Below are positions 1 to 49,096 of a stretch of DNA of 49,096 bases, piece after piece. Every line of letters starts with the position of its first letter. Position 1 is the stretch's first letter. The DNA comes from an uncultured Ruminobacter sp. Lineage in GTDB: Bacteria > Pseudomonadota > Gammaproteobacteria > Enterobacterales > Succinivibrionaceae. The position numbers were made by a program, and so were the translations under genes. The DNA is taken from positions 1 to 49,096 of the forward strand of contig CACWVT010000025.1 in the NCBI GenBank assembly GCA_902764345.1, written 5' to 3'. The notes below the pieces were generated by a model. The model worked only from the letters and a program-made list of their open reading frames with translations, did not search any database and had not been told where the DNA came from.

Positions 1-63
1 ATAAAGAGAATTTTTTAAAAACATGGGAATAAATGTGATATTTAATGGTTTTATGATGAGATT

Positions 64-86
64 CGCCCTAGTTATAAACTAGGGCG
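64..86 (+). other. 8-bp stem-loop of unknown role
   Basis: Bases 64-71 (CGCCCTAG) pair perfectly with 79-86 (CTAGGGCG) around a 7-nt loop, TTATAAA. It lies just before a second stem-loop at 97-132. Together they could be the 3' end of a plus-strand transcript that begins outside the window. The loop size resembles an anticodon arm, but no convincing tRNA can be built around it. No T-run follows, so it is not itself a terminator. Confidence 0.4.
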
Positions 87-96
87 TGCGGAGTTT

Positions 97-134
97 AGGG
101 TCGAATCCTAACTTCACAAGGAGTTCGACCTTTT
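97..134 (+). terminator. Possible plus-strand rho-independent terminator
   Basis: GGTCGAA (99-105) pairs with TTCGACC (124-130). The helix continues as TCCT (106-109) with AGGA (119-122) past one bulged G, and TTTT follows at 131-134. The orientation suits a plus-strand transcript entering from the left edge, not yajQ. The 95-111 part can alternatively fold as a tRNA T-arm-like hairpin with loop GTCGAAT. Confidence 0.4.
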
Positions 135-250
135 AATTTATCCGGGATTCTTTGAGTGTCGTAATACTCAATATATACTTCCATATTTTTCTGTATCGGC
201 AACAGGCATTCCCATCCGCCGACTCATCGGGAAACATGAATCGTCCGAAT

Positions 251-739
251 TTAATCCCTGAAATTATTAAACTGGAACGGCTGACCGAGCTCGGCATTAC
301 GCACCAGAGCAATAACCTCCTGCAGATCATCTCTCTTCTTTCCGGTCACACGTACTGTCTCACCCTGAATCTGTGCTGTTACCTTAATCTTGGAATCTTT
401 AATAAGCTTAACAACCTTCTTGGCCATTGTCTGATCGATTCCACTCTTGAGCTTTACAAGCTCATTGCATCTTTTTCCTGACGGTTCAGGATCCTGAAAA
501 TCCAGTGATGCAGGATCAATGTTACGCTTAGACATCTTGTCACGAAGAATATCGTTCATCTGCTTAATCTGGAAATCGGCATCCGCAGCCAGCTTAATCT
601 GCTTATCCTTTTCCACAAGGGTAAAAGAGGCATCAACACCTCTGAAATCAAAACGATTGGTAATTTCACGATTAGCATTGTCAACGGCATTCTGAACCTC
701 ATTCATCTGCAGTTCAGAAACAATGTCAAAAGAAGGCAT
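251..739 (-). CDS. yajQ: YajQ-family nucleotide-binding protein
   Basis: A 162-residue protein matching the YajQ/DUF520 family along its whole length. It begins [10 protein letters not shown] and carries the family signature NRFDFRGVD near the N-terminus. Family members are small cytoplasmic proteins of two ferredoxin-like folds; some bind c-di-GMP and act with transcription factors, but the role here is not shown. I chose the ATG at 739 over an upstream in-frame start at 787 because GGAG sits a few bases before it and the family starts at MPSF. It follows dxs on the same strand after a 114-bp gap. That gap contains a perfect 8-bp stem-loop (764-784), so it may be transcribed separately. In E. 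coli yajQ also lies near panE, yajL, thiI and dxs. Confidence 0.92.
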
Positions 740-763
740 AAACACTCCACTTATATAACAGAA

Positions 764-784
764 GGAATCGTGCGATACGATTCC
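764..784 (-). repeat. 8-bp perfect inverted repeat in dxs-yajQ gap
   Basis: GGAATCGT (764-771) and ACGATTCC (777-784) are perfect reverse complements around GCGAT. On the minus strand the stem is followed by TTCTGTTATA, so it could be a weak dxs-operon terminator or a 5'-UTR hairpin about 25 bases before the yajQ start. The sequence alone does not decide. Confidence 0.4.
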
Positions 785-853
785 CAACTCAAAACAAAAA
801 CAAAGGGACGCTCAATATCATGTCTCACGGAACCACCCCGGTCCGACGAACAT

Positions 854-2737
854 TCATGAACGATTCAGAACCTTTTCATAACCCTTAAGAAAATCTTCAC
901 CCTTTTTAATGACTGAATCCCCATCCATTCCGCACTGTTCATAAATTTCGGCAGGTGACGCCTGATCAATGAACTCATCAGGTATACCAACGTTCAGTAC
1001 CGGGCATATCAGATAATGTTTGCTGATGATTCGGGACACCTCCTCTCCGGCGCCTCCCTGAACCACGCCGTCCTCAAGGGTCACAATAACACTATGCGAA
1101 CCTGCCATTCTGACGATCAGGTCCTCATCCATAGGTTTAACAAACCTCATATCCACTACGGAATACTCTTTACCGGAATCATTAACGGCTCTCAGGACAT
1201 CGTGAACAAGAGGCCCCCACACGATGAAGCATATGTCCTTTCCTTCCTTCAGAACACACCCCTTCCCTATCTCGACCGTAACATCGGTAATTTCATTATC
1301 GGTAATTCCCTTACCTCTAGGGTAACGGACTGCGGCTGGATGTCCATATGAAAGTGCCGTATTAAGCATCTTCCACTGCATTCCCAGGGAACTCGGGGTC
1401 ATAAGTATCATGTTCGGAACCGAACGGATAAAAGAAATATCAAAAACCCCCTGATGGGTAGGACCGTCAGGCCCTACAACTCCCGCACGGTCGATAGCCA
1501 CCACGACCGGCACGTCCTGTATGGCAAGATCATGAATTATCTGATCATATGCTCTCTGAAGGAATGTTGAATATACGCATACCACAGGAAGCATTCCGCC
1601 CACAGCAAGGCCGCTGGAAAGCAGCAGAGCATGCTGCTCCGCTATGGCCACGTCAAAATAGCGGGATGAGTATTTCCTTGAAAAAGGCACCATGCCAGAA
1701 CCGGAACACATGGCCGGAGTTATCCCCAGCACCTTTTCATTGTGCTCTGCGGCATACATAAGCCAGTTTCCAAAATTCTCATCGAAGGTATTGCGTTTTT
1801 TCTCTGAGGTCTCAACACCAACGGGAACTTCAAACTTTGGAACTCCGTGATAGGCAGTAGGATTCTCTTCTGCCGGCTGATACCCTTTACCCTTGATGGT
1901 ACCAATGTGCAGAATTCTCGGGCCTTTAATCTGTTTAAGGTTCTGAAGTACGGCAACAAGTGTTTCGATGTCATGTCCGTCTATCGGGCCGACGTAATTA
2001 AATCCGAATTCCTCGAACAGGGTTCCCGGAAGCATCATGCCCTTCAGATGTTCATGGGTTCTTATTGCAAACTCTTTAATCTTGGGCAGGGAAGACAATG
2101 TCTTTCTGCCTTTTTTCAGTATGTTGTTGAATGAAGGAGAACTCAGCCACATGGCAAGATGCTTTGACAGACTGCCCACACTTTCAGATATGCTCATCTC
2201 ATTGTCATTTAGAATGATGAGTATATCCTCGTTAAGATCTCCCGCATGATTCATAGCCTCAAAAGCAACCCCGCCGGTCAGGGCTCCGTCACCGATTACC
2301 GCAACAACCTTTTTGTTGTTTTTCTGCATGCGGTTTGCTATGGCAAGCCCCAGAGCCTCACTGATGGATGTACTGGCATGTCCTGTGGAAAACACGTCAT
2401 ATTCGCTTTCACTTCTCCACAGAAAAGGGTGTAACCCGTCCTTCTGACGAATGGTCTGGAGTCTGTCTCTGCGACCGGTCAGAATCTTATGCGGATACGC
2501 CTGATGCCCCACATCCCAGATAAGCTGATCATGCGGGGTATCAAAGACATAGTGCAGGGCTATTGTAAGTTCAACAGCCCCGAGACCTGAGGCAAAGTGT
2601 CCGCTGGTCTTGCTCACGGTACTGATTAAAAAATCCCTCAGCTCTGCGGCAAGTGGCGTCAGCTTGCTCACAGGTAACTTTTTCAAATCCTGTGGCGAAT
2701 CGATCTTACTTAACAGAGGATACTGCTCATTACTCAT
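854..2737 (-). CDS. dxs: 1-deoxy-D-xylulose-5-phosphate synthase
   Basis: DXS condenses pyruvate and glyceraldehyde-3-phosphate, using thiamine diphosphate, in the first step of the MEP isoprenoid pathway; DXP also feeds thiamine and pyridoxal synthesis. The 627-residue product (E. coli about 620) has SGHFASGLG near residue 45, the ThDP motif GDGALTGG with LNDNEMSIS downstream, and the transketolase-type catalytic stretch IAEQHA. The C-terminal domain starts at about residue 490. I use the ATG at 2737 (MSNEQYPLL), which aligns with the family start; an in-frame TTG at 2758 overlaps ispA and is less likely. It lies directly after ispA, whose stop lies just upstream of this start, so xseB-ispA-dxs is probably one operon, as in E. 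coli. Confidence 0.97.
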   Translation of the reverse strand: MSNEQYPLLSKIDSPQDLKKLPVSKLTPLAAELRDFLISTVSKTSGHFASGLGAVELTIALHYVFDTPHDQLIWDVGHQAYPHKILTGRRDRLQTIRQKDGLHPFLWRSESEYDVFSTGHASTSISEALGLAIANRMQKNNKKVVAVIGDGALTGGVAFEAMNHAGDLNEDILIILNDNEMSISESVGSLSKHLAMWLSSPSFNNILKKGRKTLSSLPKIKEFAIRTHEHLKGMMLPGTLFEEFGFNYVGPIDGHDIETLVAVLQNLKQIKGPRILHIGTIKGKGYQPAEENPTAYHGVPKFEVPVGVETSEKKRNTFDENFGNWLMYAAEHNEKVLGITPAMCSGSGMVPFSRKYSSRYFDVAIAEQHALLLSSGLAVGGMLPVVCVYSTFLQRAYDQIIHDLAIQDVPVVVAIDRAGVVGPDGPTHQGVFDISFIRSVPNMILMTPSSLGMQWKMLNTALSYGHPAAVRYPRGKGITDNEITDVTVEIGKGCVLKEGKDICFIVWGPLVHDVLRAVNDSGKEYSVVDMRFVKPMDEDLIVRMAGSHSVIVTLEDGVVQGGAGEEVSRIISKHYLICPVLNVGIPDEFIDQASPAEIYEQCGMDGDSVIKKGEDFLKGYEKVLNRS

Positions 2738-2741
2738 CTGA

Positions 2742-3632
2742 TTAGTGATCCCTTTCAACTATGTACATGGCAAAATCACGCAACACCGAAGTGTCATAAG
2801 GAAGAGGCTTAAGAGCGTCTACCGCAGTTACAGCCAGTGATTTTGCATATTCCTTTGCCTTATCAAGCCCCATAAGTTTAGGGTATGTGCTCTTGTTTGA
2901 ATCGATGTCTGATCCCTGAGGCTTGCCAAGGGTCTCGGTATCGGAAATAATGTCAAGAACATCGTCCCATACCTGAAAAGCCAGCCCTATGCAGTGGGAA
3001 TATGTGCGAAACGCCTTTCTGGTGTTATCGTCTATGTTATGAGTACACAGCAGACCGAGATCAACGGCGCTCTCAATAAGCGCACCGGTCTTGTACTGAT
3101 GAACCGTTTCAAGCTCCTTCTGGGAAACCTGTCTGTTCTCAGCCTCAATATCCAGTTCCTGACCGCCGCACATTCCCTGGTACCCGCTTCCCACGGCAAG
3201 AACCCTTAACATTTCAAGCTGATTGGAAATCATTGACTGACCAAAGTCGGCACGTGCAAGGATCTCAAAGGCGAAGGCCTGAAGAGCATCACCAGAAAGA
3301 ACTCCTGTTGCTTCGCCGTACTTCTTGTGCACGGTAGGGTGACCGCGTCTAAGGTCATCATCATCCATTGCGGGTAAATCATCATGTATCAGTGAATACG
3401 CATGCACGCATTCAATAGCAACGGCAGGTGCGTCAGCAACACTTAAATCTGCGCCGACAGCCTTTGCCGTGGCGTATACAAGAAACGGACGAACCCTCTT
3501 GCCGCCAAGCAGGGTTCCGTAACTCATTGCTTCCTTTAATTTCGGTGCGACGACAGGCAGATTATCAATGGCCTGCTTTAATCTATCATTAACCCTGTTC
3601 TGATATTCAGTTAAAACTTCCTTTAAAGTCAT
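2742..3632 (-). CDS. ispA: Farnesyl diphosphate synthase (geranyltranstransferase)
   Basis: A short-chain trans-prenyl diphosphate synthase that joins IPP to DMAPP and GPP to make FPP, the precursor of undecaprenyl phosphate and quinone side chains. The 296-residue length fits E. coli IspA (299). GGKRVRP binds IPP. The first aspartate-rich motif, DDLPAMDDDDLRRG, has the bacterial short-chain spacing, and the second, WDDVLDIISD, is intact. The ATG at 3632 follows a weak GGG-type ribosome site. It sits between xseB (77-bp gap) and dxs (overlapping or adjacent), so the gene order links IPP use to DXP supply. Confidence 0.96.
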   Translation of the reverse strand: MTLKEVLTEYQNRVNDRLKQAIDNLPVVAPKLKEAMSYGTLLGGKRVRPFLVYATAKAVGADLSVADAPAVAIECVHAYSLIHDDLPAMDDDDLRRGHPTVHKKYGEATGVLSGDALQAFAFEILARADFGQSMISNQLEMLRVLAVGSGYQGMCGGQELDIEAENRQVSQKELETVHQYKTGALIESAVDLGLLCTHNIDDNTRKAFRTYSHCIGLAFQVWDDVLDIISDTETLGKPQGSDIDSNKSTYPKLMGLDKAKEYAKSLAVTAVDALKPLPYDTSVLRDFAMYIVERDH

Positions 3633-3709
3633 ATCATTTACCCGTCATGTACACATATCCGCTCATGAGAATACTTCATGTATTTTGCGGTTTTTATGAA
3701 TAATCCAGT

Positions 3710-3961
3710 CTATATTCCCGCATCAAAGTCGGAAATGACATCATCACCAGTTTTCGAACCATCAGCAAGTGACTGACTGTCCGTTAAAATCTTTACCTTG
3801 CCCTCTGCTTCCTTGAGTGCCTTTTCACAGCCCTTAATGAGCCCCACTCCCTGCTCAAACAGACTTAAGTGTTCTGACAGCGGCAGATTTCCGGACTCCA
3901 TCTTCTTTACAAGACTTTCAATCTGTTCAAGCATCTGCTCCAGAGTCTGAGGATTTTCCAT
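3710..3961 (-). CDS. xseB: Exodeoxyribonuclease VII small subunit
   Basis: An 83-residue protein (E. coli XseB is 80) with the family pattern LEQMLEQIESLVKKMESGNLPLSEHLSLFEQG. This short helical hairpin coats the XseA catalytic subunit of exonuclease VII, which degrades single-stranded DNA. The ATG at 3961 is preceded by CAGGA at good spacing and matches the family start, so the upstream in-frame start at 4009 is rejected. It is the first gene of the xseB-ispA-dxs run. The C-terminal tail is acidic, with two DD pairs. xseA is not in the window. Confidence 0.92.
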   Translation of the reverse strand: MENPQTLEQMLEQIESLVKKMESGNLPLSEHLSLFEQGVGLIKGCEKALKEAEGKVKILTDSQSLADGSKTGDDVISDFDAGI

Positions 3962-3991
3962 AACTTCATTCCTGCCGATCAACACAAAATA

Positions 3992-4021
3992 TTTACTAAA
4001 AGGAAGCAAGCGTCCTATAAT
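3992..4021 (+). promoter_or_regulatory. Sigma70-type promoter toward panE
   Basis: TTTACT (3992-3997), an 18-bp spacer and a perfect TATAAT (4016-4021) point into panE. The panE coding start would be about 100 bases downstream. This is a sequence match only. Confidence 0.45.
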
Positions 4022-4128
4022 GCAATCCTTAAGAAAGGATGATTATAACACGGTATCAATATTCATGCGAATACATCAGATAAATGTGTTACATCCGCAG
4101 GATTATTCACAGCCCGCCCAGCACAGAC

Positions 4129-5082
4129 ATGAAAGCAATCAGATACCACGGAACTTACCGAAAAACAGACAGCCGAGCAGAGTTGAAGACATCTCACGGG
4201 AAACCCGTGGCCTGTATTATCGGAGCCGGAAGCATCGGCCAGCTCACTGCGGAATTACTGAGACGCAGAGGACTGTTTAAAACCTGTTTTATCGACACCA
4301 GAATTAAAAAACCCAAAAGAGTGGCCTGTACCTGCTCATCAATTAACGGTCGAAGCTCATATCGCTGTGCCAAAGGAGTTTACCCTGAATCTTTTGTCAG
4401 GTATGCCGATCTGCTGATTATTACAGTAAAGGCCTTCTCAGTCGCCAAAATCATCAGGGACATTGCCCCGCATCTCAAACACGACACCCCCGTTGTTCTC
4501 ATGGTTAACGGTTTTGGAGCTCAAGAGGAACTGAAAAAGCTCACTCATGAAAACAGGCTGTACCTTGCCTCAACCTCAAACGGGGCTACACACAAAAAAT
4601 ACAGCGTTGTGGAAAAAGGACTGGGAACGACCTACATCGGGCCGTTGAAACATGCTAAGGAAATCAGCGTTATAAAATACTTTACCAAAAGCATGCCGTC
4701 CGGAACGTACACCGCATCCATCTATGACGAACTGCTCAGAAAACTGGCTGTCAATGCCGTAATAAATCCGGTGACAGCCATTCGAAACTGCGTTAATGCC
4801 GAAATTCTGAATGATCCCGACATCATAAGAGAAATCATAACAGAAATTTCCCCCATACTGCGTCATCTCGGACTGAATGATTCTCCTGACAGTTTAATGC
4901 ACCGAGTTGAAACCGTTGCGGCAAACACCGGAGCAAACTACTCATCAATGCAACAGGACTATTATTACGGCCGATTATCAGAAATTGATTATATTTTGGG
5001 TATTTTAATCAAAAAGGCCAGAATTTATGGTATAAAAACTCCATGCATAGATAAACTTTATCAGCAACTGAAAAACATGTAG
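4129..5082 (+). CDS. panE: 2-dehydropantoate 2-reductase (ketopantoate reductase)
   Basis: PanE reduces ketopantoate to pantoate with NADPH in the pantothenate/CoA pathway. The protein has an N-terminal Rossmann glycine motif (GAGSIG), the NG pair of MVNGFG at the position of the E. coli substrate-binding Asn, KLAVNAVINPVTA carrying the catalytic lysine, and SEIDYILG with the conserved glutamate. The start is uncertain: ATG 4129 gives 317 residues with about 25 extra before the Rossmann fold, ATG 4084 gives 332, and neither has a clear ribosome site. A GTG or TTG nearer the GAGSIG motif would match the usual N-terminus better. It is divergent from xseB and followed by yajL 13 bp later, as in the E. 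coli panE-yajL pairing. Confidence 0.9.
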   Translation: MKAIRYHGTYRKTDSRAELKTSHGKPVACIIGAGSIGQLTAELLRRRGLFKTCFIDTRIKKPKRVACTCSSINGRSSYRCAKGVYPESFVRYADLLIITVKAFSVAKIIRDIAPHLKHDTPVVLMVNGFGAQEELKKLTHENRLYLASTSNGATHKKYSVVEKGLGTTYIGPLKHAKEISVIKYFTKSMPSGTYTASIYDELLRKLAVNAVINPVTAIRNCVNAEILNDPDIIREIITEISPILRHLGLNDSPDSLMHRVETVAANTGANYSSMQQDYYYGRLSEIDYILGILIKKARIYGIKTPCIDKLYQQLKNM

Positions 5083-5095
5083 ATAAGGAGTTCCC

Positions 5096-5665
5096 ATGAC
5101 ATCAGCACTTGTTATTATGGCTAACGGGGCGGAGGATATCGAAACAATTTCCGTTACCGACATTCTGAGCAGAGGCGGTATTAAGGTTACCGTTGCAGCT
5201 GTTTCCGACACTTCAACAGAAATAAAAACCGCTCATGGTCTTACGGTAAAAGCCGACATTCTCCTTAAAGATGCCGCAGACAATTATGATGTAGTTGTGG
5301 TACCTGGAGGATACGACGGTTCCATGAACTGCAGAAAATCGGAACTTGTCGGAAATATTCTGAATACCCAAAAAGAGCGCGGAGCCCTCATAGCCGCCAT
5401 ATGCGCTGCGCCGGGCTTTGTGCTGGCACATCACGGCATTCTTGATAAGAACACTGTTGCTACCGGATACCCGGGAACAACCAAAGACATTCCCGTAACC
5501 TCAGACAAGGATGTAGTCATCGACCCAGTAAATAAAATCATTACTGCTCAGGGGCCTGCATTCGCTGCCAAATTTGGTCTGGCGATTCTTGCCGTGCTCA
5601 AGGACGTGGAAACAGCCAGGAAAGTGGCTAAAGGGATGCTCTATCCGCCGGAATCAGTTATTTAA
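5096..5665 (+). CDS. yajL: DJ-1/PfpI family protein YajL
   Basis: A 189-residue member of the DJ-1/ThiJ family, similar to E. coli YajL (196). The nucleophile-elbow cysteine lies in AAICAAP, and the family PGG motif (VVPGGYDG) is present. YajL/DJ-1 proteins protect against oxidative and carbonyl stress; chaperone and deglycase activities have been reported and are debated. A strong AAGGAG lies six bases before the ATG. It is probably cotranscribed with panE and ends at the hairpin at 5691-5718, which faces thiI. Confidence 0.93.
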   Translation: MTSALVIMANGAEDIETISVTDILSRGGIKVTVAAVSDTSTEIKTAHGLTVKADILLKDAADNYDVVVVPGGYDGSMNCRKSELVGNILNTQKERGALIAAICAAPGFVLAHHGILDKNTVATGYPGTTKDIPVTSDKDVVIDPVNKIITAQGPAFAAKFGLAILAVLKDVETARKVAKGMLYPPESVI

Positions 5666-5690
5666 CGAACGCATTTTATGCACATAGTCA

Positions 5691-5718
5691 AAGGGGAGCT
5701 CTTCGCTCCCCTTCTTTT
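5691..5718. terminator. Bidirectional terminator between yajL and thiI
   Basis: AAGGGGAGC (5691-5699) pairs with GCTCCCCTT (5705-5713), loop TCTTC, then CTTTT. It serves yajL on the plus strand and could also end thiI on the minus strand, since the genes converge here. Confidence 0.85.
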
Positions 5719-5746
5719 GCGGTTTTATCACCTGTTTTAAAATATT

Positions 5747-7237
5747 CTACAGGGCACAGCAACTCTGCTGCTTTTCTCTCTGACGGTAAACCTTTACATT
5801 CTGGAATCCCTGATCCTTAAGATACATGGCCTGCATCTTACTCATTACGCCTTTCTCACAGTACAAAAGATATGTTTTGGTCTGATCTAGATCCTTAAAT
5901 ACTGAAGAAATCTTAAAGAAAGGAATGGTAAGATGCGGTTTATCAGTAATGAGAGGTTTGGCATCAATCTCATCCTGAGCCCTGATATCAACAACCACCT
6001 CATTGCTTGCGGCATAATCGGTTATTTCCACGTCTCCGCCGATCATTTCCTTTGTATCTTCAGGAATATCCCTTATATCCATCCATTTGGACGCTTCAGC
6101 AAGCTCTTCAACAAGAGACATGTCAATCTTGCTTTCTTCGGATTCCACAAAATTTATGTCTGCCTTTACGGTAGGACGATCGGAAATAACGCCACAGTAT
6201 TCAGGCATGGTTTCGGCAAAATGAATGGTGCCTATATCTCTTGCCTTATCGATAATATCCTGCTTGTCGGTTACAGCCAGAGGTCTCAGTATGAGGGTAT
6301 CTGTAACCCTGTCAATAACAGACAGATTTGTCAGTGTCTGGCTGGACACCTGCCCTACGCTCTCACCGGTTACGAGTGCCCCGGCACCAAGCTTTTTGGC
6401 AATGATTGAAGCTATGCGCATCATCATGCGCTTTAAAATCACACCTCTCACACTGTGATCGGTCTTGGTAAGAATCTCTCCCACCATTTTCTCAAAAGGA
6501 ACGCTGATAAAACGAACCTTGTGTGATGAAGAATATTTGTCCCAGATATAATAGCTTTCCTGCTTAACTCCAATCTCGTGGGCATTTCCGCCCATGTTAA
6601 AGAAGAGATAGTGTACACGACAGCCGCGTCTGATGAACATATAAGAGGATACACCTGAGTCAAATCCTCCGGATATGAGACTCAAAACCTCTTCCTGAGT
6701 TGACAGGGGATAACCACCCATACCCTGATAAACTGATGTTATGAGGAACATTCTGTTATTGTCAATCTCAAGATTGATTACCATATCAGGATTTTTGAGT
6801 TTAACACCTCTTGAACTGAAATTCTGATTGAGACCGCCACCAACGTATTTTTCCACATCAATGGACTTAAAGTCCTGATTCCCCTTTCTCTTAACGCGTA
6901 CACAGAAAGTCTTATCCTGAATTTTAGAACCGTAAACAGCAGCAACCTTTTCGTAAATGTCATGCATTGACTCATACTCGAACTCTTCTGATTCGAGAAT
7001 TGCATGAATTCCGGGAATACGGCACAGAAACTCCGCAATTTCCTCAGGAGTTTTGGTGCATGGACATTCTTCATCAAGACGCACTACCAGCTTGTCCCAG
7101 CAGTCCTGTATTTTTACCTTGACGGATACCCTGTTGAGAACGTTTCTGATATTTCTCTGCAGGACCTTGGACATTTCCTGTCTTACGGATTTACTTTTAA
7201 CGATTATTTCAGGGAAAAACTTAATAATGTATTTCAT
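5747..7237 (-). CDS. thiI: tRNA 4-thiouridine synthase / thiamine sulfurtransferase ThiI
   Basis: ThiI makes 4-thiouridine at position 8 of tRNA and passes sulfur to ThiS for the thiazole of thiamine. From the ATG at 7237 (MKYIIKFFPEI, as in E. coli) the protein is 496 residues. It has an N-terminal THUMP region, the PP-loop SGGFDSGVSS, the disulfide cysteine in MPEYCGVIS and a C-terminal rhodanese domain with the persulfide cysteine in CEKGVMS. The upstream in-frame start at 7297 is outside the family alignment. The tail runs about ten residues past the usual KVYRP end and finishes in a Cys-Cys pair. slyD is upstream on the same strand, with a hairpin between them. Confidence 0.96.
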   Translation of the reverse strand: MKYIIKFFPEIIVKSKSVRQEMSKVLQRNIRNVLNRVSVKVKIQDCWDKLVVRLDEECPCTKTPEEIAEFLCRIPGIHAILESEEFEYESMHDIYEKVAAVYGSKIQDKTFCVRVKRKGNQDFKSIDVEKYVGGGLNQNFSSRGVKLKNPDMVINLEIDNNRMFLITSVYQGMGGYPLSTQEEVLSLISGGFDSGVSSYMFIRRGCRVHYLFFNMGGNAHEIGVKQESYYIWDKYSSSHKVRFISVPFEKMVGEILTKTDHSVRGVILKRMMMRIASIIAKKLGAGALVTGESVGQVSSQTLTNLSVIDRVTDTLILRPLAVTDKQDIIDKARDIGTIHFAETMPEYCGVISDRPTVKADINFVESEESKIDMSLVEELAEASKWMDIRDIPEDTKEMIGGDVEITDYAASNEVVVDIRAQDEIDAKPLITDKPHLTIPFFKISSVFKDLDQTKTYLLYCEKGVMSKMQAMYLKDQGFQNVKVYRQREKQQSCCAL

Positions 7238-7273
7238 AAAAAGGCGTGTATCGTATGTATGCAGTAAAAACAA

Positions 7274-7294
7274 GGACACAAATATCTTGTGTCC
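7274..7294 (-). terminator. Probable slyD terminator
   Basis: GGACACAA (7274-7281) pairs with TTGTGTCC (7287-7294), loop ATATC. On the minus strand TTGTTTTTAC follows. It lies between the slyD stop and the thiI start, so thiI may need its own promoter or read-through. Confidence 0.6.
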
Positions 7295-7344
7295 CATTCA
7301 AATCTTTAGACTAGACGAATAATTCCGACTGTTCAGTCAGGTGG

Positions 7345-7974
7345 TTACTCATGATCGTGATGATGTCTGCAGCAGCATTCATGATCATGATCATGATCAT
7401 GATCATCATCGTCATGATGATGTCTGCCACAGCATTCATGATCTTCATCATGATGATGCTTTCCGCAGCATTCGTGTCCGTCTTCGTGATCATGTCCATG
7501 ACAGCAGCCGTGAGCACCGTGTACATGACCATGTTCTATCTCTGAATCAGTTGCCTGCCTTACGTCTATAATATCCACAAGGAACTTCAGCGTCATGCCG
7601 GCAAGAGGATGATTACCGTCAACAACAACGGTATTACCCTTAATTTCCTTAACAACTATAGGCTTCTTTCCCATATCGGTATCAGCAAGGAAGCTGTCAC
7701 CGACATTAAGTTCCATGCCCTCGAACATATTGATGTCGATTTCCTGAATCAGTTCAGGATGTCTGATGCCATAAGCACGATCAGGCTGCACCAATACGTC
7801 AACCCTGTCGCCTTTTTCCTTTCCCATAAGAGCATCTTCAAGCCCCGGAACAATGTTGGAATGACCGATAAGAACTTCCATGGCATCCTGACCATTGGTT
7901 GTGTCAAGAACCTGTCCGTTTTCATCAGTAACGATATAGTCAATTGACACTACAGTATTAGAGGTAATTTTCAT
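7345..7974 (-). CDS. slyD: FKBP-type peptidyl-prolyl isomerase SlyD with metal-binding tail
   Basis: A 209-residue SlyD: an FKBP domain split by the insert-in-flap chaperone domain (about residues 1-145), then a His/Cys/Asp-rich tail of about 60 residues. Motifs include SIDYIV, IVPGLEDALMG and NHPLAGMTL. SlyD isomerises Xaa-Pro bonds, acts as a chaperone and in E. coli delivers nickel to hydrogenases. The tail holds three degenerate copies of HECC(G/C)(K/R)HHHD plus a DHDHDHD run encoded by four perfect ATGATC hexamers (7381-7404), so it probably binds several metal ions. No hydrogenase gene is visible nearby. Confidence 0.95.
   Translation of the reverse strand: MKITSNTVVSIDYIVTDENGQVLDTTNGQDAMEVLIGHSNIVPGLEDALMGKEKGDRVDVLVQPDRAYGIRHPELIQEIDINMFEGMELNVGDSFLADTDMGKKPIVVKEIKGNTVVVDGNHPLAGMTLKFLVDIIDVRQATDSEIEHGHVHGAHGCCHGHDHEDGHECCGKHHHDEDHECCGRHHHDDDDHDHDHDHECCCRHHHDHE
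7381..7404 (-). repeat. Hexanucleotide repeat (ATGATC)4 in slyD tail
   Basis: Four perfect tandem ATGATC units, flanked by related CATGAT and CATCAT triplets, encode the DHDHDHD part of the SlyD tail. Unit loss or gain would keep the reading frame and change only His-Asp number. Confidence 0.8.
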
Positions 7975-8024
7975 AAATGAATAATCTCAGTAAAATCATC
8001 TAACAAATTAAACAAACCCAGCTG

Positions 8025-8033
8025 ATTATATCA
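8025..8033 (-). promoter_or_regulatory. Extended -10 promoter for slyD
   Basis: On the minus strand the sequence reads TGATATAAT, a TG-n-TATAAT extended -10 element about 50 bases before the slyD start. No good -35 is visible, which fits an extended -10 promoter. Confidence 0.45.
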
Positions 8034-8291
8034 TATCGGTCAGTATAAATACGTTAAGTTCATGCTTTTAATTTTAAGAACCTGTGCAAATTATTTGTTT
8101 TCAAATGAAAAATTACATTCTGTTTTGCAATTAGCACTTATTTTTCAGGTTTCTTATGTTTTCTCGTTGTATAGATACATACATGTGCAATGCCTTACAG
8201 CATTTCTTAATCGCCCTCAGGAAAGACAGAATCATCTTCTATGGACAGTACCGGAAATATATATTAAACTCACTGAGAATATTTAACGAAC

Positions 8292-8396
8292 GCTGAAATT
8301 CAGAACAAGTTCGTCTGACTCATTATTTCAGCACCCGCAGGCCTCAGTGTATTCCGGCGCATACGGCGCTTTTTATCAGATGACGTAAACATCTGA
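8292..8396 (+). promoter_or_regulatory. Structured 5' leader of yheS
   Basis: Two perfect inverted repeats precede yheS. The 8-bp helix 8292-8299/8325-8332 encloses a smaller GAAC-AA-GTTC hairpin; the 7-bp helix 8376-8382/8390-8396 has loop ACGTAAA. A GGCGC-rich stretch ending in TTTTT (8370-8374) lies between. Leaders of ABC-F genes are often attenuators, but no such mechanism is demonstrated here. Confidence 0.35.
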
Positions 8397-8455
8397 GATC
8401 ACGACTACGGCACGATCAGCAAAAGCTTATCACAAAATAACATTAAACAGACATC

Positions 8456-10402
8456 ATGATCTATATTAACAATCTGGAAATAATGCGTGGCACCACGACA
8501 CTGCTTCAGGAAGCCACGGCTACCATATATCCGCATAAAAGGGTTGGACTTGTAGGCCGTAACGGATGCGGTAAATCAACACTGTTTGCGGCAATCAAAG
8601 GCGAACTTGCACCTGAAAACGGGGAAATCATCGTTCCAAGCGGATGGGTTATCAGTTCCGTTGCTCAGGAGACCCCGGGACTTGACCGGAGTGCCGTTGA
8701 CTACGTAATGGATGGTGATAAAAAATACCGCAGCCTTCAGCGTAAGATGCAGGATGCCGAAGAAAAACACAATGGAATGGCTATTGCGGAAATCCACTCC
8801 GAACTCGAAAACATCGGAGCATATACAATAAAAAGCCGTGCTGAAACACTGCTGACAGGTCTTGGATTCAGCCGTGAAGAATATACAAAGCCTGTTAAGA
8901 ACTTTTCCGGCGGATGGCGAATGAGACTTAATCTGGCTCAGGCTCTGCTCTGCCCTTCAGATCTCCTTCTTCTCGATGAGCCCACAAACCATCTTGATCT
9001 TGATACCGTAATCTGGCTCGAGGACTGGCTTAAAAATTATCAGGGGACACTGATAATCATCTCTCACGACAGAGACTTTCTGGACAATATCTGTACCCAT
9101 ATCATTCATATGGAAAATCAGAAACTGAACATGTATACCGGAAATTTCTCCGGTTTCGAGGAAGAGCGTGCACAGAAAATAAAGCTGCAGCAGGCTCTTT
9201 ATGAAAAGCAGCAGGCGCAGCTTTCTCACCTTCAGGCTTTTGTGGATAAATTCAGATACAAGGCAACAAAGGCCAAACAGGCCCAAAGCCGTCTCAAGGC
9301 AATGGAAAAAATGGAAAGAATAGTGCTTGCTCACTACGATTCACCATTTTCCTTTGAATTCCGAGACAGTCTAGAACTGCCTCAGACTCTGGTTCGCATG
9401 GAAAAACTTAATGCCGGATATCCGGATAAAACCGTGCTCACGGATGTAAAAATCAATCTTGTTCCAGGATCAAGAATAGGTCTTCTTGGACGTAATGGTG
9501 CCGGTAAGTCAACCTTTATAAAAACAATTGCCGGAATCCTGCCACCTCTCGGAGGAACTGTCGAAATAGCAAAAGGAATAAGGGTTGGATACTTTGCCCA
9601 GCATCAGTTGGAATATCTGGATGATGAAGGAACCCCTTTATCACACCTTACACGCCTTGCCGAAAATCACAAGGAACTGGAGCTAAGATCCTTCCTGGGA
9701 GGCTTCGGATTCAGCGGAGACAAGGCATTAGACAGGGTTCGCCACTTCAGCGGTGGTGAAAAGGCACGTCTTGTACTCGCTCTAATTGTATGGCAGAGAC
9801 CAAACCTCCTGCTTCTTGACGAACCTACAAACCACCTTGACCTGAACATGAGAGAGGCAATAATACTGGCCCTGTCTGATTTTAAGGGAGCCCTAATTGT
9901 TGTGTCTCACGACAGGCATCTGCTAAAAACAACCACAAATGAATTCTACCTTGTAAGCGAGGGAAGAGTTTCACAGTTCAACGGAGATCTAGATGATTAC
10001 CACGACTATCTGATTGAGCTTGATAAAAAATCCGAACAGCTAAGAAAAGAGCAAACGAAGTCTCAGAATGAACTAAAGACCAATCAAAAGACATCATTTA
10101 AATCAAAAGAACAGAAAAAGCTTGAGGCTGAATTCAGAGAAAAGCTCCGCCCGCTGAAAAAGGAAATTGAAAATCTGGACAAAAAAATGACTCAGCTTAC
10201 CTCTGAAAAGGAACAGCTGGAAAAAAGACTTGCAGACGAAAATCTATACAGCGCTGAACATAAAGAAGAACTTCAGCAGATTCTGCTTAAGCAGAGTCAG
10301 GTCACATCCGAGCTTGAGGAAGCAGAAATGATGTGGATGGAAAAAAGCGAGTTACTGGAACAACAGACCAATGAATTTAATAAATCTCAGAACATGGATT
10401 AA
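8456..10402 (+). CDS. yheS: ABC-F family ribosomal ATPase YheS
   Basis: A 648-residue protein with two ABC domains and no membrane segments, collinear with E. coli YheS (637). Domain 1 has Walker A GRNGCGKST, signature FSGGWRMRLNLAQAL and LLLLDEPTNHLDLD. Domain 2 has GRNGAGKST, FSGGEKARLVLAL and LLLLDEPTNHLDLN. The linker carries KATKAKQAQSR, typical of ABC-F P-site tRNA interaction motifs. The C-terminal 110 residues are highly charged and probably coiled-coil. ABC-F proteins bind the ribosomal E site and relieve stalled translation; the YheS substrate is less well defined. rlmJ follows after 18 bp, so both may be cotranscribed. Confidence 0.96.
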   Translation: MIYINNLEIMRGTTTLLQEATATIYPHKRVGLVGRNGCGKSTLFAAIKGELAPENGEIIVPSGWVISSVAQETPGLDRSAVDYVMDGDKKYRSLQRKMQDAEEKHNGMAIAEIHSELENIGAYTIKSRAETLLTGLGFSREEYTKPVKNFSGGWRMRLNLAQALLCPSDLLLLDEPTNHLDLDTVIWLEDWLKNYQGTLIIISHDRDFLDNICTHIIHMENQKLNMYTGNFSGFEEERAQKIKLQQALYEKQQAQLSHLQAFVDKFRYKATKAKQAQSRLKAMEKMERIVLAHYDSPFSFEFRDSLELPQTLVRMEKLNAGYPDKTVLTDVKINLVPGSRIGLLGRNGAGKSTFIKTIAGILPPLGGTVEIAKGIRVGYFAQHQLEYLDDEGTPLSHLTRLAENHKELELRSFLGGFGFSGDKALDRVRHFSGGEKARLVLALIVWQRPNLLLLDEPTNHLDLNMREAIILALSDFKGALIVVSHDRHLLKTTTNEFYLVSEGRVSQFNGDLDDYHDYLIELDKKSEQLRKEQTKSQNELKTNQKTSFKSKEQKKLEAEFREKLRPLKKEIENLDKKMTQLTSEKEQLEKRLADENLYSAEHKEELQQILLKQSQVTSELEEAEMMWMEKSELLEQQTNEFNKSQNMD

Positions 10403-10420
10403 ACCAACAGGAAATATAAT

Positions 10421-11278
10421 ATGCTGAGCTACAGACACGGCTTTCACGCCGGAAACCACGCCGACGTACTGAAACACATGGTTTTATGTCTTATCCTGCG
10501 ACATCTTAAGGCCAAAGGCAAACCATTAAGTTACATTGATACTCACTCCGGTGCCGGTGCATATTCACTTCAGAGTGCATGGAGTCAGCAGACATCTGAA
10601 TATAAGAACGGCGTTGAAAAGATACTGAACAACCGGATTCTAATGGATGCCGTACCGGAATACTACAGAATCATAGACACGGTTAACGAAGGGGAAACAT
10701 CTCTGAAATACTACCCGGGTTCTCCGATGTTTACGGCTCAGATTCTTGACGAGTCCGACAATGCTCATTTTATGGAGCTTCATCCGACGGAATACGACAA
10801 CCTGAAATACAACCTCCACCACTACGCATACTGCCATGTTCATCATCGTGATGCGGAAGAAGGACTGCTGGCATTACTGCCACCGGCAATCCGTCGCGGG
10901 CTGATTTTTATAGATCCGTCATATGAACTTGAAAATGATTACAAAAACACAGTAAACATGGTCAAAAAGGCCCATCTCAAGTTTTCACAGGGGATTTATG
11001 CCATATGGTACCCTCTCCTCGGTAAAGCAGGAGACAGAAGCTATGAACTGGTGCGAAATCTCACCAAGCTCAATATTAAGAGAACCATACGTGCAGAATT
11101 CACTGTATGTGCACAAGATTCCATTATGGGAATGCACGGTTCGGGAATGATAATCTGTAACGCGCCGTATAATCTTATGGATGATCTTAAGAAGATTCTA
11201 CCGGAAATAACCAAATCACTGGCTCTGGACGAAACGGCAAAATTCAAACTTGAAATGCTTACTGCCGATGACTGCTAA
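10421..11278 (+). CDS. rlmJ: 23S rRNA (adenine2030-N6)-methyltransferase RlmJ
   Basis: RlmJ methylates A2030 of 23S rRNA using SAM. The 285-residue protein (E. coli 280) opens MLSYRHGFHAGNHADVLKH, the family signature. It has the SAM motif IDTHSGAGAY and motif IV as IDPSYE, where E. coli has DPPY. The Pro-to-Ser change keeps the catalytic aspartate and tyrosine, so activity is still expected. AGGA is well spaced before the ATG. It follows yheS closely, and both products act on the ribosome. It ends at the hairpin 11328-11355. Confidence 0.95.
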   Translation: MLSYRHGFHAGNHADVLKHMVLCLILRHLKAKGKPLSYIDTHSGAGAYSLQSAWSQQTSEYKNGVEKILNNRILMDAVPEYYRIIDTVNEGETSLKYYPGSPMFTAQILDESDNAHFMELHPTEYDNLKYNLHHYAYCHVHHRDAEEGLLALLPPAIRRGLIFIDPSYELENDYKNTVNMVKKAHLKFSQGIYAIWYPLLGKAGDRSYELVRNLTKLNIKRTIRAEFTVCAQDSIMGMHGSGMIICNAPYNLMDDLKKILPEITKSLALDETAKFKLEMLTADDC

Positions 11279-11327
11279 CTAATGTAAAACGGAACATTAA
11301 ATATAGCAGACTTACAACCACATAAAA

Positions 11328-11355
11328 AAGGCCCTGAAAACTCAGAGCCTTATTT
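11328..11355. terminator. Bidirectional terminator between rlmJ and pilE
   Basis: AAGGC (11328-11332) and CTGA (11334-11337) pair with TCAG (11342-11345) and GCCTT (11347-11351), with one C/A mismatch and loop AAAC. On the minus strand six T residues follow, giving a strong end for the minor-pilin operon; on the plus strand TTATTT follows for rlmJ. Confidence 0.85.
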
Positions 11356-11374
11356 GTCGATTAAATTCCAGACT

Positions 11375-11821
11375 TTACCAGCAGTGATACTCGTCAGCTA
11401 CATTATGGTATGCAGCAACGGACGAAGCTGAAAACTTTCTTCCTAAACTATTGATGCCCAATGCGTGACAATTAGTCTCGTCACGAGTCTGTGACCCTGT
11501 AGCAACTACAGAAATATCGTACCTATTTGCCTGAATCCCGGAACCATCAAAAACGTAGTACTGAGAGACATTAGACGGAAGAATATTCACATTATTATTC
11601 CCTGTGTCAGTCAAGCAGTTTAAGTAAGTATTATTTAGCGAGAAACAGTTCTCAAGTGCACTCGCCAACTTTACAAGTTCCTGCTGAGCGTCAGATCTTC
11701 TTGCCTGTACTATATAATTTCTGTATGAAGGAACTGCAATTGCAGAAAGAATACCAATTATTGCAATTGTTATAAGCAACTCTATCAAGGTAAAACCTTT
11801 CTTTGATTTTGAATACATCAT
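11375..11821 (-). CDS. pilE: Type IV minor pilin PilE-like
   Basis: A 148-residue prepilin with leader MMYSKSKKG cut before FTLIELLITIAIIG; the mature protein has Phe1 and Glu5. The globular part has four cysteines, one near the C-terminus (EYHCW), fitting the disulfide loop of PilE-type minor pilins. ATG 11821 has GGG upstream; a GTG at 11827 and an ATG at 11818 are alternatives. It is the last gene of the fimT-pilV-pilW-pilX-pilE operon and lies 18 bp after pilX, where pilY1 would usually be found. Minor pilins are thought to form the priming complex at the pilus tip. PilD, encoded at 47995, would process it. Confidence 0.88.
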   Translation of the reverse strand: MMYSKSKKGFTLIELLITIAIIGILSAIAVPSYRNYIVQARRSDAQQELVKLASALENCFSLNNTYLNCLTDTGNNNVNILPSNVSQYYVFDGSGIQANRYDISVVATGSQTRDETNCHALGINSLGRKFSASSVAAYHNVADEYHCW

Positions 11822-11839
11822 AAACACAACCCAAAAAAA

Positions 11840-12475
11840 TTAAAGCAACGAAACTGAAACTCTCACAACTGTCTGGTAAATAGCTGCCGAGGAGGAATTG
11901 GCCACACCATCGACACCTAAAGCAGTAATCCTAAAGTAATGTTCCTCGATATCTGAATTATTACCTGGACCCGGTAATCTCTTCATCAGTTCGACATAGT
12001 AGATCGTATTACCGTCATTCAGTACAACACACCTATTCCTATTAGCATCATCAACATTAACACACCCACTATCCCAGGCATTATCCACTCTATACCAAGG
12101 AGTTTTACTTGAAATAACGTTAACACCATCTTGCAGAGGCTTAAGGCCATTAAAAAATTCGCTAACGTCAGATAGAGAACCATTTATGTAAACAGAAGTA
12201 GGATCTATAGATATTCCATTAGGATTATCCAAACCTAACGCTCGTCTTTCATCCTGCCCAATGGCATCCGGCCTACTTAAAACAGCTAAGAAATTAATTG
12301 CTCTGTTAGCACCGGATATAGCATTATTAGCACCAACAACCCTACCATAATTAGAATTGTCTCCTCTCTGCGTTTTTGCCGTTATCCCAGCTAATGACAG
12401 TGCGATTATTCCAACAATTACCGTAATCATCAGTGCTACAACAAGAGCCACACCCTTCTGATTCTTTATATACAT
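11840..12475 (-). CDS. pilX: Type IV minor pilin PilX-like
   Basis: A 211-residue protein with leader MYIKNQKG followed by VALVVALMITVIVGIIALSLAGI. As in many PilX/GspK-like minor pilins, position 5 of the mature protein is not glutamate. The ATG at 12475 has AGAGG upstream; the in-frame start at 12496 would overlap pilW and lengthen the leader. The remainder is a soluble domain with a disulfide-compatible CVNVDDANRNRC loop. PilX usually sits next to PilY1 and helps place it at the pilus tip, but no pilY1 is present here. Confidence 0.85.
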   Translation of the reverse strand: MYIKNQKGVALVVALMITVIVGIIALSLAGITAKTQRGDNSNYGRVVGANNAISGANRAINFLAVLSRPDAIGQDERRALGLDNPNGISIDPTSVYINGSLSDVSEFFNGLKPLQDGVNVISSKTPWYRVDNAWDSGCVNVDDANRNRCVVLNDGNTIYYVELMKRLPGPGNNSDIEEHYFRITALGVDGVANSSSAAIYQTVVRVSVSLL

Positions 12476-12488
12476 ATCAGAACACCTC

Positions 12489-13391
12489 TTAATCATAATT
12501 TTGCGGATTGTTTAACAAAGATACGGTACCAGAAATAATCTTATGCATTCTGGTAGAATCCTGAATGGCATACGTTCCGTACCCTGCATCAGCGAACCCA
12601 TCAAATAACGTAATTTCTGCACCATTGCCGGATCTCACCACGCGCTGACCAGTTCCCTGAGAAGTAACCATATAATACTTTACAAGATTAACATCTTTCC
12701 AAAGATTATTCGCATTCAAATATTCAGCCGTATAATACGAATCAGAATCCGCTTCACCTTCTCTTGTAGTTATTCCGTACAGAACCTGCATGTCAACTAC
12801 GGAAGAATCAACTACAACTGGTGCATTCAAATTCCAATCACTAGCCCCCTCCAATGCATGCTGATTACACATCAGCCCATCCGGTCCGACATACAATATC
12901 ATCTCAAGCTGAACCGTATTTGGAACATTCACACCTCTACAGTCAAAAATAAAACCATTAGCCGTAGGATCGCCAAAGAATGATGAATTATCACTTACAT
13001 CATCAGCTACAGATGCACCAAAGAATCTAAACTTTACACTGTTAGACGTATTGTTGTTCAGATTGGTTGTCTCTCCACCTAAAATGAAAACATCATCTGT
13101 CCAAGCACGGGTATTATTTAAGTCGCTACCGTTAAATCCTGTAGCAACACTATTAAAATGATAATTCTGAATAACCCTTCTATAGTTTATATAACCAGCC
13201 TGAAACATGAGTGTATTGACAATATTATCAACCTGTCTCGCACTCTTGCTAGATCTGGCTGTAGCACTTGATATACCAAAGTTTAACCAGCTAGATGTAA
13301 CCATCTGATACAGACCGGCAACTATAATGGAAGCGACAAGAATACTGATCATTAATTCTATTAAGCCAAAGCCTTTTTGATTAAGTTTCAT
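12489..13391 (-). CDS. pilW: Type IV minor pilin PilW-like
   Basis: A 300-residue prepilin with a short leader, MKLNQKG, and mature start FGLIELMISILVASIIVAGLYQM (Phe1 and Glu5 intact). The large C-terminal domain is polar and Asn-rich, as in PilW/PilJ-type minor pilins. Its ATG overlaps the pilV stop as TAATG, so translation is probably coupled, and GGAGG lies upstream. The assignment as PilW rests on length, leader and operon place; sequence identity to known PilW is expected to be low. Confidence 0.85.
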   Translation of the reverse strand: MKLNQKGFGLIELMISILVASIIVAGLYQMVTSSWLNFGISSATARSSKSARQVDNIVNTLMFQAGYINYRRVIQNYHFNSVATGFNGSDLNNTRAWTDDVFILGGETTNLNNNTSNSVKFRFFGASVADDVSDNSSFFGDPTANGFIFDCRGVNVPNTVQLEMILYVGPDGLMCNQHALEGASDWNLNAPVVVDSSVVDMQVLYGITTREGEADSDSYYTAEYLNANNLWKDVNLVKYYMVTSQGTGQRVVRSGNGAEITLFDGFADAGYGTYAIQDSTRMHKIISGTVSLLNNPQNYD

Positions 13392-14005
13392 TACAGCATT
13401 ACCTCCACCTTACTGCACACAACGCCAGCAGACACGCGGTCTTGATTATATTTTTCCCCTCTCTCATTCTCGTTGAGCGGGCAATATTTAGCAACGGTCA
13501 CTGACTCAACGTCCTGAGTCTGATCCTGTCTAATACCTGCTTTTTTGGGAACATATGCAAAACTTATTCTCAGCCTATAAGAATAAATTTCAGTTTTGGG
13601 CACATGACGACGATCCAATTGGAATGCAATATCATGGGCAACAATTTTATTTGACTGTTCTATCTGAGCGCATATATCACTAACCCCAAATCCCAAAACC
13701 GAGTTGACTGTTGTGGTTTCTCCCCTATGCCAAAGTTGGCCGGGTGCATTTTCACAAGTAAAAGCTATTCTGCTAATATTCTCTGTCTCAGTCGGCCAGT
13801 TCAAAGTTGAAACAGATCTGGTACTTACCTGAAATAATTTCACAAAATCATTAAGTACGGCTGTTTCTGAAGTTCTTGAGTACGATCCGCTCAACGCTCT
13901 TGTACTGTATGCCTGCAAAGCGGCATAACCTAACAATGCAATTGACACAATAAGCATTGACACCATAAGTTCCAGTAATGAAAAACCCTTCTGTTTTCTT
14001 AACAT
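13391..14005 (-). CDS. pilV: Type IV minor pilin PilV-like
   Basis: A 204-residue prepilin: leader MLRKQKG, then FSLLELMVSMLIVSIALLGYAALQ, with Glu5. The LELMVSMLIVSIALLG pattern is typical of PilV. The ATG at 14005 has a strong AGGAGG; the preceding fimT stop codon overlaps that ribosome site, 10 bp away. The earlier in-frame start at 14050 would bury the leader and is rejected. The C-terminal part has several cysteines. It is the second gene of the minor-pilin operon. Confidence 0.86.
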   Translation of the reverse strand: MLRKQKGFSLLELMVSMLIVSIALLGYAALQAYSTRALSGSYSRTSETAVLNDFVKLFQVSTRSVSTLNWPTETENISRIAFTCENAPGQLWHRGETTTVNSVLGFGVSDICAQIEQSNKIVAHDIAFQLDRRHVPKTEIYSYRLRISFAYVPKKAGIRQDQTQDVESVTVAKYCPLNENERGEKYNQDRVSAGVVCSKVEVML

Positions 14006-14015
14006 GTTATCCCTC

Positions 14016-14639
14016 CTAGAACCCTGCGCAGTTATTGTTGGTATCATCAAAAGCCTTGGTTATGTCACCTGACGGTCTCATAACTATCGTCCATGTGTTA
14101 GTCCTACCGCCAATCACGCGGCACACCTTAATGGTCACGTTCCCCTGAGCTGCATCCAGATCAAATTCATCATTTCCAGAGATTACTCTCGACATTCCGT
14201 TAGGAAGAAAATTAATATTTGCGTTATGATCGCTGTCGCTTGCCACCGTACCTGCTGCAGTGGTCGGAAAAACCCCCAATCTGATATTGGAATCAGCAAT
14301 ATCCAATTCAGACAGTATATCGTCGTTTTTTCCGTCGTAATCACCTCTCTTCAACGTATATTTGGCGTTTTCGTATACGAAGAAACCGCTCTTCCAATCT
14401 CTGGAACCTGCAACAGTATTCGGTGAAATGGTTACTAATTTGTTTCGTTGCTGTGCAGAAGTTCTTGCCATATCAAGCTCAGAAATCACCTTTTCAGCCA
14501 ACGTGGCAAGATCCTGTTCATAACGCCAATTCCTCATTGCAGGAAGTGCAGTTAACATTAAAATACCCGCGATAACTATTGCTATAACCATTTCAATTAA
14601 TGTAAAGCCTTTTTGACCACGAGTTTCAGGTGACGACAT
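14016..14639 (-). CDS. fimT: Type IV minor pilin FimT/GspH-like
   Basis: A 207-residue prepilin with leader MSSPETRGQKG cut before FTLIEMVIAIVIAGILMLTALP. The helix, then LATLAEKVISELDMARTSAQQRNKLVTISP, is the characteristic GspH/FimT pattern, and the C-terminus has two well-separated cysteines. The ATG at 14639 has a near-perfect AGGAGGT; the in-frame start at 14732 would put 30 residues before the leader. It heads the operon, so its promoter must lie in 14640-14760, where TATTATAAAT occurs on the minus strand. In other species FimT/FimU seeds pilus assembly, and FimT can bind DNA during uptake; DNA binding here is untested. Confidence 0.87.
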   Translation of the reverse strand: MSSPETRGQKGFTLIEMVIAIVIAGILMLTALPAMRNWRYEQDLATLAEKVISELDMARTSAQQRNKLVTISPNTVAGSRDWKSGFFVYENAKYTLKRGDYDGKNDDILSELDIADSNIRLGVFPTTAAGTVASDSDHNANINFLPNGMSRVISGNDEFDLDAAQGNVTIKVCRVIGGRTNTWTIVMRPSGDITKAFDDTNNNCAGF

Positions 14640-15072
14640 GCTTCCACCTCCTGTGTACAACATACCCGTCATATTCAGATAAGTCATAATAAACTCCGTT
14701 AGACTCAATTTATAATAATCCACACTCCTCAATTTTAATTAGTTTTTTAATCTTTGTTACACTTGAGTTAAATATTTGAGAGATAAATACAAAAAAAATC
14801 ACAATAATGATAACATTATGTAAACGGTTCCATTGTTTTGTGCGAAATCAATCAATTTTTTAAAGAAGAGTCTAATGATACGCACGTCATTGTGTGATCT
14901 GACATCAAAAAAACAAGTAGTCAATGTTATAACAAGGTTGTGATAAGCTCATAATTTGGTAGTAGTGACACGTACCCGCCATTCTTATCGCCCCGTAAGT
15001 CCTCTATTGATCTTCCAAATATTTAAGAAATTTATAAAAATCATCTTTCATTATCCCCTAATTCGTGAGCAT

Positions 15073-15093
15073 CTAAGGAAACTTAGGCTTTTT
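15073..15093 (+). terminator. Orphan plus-strand terminator-like hairpin
   Basis: CTAAG (15073-15077), loop GAAA, CTTAG (15082-15086), then GC and TTTTT (15089-15093). No plus-strand gene precedes it inside the 14640-15072 gap, so it would end either a small RNA or nothing. Confidence 0.4.
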
Positions 15094-15198
15094 GCATTTT
15101 TGCATATATTATATTTATAATTTAATCTATAATTTTTCGTTGAAAAAATGACATTTTATAAAAAAAAATAATTTTTTTTGGTTATCCGAAAATATTTA

Positions 15199-15227
15199 TT
15201 GCACAAAATTACGTTTTTCACAATAAT
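15199..15227 (+). promoter_or_regulatory. Candidate promoter for the decarboxylase leader
   Basis: TTGCAC (15199-15204), 17 bp, AATAAT (15222-15227). It would start a leader of about 120 bases that includes all the helices described at 15253-15357. The -35 match is weak and the region is A-T rich, so other -10 choices exist. Confidence 0.3.
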
Positions 15228-15252
15228 GCACAAACTAAAAAAATTTTAAGCT

Positions 15253-15357
15253 TTATCAGAGGCACTTTTTATAAAAAAACATCTCTCGAAAGAGGGCTTC
15301 TGATAATAATCTTTTGGCAGGGGTGCAAACCCATTTGTGAGGTGCTACTAGAAGCCC
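15253..15357 (+). promoter_or_regulatory. Two-state structured leader (riboswitch-like) of the decarboxylase
   Basis: Two helices compete for bases 15296-15301. Helix A is TTATCAGAGGC (15253-15263) with GCTTCTGATAA (15296-15306), 11 bp including one G-U. Helix B is GGGCTTCT (15294-15301) with AGAAGCCC (15350-15357), 8 bp, ending directly before the ATG at 15358. Inside helix B is a 4-bp hairpin, GGGT-GCAA-ACCC (15321-15332), with a GNRA tetraloop. CTCT-CGAA-AGAG (15283-15294) lies inside helix A. Helix B would enclose the GAGG ribosome site and block the start region. Such an arrangement resembles a translation-controlling riboswitch; polyamine-gene leaders such as the speF family are precedents. 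The ligand is unknown. Confidence 0.55.
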
Positions 15358-16509
15358 ATGAACAATTTATTCAATACTAAACTTAATTATCGCGAACTTA
15401 TCAATAAGCATGGTTCTCCTTTATTGATATTAGATAAAGCCACAGTTCGTTTTCAGTATCAGGAACTCTCAAGAGCTCTGCCGGGCGTGACCCTTCATTA
15501 TGCATTAAAACCGCTACCAAACAAAGACGTCGTTGCTTCTCTTCTTGAAGAAGGTGCCTGCTTTGATCTCGCTTCCAAGGGAGAAATTGACCTCGTAAGA
15601 TCCTTAAACATTGATCCTCTGCAGTGCATTCATACACACCCAATCAAGAAAGATCTGGACATCAGATACTCTCTTGATTATGGTTGCAACACATTTGTAG
15701 TGGATAATGCGGAAGAAGCCAAAAAATTCATTCCGTACAAGAACGATGTTAAGCTTCTTGTCAGGGTAAGCTTTCCTAATCCGGAAACTCCTGTGGATTT
15801 GTCAAAAAAATTCGGGGTTCTGCCAGGGGACTGTCTTGAACTCTTAAAGTTGGCAGGAAGTTTGGGATTGAATATTCACGGCCTGTCATTCCATGTAGGG
15901 TCTCAGGTTCCTAACGCCAACAGACATGTTGAAGCCATAAATGACTGTGCCCAGATTATCAAGGAAGCTGCCGATGCGGGTATCAACCTTAAGGTTCTTG
16001 ATATCGGCGGTGGCTTCCCTGTAGATTACGAAAAGGCTGAAAGCACAAATATATACAGTTTCTGTGCCCCTATCCGTGAAGCGTTGAAGCAGATACCTGA
16101 TGACATCAGGGTTATCGCAGAACCGGGAAGATTCCTTAGTGCTCCTGCTATGATTAACATCTGTACCGTTGTCGGCAAGGCCGAAAGATTCAACAAGCCT
16201 TGGTATTACCTTGACGACGGTGTGTACTGCAGCTACAGCGGTCAGATTTTCGACCATGTAATCTATCCTAAGTTTACACCTTATGTTGACGGTGATAGAG
16301 AAGAATCAGTTCTTGCCGGCCCTACCTGTGACAGCATAGACATCATTGCCGAAAACATCAAGCTTCCAAAGCTTGATATCGGTGACATCGTTGTCGGAAA
16401 GATGATGGGAGCATACACCATCTCCACAGCAACTGAATTCAACTTCATCAACAAGACAGACATTCTCGTTATCGATACCGAAAGGGATGCAGAATATCAG
16501 AATGCCTAA
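15358..16509 (+). CDS. Fold-III PLP-dependent ornithine/lysine-type decarboxylase
   Basis: A 383-residue alanine-racemase-fold (group IV) decarboxylase like eukaryotic-type ornithine decarboxylase. Lys51 in HYALKPLP should bind PLP. SFHVGSQ, DIGGGFP (phosphate loop) and AEPGRF follow. The C-terminal barrel has GPTCDSIDII with the catalytic cysteine at about 324, and YYLDDGVYCSYSG. The CDS motif and the length point to ornithine or lysine rather than diaminopimelate as substrate, giving putrescine or cadaverine; the exact substrate is not certain. It is a single gene with its own structured leader and a strong terminator (16544-16570). Confidence 0.9.
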   Translation: MNNLFNTKLNYRELINKHGSPLLILDKATVRFQYQELSRALPGVTLHYALKPLPNKDVVASLLEEGACFDLASKGEIDLVRSLNIDPLQCIHTHPIKKDLDIRYSLDYGCNTFVVDNAEEAKKFIPYKNDVKLLVRVSFPNPETPVDLSKKFGVLPGDCLELLKLAGSLGLNIHGLSFHVGSQVPNANRHVEAINDCAQIIKEAADAGINLKVLDIGGGFPVDYEKAESTNIYSFCAPIREALKQIPDDIRVIAEPGRFLSAPAMINICTVVGKAERFNKPWYYLDDGVYCSYSGQIFDHVIYPKFTPYVDGDREESVLAGPTCDSIDIIAENIKLPKLDIGDIVVGKMMGAYTISTATEFNFINKTDILVIDTERDAEYQNA

Positions 16510-16543
16510 CGCAAGTTGACACCTGGACAAGCAATAATCAGCA

Positions 16544-16570
16544 AAAACTGCCGAAAGGCAGTTTTTTTTT
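16544..16570 (+). terminator. Strong terminator of the decarboxylase gene
   Basis: AAAACTGCC (16544-16552), loop GAAA, GGCAGTTTT (16557-16565), with the T-run reaching 16570. It is a textbook intrinsic terminator 35 bp after the stop. Confidence 0.95.
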
Positions 16571-16675
16571 GCATCTTAGTCAAGATTGTTTTCAGTGAAA
16601 ATCATTGAGGCCATGCAAACCGTCCTGCCGCAATAACTTCAGGTCGTTGAATGCACCGGGAGCCTGTAAATAAAA

Positions 16676-16728
16676 AGGCCTCCCATCCTAAATTCCGTAA
16701 TTTACGAAATTAAAACATGGGAGGACCT
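16676..16728 (-). terminator. Terminator of the acyltransferase gene
   Basis: AGGCCTCCCAT (16676-16686) pairs with ATGGGAGGACCT (16717-16728) with one bulged A. On the minus strand TTTTTATTT follows. The 30-nt loop contains a smaller TTCGTAA/TTACGGA-type hairpin. Confidence 0.75.
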
Positions 16729-16757
16729 ATATACCCGTAAGACATAAAAATTAAGTC

Positions 16758-17945
16758 TTAGGACTTCTTTGCATTCTGCTGATTGAAATAAGGTGCGGCA
16801 TACATTTTCTTTACATAATCGCGAAGCTTAGGATCAATTCCAGATATTCTATCTTCAAATTTCTTCTTTTCTTCTTCACTTACACCTTCAGTAACACCTG
16901 CTGAAAGAAGACATGACGGGAACATGGCATAATTTGCATAAATAAAATTATCTATGGTTTCAGCCAATTTCTCAGGGGTCTCAAAATCTCCGGTAAGAGG
17001 ATCGCCGGCCACAATGTTGACCCTCCCCTTATAACCGTTTATACCGCCCACTATGCTGTCAATGTCTTCGAACTGAGACTTGACATAACTGCCGTTCTTT
17101 TCAGTCTCATACAACTCTTTTGCCTTGGCTGCGTCACCGGGATCAAATTCATACGTAATTGATACCGGAACAATATTCAGTGTCTTAACATACTCAGCAA
17201 AAGTAAGCTTCTTTTTCTTGCCATACATGTAAAACATCTTCAGAATCGCTTCTTCGGTCTTGTCATTACCATCCTTGGCTCTACCTTCCCTCTGAGCAAT
17301 CCACACATTATGATTTTCCTCGATGGAACGGCCGATATATTCACTTAAATGAGCAAGAGCCTTTAACTTATCCCTGCCCTGGACGGATCTTTTAACAATA
17401 AAGCTTTTGTTTAAACGCATAAGATCAGTAGCAACCTGCATACGTAAAAGATTATCACCGATGGCTATCTTTACGGTATCCAGATTATTAAAGTAACATG
17501 CCATGTCAATAAATGCGGGATCCAGCGATATATCGCGGTGATTTGAAATAAACAGATATCCTTTTTTAGGATCCAGCTTTTCGAATCCCCTGCAGGTAAA
17601 TCCGTCAGTGGTATCCCTTATGATACCTTTCATAAACTTGGCAACATATTCCTGAACCTGAGCTATTGTCCTGACCCTGGAGAAGCGCATCTTTAAAACA
17701 AACTTTATAAACGGCTTGCCCAGTTTTGACAGAAAATCAGGCAGAAAACCGAATATTCTCTTATAGATGCCGGTAACCAGCTCTTCATTATCCAGTATAC
17801 TCTGTATGGCATCATGAACCTCATCATCACGATAATGTCTGATATCGTCAAACTCGGAAGATTCAGTAGTAATCACTTCTGCGGCTTCTGTCTGAGATAA
17901 AACCTTCTGACTTTCACTGTTCTGAGCGGAAGAATCTGTGCTCAT
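16758..17945 (-). CDS. PlsC-like phospholipid/glycerol acyltransferase
   Basis: A 395-residue protein with a central PlsC-type domain. NHRDISLD fits the catalytic H-x4-D box (about residue 135), and REGRAKDG is in the place of the EGTR motif that binds glycerol phosphate. Such enzymes transfer acyl chains to lysophosphatidate or related lipids. It is much longer than PlsC (about 245): the N-terminal 45 residues are acidic and probably disordered, and about 100 residues follow the catalytic region. No strong membrane helix is visible, so it may be peripheral. GGAG precedes the ATG. Substrate is unknown. It is divergent from crp with a 329-bp gap. Confidence 0.78.
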   Translation of the reverse strand: MSTDSSAQNSESQKVLSQTEAAEVITTESSEFDDIRHYRDDEVHDAIQSILDNEELVTGIYKRIFGFLPDFLSKLGKPFIKFVLKMRFSRVRTIAQVQEYVAKFMKGIIRDTTDGFTCRGFEKLDPKKGYLFISNHRDISLDPAFIDMACYFNNLDTVKIAIGDNLLRMQVATDLMRLNKSFIVKRSVQGRDKLKALAHLSEYIGRSIEENHNVWIAQREGRAKDGNDKTEEAILKMFYMYGKKKKLTFAEYVKTLNIVPVSITYEFDPGDAAKAKELYETEKNGSYVKSQFEDIDSIVGGINGYKGRVNIVAGDPLTGDFETPEKLAETIDNFIYANYAMFPSCLLSAGVTEGVSEEEKKKFEDRISGIDPKLRDYVKKMYAAPYFNQQNAKKS

Positions 17946-18040
17946 TTAAAATTTCTCCAAATCCAGAAAAATTATTCCTTCGTGTTTAAAACTTAATTTA
18001 TAGACCTGCAGTTACCACCTCAAAACTTGTTAAATGCAGG

Positions 18041-18069
18041 TTATCAACTTTACAACTACATGATATAAT
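18041..18069 (+). promoter_or_regulatory. crp promoter
   Basis: TTATCA (18041-18046), 17 bp, perfect TATAAT (18064-18069). Transcription would start near 18076, at the left edge of the CRP operator. Confidence 0.6.
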
Positions 18070-18076
18070 ACACTAG

Positions 18077-18092
18077 AGTGATTAATATCACA
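18077..18092. promoter_or_regulatory. CRP operator overlapping crp start site
   Basis: AGTGATTAATATCACA matches the consensus TGTGA-N6-TCACA at 9 of 10 positions. Its position at about +1 to +17 of the predicted start implies that CRP-cAMP represses its own gene. E. coli crp is also autoregulated, but with differently placed sites. Confidence 0.7.
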
Positions 18093-18212
18093 GGATGTAT
18101 CTAGCATGTGGCAAAGATCTTAATATACTAATGCAATTTTAGCAAATATTGAGTATCATTCAGAAATGAATGTATGTTTGGTTATTAAAGTCTATGCCTA
18201 AGATAGCACCTG

Positions 18213-18226
18213 AAAGATGCATCTTT
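18213..18226. repeat. 14-bp perfect palindrome in the crp leader
   Basis: AAAGATGCATCTTT is a perfect palindrome about 50 bases before the crp start codon. It could be a protein-binding site or a small RNA hairpin; I do not recognise the binder. Confidence 0.5.
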
Positions 18227-18274
18227 TGTAATCAAACCTGATAAAAAGGTTGATAGCGTATATAAGGATAAATA

Positions 18275-18913
18275 ATGTTTATTGGAAAACCTCAATCAGA
18301 CCCAACTCAGGAATGGTTTCTATCTCACTGCCATGTGCATAAATATCCGGCTAAGAGTACTCTGATTCACGCCGGCGAAAAAGCTGAAACCCTTTATTAC
18401 ATCGTCAAGGGATCAGTTGCCGTATTGATTAAGGATGAAGAAGGAAAGGAAATGATTCTTTCTTATCTTAATCAGGGAGATTTTATCGGAGAATTAGGTT
18501 TATTTGACGAATCTGAAGATCCGATTCGTACCGCATGGGTTCGTGCAAAGGGTCCTTGTGAAATTGCTGAAATTTCATATAAGAAGTTCCGTCAGTTAAT
18601 TCAGGTTAATCCTGAGATTCTGATGCGTCTGAGTGCCCAGATGGCTCGCAGATTGTCAAAGACCAGCGGTAAAGTCGGTAATCTTGCCTTCCTCGATGTT
18701 CAGGGTCGTATCGCACGTACTCTCTTCAACCTGGCTCACCAGCCTGATGCCATGACTCATCCGGACGGTATGCAGATTAAGATAACCCGTCAGGAAATCG
18801 GTCAGATTGTTGGCTGTTCAAGAGAAACTGTAGGCAGAATCCTGAAGATGCTTGAAGAACAGAACATCATCAGTGCTCACGGTAAAACCATCGTTGTGTT
18901 TAATACCCGTTAA
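18275..18913 (+). CDS. crp: cAMP receptor protein CRP
   Basis: A 212-residue CRP, very close to E. coli CRP (210). The cAMP pocket is intact: GELGLF with the ribose-binding Glu, the Arg of IRTAW, and the Thr-Ser of SKTSGK in the dimer helix. The DNA-binding helix-turn-helix is [19 protein letters not shown] (about 171-189), with the recognition residues Arg, Glu and Arg conserved, so it should bind the E. coli-type site seen upstream. There is a two-residue insertion before the cAMP-contact arginine. AAGGA precedes the ATG. The gene is single and ends at the hairpin 18944-18969. Confidence 0.98.
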
Positions 18914-18943
18914 CACACACAGGTTTTCTCAAGGAATATCATT

Positions 18944-18973
18944 ACCCGGCATCCTTTCAGAAGCCGGGTTTTA
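18944..18973 (+). terminator. crp terminator
   Basis: ACCCGGC (18944-18950) pairs with GCCGGGT (18963-18969) and is followed by TTTATTT. Confidence 0.85.
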
Positions 18974-19059
18974 TTTATCCAGTTCATATATCTTAAAGGT
19001 TTAAAGCACCTTTCAAAACCTTTCTGGCAGGACAGTAGATCCCCCTTACCAGATAAACA

Positions 19060-19088
19060 GAAGGAGATAACCGACGGCTACCTCCTTC
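19060..19088 (-). terminator. Possible argD terminator
   Basis: GAAGGAG (19060-19066) pairs with CTCCTTC (19082-19088); TA/TA pairs extend it past a mismatch. On the minus strand TGTTTATC follows, so the T-run is poor. Confidence 0.45.
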
Positions 19089-19117
19089 CTTAAACACTAA
19101 AATATCAGCTTTTCAGA

Positions 19118-20323
19118 TTAGCAGGAAAATACCACTGCTAAAGCCTTATCCATACGAGCAAAGCCTTCGTTAATATCGTCAACTGTAATATTAAGCGCAG
19201 GAACGGTTCTGATAACACTGTGCCCCGCAGTCAGAACAAACAATCCCTGATTCAGACATTCAGAGGTAATCTTCTTCAGCAGAGATTCATCCTTCAGTTC
19301 AGCACCAATCATCAAACCGACACCGCGAACTTCCTTGAAACAGTCGTACTTGGCATTAAGCTTTTCATAATGCTGTCTGAATAAATCAGCCTTTTCAGTA
19401 ACTTCATTTAAGAAACCAGGTCTGTTAACCAGTTCAAAAGACTTACAGCCAACAGCAGTGGCCAGAGGATTGGAACCAAAGGTGGTACCATGAAGTCCAG
19501 GCTTGAAAACAGATGCTACTTTATCCTTAGCAAGCATTGCTCCGATGGCAATACCTGCACCCAATCCCTTTGCTGAAGACATAATGTCCGGTTCAACCTG
19601 ATAGTACTGGTATGCGTATAAATAACCCGTTCTGCCGAAGCCGGTCTGAACTTCATCAAAAATCAGCAGTGCATCATTTTCATCACAAAGCTGGCGAACC
19701 CCTTTGATGAATTCAGGATCTGCCGGAAGGATACCGCCTTCACCCTGAATAGGTTCCATGATGACCGCACAGGTTCTCTCTTTTGAAATCAGAGACTTAA
19801 GCTGTTCAAGATTATTGAACTCGGCGTGAATAATGTCACCTGGTAACGGACCAAAACCTTCACAGTATTTAGCCTGACCACCAACCGTAACATCAAACAG
19901 GGTTCTTCCATGGAAACTGTTATAGAATGATATTATCTGAGATTTTTCCTTTCCGTACTTCTCAAAAGCGTATCTGCGGGCAAGCTTTAATGCAGCTTCA
20001 TTGGCTTCGCCGCCTGAATTTGCAAAAAATACCTTATCCGCAAAGGTACTCTCTACCAGATGCTTAGCCAAAGTGATTGCAGGCTCTGTGCACATATAGT
20101 TTGAAATGTGCCACAGCTTATGAGCCTGTTCATCCAGTGCAGAAACAATTTCAGGATTGCAGTGTCCCATTACGTTGACAGCGATACCGCCACCGAAATC
20201 GACATATTCCCTTCCTGCATCATCCCAGAATCTGGAGCCGCTTCCCTTTACCGCTACAAATGGAGCCGGACAGTAAACACCCATCAAATACTTATCAAAA
20301 TCTGCTCTGGTAACATTACTCAT
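19118..20323 (-). CDS. argD: Acetylornithine/succinyldiaminopimelate aminotransferase
   Basis: A 401-residue class-III PLP aminotransferase close to E. coli ArgD/AstC (406). Motifs: YVDFGGGIAVNVMGHC, NSGGEANEAALKLAR, EPIQGEGG, FDEVQTGFGRTG and SSAKGLGAG with the PLP lysine. It converts N-acetylglutamate semialdehyde to N-acetylornithine, and usually also serves in lysine synthesis. Two ARG boxes overlap its predicted promoter, so it is most likely the biosynthetic ArgD under ArgR repression rather than the catabolic AstC. No ast genes are nearby. It stands alone, 180 bp downstream of the RND pump gene. GAGG lies about 12 bases before the ATG. Confidence 0.93.
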   Translation of the reverse strand: MSNVTRADFDKYLMGVYCPAPFVAVKGSGSRFWDDAGREYVDFGGGIAVNVMGHCNPEIVSALDEQAHKLWHISNYMCTEPAITLAKHLVESTFADKVFFANSGGEANEAALKLARRYAFEKYGKEKSQIISFYNSFHGRTLFDVTVGGQAKYCEGFGPLPGDIIHAEFNNLEQLKSLISKERTCAVIMEPIQGEGGILPADPEFIKGVRQLCDENDALLIFDEVQTGFGRTGYLYAYQYYQVEPDIMSSAKGLGAGIAIGAMLAKDKVASVFKPGLHGTTFGSNPLATAVGCKSFELVNRPGFLNEVTEKADLFRQHYEKLNAKYDCFKEVRGVGLMIGAELKDESLLKKITSECLNQGLFVLTAGHSVIRTVPALNITVDDINEGFARMDKALAVVFSC

Positions 20324-20391
20324 ACAAATTCACAACCTCACTAATAATTAAGCGTCTATATTCAAACAGAAGTGCTTAATTCTACAACAAG

Positions 20392-20410
20392 CAACTGTAC
20401 AATACAGTTG
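20392..20410. repeat. 19-bp inverted repeat in the argD leader
   Basis: CAACTGTA (20392-20399), CAA, TACAGTTG (20403-20410): a perfect 8-bp inverted repeat with a 3-bp spacer, just downstream of the predicted argD start site. It has the shape of a dimeric repressor operator but not the LexA spacing. It could also form a hairpin in the transcript. Confidence 0.55.
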
Positions 20411-20424
20411 AAACTTACATTACG

Positions 20425-20430
20425 ATTATA
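20425..20430 (-). promoter_or_regulatory. argD -10 element
   Basis: Perfect TATAAT on the minus strand, with TTGCAT as a weak -35 at 16-bp spacing. That -35 lies inside the ARG-box pair. Confidence 0.55.
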
Positions 20431-20435
20431 CTTCT

Positions 20436-20474
20436 TTTTAATAATTATGCAATAATTCTGCATAATTATTCAGT
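20436..20474. promoter_or_regulatory. Two ARG boxes (ArgR operator) of argD
   Basis: The core 20459-20472, TGCATAATTATTCA, matches the ARG-box consensus TGMATWWWWATKCA at all 14 positions. The core 20438-20451, TTAATAATTATGCA, matches at 13 of 14. As 18-bp boxes (20436-20453 and 20457-20474) they are separated by exactly 3 bp, the classic spacing for one ArgR hexamer. They overlap the argD -35, which predicts arginine-dependent repression. Confidence 0.8.
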
Positions 20475-20503
20475 ATCAAACATAACATGATTTACACGAA
20501 AAA

Positions 20504-23500
20504 TTATGCCGTTTTATCGTTTTCTTCAACGTCGGCAAGTTCCTCTTTCAGACGCGCAACATGGGTCCCGGGAACCGAAGTTAATTTCGCCAGCAGATAA
20601 TAGAACCCCGGAAGGACGACAAGAGTAATCAGTGTTGCCACGCTCATTCCAAAGAATATTACTGCACCGACGGCTCGACGGCTTTCAAAACCTGAACCGT
20701 TCGCCATAATAAGAGGAAGAGCTCCTATAATTGCCGTCAGGGAAGTCATCAGAATCGGCTTTATTCTTCTGACTGATGCCTTAATGGTTGCGGTCATAAG
20801 ATCCGGAGCTGATTCCCTCAGCTGATTAGCAAACTCCACGATAAGTATGCCGTTCTTGGTCACCATACCTACAAGAAGAAGAAGCCCTATCTCACTGTAT
20901 ATGTTTATTGACAGCTTCATTATCCACAACCCGAGAAGTCCTCCGAAAATACCTAGAGGAATGGTAATCATGATTGAAACAGGATGAATCAGACTTTCAA
21001 ACTGAGCTGCCAGAACAAGATACGTTACGATGACTGACAGCAGGAAAACCATCAGCATTTCATTCTCACTGTCCCTGAAATTCCTTGATTCACCGTTAAG
21101 TGAAACACTCATGCTTTTATCAAGGTTCTTGACAGCCCAGGCATCCATCCAGTCCAAAGCTTCCCCGAGACTCTTGTCAGCGGCAGGATGAGCAGAGATG
21201 GTAATTGCCTTCTGACGATCGAAATGAGGCAGTTTTCTGGCTTTTGCAACAAGTCTGAACTCGGCGACACTGCCAAGTGAAACCATCTCTCCGTTTTCTG
21301 TTCGGATGTTTAATGAAGCAATGTCGGTTATATCTTTAAAAAGTTTCTCTTCGGCCCTGATATATACGTTATATTCCGTATCATTCTCTTCAAAAGACGT
21401 TTTTGTGGTACCACCAAGATAAGTCTGCAGGGCATTCGATATATCTGTCATGGTGACACCAAGAACGGCCGCCCTGTTATAATCAATCACAGCTTCAATT
21501 TCCGGCGTTCTCGCACTGTAGTTGCTGTCTGCATTAACAATAATGCCTGCTTCATTGGCATCCTTTATCAGTCTGAGAGTCATATTATTAATCTGATCGA
21601 AACTGTTTCCCTTAATCACATACTTTATCGGAGAACCAGACGTTCCCTTAAAACCCGGCTGATATATGTACACTTTCAAATCAGCTATGTGTTTAAGCTT
21701 ATCATTGAGATATTTGATAAACTCCGTTGACGTTACGCTTCTTCTGCTCCAGTCCTCAAGCTGTATAACTACGAATCCGCTTTGATCCGACCCCTGACCT
21801 AACGACGGAGTACTGAAACTTACGGACTTTACAACACCGTTACCCAACATTGGCAGAAGTTCATCCTCCAACGCAGTCATACTGCGTTTCATTCTGTGGA
21901 TGCTTGCCCCTTCCTCACCTAAGGCATAAATATAAATTACACCTCGATCCTCGCTTGGACTTAGCTGATGCGGAATTACCTGATAAAAAAGAAACATCAG
22001 ACCCACAATGGCAACAAGGATTGCCGGATACAGATAGACTCTTCTAAGCATCTGGTGCAGGAACCTTTCATAAACAACTTCCAGAATACCTATAAATCTG
22101 TCAACCAGACCAAAAAGCTTCTTTCCTTCCTTCTTCCTCTTAAGAACAAAACCGCACATGGCCGGACTCAGTGTAAGAGCCACAAAACTCGAAAAGAAAA
22201 CTGCCATGGAAATCAGAACGGCAAATTCAACAAACATCTTTCCGGTAACACCTCTGATAAACACAAGAGGCAGAAATATGATTATGAGAACAACGGAAGT
22301 GGACACTATGGCAAACCCCACTTCCTTCGAACCTCTCCAGCATGCGGCAAGAACTCCTTCACCGCTGTTTATGTGAAAGGATATATTTTCAACCATGACA
22401 ATCGCATCATCGACAACCAGACCTATTGCAAGTATAAGACTGAGCAGTGTGATGATATTTATTGAGAACCCGAAAAAATATGCTCCGATAAATGAGGCTA
22501 TCAGAGAAATCGGCACGGTCAGTGCAGGAATCAGTGTTGTGTTCCATGAACCTATAAACAGGTACAGCACGACAATTACAAGAAAAACTGTTATAGCCAG
22601 AGTCTCATAGACCTCTGTAATGGAATTCTGAATGTATACGGTGCTGTCAAAATCAGTATCCAGAACAAATCCGTCCGGCAGGAACTGTTTCAGTTCCTCA
22701 ACCTTTTTCCTGATATTTCGGGATACATCAAGAGGATTGGCATTTGATTGAGGAATAACCCCTATACCTATACTTGAAATGCCGTTACGATGATATATGC
22801 TTTCCTCATTCTTGGCTCGGGTTTCAATGACTGCCACATCACGAAGACGGATGGTTTTGTCCATACCATTATGTCTTATCGGCAGCAGTTCAAATGTTTT
22901 TGGATCAATGTATACCCTTTTAATCTGAACAGGAAACACCATGTCCTGATTTCGGATTTCACCGCTTGGCAGTTCTATATTCTCATCACCGATGGCGTTT
23001 CTTATATCTTCTACGGTAACACCCATTACAGCCATCTTCTGTGGAATGAGACGTACGTACAGTACCTTTTCAAGGGCCCCAACAAGTTCAATCTGGGAAA
23101 CTCCGTCAACAAGACTCAGGTTCTTTTCAAGAACATTGGTTGCATAATCTGACAGATTTACCCTGTCAACAACAGAACTGGAAAGATTCAACCACAGGAC
23201 AACCTCTCCGTCACCACTGTCTCTTGATACCATCGGTTCATCTATGTCATCGGGAAGCTTTTTACGGGCATGAGAAACTGCGTCACGAGCATCTGACACA
23301 GCTTCAAGCATGTCTTTACCGCTTTTAAACTCTATGGAAATCCAGGAACGGCCGCTTCTGCTGTTGGAAGATATCTTACTTATACCGGAAATACCGGAAA
23401 GTTCATTTTCTATGACGCGGGTAACCTTTGATTCCACTACCTCAGGAGAAGCTCCAGGGTATGTAGTTATAATCGTGAGTGAAGGATAATCTATATTGGG

Positions 23501-23611
23501 AAGTTCACGGATCGGAAGTCGAAAAAAGCATACCAGTCCGAATATCAGTAACAATAGACTCATGACTGATGCAAAAATCGGTCTTTTTATTGAAATTTCA
23601 CTTAAAATCAC
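20504..23611 (-). CDS. RND-family multidrug efflux transporter (HAE-1 type)
   Basis: A 1035-residue inner-membrane RND pump, normal family length. An N-terminal helix precedes periplasmic porter domains, and the layout repeats after about residue 500. The proton relay is present: GLVVDDAIVMVEN in helix 4 (paired aspartates near residue 400) and VGMVTKNGILIVEFANQ in helix 10. The sequence belongs to the hydrophobe/amphiphile efflux class rather than the metal pumps, because the heavy-metal class signature in helix 4 is absent. Its start overlaps the end of the adaptor gene by 4 bp. No TolC-like outer-membrane gene or local regulator is in the window. Substrate is unknown. Confidence 0.93.
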   Translation of the reverse strand: MILSEISIKRPIFASVMSLLLLIFGLVCFFRLPIRELPNIDYPSLTIITTYPGASPEVVESKVTRVIENELSGISGISKISSNSRSGRSWISIEFKSGKDMLEAVSDARDAVSHARKKLPDDIDEPMVSRDSGDGEVVLWLNLSSSVVDRVNLSDYATNVLEKNLSLVDGVSQIELVGALEKVLYVRLIPQKMAVMGVTVEDIRNAIGDENIELPSGEIRNQDMVFPVQIKRVYIDPKTFELLPIRHNGMDKTIRLRDVAVIETRAKNEESIYHRNGISSIGIGVIPQSNANPLDVSRNIRKKVEELKQFLPDGFVLDTDFDSTVYIQNSITEVYETLAITVFLVIVVLYLFIGSWNTTLIPALTVPISLIASFIGAYFFGFSINIITLLSLILAIGLVVDDAIVMVENISFHINSGEGVLAACWRGSKEVGFAIVSTSVVLIIIFLPLVFIRGVTGKMFVEFAVLISMAVFFSSFVALTLSPAMCGFVLKRKKEGKKLFGLVDRFIGILEVVYERFLHQMLRRVYLYPAILVAIVGLMFLFYQVIPHQLSPSEDRGVIYIYALGEEGASIHRMKRSMTALEDELLPMLGNGVVKSVSFSTPSLGQGSDQSGFVVIQLEDWSRRSVTSTEFIKYLNDKLKHIADLKVYIYQPGFKGTSGSPIKYVIKGNSFDQINNMTLRLIKDANEAGIIVNADSNYSARTPEIEAVIDYNRAAVLGVTMTDISNALQTYLGGTTKTSFEENDTEYNVYIRAEEKLFKDITDIASLNIRTENGEMVSLGSVAEFRLVAKARKLPHFDRQKAITISAHPAADKSLGEALDWMDAWAVKNLDKSMSVSLNGESRNFRDSENEMLMVFLLSVIVTYLVLAAQFESLIHPVSIMITIPLGIFGGLLGLWIMKLSINIYSEIGLLLLVGMVTKNGILIVEFANQLRESAPDLMTATIKASVRRIKPILMTSLTAIIGALPLIMANGSGFESRRAVGAVIFFGMSVATLITLVVLPGFYYLLAKLTSVPGTHVARLKEELADVEENDKTA

Positions 23612-24735
23612 AACATCTGATCCCTGGTACCGGTTTTATCTTTTTTCTTAAGAGGCACCTCACCGCTGACGGCCTCAATGTCTTCCTGCTTGATGACGGC
23701 AACCGTATCACCGTCATGAATTCTGTTTACCCCCTCAACAACTATCGATGTTCCAACCCTAAGTCCCTGATTTACGGCAACCATGGCTCCGTTCACGGGA
23801 CCTAAAACAACCTTTCTTCTGAATACCTTATTCTCTTCGTTAACAACAAATACGTAACGATCTTCACCGGCATATACAAGAGATTTAAGCGGAACTACGG
23901 GAAGCTTTTCGGAAGCCATGTTCATGGAGACCTCAAGCATCATACCGTCAAGAAGTTTAAATTCCTGGTTATCGAAGTAAATACGCACACCAACGGCAAG
24001 TGTATCAACATTAACGTGAGTATCAATCTGCTTAACCTTTCCGCTGAATATATGCCCAGGCCAGGCATCGGTTGTGGCAGTAACCTCCTGCCCTACCACG
24101 ATTTTGGATAGAAAACGCTCAGGAATGGGAAAATCCACATAAACCTGACTAATGTCATCAAGCTGAAATAAAACGGTCTCAGGCTTAACAAACTGGCCGG
24201 CCGTGATATTATGAAGGCTGAGAATTCCGTCAAACGGAGCTGTTATATCTCTCGCATTAAGCTCAGCCTGTCTTGCATCAACCACCGCAGTCTGACTCTT
24301 GACAAGTGCCCGTATCTGCTCATAAGAATCCTGACTGACAACCCCTTTGTTTATAAGCTTTCCGGACATCTCAAGGCGTCTCTGGTAATTTTTGAGAACC
24401 ACCTCAGATTCCTTAAGCAAAGCCTTGTGTCGGTCATTCTCCAGCTGAACAAGCAAATCACCGGTCTTTACCATCTGTGTCGGGCTGACAAAAACCTTAG
24501 ATATTCTTCCCGTAACTTCAGAAACAATCTGAACGGATCTGTTAGCATGAACCCTACCTACAAGAGGCAGTCTTGTACCTGCAGAAGAATACTCGACTTC
24601 AGCAATCCTAACCGTAGTCGGTACTGACTTATCCCTCAGAACAGCCGGATACTTAAGAATTGATGAACAGTTAACGGCATACAGCACTCCGCAGATTACC
24701 GCCACCGATAACAAACCGCCTATAATTCTCCACAT
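23608..24735 (-). CDS. RND efflux periplasmic adaptor (membrane fusion protein)
   Basis: A 375-residue HlyD/AcrA-type adaptor. An N-terminal membrane helix (about 5-22) anchors it. The lipoyl half-motif (GRISKVFVSPTQMVKTGDLLVQLE), an alpha-helical hairpin (about 105-165), the second lipoyl half (ITAPFDGILSLHNITAGQFVKPETVLFQL) and the beta-barrel and proximal domains follow. VNC near residue 23 is not a good lipobox, so it is probably helix-anchored. It links the RND pump to an outer-membrane channel encoded elsewhere. It lies 32 bp after trpS and overlaps the pump gene, so trpS transcripts may continue into the pump. Confidence 0.92.
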   Translation of the reverse strand: MWRIIGGLLSVAVICGVLYAVNCSSILKYPAVLRDKSVPTTVRIAEVEYSSAGTRLPLVGRVHANRSVQIVSEVTGRISKVFVSPTQMVKTGDLLVQLENDRHKALLKESEVVLKNYQRRLEMSGKLINKGVVSQDSYEQIRALVKSQTAVVDARQAELNARDITAPFDGILSLHNITAGQFVKPETVLFQLDDISQVYVDFPIPERFLSKIVVGQEVTATTDAWPGHIFSGKVKQIDTHVNVDTLAVGVRIYFDNQEFKLLDGMMLEVSMNMASEKLPVVPLKSLVYAGEDRYVFVVNEENKVFRRKVVLGPVNGAMVAVNQGLRVGTSIVVEGVNRIHDGDTVAVIKQEDIEAVSGEVPLKKKDKTGTRDQML

Positions 24736-24767
24736 ACCGACTGTCCCATAATTAAACAGATCTTAGG

Positions 24768-25766
24768 TTACAAAACAAAACCCACGGCCTTATATACCTT
24801 ATCGATGATTACCTGTGCTCTCTCAGAAGCCTTGTCTGCACCTGTTCTGAGAACTTCACGCAGATATGATTCATCCGCACGGAGTTCCTTATAGCGGTGC
24901 TGAACAGGTTCAAGGAAAGCCACTACGGCATCAGCAACCTCAGTCTTAAGATGACCATACATCTTACCTTCAAAATGCTTTTCCAGCTCTGCAACAGGAG
25001 TTTCAGTTACCGAACTCATCAGATCAAGAAGATTTGAAACACCGGCCTTATTCTCCCAGTCATAACGCACAACAGGAGGTTCGTCACTGTCGGTTACGGC
25101 TTTTTTAAGCTTCTTGATGATACTCTTCGGATCTTCAAGCATGGTAATAACGTTGTTTCTGTTATCATCAGACTTTGACATTTTCTTGTGAGGATCCTGA
25201 AGGCTCATCACGCGTGCACCTGATTCAGGAACAAAACCCTTTGGTAAAATAAAAATATCACCATAGAGCTGATTAAATCTGTATGCTATATCTCTTGTCA
25301 GTTCAAGATGCTGAAGCTGGTCCTCACCAACGGGTACAAGACTTGCCTGATATAAAAGAATGTCAGCAGCCATAAGAACAGGATAATCAAACAGCCCGGC
25401 TGTAGTACCGGCATTGCCGTAACGCTGAGACTTGTCCTTGAACTGGGTCATACGGCTAAGTTCACCCATCTGAGTATAACAGTTAAGAATCCATGCAAGC
25501 TGAGCGTGAGCAGGCACGTGAGACTGAAGAAATAAAGTACACTTTTGAGGATCTATGCCTATGGCAAGATATAAAGCCAGAGTATTAAAGCTTGCCTCAT
25601 GAAGTGCGGCAGGATCCTGTCTTACGGTTATCGCATGCTGATCCACAACACTGTACACGCAATCGTACTGCTCCTGCATTTTCACCCATTGGCGTAATGC
25701 CCCAATATAGTTACCAATGGATAATTCACCTGAAGGCTGAGCAGCACTAAACACTATTTCTTTCAT
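24768..25766 (-). CDS. trpS: Tryptophanyl-tRNA synthetase
   Basis: A 332-residue class-I synthetase charging tRNA-Trp, normal bacterial length. The HIGH-like motif is [14 protein letters not shown] (about 10-23), the KMSKS loop is [10 protein letters not shown], and the Trp-binding region has QDPHKKMS and [10 protein letters not shown]. In E. coli trpS ends the damX-dam-rpe-gph-trpS operon. Here it lies 152 bp after gph with a TATAAT between them (25883-25888), so it may have its own promoter. No clear ribosome site precedes the ATG. Confidence 0.97.
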
Positions 25767-25882
25767 GGTAGTAAAAATTCCTAATTCATATAAAAGCCCA
25801 CAACGGGACTTAAGATGTATCTTTCTCCGGATATCTCTGCAGACGTATCCGTAAAGTGTTACCGATTAAACGTTCGATGGAT

Positions 25883-25888
25883 ATTATA
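25883..25888 (-). promoter_or_regulatory. Possible trpS -10 element
   Basis: Perfect TATAAT on the minus strand in the gph-trpS gap. No good -35 is found at 16-18 bp. Confidence 0.3.
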
Positions 25889-25918
25889 GCCCAAATAACT
25901 GAAACTCATTGAAAAAAG

Positions 25919-26611
25919 CTAATTAGGATCCTTAATAATTGCCAAAATATCCCGGAAATCATCGATAATCCTAAAAGCGCCCAATTTCTGAAAATCCACT
26001 CCCTGATTGTACCCAAAGGTCAGCGCTATCCCGGGAATACCGGCATTTACCGCAGCAAGAATATCGTTTACGGAATCTCCAACCATCCAAGAATCATCAA
26101 CACTTACTCCAAGTCTTGAAGCAGTGTATAACAACGGAGCCTTATCAGGTTTCTTTTCAGGAATAACCTCACTTCCGAGCCAAAAATCAAAATAATCAAG
26201 AAGACCAGACGGTTCCAGAACAGGTTCAATGAACCGGTGAGGCTTGTTAGTAACCACGGCAAGTCTGATACCGAGATTCTTCAGTTCAGAAAGGGTATCA
26301 ACAACCCCCGGATAAATCTTTGAACTGCAGTCACAACAAGATAAATAAGTATCATTAAAAACAGATCTGGCTCTGAAAAGTTCTTTATCATCCACATCAG
26401 TTAATGAAATATCCCTTCGACCGGCCAGAGCCCTGGCTAGGAGCATTGTTGCTCCGTTACCTATGTAACTTCTGAGAGCATCCATTGAAATTTCTTTTTT
26501 CCCCAGATCTCTCAGAGCGGCATTTACGGCAATGCCGAGCTGAAATGCCGTATCAGCCAGAGTTCCGTCAAGATCGAACATAATTAATCTGGGAACCCCT
26601 TGCCGATTCAT
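25919..26611 (-). CDS. gph: Phosphoglycolate phosphatase
   Basis: A 230-residue HAD-superfamily hydrolase. Motif I is MFDLDGTLADTA with the nucleophilic Asp, motif II VVTNKP, motif III the Lys of EKKPDKAPL, and motif IV VGDSVNDILAA. Gph removes 2-phosphoglycolate formed during repair of oxidative DNA ends. The place directly after rpe, with an ATGA overlap, supports gph over other HAD phosphatases. It is about 20 residues shorter than the E. coli protein (252). Confidence 0.92.
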   Translation of the reverse strand: MNRQGVPRLIMFDLDGTLADTAFQLGIAVNAALRDLGKKEISMDALRSYIGNGATMLLARALAGRRDISLTDVDDKELFRARSVFNDTYLSCCDCSSKIYPGVVDTLSELKNLGIRLAVVTNKPHRFIEPVLEPSGLLDYFDFWLGSEVIPEKKPDKAPLLYTASRLGVSVDDSWMVGDSVNDILAAVNAGIPGIALTFGYNQGVDFQKLGAFRIIDDFRDILAIIKDPN

Positions 26612-27279
26612 CAGACTTTCTCCAGTTCAGAACGCATAGAAGCAATAACCTTTCTGTAATCGTCGGCTCCAAAAATTGCAGAACCAGCAACAAACATATT
26701 GGCTCCTGCGGAAGCAATTTCCGCAATATTGTTCGGCTTTACACCACCGTCCACTTCAATCACAAGATCATCCCTGCCATTTGCTATAGCAGATTCTTTC
26801 AAGGCTCTAATCTTTGCCAAAGCACTAGGAATAAAACTCTGTCCGCCGAACCCCGGATTAACTGACATAATTACAACCATGTCAAGCTTATCCCAAACAT
26901 AATCAAGCACATTTAGCGGTGTTGCAGGATTCAAAGCAAGACCGGCTCTGCACCCACGACTTTTAATAAGTTGTAAAGATCTGTCTACATGTCTTGAAGC
27001 TTCAGGATGAAATGTTATGCTGGTTGCACCGGCATCAGCAAAAGAACCGATTAGCTCATCTACCGGAGTTACCATTAAATGTGCGTCTATCGGAGCGGCA
27101 ATGCCAAATTTACGCAAAGCACTGCAGATCTGCGGTCCAAACGTAAGGTTAGGTACATAATGATTGTCCATTACATCAAAATGAACAACATCAGCTCCTG
27201 CTTCCAAAACCTCCTTAACATCATCACCTAAACGAGCCAAATCGGCAGACAATATTGACGGAGCAATTATATATTTCAT
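26611..27279 (-). CDS. rpe: Ribulose-phosphate 3-epimerase
   Basis: A 222-residue TIM-barrel enzyme interconverting ribulose-5-phosphate and xylulose-5-phosphate in the pentose phosphate pathway. Signatures: [29 protein letters not shown] with a metal-binding His and the catalytic Asp, [10 protein letters not shown] and EVDGGV with the second catalytic Asp. It overlaps the damX fragment upstream by ATGA and gph downstream by ATGA, so damX-rpe-gph looks like one coupled operon. The dam gene that separates damX and rpe in E. coli is absent. Confidence 0.97.
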
Positions 27280-27791
27280 TGAATTTCCTTCTTAACTGCA
27301 GCAATGTTCTTTGCCCAAGGTTTGGTCTTTCTGATGGCCTCAGGCAGACCAGAAATGGATTGTGTCGCTGAACTTCTGTCCTTAAAATCGCCATACATAA
27401 CTATGTACTGCTGATCCTTCTTTCTGAAGAGAACCCAACTGTTCCCCACCTTACGGGCAACCCTTTGTGCCTCATCCTTTTTAGAAGTTGCAACTAACTG
27501 CACAGTATAATGAGAATCATTCAATTCTTCAAAAGGTAATTGCTTATTATCCCCGGTAACACTCTGAGAATTACGCTCTTCCTGTTTCTTATGCTGAGCA
27601 TCGGCTCTTGCTTTTTCTTCCGCAGCTTTCTTTGCCGCATCTAATTTTGCCTTTGCTTCAGCTTCTGCCTTCGCCTTTTCTTCTGCTGCCTTCTTTGCAG
27701 CCTCTAATTTTGCCTTTGCTTCGGCTTCTGCCTTAGCCTTCTCTTCAGCAGCTTTCTTTTCTGCCTCTAATTTTGCCTTTGCCTCGGCTTC
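27276..27791 (-). pseudogene. damX: DamX C-terminal part with SPOR domain, out of frame with the N-terminal part
   Basis: The frame open from the repeat junction at about 27791 down to the stop at 27276 encodes three more KLEA-type repeats, a short linker and a SPOR domain (from 27524: HYTVQLVATSKKDEAQR to NIAAVKKEI). SPOR binds denuded septal peptidoglycan. The only plausible start inside is a TTG at 27524, with no ribosome site. I therefore read this as the severed C-terminus of the damX gene at 27767-29473, not as an independent gene. Restoring the frame would give a single DamX of about 730 residues. It overlaps the rpe start by 4 bp. Confidence 0.8.
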
Positions 27792-28250
27792 TCTGCCTCC
27801 AGTTTCGCCTTTGCTTCGGCTTCTGCCTTAGCCTTTTCTTCTGCGGCCTTCTTTGCGGCTTCCAGTTTTGCCTTTGCTTCAGCTTCTGCCTTCGCCTTTT
27901 CTTCTGCGGCCTTCTTTTCTGCCTCCAGTTTCGCCTTTGCTTCAGCTTCTGCCTTTGCCTTTTCTTCTGCGGCCTTCTTTGCGGCTTCCAGTTTTGCCTT
28001 TGCTTCGGCTTCTGCCTTAGCCTTTTCTTCTGCAGCCTTTTTTGCAGCCTCTAATTTTGCCTTTGCTTCGGCTTCTGCCTTAGCCTTTTCTTCTGCAGCC
28101 TTTTTTGCAGCCTCTAATTTTGCCTTTGCTTCGGCTTCTGCCTTAGCCTTCTCTTCAGCAGCTTTCTTTTCTGCCTCTAATTTTGCCTTTGCCTCGGCTT
28201 CTGCAGCTTTCTTTTCTGCCTCCAGTTTTGCCTTTGCGTCAGCTTCAACC
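27606..28250 (-). repeat. 63-bp in-frame tandem repeats of damX
   Basis: About eleven units encode variants of KLEAAKKAAEEKAKAEAEAKA (21 residues, 63 bp), a long charged alpha-helical rod. Two adjacent units around 28015-28140 are identical at the DNA level. The block ending at 28203 recurs exactly at the block ending at 27792, which points to recent duplication. One end unit is short (45 bp). The damX frameshift lies inside this array, at about 27788-27796. Confidence 0.9.
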
Positions 28251-29473
28251 TTGAGCTTTTCTTCCGCTTTTATTAAATTTTCGTGCCTTGCGTTATTTTC
28301 CGCAATATCCTTGGCTTTAGCTTCTATATTAGCCTCAGCCCTCAATTTATCAACAGTTTCGCCGGTATCATTCAAGCCTGAAGATTTAGCGGTTGCACCA
28401 GTAACAATATCGGCACTGTCTTCATCAGAAATTACTATTTTCTTTTCAGGAGATGCAGAATCTTCGTTTTTTGAAATGTTTGCTGAACTTCCCTCAGACT
28501 TTGAACTTACACTCCCTTTCTCTTCCACTATTACAAATGGATTCAAATCCTCTCGAGGTCGACTGAGTTCAGGTGCCAGTGAATCAACATTTCTGTCGTC
28601 ATTTTCAATGAGACTCTGCATTTCTCTGACACTGGTATTATGTTCATATGCATATTCATCATTCACAAGAGGTTTATTCTGATTCTTGATAACATATACA
28701 AGGATTCCAGCTACCGTGGCGGCTATGGCTGCTCCGCCAAACAACGCTGTCAGGACAGCTTTCTTTCGCTTTTTGGCCCTTTCTATTGGATTGTATTTAT
28801 TACAGTCAACATCAGAAATCCCCTCAATCATACTCTTGATGGCCCCCGGATTTCCTTTTGCTGCCTGTAACTCCCTGCTGTTCTTTAATGAACGGTCGTC
28901 AAGACCGCGCATCCCGACCTGACTGCCATAATAATGCATTACAAGTATACTTTCCTGCATGCTTATCGGTTTTATCTGCATCTCCATAGGTTCAATTGCA
29001 AGGGAATTAAGCTGCCTTACCTTCTGAGATAATTTTGAGGATGAGGATACGGTAGCTACAATTGAAAAAAGCTGTTCTTTAGCATAAGTACTGTAGATGT
29101 CAGCAAGTTCGGATATAAAGCGATCGGCAACATTATCAAAATCATCAATAACGATAAGGACTCGTTTACCATTGAAATTAATCTTCTGAACAGTACCTAT
29201 CAATTTATCATTAGAGTTAATCTTATTTGTTTTGGATATCTGATTAAGCAGTATCTCTCTGCACTTTGTCAGATCATGATTACCAGCTCCCGGGATATAT
29301 GCCTTTATAAACTTATCATCGACAGCAGAAATCAACTGTTCACATATAACTGTTTTACCGGCCCCGAGACTCCCCTTAAGAATAATAAAAGGAGCCCCTA
29401 CAGATATCTGGTATTTGATTCTTTCAACTAATGATTTTTGACTTGTTAATTGAGGCAGCTGTTCTAAAGCCAT
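27767..29473 (-). CDS. damX: DamX, N-terminal part (ATPase domain, TM helix, repeat rod); frameshifted
   Basis: The 568 residues contain an AAA/ExeA-like P-loop domain (GSLGAGKT about 35-42; VIDDFDN as Walker B), a single membrane helix at about 238-262 (LTALFGGAAIAATVAGILVYVI), an acidic linker and an alanine/lysine/glutamate repeat rod. The frame then leaves the repeat pattern and ends in KPRQRQN. DamX is a divisome protein whose C-terminal SPOR domain finds septal peptidoglycan; here SPOR is in another frame (27276-27791). The place between aroB and rpe is that of E. coli damX. aroB ends at a terminator, so damX needs its own promoter in 29474-29800. A sequencing or assembly error in the repeats is possible. 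Confidence 0.85.
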   Translation of the reverse strand: MALEQLPQLTSQKSLVERIKYQISVGAPFIILKGSLGAGKTVICEQLISAVDDKFIKAYIPGAGNHDLTKCREILLNQISKTNKINSNDKLIGTVQKINFNGKRVLIVIDDFDNVADRFISELADIYSTYAKEQLFSIVATVSSSSKLSQKVRQLNSLAIEPMEMQIKPISMQESILVMHYYGSQVGMRGLDDRSLKNSRELQAAKGNPGAIKSMIEGISDVDCNKYNPIERAKKRKKAVLTALFGGAAIAATVAGILVYVIKNQNKPLVNDEYAYEHNTSVREMQSLIENDDRNVDSLAPELSRPREDLNPFVIVEEKGSVSSKSEGSSANISKNEDSASPEKKIVISDEDSADIVTGATAKSSGLNDTGETVDKLRAEANIEAKAKDIAENNARHENLIKAEEKLKVEADAKAKLEAEKKAAEAEAKAKLEAEKKAAEEKAKAEAEAKAKLEAAKKAAEEKAKAEAEAKAKLEAAKKAAEEKAKAEAEAKAKLEAAKKAAEEKAKAEAEAKAKLEAEKKAAEEKAKAEAEAKAKLEAAKKAAEEKAKAEAEAKAKLEAEKPRQRQN

Positions 29474-29859
29474 GATCTTTCTTTTCCCTACTATATGTCC
29501 AACTGTTCATTGGCAGTTAATTATTATAATTAGCACCGTTTCCGCTAACCGCCATGAACACAGATAAATTTTCATGGTAAATCTCGGCAGTTAACAATCT
29601 GTTATAACGACCTGTTGGTTTTCCGGTTCGTGATCTGTTCATAAGTGCTTAATGCAGGCCATTTAACGACTTCAGATCCCAACGAAGGAATTATAATAAA
29701 TAATTGACCGACCATACACATATAAAAAATTTTTAACATTAAGACTGTGAATAGACTTGAAAAAATAATGAAACTGCTTTCTGTTTGAATTTTCAATAAA
29801 AAAAGAGGGCAAATCAATAATTTTCCCTCTTTTTACCTCATAATAAGAACCACAAATAA
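29474..29859. other. aroB-damX intergenic region
   Basis: 386 bp. It contains the aroB terminator at 29800-29834. On the minus strand TATAAT occurs at 29523-29528, about 50 bases before the damX start, but without a good -35. The minus-strand open frame at 29602-29817 is hydrophobic with no recognisable match and no ribosome site; I do not call it. Confidence 0.6.
29800..29834 (-). terminator. aroB terminator
   Basis: AAAAAGAGGG (29800-29809) pairs with CCCTCTTTTT (29825-29834). On the minus strand a run of seven T follows. The 15-nt loop is A-T rich. It separates aroKB from damX. Confidence 0.85.
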
Positions 29860-30939
29860 TTATCTGGTTGCGTCTTCTATTTCCTTAAGCGTCAGATCAT
29901 CTTTCACTGAAGACTGACCTAAAGAATCCGGAATAATATAGCGTATTTTTCCATTTACAGCCTTTTTGTCATGAACCATAAGCTTCAGGAAATCATCGGT
30001 GGTCATGCTGTCAGGCTTGGAAACAGGAAGCCTGTTGTTCTTCAAAAGACAGACAATGCGTTCAAACTCTTCCTCGGAAACAGAACCTCTGGAAAGAGCT
30101 ACACGGGAAGCCATAACAATACCTGCCGCGACAGCTTCACCGTGAAGCCATACACCATATCCCATAAATGTCTCAATGGCATGTCCAAACGTATGGCCGA
30201 GATTTAGTATTGCACGAATTCCACCTTCTCTTTCATCCTCATGTACAACAGCAGCTTTTATTGAACAGCATCTGTGAACAACTTCTGAAATCACGTCAGA
30301 ATCAAGTTTCCAAATATCATCAGTATGTTCTTCAAGATATTCAAAGAAGGATTTGTCCCAGATAATGCCGTATTTAATTACTTCAGCCATACCGGCAGCC
30401 AGTTCTCTTTCAGGAAGCGTCTTAAGACAGAACAAATCGATTATAACGGCCTTAGGCTGGTAAAACGCACCGATCATGTTCTTACCGAGTGGGTGATTTA
30501 TACCTGTTTTACCGCCAACAGAGGAATCCACGTGCGATAAAAGAGTGGTCGGAACCTGAACGAAATCCACCCCACGCTGGAAGGATGCGGCTGCAAACCC
30601 CGTCAAATCGCCGATAACTCCGCCCCCCAAAGCAATAAGAGTAGTATCACGCCCACAGTTATGCTCAAGCAGAAAAGTCATAATCTGATTAAAACTTTCA
30701 AGATTCTTATACTTTTCACCATCAGGCAAAATACAGCTTGATACCTTATAACCAAGTCTTTTGACAGATTCCTCCAACCTGGATAAATACCAGGTACAGA
30801 CTGTGGTATTTGTAACAATGACGACATTACCCTTCTTCTTGATGCAGTTTCCCCATACATCCTCACGATCAAGCAATCCACCATCAATATATATAGGATA
30901 ACTGCGTTCTCCAAGTTCAACCATTAACGTCTTCATCAT
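29860..30939 (-). CDS. aroB: 3-dehydroquinate synthase
   Basis: AroB turns DAHP into 3-dehydroquinate, step two of the shikimate pathway, using NAD and a divalent metal. The 359-residue protein (E. coli 362) has [10 protein letters not shown] at the start, [16 protein letters not shown], the [18 protein letters not shown] loop, AEVIKYG with the metal-ligand Glu, and [11 protein letters not shown] plus LHGEAVAAG with the metal-ligand histidines. The ATG at 30939 overlaps the aroK stop as ATGA, giving translational coupling; a second ATG is the next codon. Confidence 0.97.
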
Positions 30940-31463
30940 AGTTCCTTCATAGCTTCATATTTATCTATAATCTGTACGGCAATCTGTCTTGCAGAATACT
31001 GATCTGTTTCAACGACGATGTCAGCAACTTCCGTATAAAGCGGTTCTCTTTCTGCCATAAGTCTCTGTAGCGTTCCTAAAGGATCCGGGTTGTTAAGGAG
31101 TGGTCTCCTTGTGTCACGACATGTTCTCTGATACTGTTTCTCCACTGAAGTTTTAAGATACACAACAACCCCTCTGGAAGACAGAGCGCTTCTGTTATGA
31201 GCGTTTTTGACAGCTCCACCACCGGTAGCCAGAATAATACCTTTCTTCTGTGTCAACTCATCGATAACTGCTTCTTCTCTTTTTCGGAACCCTTCCTCAC
31301 CCTCAACATCAAACACCCATGAAATATCGGCCCCGGTTCGTTTTTCAATTTCTGTATCGGAATCAATTAAAGGAAGAGAGGTAAGCTCGGACAGAATTTT
31401 TCCTATAGTACTCTTACCGGCCCCCATAGGCCCAACTAAAAAAATACTCTGACATTCAGACAT
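30936..31463 (-). CDS. aroK: Shikimate kinase I
   Basis: A 175-residue kinase phosphorylating shikimate with ATP. P-loop [12 protein letters not shown] (about 11-22), substrate-binding [26 protein letters not shown], and the lid arginines in RDTRRPLL. Length matches E. coli AroK (173). It heads aroK-aroB. A terminator (31586-31610) separates it from pilQ, so it needs its own promoter; on the minus strand TATAAT occurs at 31519-31524, about 55 bases before the start. Confidence 0.96.
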
Positions 31464-31585
31464 AATATTTAACAGCCTTACATGAATTATGGTTACGGAA
31501 ATATAAAAGAATAAGCTGATTATAACTTATTTTCCTGTAACATGCGCATTATAAAGACCAAGCATGAAAAATTGTCGACCATAAA

Positions 31586-31610
31586 AAAAGGCTGTCAGAG
31601 ACAGCCTTTT
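31586..31610 (-). terminator. pilMNOPQ operon terminator
   Basis: AAAAGGCTGTC (31586-31596) pairs with GACAGCCTTTT (31600-31610), loop AGA. On the minus strand the T-run continues to seven residues. Confidence 0.9.
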
Positions 31611-31633
31611 TACTACCTAATCAAAATGCAGTA

Positions 31634-33736
31634 TTACATTGCTTCCTTAAGAATGTGAGGAGTAATGAATACAAGCACTTCCCTCTTTGAGTTGGTGTTA
31701 TCAACACTCTTGAACAACCAGCCCAGTACTGGGATGTCACCAAGTAAAGGAACCTTCTTCACAGTACGTGATACTGACTGCTGGAAGATACCACCGAGCA
31801 CCAGAGTTTCACCGTTACCAACAAGAACCTGAGTTTCAAGTTCGCGGGTTTCAATTGAAAGTGAAGAGGTACCGAATGACTTAACTTCATCACCCTTATC
31901 ATCCTGAGTAATCTTCAGGTCAAGGAATACTGAATCGTCAGGAGTAATCTGAGGAGTAACCTTCAGACTTAATACAGCCTTCTTCCATTCGATGGTAGTT
32001 GCACCACTTGAAGCGGAAGTGATTGACGGAATTTCATAACCCTGTTCAATGTAGGCTTCCTTCTGGTTAGTGGTTGTAATACGCGGACTGGAGATGATAT
32101 CAGTACGCTTTTCGGTTTCAAGAGCCTTAAGAGCCAGATTGATGGCAAAATTCTTGGTTATACGGCCAAGTGAGAATGTACCACCATCAGCAGGAACGTC
32201 GGTCTGGGTACCACTACCTGCATACCACTTTTCTGAGTTATTAGGTTTACCGGTGTTTAAGGTACCGTTGTTGGTATCCATCTGCCAGTTAATACCGAGC
32301 GCAGTTTCAGCTGATTCATCAATTGAAACGATTCTGGCTTCAATAACAACCTGCTGTACTGGAGTATCAAGGGTCTCAACGAGTCTCTTGATGTTAGCAA
32401 TTGATGCCTCAGTATCCTTAATAATAAGGGTATTGGTTCTTTCATCAACAGTTACTGTACCACGTGCAGAAAGAAGACTGTCGTTTGAATCAGCACCAGA
32501 AGAACCGTTTATGTTGTTTACTGAATTAGCTCTAATTGAAAGCTCTGAATCCTTTGTTGAAATCAGCTTCACGAAATCAGCAGCCTTAGCGTAATTCACC
32601 TGAATGAACTCAGTAACCAGAGGTTCCTTAGCGGTCTTCTTATCCTGTTCTTCGAGCTGTTTCTGCTCATACTGGGCAAGTTCGTCCTGAGAACCAATAA
32701 GAAGAATTGTACCTTCAACTCGCTTGTCAAGCCCTTTAACACGAAGAATGGTATCAAGAGCCTGATCCCAAGGCACACTGTCGAAGTTAATGGTGATATT
32801 ACCACCAACAGAATCATTCATAACAAGATTCAGATTAACTTCCTGAGCGAGTACCTTTAATGCAGAGCGAACAGGTACGTCCTGGAAAGATAATGAAATC
32901 AGCTTACCGCTGTACTTCTGAGTATTATCAAGCTTGATTACCGGCTTCTTCTTAGCAACATTGATTACAATGGTTTCGCCAGACTGATCATATTTTGCAT
33001 CATATTCAGAGTTGTACATGGTCATATCAAGAACAGCACCATCTGCAGTCTGAGACACGTCAATAGACTTTACCTGGGTAGCGTAATCTGCCACATCCAT
33101 AACAGCGAGTAAGTCCGGGGCCACGTTAGTACCATGGAACTTGGCAATCAGATGTGAACCCTTATTCTGAAGATCAAGAGCTGCGCTCTTGTTATCCAGA
33201 TTCACAACAACAAGACCATCACCTGCAGAGTTCTTCTTAAATGACAAACCATTGATACGGTTAATACCGCCAGCAACGGATCTATCAGCATTTGTCTTAA
33301 CGATATCTGAACTGGTCACACCATTACGTGCAGCAGTTACACGAGGATCGTTACCGATGGTTACGTACAGCGAATTGTTCTGCTGAGAAACTTCGTAAGG
33401 CACTAAAGAATCCAAACCAAAAACAACATCAAGACCGTCACCATTCTGAGTCACGTTCATCTTATTGATGCCTCTGACATTAACATCAAGAGAATCCTTC
33501 AGAAGTGCTGACTCAGCGTCAGAAAGATTGATAATTAACTGTTCAGGCTGATACTGCAGTCTGTCCTGATATGAACCTATAGGACCATCAAACTGAAGTT
33601 CAATCTTAGTCTGACTTGCGTACTGATCATTAACCTTAACGTTTTCGAGCTTGGTAGCTGCCTCGGCAGGCAGTACAACGCCAGCCACGGTAGCCAGCAT
33701 TACAAAAAGCCCTAATTTATTTTTTTGTAAATTCAT
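31634..33736 (-). CDS. pilQ: Type IV pilus outer-membrane secretin PilQ
   Basis: A 700-residue secretin with a signal peptide (cleavage after about residue 26, PAEAA). Two AMIN-type peptidoglycan-binding regions follow (about 28-260), then a secretin/TonB N-terminal domain (SLSFQDVPVRSALKVLAQEV), an N1 domain (FIQVNYAKAADFVKLIST), and the C-terminal secretin barrel with VPLLGDIPVLGWLFKS, the family signature. It forms the gated outer-membrane channel for the pilus. It is the last gene of pilM-N-O-P-Q, 20 bp after pilP. Confidence 0.96.
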   Translation of the reverse strand: MNLQKNKLGLFVMLATVAGVVLPAEAATKLENVKVNDQYASQTKIELQFDGPIGSYQDRLQYQPEQLIINLSDAESALLKDSLDVNVRGINKMNVTQNGDGLDVVFGLDSLVPYEVSQQNNSLYVTIGNDPRVTAARNGVTSSDIVKTNADRSVAGGINRINGLSFKKNSAGDGLVVVNLDNKSAALDLQNKGSHLIAKFHGTNVAPDLLAVMDVADYATQVKSIDVSQTADGAVLDMTMYNSEYDAKYDQSGETIVINVAKKKPVIKLDNTQKYSGKLISLSFQDVPVRSALKVLAQEVNLNLVMNDSVGGNITINFDSVPWDQALDTILRVKGLDKRVEGTILLIGSQDELAQYEQKQLEEQDKKTAKEPLVTEFIQVNYAKAADFVKLISTKDSELSIRANSVNNINGSSGADSNDSLLSARGTVTVDERTNTLIIKDTEASIANIKRLVETLDTPVQQVVIEARIVSIDESAETALGINWQMDTNNGTLNTGKPNNSEKWYAGSGTQTDVPADGGTFSLGRITKNFAINLALKALETEKRTDIISSPRITTTNQKEAYIEQGYEIPSITSASSGATTIEWKKAVLSLKVTPQITPDDSVFLDLKITQDDKGDEVKSFGTSSLSIETRELETQVLVGNGETLVLGGIFQQSVSRTVKKVPLLGDIPVLGWLFKSVDNTNSKREVLVFITPHILKEAM

Positions 33737-33756
33737 AATAATTCCTGCCTGCTAAA

Positions 33757-34293
33757 CTATTCCGCTGTAATTATATCTAAACGACTGGAGCGCTTATCCC
33801 AACAACCCTTACCGTCGGAAATAAACTCTTCAACTTCAACTGAGTCAGGTGCAACACGTACAACCTTACCAAAATTCAAACCCATATGCATGCCAGGGGT
33901 AACATTAACGAGCACACCGTCGGCTGTCTGAATAATCGCCTTAAGCTTACCATCAATGCTGATTGTCCCCTTCATGAAAAGATTATCCAATGCGAACTGT
34001 TCGAGTTCTTCCATCGGTCTTTCACGATCTGGCTGTTCACAATCCAAAGGCTTAAGAGGCTGAACCATGGAAATCTCAGGCTTTGGAAGCACAAACGGCA
34101 TTCTATCAGTCTTAGGTTCAAACTTCATGGCCACAAAGGTATTCACCTTAGGCAACTCTTCAATGCGTGAACTTGCCTGTCTTAAAGCATTCTGTGCATA
34201 CTGCTGAATGTCATCAACCTGTTCATATTTTCCACATGCACTCACGCTGACAGCAGTTGTTAGGAGCAAAGTAACTAATGCTAACTTCTTCAT
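33757..34293 (-). CDS. pilP: Type IV pilus lipoprotein PilP
   Basis: A 178-residue lipoprotein: signal peptide with lipobox VSAC (Cys at about 20), an extended disordered segment, and a C-terminal beta domain (GTISIDGKLKAIIQTADGVLVNVTPGMHMG) like Pfam PilP. PilP binds PilN-PilO and the secretin periplasmic domain, bridging the two membranes. Its ATG shares a base with the pilO stop (TAATG), so translation is coupled. Confidence 0.94.
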   Translation of the reverse strand: MKKLALVTLLLTTAVSVSACGKYEQVDDIQQYAQNALRQASSRIEELPKVNTFVAMKFEPKTDRMPFVLPKPEISMVQPLKPLDCEQPDRERPMEELEQFALDNLFMKGTISIDGKLKAIIQTADGVLVNVTPGMHMGLNFGKVVRVAPDSVEVEEFISDGKGCWDKRSSRLDIITAE

Positions 34294-35030
34294 TATCTGC
34301 CTCCTCTGTTTCTTCTGCTGGCGCGATCACCGCCCTTCTTCTGTACAGTATTATTGTAACGGAAGGTCTTTGCCAACATATTCATTTCGAGAAGTTCACC
34401 ATCACTCACTGCAGGCTGAGCTTCCTGAGTTGAAATAGTGGTTACATTACTGCCTGCACCATCCTTAGGTCTATCTTCAGCAGCCTTAACAGCCTTCTGC
34501 TTGGAAGAATCAACATGCTTTAAAGAGAACTTATCGATGGTAACAATTCGAGGTAATGCAGCAACATCTGCAGAGAAGCTACCTAACTGCTGATAGGTAC
34601 CTGTTACAAAAATGCTCATAGGTAATTCAGTATAAATTTCCTGAGCAATTTCATTTTCCCACTTAATACTGATAAGGTTCAAACCATTATCCTGAGCGAT
34701 AAAGCTGATGTCATCAAGGAGATTTGCTACCTCATTGCTGTTCGGCAACTGACGGAGCTGAGCATCAAGCAGACTTTCCAATTCAACAATCTGTTCCTTG
34801 TACTGCTCAAGATTCACAGCCATCTTTGCCTTTTCATCGAACTTAACCTGAAGCTGATGTTCAGTTTCTTCTTTCTGTTCCAGTTCATCAAGCTGATCCT
34901 GATTGAAAAGGAAGAACGATGCGCCGACAATCACTGCAGTCAAGAGACCGCCCACGGCATATCTTACGGTTACCGGCCAAGTTTCAACCTTACTAGGATC
35001 GAAATTGCCCATACCAAGATTACTAGCCAT
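34293..35030 (-). CDS. pilO: Type IV pilus inner-membrane alignment protein PilO
   Basis: A 245-residue bitopic protein. A short cytoplasmic start, one membrane helix (about 26-42, YAVGGLLTAVIVGASFFLF), a coiled-coil (about 45-100) and a ferredoxin-like periplasmic domain follow. The C-terminal 50 residues are polar and end in an Arg/Gly-rich tail (RASRRNRGGR), longer than usual. PilO pairs with PilN in the alignment complex. The start overlaps the pilN stop by one base. Confidence 0.94.
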   Translation of the reverse strand: MASNLGMGNFDPSKVETWPVTVRYAVGGLLTAVIVGASFFLFNQDQLDELEQKEETEHQLQVKFDEKAKMAVNLEQYKEQIVELESLLDAQLRQLPNSNEVANLLDDISFIAQDNGLNLISIKWENEIAQEIYTELPMSIFVTGTYQQLGSFSADVAALPRIVTIDKFSLKHVDSSKQKAVKAAEDRPKDGAGSNVTTISTQEAQPAVSDGELLEMNMLAKTFRYNNTVQKKGGDRASRRNRGGR

Positions 35031-35641
35031 TATCTACCTCCTTTCTTTGCATTGTCTTGCGCACCGGCGTTATTCTGTGTGTCAAGAACGCTGAAGAACA
35101 TGTCAAATGCATACAGTCCGTCAGGAAGAGTAGGAATAATCTTCTTACCGTCTCTAACTTCAGCCTTAGTCTGGGTAATGGAACCATTACCTAACCACTG
35201 ACTGTTGTCAATGTTACGCAACATTGATGACAGACGAGGATTGGACTCAGCCAAACCACCAACCTTAACAATACGGTTATCATAATTCATATAACCGAGA
35301 TATACACCTGAGGAAACAAGTGTAGGCAAATCAGAATAGAGATGTACCGGAATATTGCGACTCTGCTGAAGCTTATCAATTGCGTTCATACGATCAATAA
35401 GTTCCTGACGTCTCTGTTTAAGTTTTTCAATCTCGGCAATCTTCTGGTCAACTACCTTGATCTCATTCTCCCACTGTGAATTTCTGGAATTCTGTCTAGA
35501 AATCTGCATATCCAAAGCAAAGAAGAAGAGAATGGCTATAATGGCACCGGCTACAAAGAAAATGAACATTAACTTGAAAAAGTTCTTTCTCTGACGTTCC
35601 TTTATTACCTCACGCCATGGTAAAAGGTTTATATTGGACAT
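35030..35641 (-). CDS. pilN: Type IV pilus inner-membrane alignment protein PilN
   Basis: A 203-residue protein beginning MSNINLLPWREVIKERQRKN; the INLLPWR segment is the conserved cytoplasmic peptide that docks in PilM. One membrane helix (about 23-42) and a periplasmic coiled-coil plus ferredoxin-like domain follow. It starts 13 bp inside the end of pilM, so the pair is translationally coupled. Confidence 0.95.
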   Translation of the reverse strand: MSNINLLPWREVIKERQRKNFFKLMFIFFVAGAIIAILFFFALDMQISRQNSRNSQWENEIKVVDQKIAEIEKLKQRRQELIDRMNAIDKLQQSRNIPVHLYSDLPTLVSSGVYLGYMNYDNRIVKVGGLAESNPRLSSMLRNIDNSQWLGNGSITQTKAEVRDGKKIIPTLPDGLYAFDMFFSVLDTQNNAGAQDNAKKGGR

Positions 35642-36696
35642 GGTTCAAAACTCCTTAAAGCCAGACCCAAAGCAGTCATGTACTTATAACCCTGAGGGTT
35701 TTCTTCACTCTTGAATTTAGGGAACTGCTTAAAGATGTCAGGACACTTAACATCCTTTCTCAATAAAGAAACCATCTGTTCAGTAAGACCGTTTAAGAGG
35801 CAACCGCCACCGGTCAGTACAATCACATCAAGATCATGGTGAGTTGATGAAGAGGTGAACAGCTGAATATTTCTCTTAATATTCTGAGCCAACTGAGTCA
35901 TAAACGGATTTATTACTTCAGTAGTTGCATCTGCTGGCATTCTGTTCTGAATCTTTGACTTTTCTGCATCTTCGTATGGTAAGCCGTATGCGTTACACAG
36001 ATTCTGGGTAACATTGTCACCGCCGAAATTCTGCAGACGCTGATAAATAACCTCACCCTTGTACACAACACCAAAGGTTAAAGTCACGGCACCGACATCA
36101 ACAATACCTACAGGCTTGTCGTCACAGAGAACGTCAAAACCAGGAATTAACTGCTTAACGGCTCTCGCCAAGGCATGAACAGAAACATCCACAACCTTAA
36201 CTTCCATACCCAAGGTATCAAAAATCACTACGCGATCTTCAACACTTGAAGTACGGGCACCGCTGATTAAAACATCCTGTTTTTGGTTGTCAACGAAATT
36301 ATCACCTAGGACTTCATAGTCAAGATTAATTTCTTCCAGTGGGAAAGGAATAAGCTGTTCAGCCTCAGAATTAATATAATTACTTAATTCTGCATCACTC
36401 TGATTAGCATCTACCTGTATTACCTTGGAAATCACACTTGACCCCGAAACTGATGTTGCTATGTATTTTGGTCTCTGTCCAATGTGCTTCATCAAAGTTC
36501 TGCAGGCATTAACCACCTTTTCCATATCATGAATCTGGTAATCAACTATAGATCCCTTTGGAGTTGGGACCTCAGCGACCGCAGTGATTTTAACATCATT
36601 AGGCTTTCCACTTATAGCAACAGCCTTTATAGATTGGCTCCCGAAATCCACACCTAGGAGGGGATATAGGTTACCTTTGTTTTTCATTCCAGCCAT
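35629..36696 (-). CDS. pilM: Type IV pilus actin-like protein PilM
   Basis: A cytoplasmic actin/FtsA-fold ATP-binding protein of about 355 residues. The phosphate-1 loop is GVDFGSQSIKAVA, phosphate-2 VGIVDVGAVTLTFGVV, and the adenosine motif VLTGGGCLLNGL. PilM binds the PilN N-terminus and connects the alignment complex to the cytoplasmic motors. Three in-frame ATGs lie at 36705, 36696 and 36687; I prefer 36696, which has GGA at workable spacing. It is the first gene of pilMNOPQ and divergent from mrcA, the same arrangement as hofM and mrcA in E. coli. Confidence 0.94.
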   Translation of the reverse strand: MAGMKNKGNLYPLLGVDFGSQSIKAVAISGKPNDVKITAVAEVPTPKGSIVDYQIHDMEKVVNACRTLMKHIGQRPKYIATSVSGSSVISKVIQVDANQSDAELSNYINSEAEQLIPFPLEEINLDYEVLGDNFVDNQKQDVLISGARTSSVEDRVVIFDTLGMEVKVVDVSVHALARAVKQLIPGFDVLCDDKPVGIVDVGAVTLTFGVVYKGEVIYQRLQNFGGDNVTQNLCNAYGLPYEDAEKSKIQNRMPADATTEVINPFMTQLAQNIKRNIQLFTSSSTHHDLDVIVLTGGGCLLNGLTEQMVSLLRKDVKCPDIFKQFPKFKSEENPQGYKYMTALGLALRSFEPCPI

Positions 36697-36793
36697 ATAT
36701 TGCATCCGTGCTGATTAACATTTTACTCGTTCTCTTATAATAGCTTCAAAATTTTAAATCGTGCCAAAAAATAATTTATTGATGCACTCTATT

Positions 36794-36822
36794 TTGAGCT
36801 AGGTAACAAATTATTATATAAT
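36794..36822 (+). promoter_or_regulatory. mrcA promoter
   Basis: TTGAGC (36794-36799), 17 bp, perfect TATAAT (36817-36822), 36 bp before the mrcA ATG. It lies in the 154-bp gap shared with divergent pilM. Confidence 0.55.
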
Positions 36823-36858
36823 TAGATAAAATTACGTCATGACAAATGGATTAAAAAA

Positions 36859-39339
36859 ATGATTTTTATATGGTTGAGACGAATTATCGGTTTTTTCTTA
36901 TTTATTATCAGTCTTTGCCTTGCAGCAGGATGTTTTTACTACTATCACGTTAAGAGCACCCTTCCTGACGTTAAACAGTTAAAGGAAGTCACATACGAAA
37001 CACCACTGCAGATATACTCTGCAGACAATCTTCTGATCGGAGAATACGGCACGGATCGCCGAATTCCTCTGGAATTCGAACAGATTCCACAACAAGTCAA
37101 GGACGCGTTCATAGCAATAGAAGACAGAAGCTTCTACTCGCACTTCGGTATAGATCTCAAAGGAATTCTCAGAGCTGCCAAGGTTTTTTTTGAAAAAGGC
37201 AAAATGGCACAGGGGGCGAGTACCATTACACAGCAGGTTGCAAGAAACTTCTACCTTTCTCCTGAAAAGAACATTACCAGAAAATTAAAGGAAATCTTCA
37301 TTTCAATACATATGGAACAGGAACTCACCAAAGATGAAATCCTGACCCTTTATCTCAATAAGATCTCGTTCAGCCATCATGCCAATGGTATTGCGGCAGC
37401 TGCATATATCTATTTCGGCAAGACCGTAGATGAACTGACGCTTGGAGAAACAGCAATTCTCGCAGGAATGCCAAAAGCCCCGTCAACCAACAATCCAATT
37501 TCCAATCCCGATAAGGCGAGAGAAAGACGACATCTGGTTCTGCTCAGCATGTTGAGTACTGGAAAAATAACCCAGGAGCAGTTTGACGAAGCTGATAATG
37601 AGCCTATCAACTCCTACTATCACGTTCCAAAAATTGAAGCAAATGCGGGCTATGTTGCCGAATCGATAAGACAGACTCTTGAAGCCACATACGGAGATGC
37701 CATTTATACGGAAGGCTTCAAGGTATATTCAACTGTAGACAGCAGAGTACAGGAAAAAGCAAATCAAGCTGTATATAATGGCCTTACAGATTATGACATG
37801 AGACACGGATTCAGAGCACCTGAAAATCTAAACGATCTGGGTATATCATCCAGCGACCATGAAAGATGGCAGACAGAGTTAAAAAAACGTCAGCAGTACG
37901 ACTACATAACTCCTGCACTTGTCGTATCCCTAAAGGCAGATAACTCTGCCAATATTATCTTTGCTGATGATTCAAAAGCCTCTATACCATGGAATAACAT
38001 CAAATGGGCCTCAAACTACAATAATCAAAATAAGAATGCCCGTCACCCTGTAGAAAGAATTCTCAAACCTGGCGACATCATCTATGTGCACAAAACACCT
38101 GCAGGAGAATACGCCCTCAGACAGGTTCCGCTGGTTCAGGGAGCGCTCATATCCGTTAACGCACAGACTGGAGCCATACTGTCAATGGTCGGTGGCTACA
38201 GTTACAGGAAGAGTAGTTTTAATCGCGTAGAACTGTCCAAAAGACAGGCTGGATCAAACATTAAACCTTTTCTATACAGTGCGGCTCTGGCCAAGGGATA
38301 TTCTCTAGGAACTTACGTTCTTGATGAAAAATTCTCAATCTGGAACAAATGGAGCAACCAGATTTGGTCGCCTAAGAATTCACCTAATGTCTATGAAGGA
38401 CCAATTCCTCTAAGAGTAGCCCTTGCAAAATCCAAGAATGTGGTTTCGGTACGTCTTCTAAATCACATTGGTGTAGGTAATTTTGTAAAGCACCTTAAAA
38501 AGTTTGGCATAGACGTTAACCAGAAGTACAGTCAGAATCTTTCATTGGCGCTTGGGGCTTATGAAGTTACCCCTCTGGAACTCGTAACAGCGTACAGCAC
38601 CTTTGCCAACGGAGGCTATAAGATAGAGCCATACCTGATAGATAAAATCGTTATCGGCGATACGGAGCAGGTCATCTATGAAGCCAATCCCGCAATAGCC
38701 TGTACTGACTGTCCTGACGCTGTAACAAATACAATAGTCCCTGAAGTAATTGACGAGGAAGCGCAGTATCTGGAAGATAATAACTATGCCGAACAGGTTA
38801 TAACTCACGGCAATGCCTTCCTCATAAGCGATGCTCTTGGAAGTGTAATTCACGGTGGCTACGGACCAAAAGGTCCGTTCAACGGAACAGGCACAAGAGC
38901 AAGAGCTATGAAGAGGTCCGATATAGCAGGAAAAACAGGTACCACCAATGACAGCAAAGACGCCTGGTTCAGCGGCTTCAACGCCAATATAGCAACCACA
39001 GTATGGGTTGGTCATGACAGCTTTTCCAAAGCCCTTGGCAGAGGGGAATCCGGTAGCAAAACCGCCCTTCCTATTTGGATTGAATTTATGTCGTATATCC
39101 TTAAGGATCAGCCTCTTGCCCCAGTATCAAAACCAGACTATATCGTTAAAAACAGTATCTATGGATATCCAGAGTTTATGATTAGTAACGGCAAGGATCT
39201 CAATTTCGGTTATACGTCTTCTTCTGACGAACCGCAGACATACACACAACAGGATGAATACGGAGCCGAGATTCATGCTGAGCCACCACAGGTCAAACCT
39301 GAAAGTTCTCAGTCTTCAGCAATAGAAGATCTGTTCTGA
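36859..39339 (+). CDS. mrcA: Penicillin-binding protein 1A (bifunctional transglycosylase/transpeptidase)
   Basis: An 826-residue class-A PBP (E. coli 850). A short cytoplasmic start and one membrane helix (about 8-28) come first. The glycosyltransferase domain has EDRSFYSHFG (catalytic Glu88) and GASTITQQVARNFYLS. An OB-like insert follows, then the transpeptidase domain with SNIK (active Ser466), SKN and KTGTTND (692-694). It polymerises lipid II and crosslinks peptidoglycan. The long acidic, Gln/Ser-rich C-terminus has no enzymatic motif. The gene is divergent from pilM and ends at the 13-bp hairpin 39375-39406. Confidence 0.96.
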   Translation: MIFIWLRRIIGFFLFIISLCLAAGCFYYYHVKSTLPDVKQLKEVTYETPLQIYSADNLLIGEYGTDRRIPLEFEQIPQQVKDAFIAIEDRSFYSHFGIDLKGILRAAKVFFEKGKMAQGASTITQQVARNFYLSPEKNITRKLKEIFISIHMEQELTKDEILTLYLNKISFSHHANGIAAAAYIYFGKTVDELTLGETAILAGMPKAPSTNNPISNPDKARERRHLVLLSMLSTGKITQEQFDEADNEPINSYYHVPKIEANAGYVAESIRQTLEATYGDAIYTEGFKVYSTVDSRVQEKANQAVYNGLTDYDMRHGFRAPENLNDLGISSSDHERWQTELKKRQQYDYITPALVVSLKADNSANIIFADDSKASIPWNNIKWASNYNNQNKNARHPVERILKPGDIIYVHKTPAGEYALRQVPLVQGALISVNAQTGAILSMVGGYSYRKSSFNRVELSKRQAGSNIKPFLYSAALAKGYSLGTYVLDEKFSIWNKWSNQIWSPKNSPNVYEGPIPLRVALAKSKNVVSVRLLNHIGVGNFVKHLKKFGIDVNQKYSQNLSLALGAYEVTPLELVTAYSTFANGGYKIEPYLIDKIVIGDTEQVIYEANPAIACTDCPDAVTNTIVPEVIDEEAQYLEDNNYAEQVITHGNAFLISDALGSVIHGGYGPKGPFNGTGTRARAMKRSDIAGKTGTTNDSKDAWFSGFNANIATTVWVGHDSFSKALGRGESGSKTALPIWIEFMSYILKDQPLAPVSKPDYIVKNSIYGYPEFMISNGKDLNFGYTSSSDEPQTYTQQDEYGAEIHAEPPQVKPESSQSSAIEDLF

Positions 39340-39374
39340 CACTGAGATCATTACCCAAAAAATCCTAAAGATAA

Positions 39375-39406
39375 AGAGAAGGCAGTTACCAGCAACTGCC
39401 TTCTCT
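39375..39406. terminator. Bidirectional hairpin between mrcA and the GGDEF-EAL gene
   Basis: AGAGAAGGCAGTT (39375-39387) pairs perfectly with AACTGCCTTCTCT (39394-39406), 13 bp, loop ACCAGC. T-runs are poor on both sides, but the converging genes and strong stem fit a shared terminator. Confidence 0.65.
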
Positions 39407-39446
39407 CATAATTAACATGTCATGATAAATTCACGTCGACAATACG

Positions 39447-41324
39447 TTACTCTTCCTGCTTCTTTTTTTGTTTTTCCTCTGTTTCAGTGATTTTCTCGCC
39501 GTATTTTTTATCAAGCTGGGAAAAAGATTCATGCACTTTGTTTATCCATACCCCCTTATTCACCTCGTCAACAAAATCATAAACAAGCTCAGGAGGCAGA
39601 GGCTTGGAGAAATAGAACCCCTGAATTACGTCTACCCCCTTTGACTGCAGGTACTTTAATTCATTTCCGCCCTCTACGCCTTCTGCAATAAGCGACAGAT
39701 TAAATGCCTGAGCCAACATGATAATTGCGTTAACAATCTGTTGATTTCCCTTACTTGTATCTATATCGGTAACAAACCTTCTATCGATCTTAAGTTTATC
39801 AAGAGGGAAGCTGCTGAGATAACTTAAGTTAGAATAACCTGTTCCGAAGTCATCCATACTTATTTTTACCCCCATACTGCGCAGCTGTTCAAAAGATCTT
39901 CTTGAATCACTGTCCTTGCTCATCAGCATACTTTCAGTAATTTCAAGCTCGAGGTATTCAGGAGGATAATTAAGTTCATTTATAAGATCCAGGGCTTTCT
40001 TAAGGAAGTCTGACTTATGAATCTGCTTTGCTGACAGATTTACAGCAACGGGATAAATAACGCCGTACTGTTTTTTCCATAACAGGTTCTGAACCATGGC
40101 TTTTCTCATAACCCAGTCGGACATGGCAACAATAAGATCAGACTGTTCTGCCACCGGAATAAAGTCTGCAGGAGAAACAAAACCGAGTTCCTTGCTGTTC
40201 CATCTCAGCAGAGCTTCAAACCCCAAAATCTGCTTTCCATCTACCGAAACCTTAGGCTGATAATACAGGCTGAATTCATCATTCTCGATGGCCGGCTTCA
40301 GATGCATCTCAATATTGATTCTCTTAAAGTTTGCCTTGCCTATTTCTTTATCATAGAACACAATACAGTTTCTTCCGCGACTCTTTGCGGTATGAACAGC
40401 CATATCCGCCTGTCTCATCAGATCTTCATAATTGTCACAATCTTTAGGATATACACTGACACCAATTGATACATTTATGGTGACATTGGATTCGCAGATA
40501 TCATAGAAAGTATTTATAAGCTTCCTAATATCCTCGCAGGTCTGAAGTATGTACTCATCCTCCTTTATATTAGGAACAACCACCACAAACTCGTCCCCGC
40601 CGAGTCTGCCTATAAACATCCCTTTACCACTTGTATAAACCTTTAGTTTTTGAGCCGTTTTTTTGAGAATTTCATTACCCACACTGTGACCGTAAAGGTC
40701 ATTCAAATCCTTAAAGTTATCAAGGTCAATACCAATTACGGCAAGTTTTGTGTTTGTTTCATTGGCCACTGAAAGAAGTTTGGTAATTTCTACTGACAGA
40801 AACAGTCGATTCGGAATCCCGGTAAGATAGTCATTATAGACCATGGAATGCATCAGATTTTCGCTTTTCTTGATGGCAGTTATGTTAAAGGCTATACCGC
40901 CAAGGCCATACAAGGTACCATCATCAGATATTAACGGAAACTTAGTTGTTTCGAACCACATGCCTGATTTTTCGTTTTCACGATACACATATGGCTTTCT
41001 TGATTCTTTTACGTATAAATCATCTCGGATATACCCATCAGAAAGTTTTGCCGGTGACAGCTCTTTGTCGGTTAACCCGTAAATTGAGGAACGTGAACGG
41101 TCAAACATTTTTGCGTAAAACTTATTAACCCATGTGATTTTCAGATTCTCATCCTTAAACCATATTGGGGTTTTAACAATGTCGCACAATGTTTTAAAAC
41201 TGTTATTCTCCTGCATCAGTCTGAAAAGCTTTCGCTTAAGTCTTATAACATACATAAGACCTATAAGCAGGAACACCATCATAAAAATGATGGTTGACAA
41301 GATGTATACTGAATCAATCGACAT
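39447..41324 (-). CDS. Membrane PAS-GGDEF-EAL protein (c-di-GMP synthesis/degradation)
   Basis: A 625-residue signalling protein with an N-terminal membrane helix (about 8-27), a PAS domain (about 45-155, PIWFKDENLKITWVN), a GGDEF domain with intact RLGGDEF (241-245), and an EAL domain with EALLRW (370-375), LEITES, DDFGTGYS, DKLKID and EGVE. Both catalytic sites look complete, so it could make and break c-di-GMP depending on the PAS signal. The C-terminus is a charged Lys/Glu tail. It lies between mrcA and groEL on the minus strand as a single gene. A link to the nearby type IV pilus genes is plausible but not shown. Confidence 0.92.
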   Translation of the reverse strand: MSIDSVYILSTIIFMMVFLLIGLMYVIRLKRKLFRLMQENNSFKTLCDIVKTPIWFKDENLKITWVNKFYAKMFDRSRSSIYGLTDKELSPAKLSDGYIRDDLYVKESRKPYVYRENEKSGMWFETTKFPLISDDGTLYGLGGIAFNITAIKKSENLMHSMVYNDYLTGIPNRLFLSVEITKLLSVANETNTKLAVIGIDLDNFKDLNDLYGHSVGNEILKKTAQKLKVYTSGKGMFIGRLGGDEFVVVVPNIKEDEYILQTCEDIRKLINTFYDICESNVTINVSIGVSVYPKDCDNYEDLMRQADMAVHTAKSRGRNCIVFYDKEIGKANFKRINIEMHLKPAIENDEFSLYYQPKVSVDGKQILGFEALLRWNSKELGFVSPADFIPVAEQSDLIVAMSDWVMRKAMVQNLLWKKQYGVIYPVAVNLSAKQIHKSDFLKKALDLINELNYPPEYLELEITESMLMSKDSDSRRSFEQLRSMGVKISMDDFGTGYSNLSYLSSFPLDKLKIDRRFVTDIDTSKGNQQIVNAIIMLAQAFNLSLIAEGVEGGNELKYLQSKGVDVIQGFYFSKPLPPELVYDFVDEVNKGVWINKVHESFSQLDKKYGEKITETEEKQKKKQEE

Positions 41325-41508
41325 AACGTGCCCTCAGTTTCCATCTCCAATTAATATATCAGAGACAAAAAAACACATAAACACCCCTCCCCTAACGGGA
41401 AGATTACTCATATTTCAAGTTATCACATTTATTATTCTCACTTACATAACGGGAAAAAAATTGTGATGTAAAAAGACAGGTTTTTTCCGATATTGATACT
41501 TAACTCAA

Positions 41509-41546
41509 AAATAAACGGGACTAACTTTCGTTAGCCCCGTTTATTT
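41509..41546 (-). terminator. groEL terminator
   Basis: A 17-position stem from AAATAAACGGG-CTAAC (41509-41525) to GTTAG-CCCGTTTATTT (41530-41546), one mismatch, loop TTTC. T-rich sequence follows on the minus strand. Confidence 0.85.
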
Positions 41547-41592
41547 CTAAAAATGGTCAACGGCCGAAACCGTCGGTAACACGATGTTTAAA

Positions 41593-43254
<1,662 letters not shown>

Positions 43255-43330
43255 TCAAATTCTTCTTACAACACCGGACATTCAATGCAATGAAGACCGG
43301 ACGTCAAAATATTTCCAAAAAGATCTTCTG

Positions 43331-43624
43331 TTATTCTTCAACCACGGCAAGAATATCGTTTTCTGACATAATTAAAACTTCTTCACCGTCTAACTTTTCT
43401 TTTCTAACAGAATAACCTTCATTAAAGATTACCTTATCTCCAACCTTTACCGCTAAAGGCTTAACGGTTCCATTGTCAAGTGTACGACCAGGGCCTACAG
43501 CAATAACTTCACCACGGGTAGATTTATCAACAGCACTTCCGGTAAGAACGATGCCGCCTGCAGACTTGGCTTCAACTTCAATACGCTTAACAATAACACG
43601 ATCATTTAAAGGACGAATTGCCAT
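43331..43624 (-). CDS. groES: Co-chaperonin GroES (10 kDa)
   Basis: A 97-residue co-chaperonin forming the heptameric lid of GroEL. It begins [18 protein letters not shown]. The mobile loop [14 protein letters not shown] ends in the hydrophobic GroEL-binding [13 protein letters not shown] and VIFNEGY follow. No clear ribosome site is seen directly before the ATG. A heat-shock-like promoter lies about 80-105 bp upstream. Confidence 0.98.
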
Positions 43625-43704
43625 ACTAATACACGAGTTAAGGTTTATCCCTCAACAGCCTCCACATTAAATATGTAAACAAAACTTAACTTACTAACTG
43701 TTAC

Positions 43705-43730
43705 ATATGGATTGAAATTAATAATTCAAG
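43705..43730 (-). promoter_or_regulatory. Sigma32-like heat-shock promoter of groESL
   Basis: On the minus strand: CTTGAA (43725-43730), 12 bp, then ATCCATAT (43705-43712), matching CCCCATnT at six of eight positions. E. coli groE has CTTGAA with 13-bp spacing. Placement upstream of groES supports the call. Confidence 0.55.
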
Positions 43731-43760
43731 ATTATTTTCATATTTTTTTTATAATTAATC

Positions 43761-43800
43761 CGAAACGGAGTTTTGGAAGCATTTCCAAAACTCCGTTTCG
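43761..43800. terminator. 18-bp perfect hairpin between fxsA and groES
   Basis: CGAAACGGAGTTTTGGAA (43761-43778) and its exact reverse complement (43783-43800) flank the loop GCAT. It lies after fxsA and before the groES promoter, so it is most likely the fxsA terminator, although only a loose T/A stretch follows on the minus strand. Confidence 0.65.
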
Positions 43801-43832
43801 TTATTAACTAAGAACCCAACAATCAGAAAATT

Positions 43833-44378
43833 CTACAATTCCTTGAACTCCGCATCCTCAACATTTTTATGTCCTTTTTTTTGAGACTTGGTTTGACGTT
43901 CATGGGGATTTTCATATTCGGAATCATCATCAGATTCAATTCCTCCGAAATTACCAAACATGGATGACGCATTCTTCATAAATTCATCATCAAACATGTT
44001 CATATTCATACCCTGCTTCTGAAACTGATTCATGATTATCTTATTGACCAACTGAGGATCCGGCTTTAAGAAATTGAAGAAAGCCTTTCTCACAAAAGGG
44101 ATAAAAACCGCAACGGCCATAACATCAGAAACAAATCCAGGAAAAGCAATAAACACGCCGGCTGCCATGAGAGCTACAGAAAAAGAATTCCCTCCCATAC
44201 CTGCAAGCCCCATTAGTCCGACTGAACCGATGCCTGCCTTTTTTACAATTGAATATCCAATTATTACTTCAATAAACAGTATGTAAAGCGTAGTTAATCC
44301 CAGTTCGCCAAAAACATATATGATACTGGCAAGCTCTAGTACAAAAAAGACTATGGCGGTTAAAACATATTTAATCAT
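43833..44378 (-). CDS. fxsA: FxsA-family membrane protein
   Basis: A 181-residue inner-membrane protein with three to four hydrophobic segments in the first 100 residues (IKYVLTAIVFFVLELASIIYVFG; TTLYILFIEVIIGYSIV; SVALMAAGVFIAFPGFVSDVMAVAVFIPFV). The FPGFVSDVMAV stretch matches the FxsA PGFxxD signature. The C-terminal 80 residues are polar and charged. E. coli FxsA lies upstream of groES and relieves phage T7 exclusion by the F plasmid when overproduced; its native role is unclear. The ATG at 44378 has AAGGA; the earlier in-frame start at 44456 does not fit the family. Confidence 0.9.
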   Translation of the reverse strand: MIKYVLTAIVFFVLELASIIYVFGELGLTTLYILFIEVIIGYSIVKKAGIGSVGLMGLAGMGGNSFSVALMAAGVFIAFPGFVSDVMAVAVFIPFVRKAFFNFLKPDPQLVNKIIMNQFQKQGMNMNMFDDEFMKNASSMFGNFGGIESDDDSEYENPHERQTKSQKKGHKNVEDAEFKEL

Positions 44379-44962
44379 TAAATTTCCTTTTATGAGTATA
44401 TACAGATTAAAGACAACATTTCTCCAGGAAAAACTCGCCTCCTGTGTGCAAATCACGGATAAACACTATTTCCGACAAAATTCCTTGAATATCCATCAGA
44501 AATCTCTTCTTAAAAACTTTACTCCCATGTATATGTATGCACATACATAATATATGATGACACTGATAAGAAAATACAAGAAGATGTCTTTTGAATTTTA
44601 CAGGACAGCATCCGTGGTTGGTTTTACAAAATATTAAAACAATATAAGAATAAACAATTTATTTACACCAACAAACACTTTATTCACCTGTCATAAAAAC
44701 CTTTTCTTGTTTTTGTGATTAGTACAGTATTTCAATATTATTCACGGAAAATAATGTAGTATTTTACCACTGTTAGTTCTATCCTATACCATGCACCTTG
44801 ATACTCCTGTAACAGTTAATTACAGGAGTATCACATATACAAGAACAATGAAACAGACGAACAGAGTTCAACCCCTGTGATTTTCGTCTTTTTGTTTGAT
44901 AACAGAATAATATAACTACCTATCTATATATTGATATTGAGTAAGAATCTTAGGATATACAA
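44379..44962. other. Divergent fxsA-pilB intergenic region
   Basis: 584 bp, A-T rich, no convincing gene. It holds an 18-bp inverted repeat at 44532-44549 (TATGTATG-CA-CATACATA) on the fxsA side and a 13-bp perfect stem-loop at 44800-44832 on the pilB side. TATAACTA-like sequence near 44910-44930 could serve as the pilB -10. Confidence 0.6.
44800..44832 (+). repeat. 13-bp perfect inverted repeat upstream of pilB
   Basis: GATACTCCTGTAA (44800-44812) pairs exactly with TTACAGGAGTATC (44820-44832), loop CAGTTAA. No T-run follows, so it is not a simple terminator. It is 130 bp before the pilB start and could be an operator or a leader hairpin. Confidence 0.6.
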
Positions 44963-46675
44963 ATGGCTGAAAGTTACGGTATTCTCCGAATACTCAAGAC
45001 ATACAAGTTAATATCTCCGGAACAAGAGAAAAATGTAATAGAGGAATCCAAGAAAGACAGCAAACCGGTTATATCCACAATCGTGGACATGAAGCTTGTT
45101 CCTCCTGAAAAAATAAGGGAAATTCTGGTTAAGGAGTATGCGTACCCTTACCTTAATCTTGATGATATCGATGTAAAGGAAATCCCTTCCGCATACATGG
45201 ATAAGAATCTGATTCTTCAGCATCATGCTCTTCCTGTTTACGCTCAGGGAAAAACTCTTTTCCTTGCAATGTCTGATCCAACCAACACGGCTGCGTTAAA
45301 CGCATTCGGTCTAAAGTACTCAATGATGACCGATACAATTCTTGTTGACGAAGACAAACTGCAGAAAGATCTTACAAAATTATTTGCCGACGCCATGGAA
45401 GAACTGGACGTTGGACTTTCAGACTCTGAATTTGCAGAACTTGAAGCTATTGAAGATAACAACAATGATAATCTCAGTGCCGCAACTGATGCAAATGCAG
45501 ATGACGATACTCCGGTTGTAAAGTTTATCAACAAACTTCTGCTTGACTCAATTAAGAAAGGCGCATCAGACCTTCACTTCGAACCTTATGAAAAGAAGTA
45601 TCGTGTGAGATTCCGTATCGACGGCATACTACATGAAGTTGCCAAAGCTCCTGTTGAACTAAAGGACAAGATTGCTGCGCGTATTAAGGTTATGTCAAGA
45701 CTTGATATAGCAGAAAGACGTGTTCCACAGGACGGTCGTATCAAACTCAAAATTTCACCTACAAAGGCAATGGATATGCGTGTTAATACGCTTCCTACTC
45801 TTTGGGGTGAAAAGATTGTAATGCGTATTCTGGACTCCTCAGCCGCCAAACTTAACATTGACATGCTTGGTTTTGAAGATGAACAGAAAAAGAAATATCT
45901 AGGAGCCCTTGAGAAGCCGCAGGGGCTTATCCTTGTTACCGGACCGACAGGCTCAGGTAAAACAGTTTCACTGTATACCGGTCTCAGTATTTTAAACACT
46001 GTTGAAACAAACATATCAACTGCGGAAGATCCGGTAGAAATCAACCTGGAAGGTATTAACCAGGTACAGATTAATTACAAGGCAGGATTAACATTCGCCA
46101 GCGCACTGAAGGCATTCCTTCGTCAGGACCCTGACGTAATCATGGTGGGTGAAATTCGAGACCTGGAAACAGCCGAAATCGCAATAAAGGCCGCTCAGAC
46201 AGGTCACCTTGTATTGTCAACACTTCACACAAACTCCGCACCAGAAACACTGACACGTCTATTAAACATGGGCGTGCCTGCATTTAATATTGCATCTTCA
46301 GTAACGTTAATTATGGCTCAGCGTCTGGCTCGAAGATTATGTGAGAAATGTAAAATTCTTGACAATGTACCGGAGCATGAACTGCTCAAAATAGGGTATA
46401 CTCAAGAAGATATTGATAAAGGATTAAAAATATACAAACCAAACCCTCAGGGATGCGAGGCATGCTCAGGCGGTTACAAGGGACGTGTAGGTATCTACGA
46501 AATCTTTGTTATGTCTGACAAGCTGGCCATGCTCATCATGGAAGGAGGCAACTCACTCCAGATTGCAGCTGAAGCAGAAAAAGAAGGGATGGTTCCTTTA
46601 AGAAAATCCGGATTAATGAAAGTGGCGCAGGGAGTCACAAGCTTACAGGAAGTATTCCGTGTAACATCGGGCTAA
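44963..46675 (+). CDS. pilB: Type IV pilus extension ATPase PilB
   Basis: A 570-residue hexameric secretion-type ATPase driving pilus assembly. The N-terminal MshEN/GSPII_E-N domain covers about 1-150, followed by an acidic Asp/Asn linker. The ATPase core has Walker A GPTGSGKT (327-334), an Asp box AEDPVEI, Walker [14 protein letters not shown] and a His box [10 protein letters not shown] tetracysteine zinc site (CEKCKI, CEAC) separates PilB from the PilT retraction ATPases. N-terminal MshEN domains of PilB/MshE can bind c-di-GMP; the two motif repeats should be checked here. AGGA precedes the ATG. It is followed by pilC after 14 bp. Confidence 0.97.
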
Positions 46676-46689
46676 GCAGGGATTAAAAT

Positions 46690-47910
46690 ATGGCAGTAAA
46701 AAGTAACAAGAAAGACTTTATAAACTTCAAATGGAAGGGTACAAACCGTAAGGGCAAGCCTGTAGGCGGTTTCATGTGTGCCCGCAGTGCTGAAATTATA
46801 AAGTCTGAACTAAGAAAGCAGAACGTAAACGTAACTTCTGTTATTGAATACAAGAATGTCTTCGGTGATGGTCCTAAGATCAAACCAGTCGATATTGCAA
46901 CCTTGTCAAGACAGATTACTACAATGTTGTCTGCTGGTGTTCCTCTGGTTCAATCAATTGAACTTCTGGCTCAGAGCCATGATAAGCTGGCAATGAGAAA
47001 GCTTCTTTCACAGGTGTGTGAAGACGTTTCTGCAGGTACTCCTTTCCATCAGGCTTTGAGGAAACACCCGGTTTACTTCAACAAACTGTACACAGACCTT
47101 GTTGCGGCAGGTGAAGCTTCTGGTGCACTGGAAACAATTTATGACCAGATTGCAACATACATGGAAAAAGCAGAGGCCTTAAAGTCAAAGATTAAAAAAG
47201 CGATGATGTACCCTATCGTCATAGTACTCATTGCTATTGTGGTAACGGCAATTCTTCTTATATATGTAGTACCACAGTTCGAATCTATTTTTGCAAGCTT
47301 CAATGCTAAATTGCCTGCATTCACTCAGATGGTTGTAGATCTTTCCAGATTCTTACAAAGTTACTGGATTATATTTGCATTAGTCCTTGGTGGCGGTTTT
47401 TACGCGTTCCTTTGGTCTTACAAGCACAATCAGAAATTTCACTCAAATGTTGACGTAGCATTTCTGAAGATTCCGGTTGTAGGTAAGATTCTCGAAAAGG
47501 GATGCTTAGCAAGATTTGCTTCTACTTTGGCAACAACATTCGCCGCCGGTATTCCGTTGGTTGATGCTTTGATATCAGCAGCAGGTGCATCTGGTAATGC
47601 AAAGTATGAAAATGCAATCATGGAAATCCGTCAAGATGTAATGGGCGGTATGCAGCTCAACATGGCAATGCGAGCAACCCAGATCTTCCCTGCAATGATG
47701 AACCAGATGGTTATGATCGGTGAAGAAGCTGGTTCTCTTGATGCGATGTTAAGAAAGGTTGCAAACATTTACTCCCAGGAAGTTGACGATGCAGTTGACG
47801 GTCTGTCATCAATGCTCGAACCTTTAATCATGGTATTCCTCGGTGTGGTAATCGGTTCATTGGTTATTGCTATGTACTTACCTATCTTCTCTATGGGTAG
47901 TATATTCTAA
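46690..47910 (+). CDS. pilC: Type IV pilus inner-membrane platform protein PilC
   Basis: A 406-residue GspF-family protein with two repeated cytoplasmic helical domains (about 70-190 and 270-390; AGVPLVQSIELLAQSHD and AGIPLVDALISAAGASGN) and three membrane helices (about 175-200, 220-245 and 380-402). PilC is the platform that PilB rotates or pushes to insert pilins. AGGGA precedes the ATG. The intrinsic terminator at 47932-47962 ends the pilBC unit before pilD. Confidence 0.96.
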   Translation: MAVKSNKKDFINFKWKGTNRKGKPVGGFMCARSAEIIKSELRKQNVNVTSVIEYKNVFGDGPKIKPVDIATLSRQITTMLSAGVPLVQSIELLAQSHDKLAMRKLLSQVCEDVSAGTPFHQALRKHPVYFNKLYTDLVAAGEASGALETIYDQIATYMEKAEALKSKIKKAMMYPIVIVLIAIVVTAILLIYVVPQFESIFASFNAKLPAFTQMVVDLSRFLQSYWIIFALVLGGGFYAFLWSYKHNQKFHSNVDVAFLKIPVVGKILEKGCLARFASTLATTFAAGIPLVDALISAAGASGNAKYENAIMEIRQDVMGGMQLNMAMRATQIFPAMMNQMVMIGEEAGSLDAMLRKVANIYSQEVDDAVDGLSSMLEPLIMVFLGVVIGSLVIAMYLPIFSMGSIF

Positions 47911-47931
47911 TAATAATGTAATACGCATATT

Positions 47932-47962
47932 AAGGGTTTCACCTACAAGTGAGACCCTTTTT
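47932..47962 (+). terminator. Terminator between pilC and pilD
   Basis: AAGGGTTTCAC (47932-47942) pairs with GTGAGACCCTT (47949-47959), 11 positions with one G-U, then TTT. It lies directly before pilD, so pilD depends on read-through or its own promoter. Confidence 0.75.
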
Positions 47963-47994
47963 ATTTGTCGGATATTTTAAACAGTGGCATTTAT

Positions 47995-48876
47995 ATGAGT
48001 TTTTTACAAAGTATAGTTCAGGCTTTTCAAGATTCACCATTTTTCTTTCTAACTTACGTAACAGTCATAGGATTTTTGGTAGGAAGTTTTCTTAATGTGG
48101 TTATCTACAGACTACCTGTGATGATGGAAAACGCATTTAAGGACGAATATCAAGAATACTTCCATCCCGATGAAGAAATTCCTGAACGCCCTAAATTCAA
48201 TCTTGTCGTACCAAGATCCCGCTGTCCTAACTGCGGTCACAAAATCTCCGCATGGGAAAACATCCCTGTTATCAGTTATCTAATTCTCAAGGGCAGGTGT
48301 CATGGTTGCGGACAGCATATATCGCTGAGATATCCTCTGGTTGAAACTTTTACTGGTCTCATGTCCCTTCTAGTTGCCTGGCATTTCGGTCCTACTGTAC
48401 AGGTAATTGGAGCCCTTCTCATGACATGGTCACTTATCGCCATAAGCGGTATCGATTTTGATAAGATGCTGATTCCTGATGAAATCGTGCAGCCCTTACT
48501 ATGGATTGGTATCCTTTTTAATATGTTTAACACATACGTAACTCTTACCGACGCCGTTTACGGTGCTGTTGCAGGTTACATGTGTCTGTGGCTCTTCTAT
48601 TGGACATTTAAACTTGCGACCGGAAAAGAAGGCATGGGATATGGTGACTTCAAACTGACAGCATGTCTCGGAGCCTGGTTTGGATATCAGATGCTCCCTG
48701 CCATAATATTCGGTTCTGCTCTTGTCGGTGCCGTAATTGGAGGCCTCCTTATGTTTATTAACAGACATAAGGAAAGCCAGCCTTTTGCATTCGGTCCATA
48801 CATTGCAATTATGGGATTCATAGTCATGCTTTGGGGAAATGAGATTAACGGATTCTACCTAAACCTTCTGAGATAA
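47995..48876 (+). CDS. pilD: Prepilin peptidase / N-methyltransferase PilD
   Basis: A 293-residue polytopic enzyme that cuts the leader of all prepilins after glycine and methylates the new Phe1. The N-terminal cytoplasmic domain has the zinc tetracysteine (CPNCGH, CHGCGQ). The protease aspartates are in GIDFDKMLIPD and GYGDFK, and about eight membrane helices are visible. ATG 47995 fits the usual length (about 290); a TTG at 47965 in the terminator tail is less likely. Substrates in the window are FimT, PilV, PilW, PilX, PilE and PilA. Confidence 0.95.
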   Translation: MSFLQSIVQAFQDSPFFFLTYVTVIGFLVGSFLNVVIYRLPVMMENAFKDEYQEYFHPDEEIPERPKFNLVVPRSRCPNCGHKISAWENIPVISYLILKGRCHGCGQHISLRYPLVETFTGLMSLLVAWHFGPTVQVIGALLMTWSLIAISGIDFDKMLIPDEIVQPLLWIGILFNMFNTYVTLTDAVYGAVAGYMCLWLFYWTFKLATGKEGMGYGDFKLTACLGAWFGYQMLPAIIFGSALVGAVIGGLLMFINRHKESQPFAFGPYIAIMGFIVMLWGNEINGFYLNLLR

Positions 48877-48910
48877 TCCATCACCGAACATTTATATTCA
48901 TTTAATCATA

Positions 48911-48942
48911 AAGGGCAATGTTGAAAAACATTGCCCTTTTTT
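48911..48942 (+). terminator. pilD terminator
   Basis: AAGGGCAATGTT (48911-48922), loop GAAA, AACATTGCCCTT (48927-48938), then a T-run to 48942. It is a perfect 12-bp intrinsic terminator separating pilD from pilA. Confidence 0.95.
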
Positions 48943-49010
48943 CTCTATAAATACCTTCATTAACACGGTTTAATTTTGTCATCTATTTATCATGAATAAA
49001 GGAAATTATC

Positions 49011-49096
49011 ATGAAAAAGACTAAAGGTTTTACCCTCATCGAATTAATGATCGTTATCGCCATCATCGGTATCTTAGCTGCAATCGCTCTTCCTGC
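49011..49096 (+). CDS. pilA: Type IVa major pilin PilA-like (partial, 5' end only)
   Basis: The first 28 codons of a type IVa pilin, cut by the window edge. Leader MKKTKG is followed by FTLIELMIVIAIIGILAAIA with Phe1 and Glu5. AAGGA lies nine bases before the ATG. The very short leader and consensus helix fit a major pilin more than the minor pilins at 11375-14639. It lies after pilD behind a strong terminator, so it probably has its own promoter in 48943-49000, as abundant pilins usually do. Confidence 0.88.
   Translation, partial: MKKTKGFTLIELMIVIAIIGILAAIALP

Follow-up and report, generated by a model that had tools for sequence, protein, structure and literature searches.

The window analysed here is a 49,096-nt contig of the 2.49-Mb genome of an uncultured Ruminobacter sp. 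(completeness 92%). It carries a gene for a lysine/ornithine-type fold-III PLP decarboxylase of 383 aa (15358..16509, + strand; PF02784, PF00278). The earlier note had taken the product for an ornithine/lysine-type decarboxylase, and we agree: the best solved relative is the lysine/ornithine decarboxylase 2PLJ (E 1.1e-122), from Vibrio vulnificus, and the score under the NCBIfam lysA model is 185.7 bits versus a cut-off of 297.9 bits. Neither a PF01276 decarboxylase nor a PF01564 spermidine synthase was found in the same genome at its completeness of 92%. With no PF01276 hit and LysA as the sole other PF02784 protein of the genome, the gene is apparently the cell's only ornithine/lysine decarboxylase. 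It looks monocistronic because of a terminator-like hairpin with a T tail on its 3' side (16543..16566, + strand; three such sites in 14700-16800, shuffle mean 1.9). A cluster of five ORFs on the - strand (11375-14732) diverges from the decarboxylase gene; four of them have N-terminal GF.L.E prepilin-like motifs, as judged by eye.

A probable sigma-70 promoter (TTGCAC, 17 nt, AATAAT; 15199..15227, + strand) was recognised by eye, and the same block is present in 4/4 Ruminobacter leaders; the transcript would probably begin near 15233. An automatic promoter scan gave a version shifted by one base (15200-15227), and the number of such sites, 7 versus 6.6 in shuffles, is not in excess.

In the leader, the earlier note had read two overlapping helices, and its reading of the letters is right. 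Helix A joins 15253-15263 (UUAUCAGAGGC) with 15296-15306 (GCUUCUGAUAA) by 11 bp including one G-U; helix B joins 15294-15301 (GGGCUUCU) with 15350-15357 (AGAAGCCC) by 8 Watson-Crick bp and ends at the AUG; the two helices have 15296-15301 in common, and a GNRA hairpin, GGGU-GCAA-ACCC, lies at 15321-15332. The statement that helix B would hide the GAGG is accurate in one part only: helix B encloses 15339-15342, but GAGG stays in its unpaired interior and does not pair with it. The helix A segment (15253..15306, + strand) folds at -17.4 kcal/mol versus -8.9 +/- 2.5 for dinucleotide shuffles (z -3.4; 0/300 as good), and of 200 base-shuffled upstream sequences, about 1% contain a stretch that matches the leader's final 8 nt over at least 8 bp. 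The whole of 15240-15380 is unremarkable (z -1.45; 17/200 shuffles fold as well).

Orthologues of the decarboxylase at E <= 1e-60 were found in 14 of 56 Succinivibrionaceae genomes, so that the leader set is fourteen, from one family and from genomes of uneven completeness, with the longer core aligned by hand. The order of the core is a pyrimidine tract, 4-6 nt, a hairpin (P2), 6 nt, GAGGUG, 12-13 nt and AUG, and the part from P2 to the AUG is present with this layout in 14/14 leaders. In the window, an AU-rich stretch ends in the pyrimidine tract UCUUUU (15305..15315, + strand; elsewhere UUCUUC, UUUUUC and similar), and the 5' linker GGCAG follows (15316..15320, + strand; elsewhere 4-6 nt of variable sequence). 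P2 is the GNRA hairpin already mentioned (15321..15332, + strand), its structure kept and its sequence replaced between leaders. The next linker, AUUUGU (15333..15338, + strand; elsewhere AUUUGC, AUUUGA, AUAUGA or UAAGUC), has 6 nt in 14/14 leaders, provided that the P2 stem of the leader G032 is counted as 5 bp; were a further G-U pair added to that stem, only 5 nt would remain. The Shine-Dalgarno-like hexamer GAGGUG (15339..15344, + strand) is invariant in all fourteen, and the spacer before the AUG (15345..15357, + strand; 13 nt, the last 8 being the 3' arm of helix B) measures 12-13 nt in all of them. Within Ruminobacter the core is nearly invariant and the preceding 60 nt or so are not. 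No upstream ORF conserved in frame was seen by eye across the 14 leaders. Outer helices drawn by hand (GGCA/UGCU or CCU/AGG) and a pseudoknot between the loop and the linker were dropped, as their register varies between lineages.

The arms of P2 are GGGU/ACCC, GGGGU/ACCCC, GGGGC/GCCCC, GUGGC/GCCAC and GAGAC/GUCUC. In the hand alignment of 12 distinct rows, which was drawn to fit P2, pairing is possible in 53/53 cells, 8 of them with double changes; 0/1000 shuffles, which ignore relatedness, reach either value, and partners slid along the alignment pair far less than the P2 register. Alignment A2 is tool-made (10 rows, without G032) and forces the five pairs into one register; on it P2 is 84% paired (11/500 shuffles as high), with 5 double-change cells (8/500) and a covariation score of 0.302 (1/500). 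Two other counts on A2 are no better than chance, namely 2 pairs with double changes (323/500) and 2 further pair types (472/500). On the protein tree the four stem classes (GGGU and GGGGU taken as one) need three changes, the minimum for four; two of the classes are represented by one row each, G032 is on a long branch and part of the forks are left open. The core is a conserved structured cis-RNA: it exists in all fourteen leaders, its P2 covaries, its geometry is fixed and, within the 56 genomes of the family, it is restricted to this gene.

The two-state switch proposed in the earlier note, in which helices A and B would exclude each other and so control the start region, finds its evidence in the window, where both helices are present, the helix A segment has a z of -3.4 and the 8-bp partner of helix B recurs in about 1% of shuffles only. 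Upstream of the leader's final 8 nt, the longest stretch that matches them has 8 bp in the window but 6, 5 and 4 bp in its three congeners G024, G023 and G025, lengths reached by 1%, 12%, 59% and 70% of shuffles, respectively. The best match in the other ten leaders is 4-7 bp; the 7-bp match (10% of shuffles) and one 5-bp match (4%) are A-runs, and at least 40% of shuffles reach the remaining ones. Among the other three Ruminobacter leaders, only that of the nearest genome (G024) has the same helix A arms, whose sequence is not kept in G023 and G025. In the Ruminobacter alignment the region from the -10 element to about 15242 and the final 60 nt or so before the AUG are nearly invariant, and the variable stretch between them contains helix A and the 5' arm of helix B. 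The earlier note had staked the switch on conservation among orthologues; helix B does not show it, and helix A shows it only within the two nearest genomes.

The upstream segment as such gives z of -3.41, -3.12, -2.19, -1.31, -3.36, -0.32, 0.44, 0.15, -0.29, -1.99, -0.84, -0.36, -1.60 and 0.19 in the 14 leaders, with fixed bounds that in some leaders take in untranscribed promoter bases; z is -1.9 or lower in only five (L011, L012, L013, L050, L052) and above zero in three. A general 5' hairpin of variable sequence in the place of helix A was considered; it can be drawn by eye in some leaders, but it was rejected as a general feature, only 5/14 being unusually stable. Because upstream stability and sequence vary among leaders, helix A can be a local hairpin (stable, lineage-specific and outside the conserved core) but not the conserved device. 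Both helices are probably local and not the mechanism; the switch is barely credible, helix B leaves GAGG unpaired, and as a conserved mechanism the switch is already refuted. In a single genome, two exclusive helices can stand out and yet be accidental, with the conserved part right beside them.

The specificity of the core was estimated with a covariance model, R1, built from 10 of the 14 leaders, so that strong hits in the training leaders are expected. In the 56 genomes it gives 13 hits at E <= 1.3e-8, one per genome and all at the decarboxylase start, and the next hits have E of 0.16 and above; the informative part is this lack of other strong hits, since the model was trained on these leaders. 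The fourteenth leader (G032), read by eye, is matched weakly by R1 at the expected position (16.9 bits, E 0.48, among the fetched loci). At E <= 1, R1 finds nothing at the fetched orthologue loci outside the family (29 from the order, 16 from the class); the latter are the orthologues besides the window at E <= 1e-90 among 369 genomes of the class, and many of them, by eye, stand close behind another coding sequence. A strict core pattern, blind to the GCCAC and GUCUC stem classes and to G051, occurs in all genome contigs in 8 stretches, all in genomes of the family already listed; the records are named as Succinivibrionaceae (4), Ruminobacter (2, including R. amylophilus DSM 1361), Aeromonadales (1) and proteobacterium (1). 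Five pattern hits in viral contigs, for which R1 gives at best 20.5 bits (E 0.069, L100), were judged to be chance.

There are no Rfam matches in the whole window at the gathering score. At E <= 10, eight matches in 15100-15500 were taken as chance; the best of them, the Yersinia sRNA Ysr197 (E 0.0051), reaches 20.7 bits versus a cut-off of 167 and was rejected. The models of speF (RF00518), the lysine riboswitch, the SAM family and FourU are all absent at that threshold and in that region. The suggestion of a divergent speF-type motif is therefore not borne out, and the lysine riboswitch model likewise finds no match, either in the window at the gathering score or in 15100-15500 at E <= 10. 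What survives of the earlier proposal is a conserved RNA element at the ribosome-binding site in the 5' leader of the decarboxylase, with no Rfam match at the gathering score. No paper on this decarboxylase leader was found within the open literature searched.

Orthologous decarboxylases elsewhere in the order have leaders of other types. A different, strongly conserved block, TGATAGCCAATCCGAGTACATC ... AAGGC ... AGAGCAACTATCCA.GAGTGA, lies near the likely transcript start at L044, L045, L046, L048/L105 and, more weakly, L043 (same-order genomes G069, G112, G233, G287 and G227, respectively), and five of these loci have no Rfam match at E <= 1. The block is also present at L106 (G282), where no ORF of at least 80 aa follows on the same strand within 1.5 kb, and G282 is absent from the same-order orthologue matches; for both reasons the TGATAGCCAATCCGAGTACATC block may also exist apart from the decarboxylase gene. 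A third type is seen at 21 loci (L020-L040; same-order family f25, which we take to be Aeromonas). It has a conserved CGCCTGA.CCGGCCG hairpin and a GGGC..GCCC hairpin; the latter stands directly before CCTAAGGA, again about 13 nt from the ATG (15/21 aligned). Glycine riboswitch aptamers (RF00504) lie near the decarboxylase in two same-order genomes (L020:3062-3165 and L031:863-973).

The ribosome-binding hexamer GAGGUG is unusually far from the AUG. The spacing was surveyed in 300 kb plus the window, over the 40 nt upstream of 192 uncurated ATG ORFs of at least 200 aa with the first ATG taken as the start. Among these, 32 have at least 6 contiguous matches to the complement of the anti-Shine-Dalgarno; the aligned spacing, counted from the reference G to the start codon, is 5-8 nt in 18/32, 16 for the decarboxylase and longer (21-31) in 6/32, where we suspect start errors. 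GAGGUG itself occurs within 40 nt upstream of only two of these ORFs, with gaps of 3 and 13. An argD-like transaminase gene in the window (19118-20323, - strand) has a GAGGT site also at a long gap (11 nt).

Such a gap brings to mind the polyamine modulon, by analogy with which the distant Shine-Dalgarno would need a polyamine-assisted rearrangement, and diamines would raise the output of the enzyme. According to the available part of PMC4405209, the sites of E. coli soxR and emrR are 10 nt from the AUG (here 12-13 nt in 14/14), and the 2.9- and 3.5-fold polyamine stimulation of their fusions falls to 1.4-fold with the site at the normal position; some modulon mRNAs also have a stem nearby (PMC4405209, PMC4191411, as far as available). 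We consider this reading unlikely: it implies that a biosynthetic enzyme is under positive feedback, and the accessible text of PMC10853860 doubts such a logic for riboswitches. In addition, the spacers contain no clear conserved hairpin by eye. We know of no sequence or gene that the modulon mRNAs share with this leader.

What may face the hexamer is the pyrimidine tract. On the hand alignment, RNAalifold predicts P2 together with a weak 4-bp helix P1 (tract with GAGG; probability 0.47-0.63), closing a 6 x 6 internal loop in which GGCAG would lie opposite AUUUGU. The tract can pair in 46/48 cells, the best of 14 registers (the next gives 43/48); opposite the A of GAGG stands U in 11/12 rows and never C, and opposite the G's both U and C. 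In Ruminobacter P1 consists mostly of G-U pairs, one pair is broken in each of L052 and L015, and the longest pyrimidine run of the tract is reached by 4-56% of shuffles for single leaders. P1 shows no covariation in the hand alignment, because GAGG never varies. The mean unpaired probability of GAGGUG is below 0.5 in 28/28 computations, and its partner is, depending on the leader, the upstream part, the spacer or the coding part; in single-sequence ensembles this burial is not in excess of that with shuffled flanks (mean z -0.08; only L017 of the 14 below 5%). For the latter reason we do no more than infer P1, which enters the following as a hypothetical helix.

The explanation we prefer, with about even confidence, is that the ribosome-binding site carries a translational control element specific to the lineage, in which P2 is the scaffold and the pairing of the tract with GAGG the gate. 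Such an element would set the translation of the decarboxylase: P2 would position the tract opposite GAGG, and the weak P1 would compete with 16S rRNA for it. With the long spacer, initiation would depend on this competition, and therefore ribosome entry would be tunable. The tuning would most plausibly be feedback on the diamine level, acting directly or via a protein; the gate, its direction and its signal are what we infer here.

Much the same picture would be expected from a ribosome-binding site that is constitutive and has a stabilising hairpin. In that case P2 would keep the site open or protect the mRNA, and GAGGUG would recruit the 30S subunit from a distance with no sensing at all. 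The invariance of GAGGUG in 14/14 leaders, a burial of the site within chance and the lack of a conserved ligand-like loop agree with it. We consider it possible, if clearly less probable than a control element, since the strong model hits in 56 genomes are only at the decarboxylase gene, the AUUUG linker and the spacing are kept more than a plain site needs, and the spacing looks poor for constitutive initiation. The linear conservation that adjoins a hairpin of replaceable sequence also allows the single strand AUUUGYGAGGUG to be a candidate binding site for a small RNA or a regulatory protein, P2 then serving as platform or spacer; the partner is putative only and G032 has UAAGUC in place of AUUUGY, and we consider such a target very unlikely.

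Returning to the control element, one should compare it with known leaders of polyamine genes. The speF motif of alphaproteobacteria (RF00518) is likewise upstream of COG0019 ornithine-type decarboxylases; in contrast to the leader here, that motif is a long RNA whose stem is large and branched and in which about 80 nt are conserved, and it lies >150 nt before the start codon (PMC1273637, in the available part). The same part reports that none of ornithine, lysine, diaminopimelate, putrescine, cadaverine and spermidine was seen to bind. The odc1 motif (uORF-25-1, also alphaproteobacterial) is, as here, upstream of an ornithine decarboxylase gene, and its ribosome-binding site forms the 3' side of a hairpin, a feature that the leader here may share. 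Its P1 is extended, with a pseudoknot, and the motif further comprises two adjacent UUG starts and a conserved 11-aa uORF (PMC8632094, in the available part). The leader here differs in its AUG start, in the lack of such a uORF by eye and in a P1 of only 4 weak pairs, and an in-frame UAG stands 9 nt upstream of the AUG. Judging by the available parts of the two papers, no signal has been found for the speF motif (PMC1273637) or for odc1 (PMC8632094). The spermidine riboswitch also controls polyamine genes, including a lysine decarboxylase gene, and is a SAM-I variant (PMC10853860, in the available part); our leader has no SAM-family match. The accessible text of PMC2659441 and PMC2864571 mentions no ornithine decarboxylase leader.

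A U-rich tract opposite the Shine-Dalgarno in a short hairpin is also the design of the FourU RNA thermometers, and the U/C tract here could pair with GAGG in a similar way. The tract, however, is mixed U/C with many G-U pairs, and there is no FourU match at E <= 10. The rumen is thermally steady.

A more specific proposal is a new and very small translational RNA class, so far confined to the Succinivibrionaceae, that would sense diamines (putrescine/cadaverine) or their precursors via the 6 x 6 loop between P2 and the tract:Shine-Dalgarno helix and so control the cell's only lysine/ornithine decarboxylase. We regard this as unlikely. The internal loop varies on its 5' side (GGCAG, GGCCU, GGUCU, AUCCU, AUCG), which speaks against a ligand pocket.

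As far as the available parts of the sources tell, the leader RNAs of ornithine/lysine decarboxylases (the speF motif, the odc1 motif and the Salmonella speF leader) are mutually unrelated. The present one is a decarboxylase leader at the ribosome-binding site, and we found no known class under which to file it. An element of about 50 nt, with fixed geometry and at one gene, is a compact place to study how an RNA adjusts diamine synthesis, in a host with apparently neither a second ornithine/lysine decarboxylase nor a spermidine synthase.
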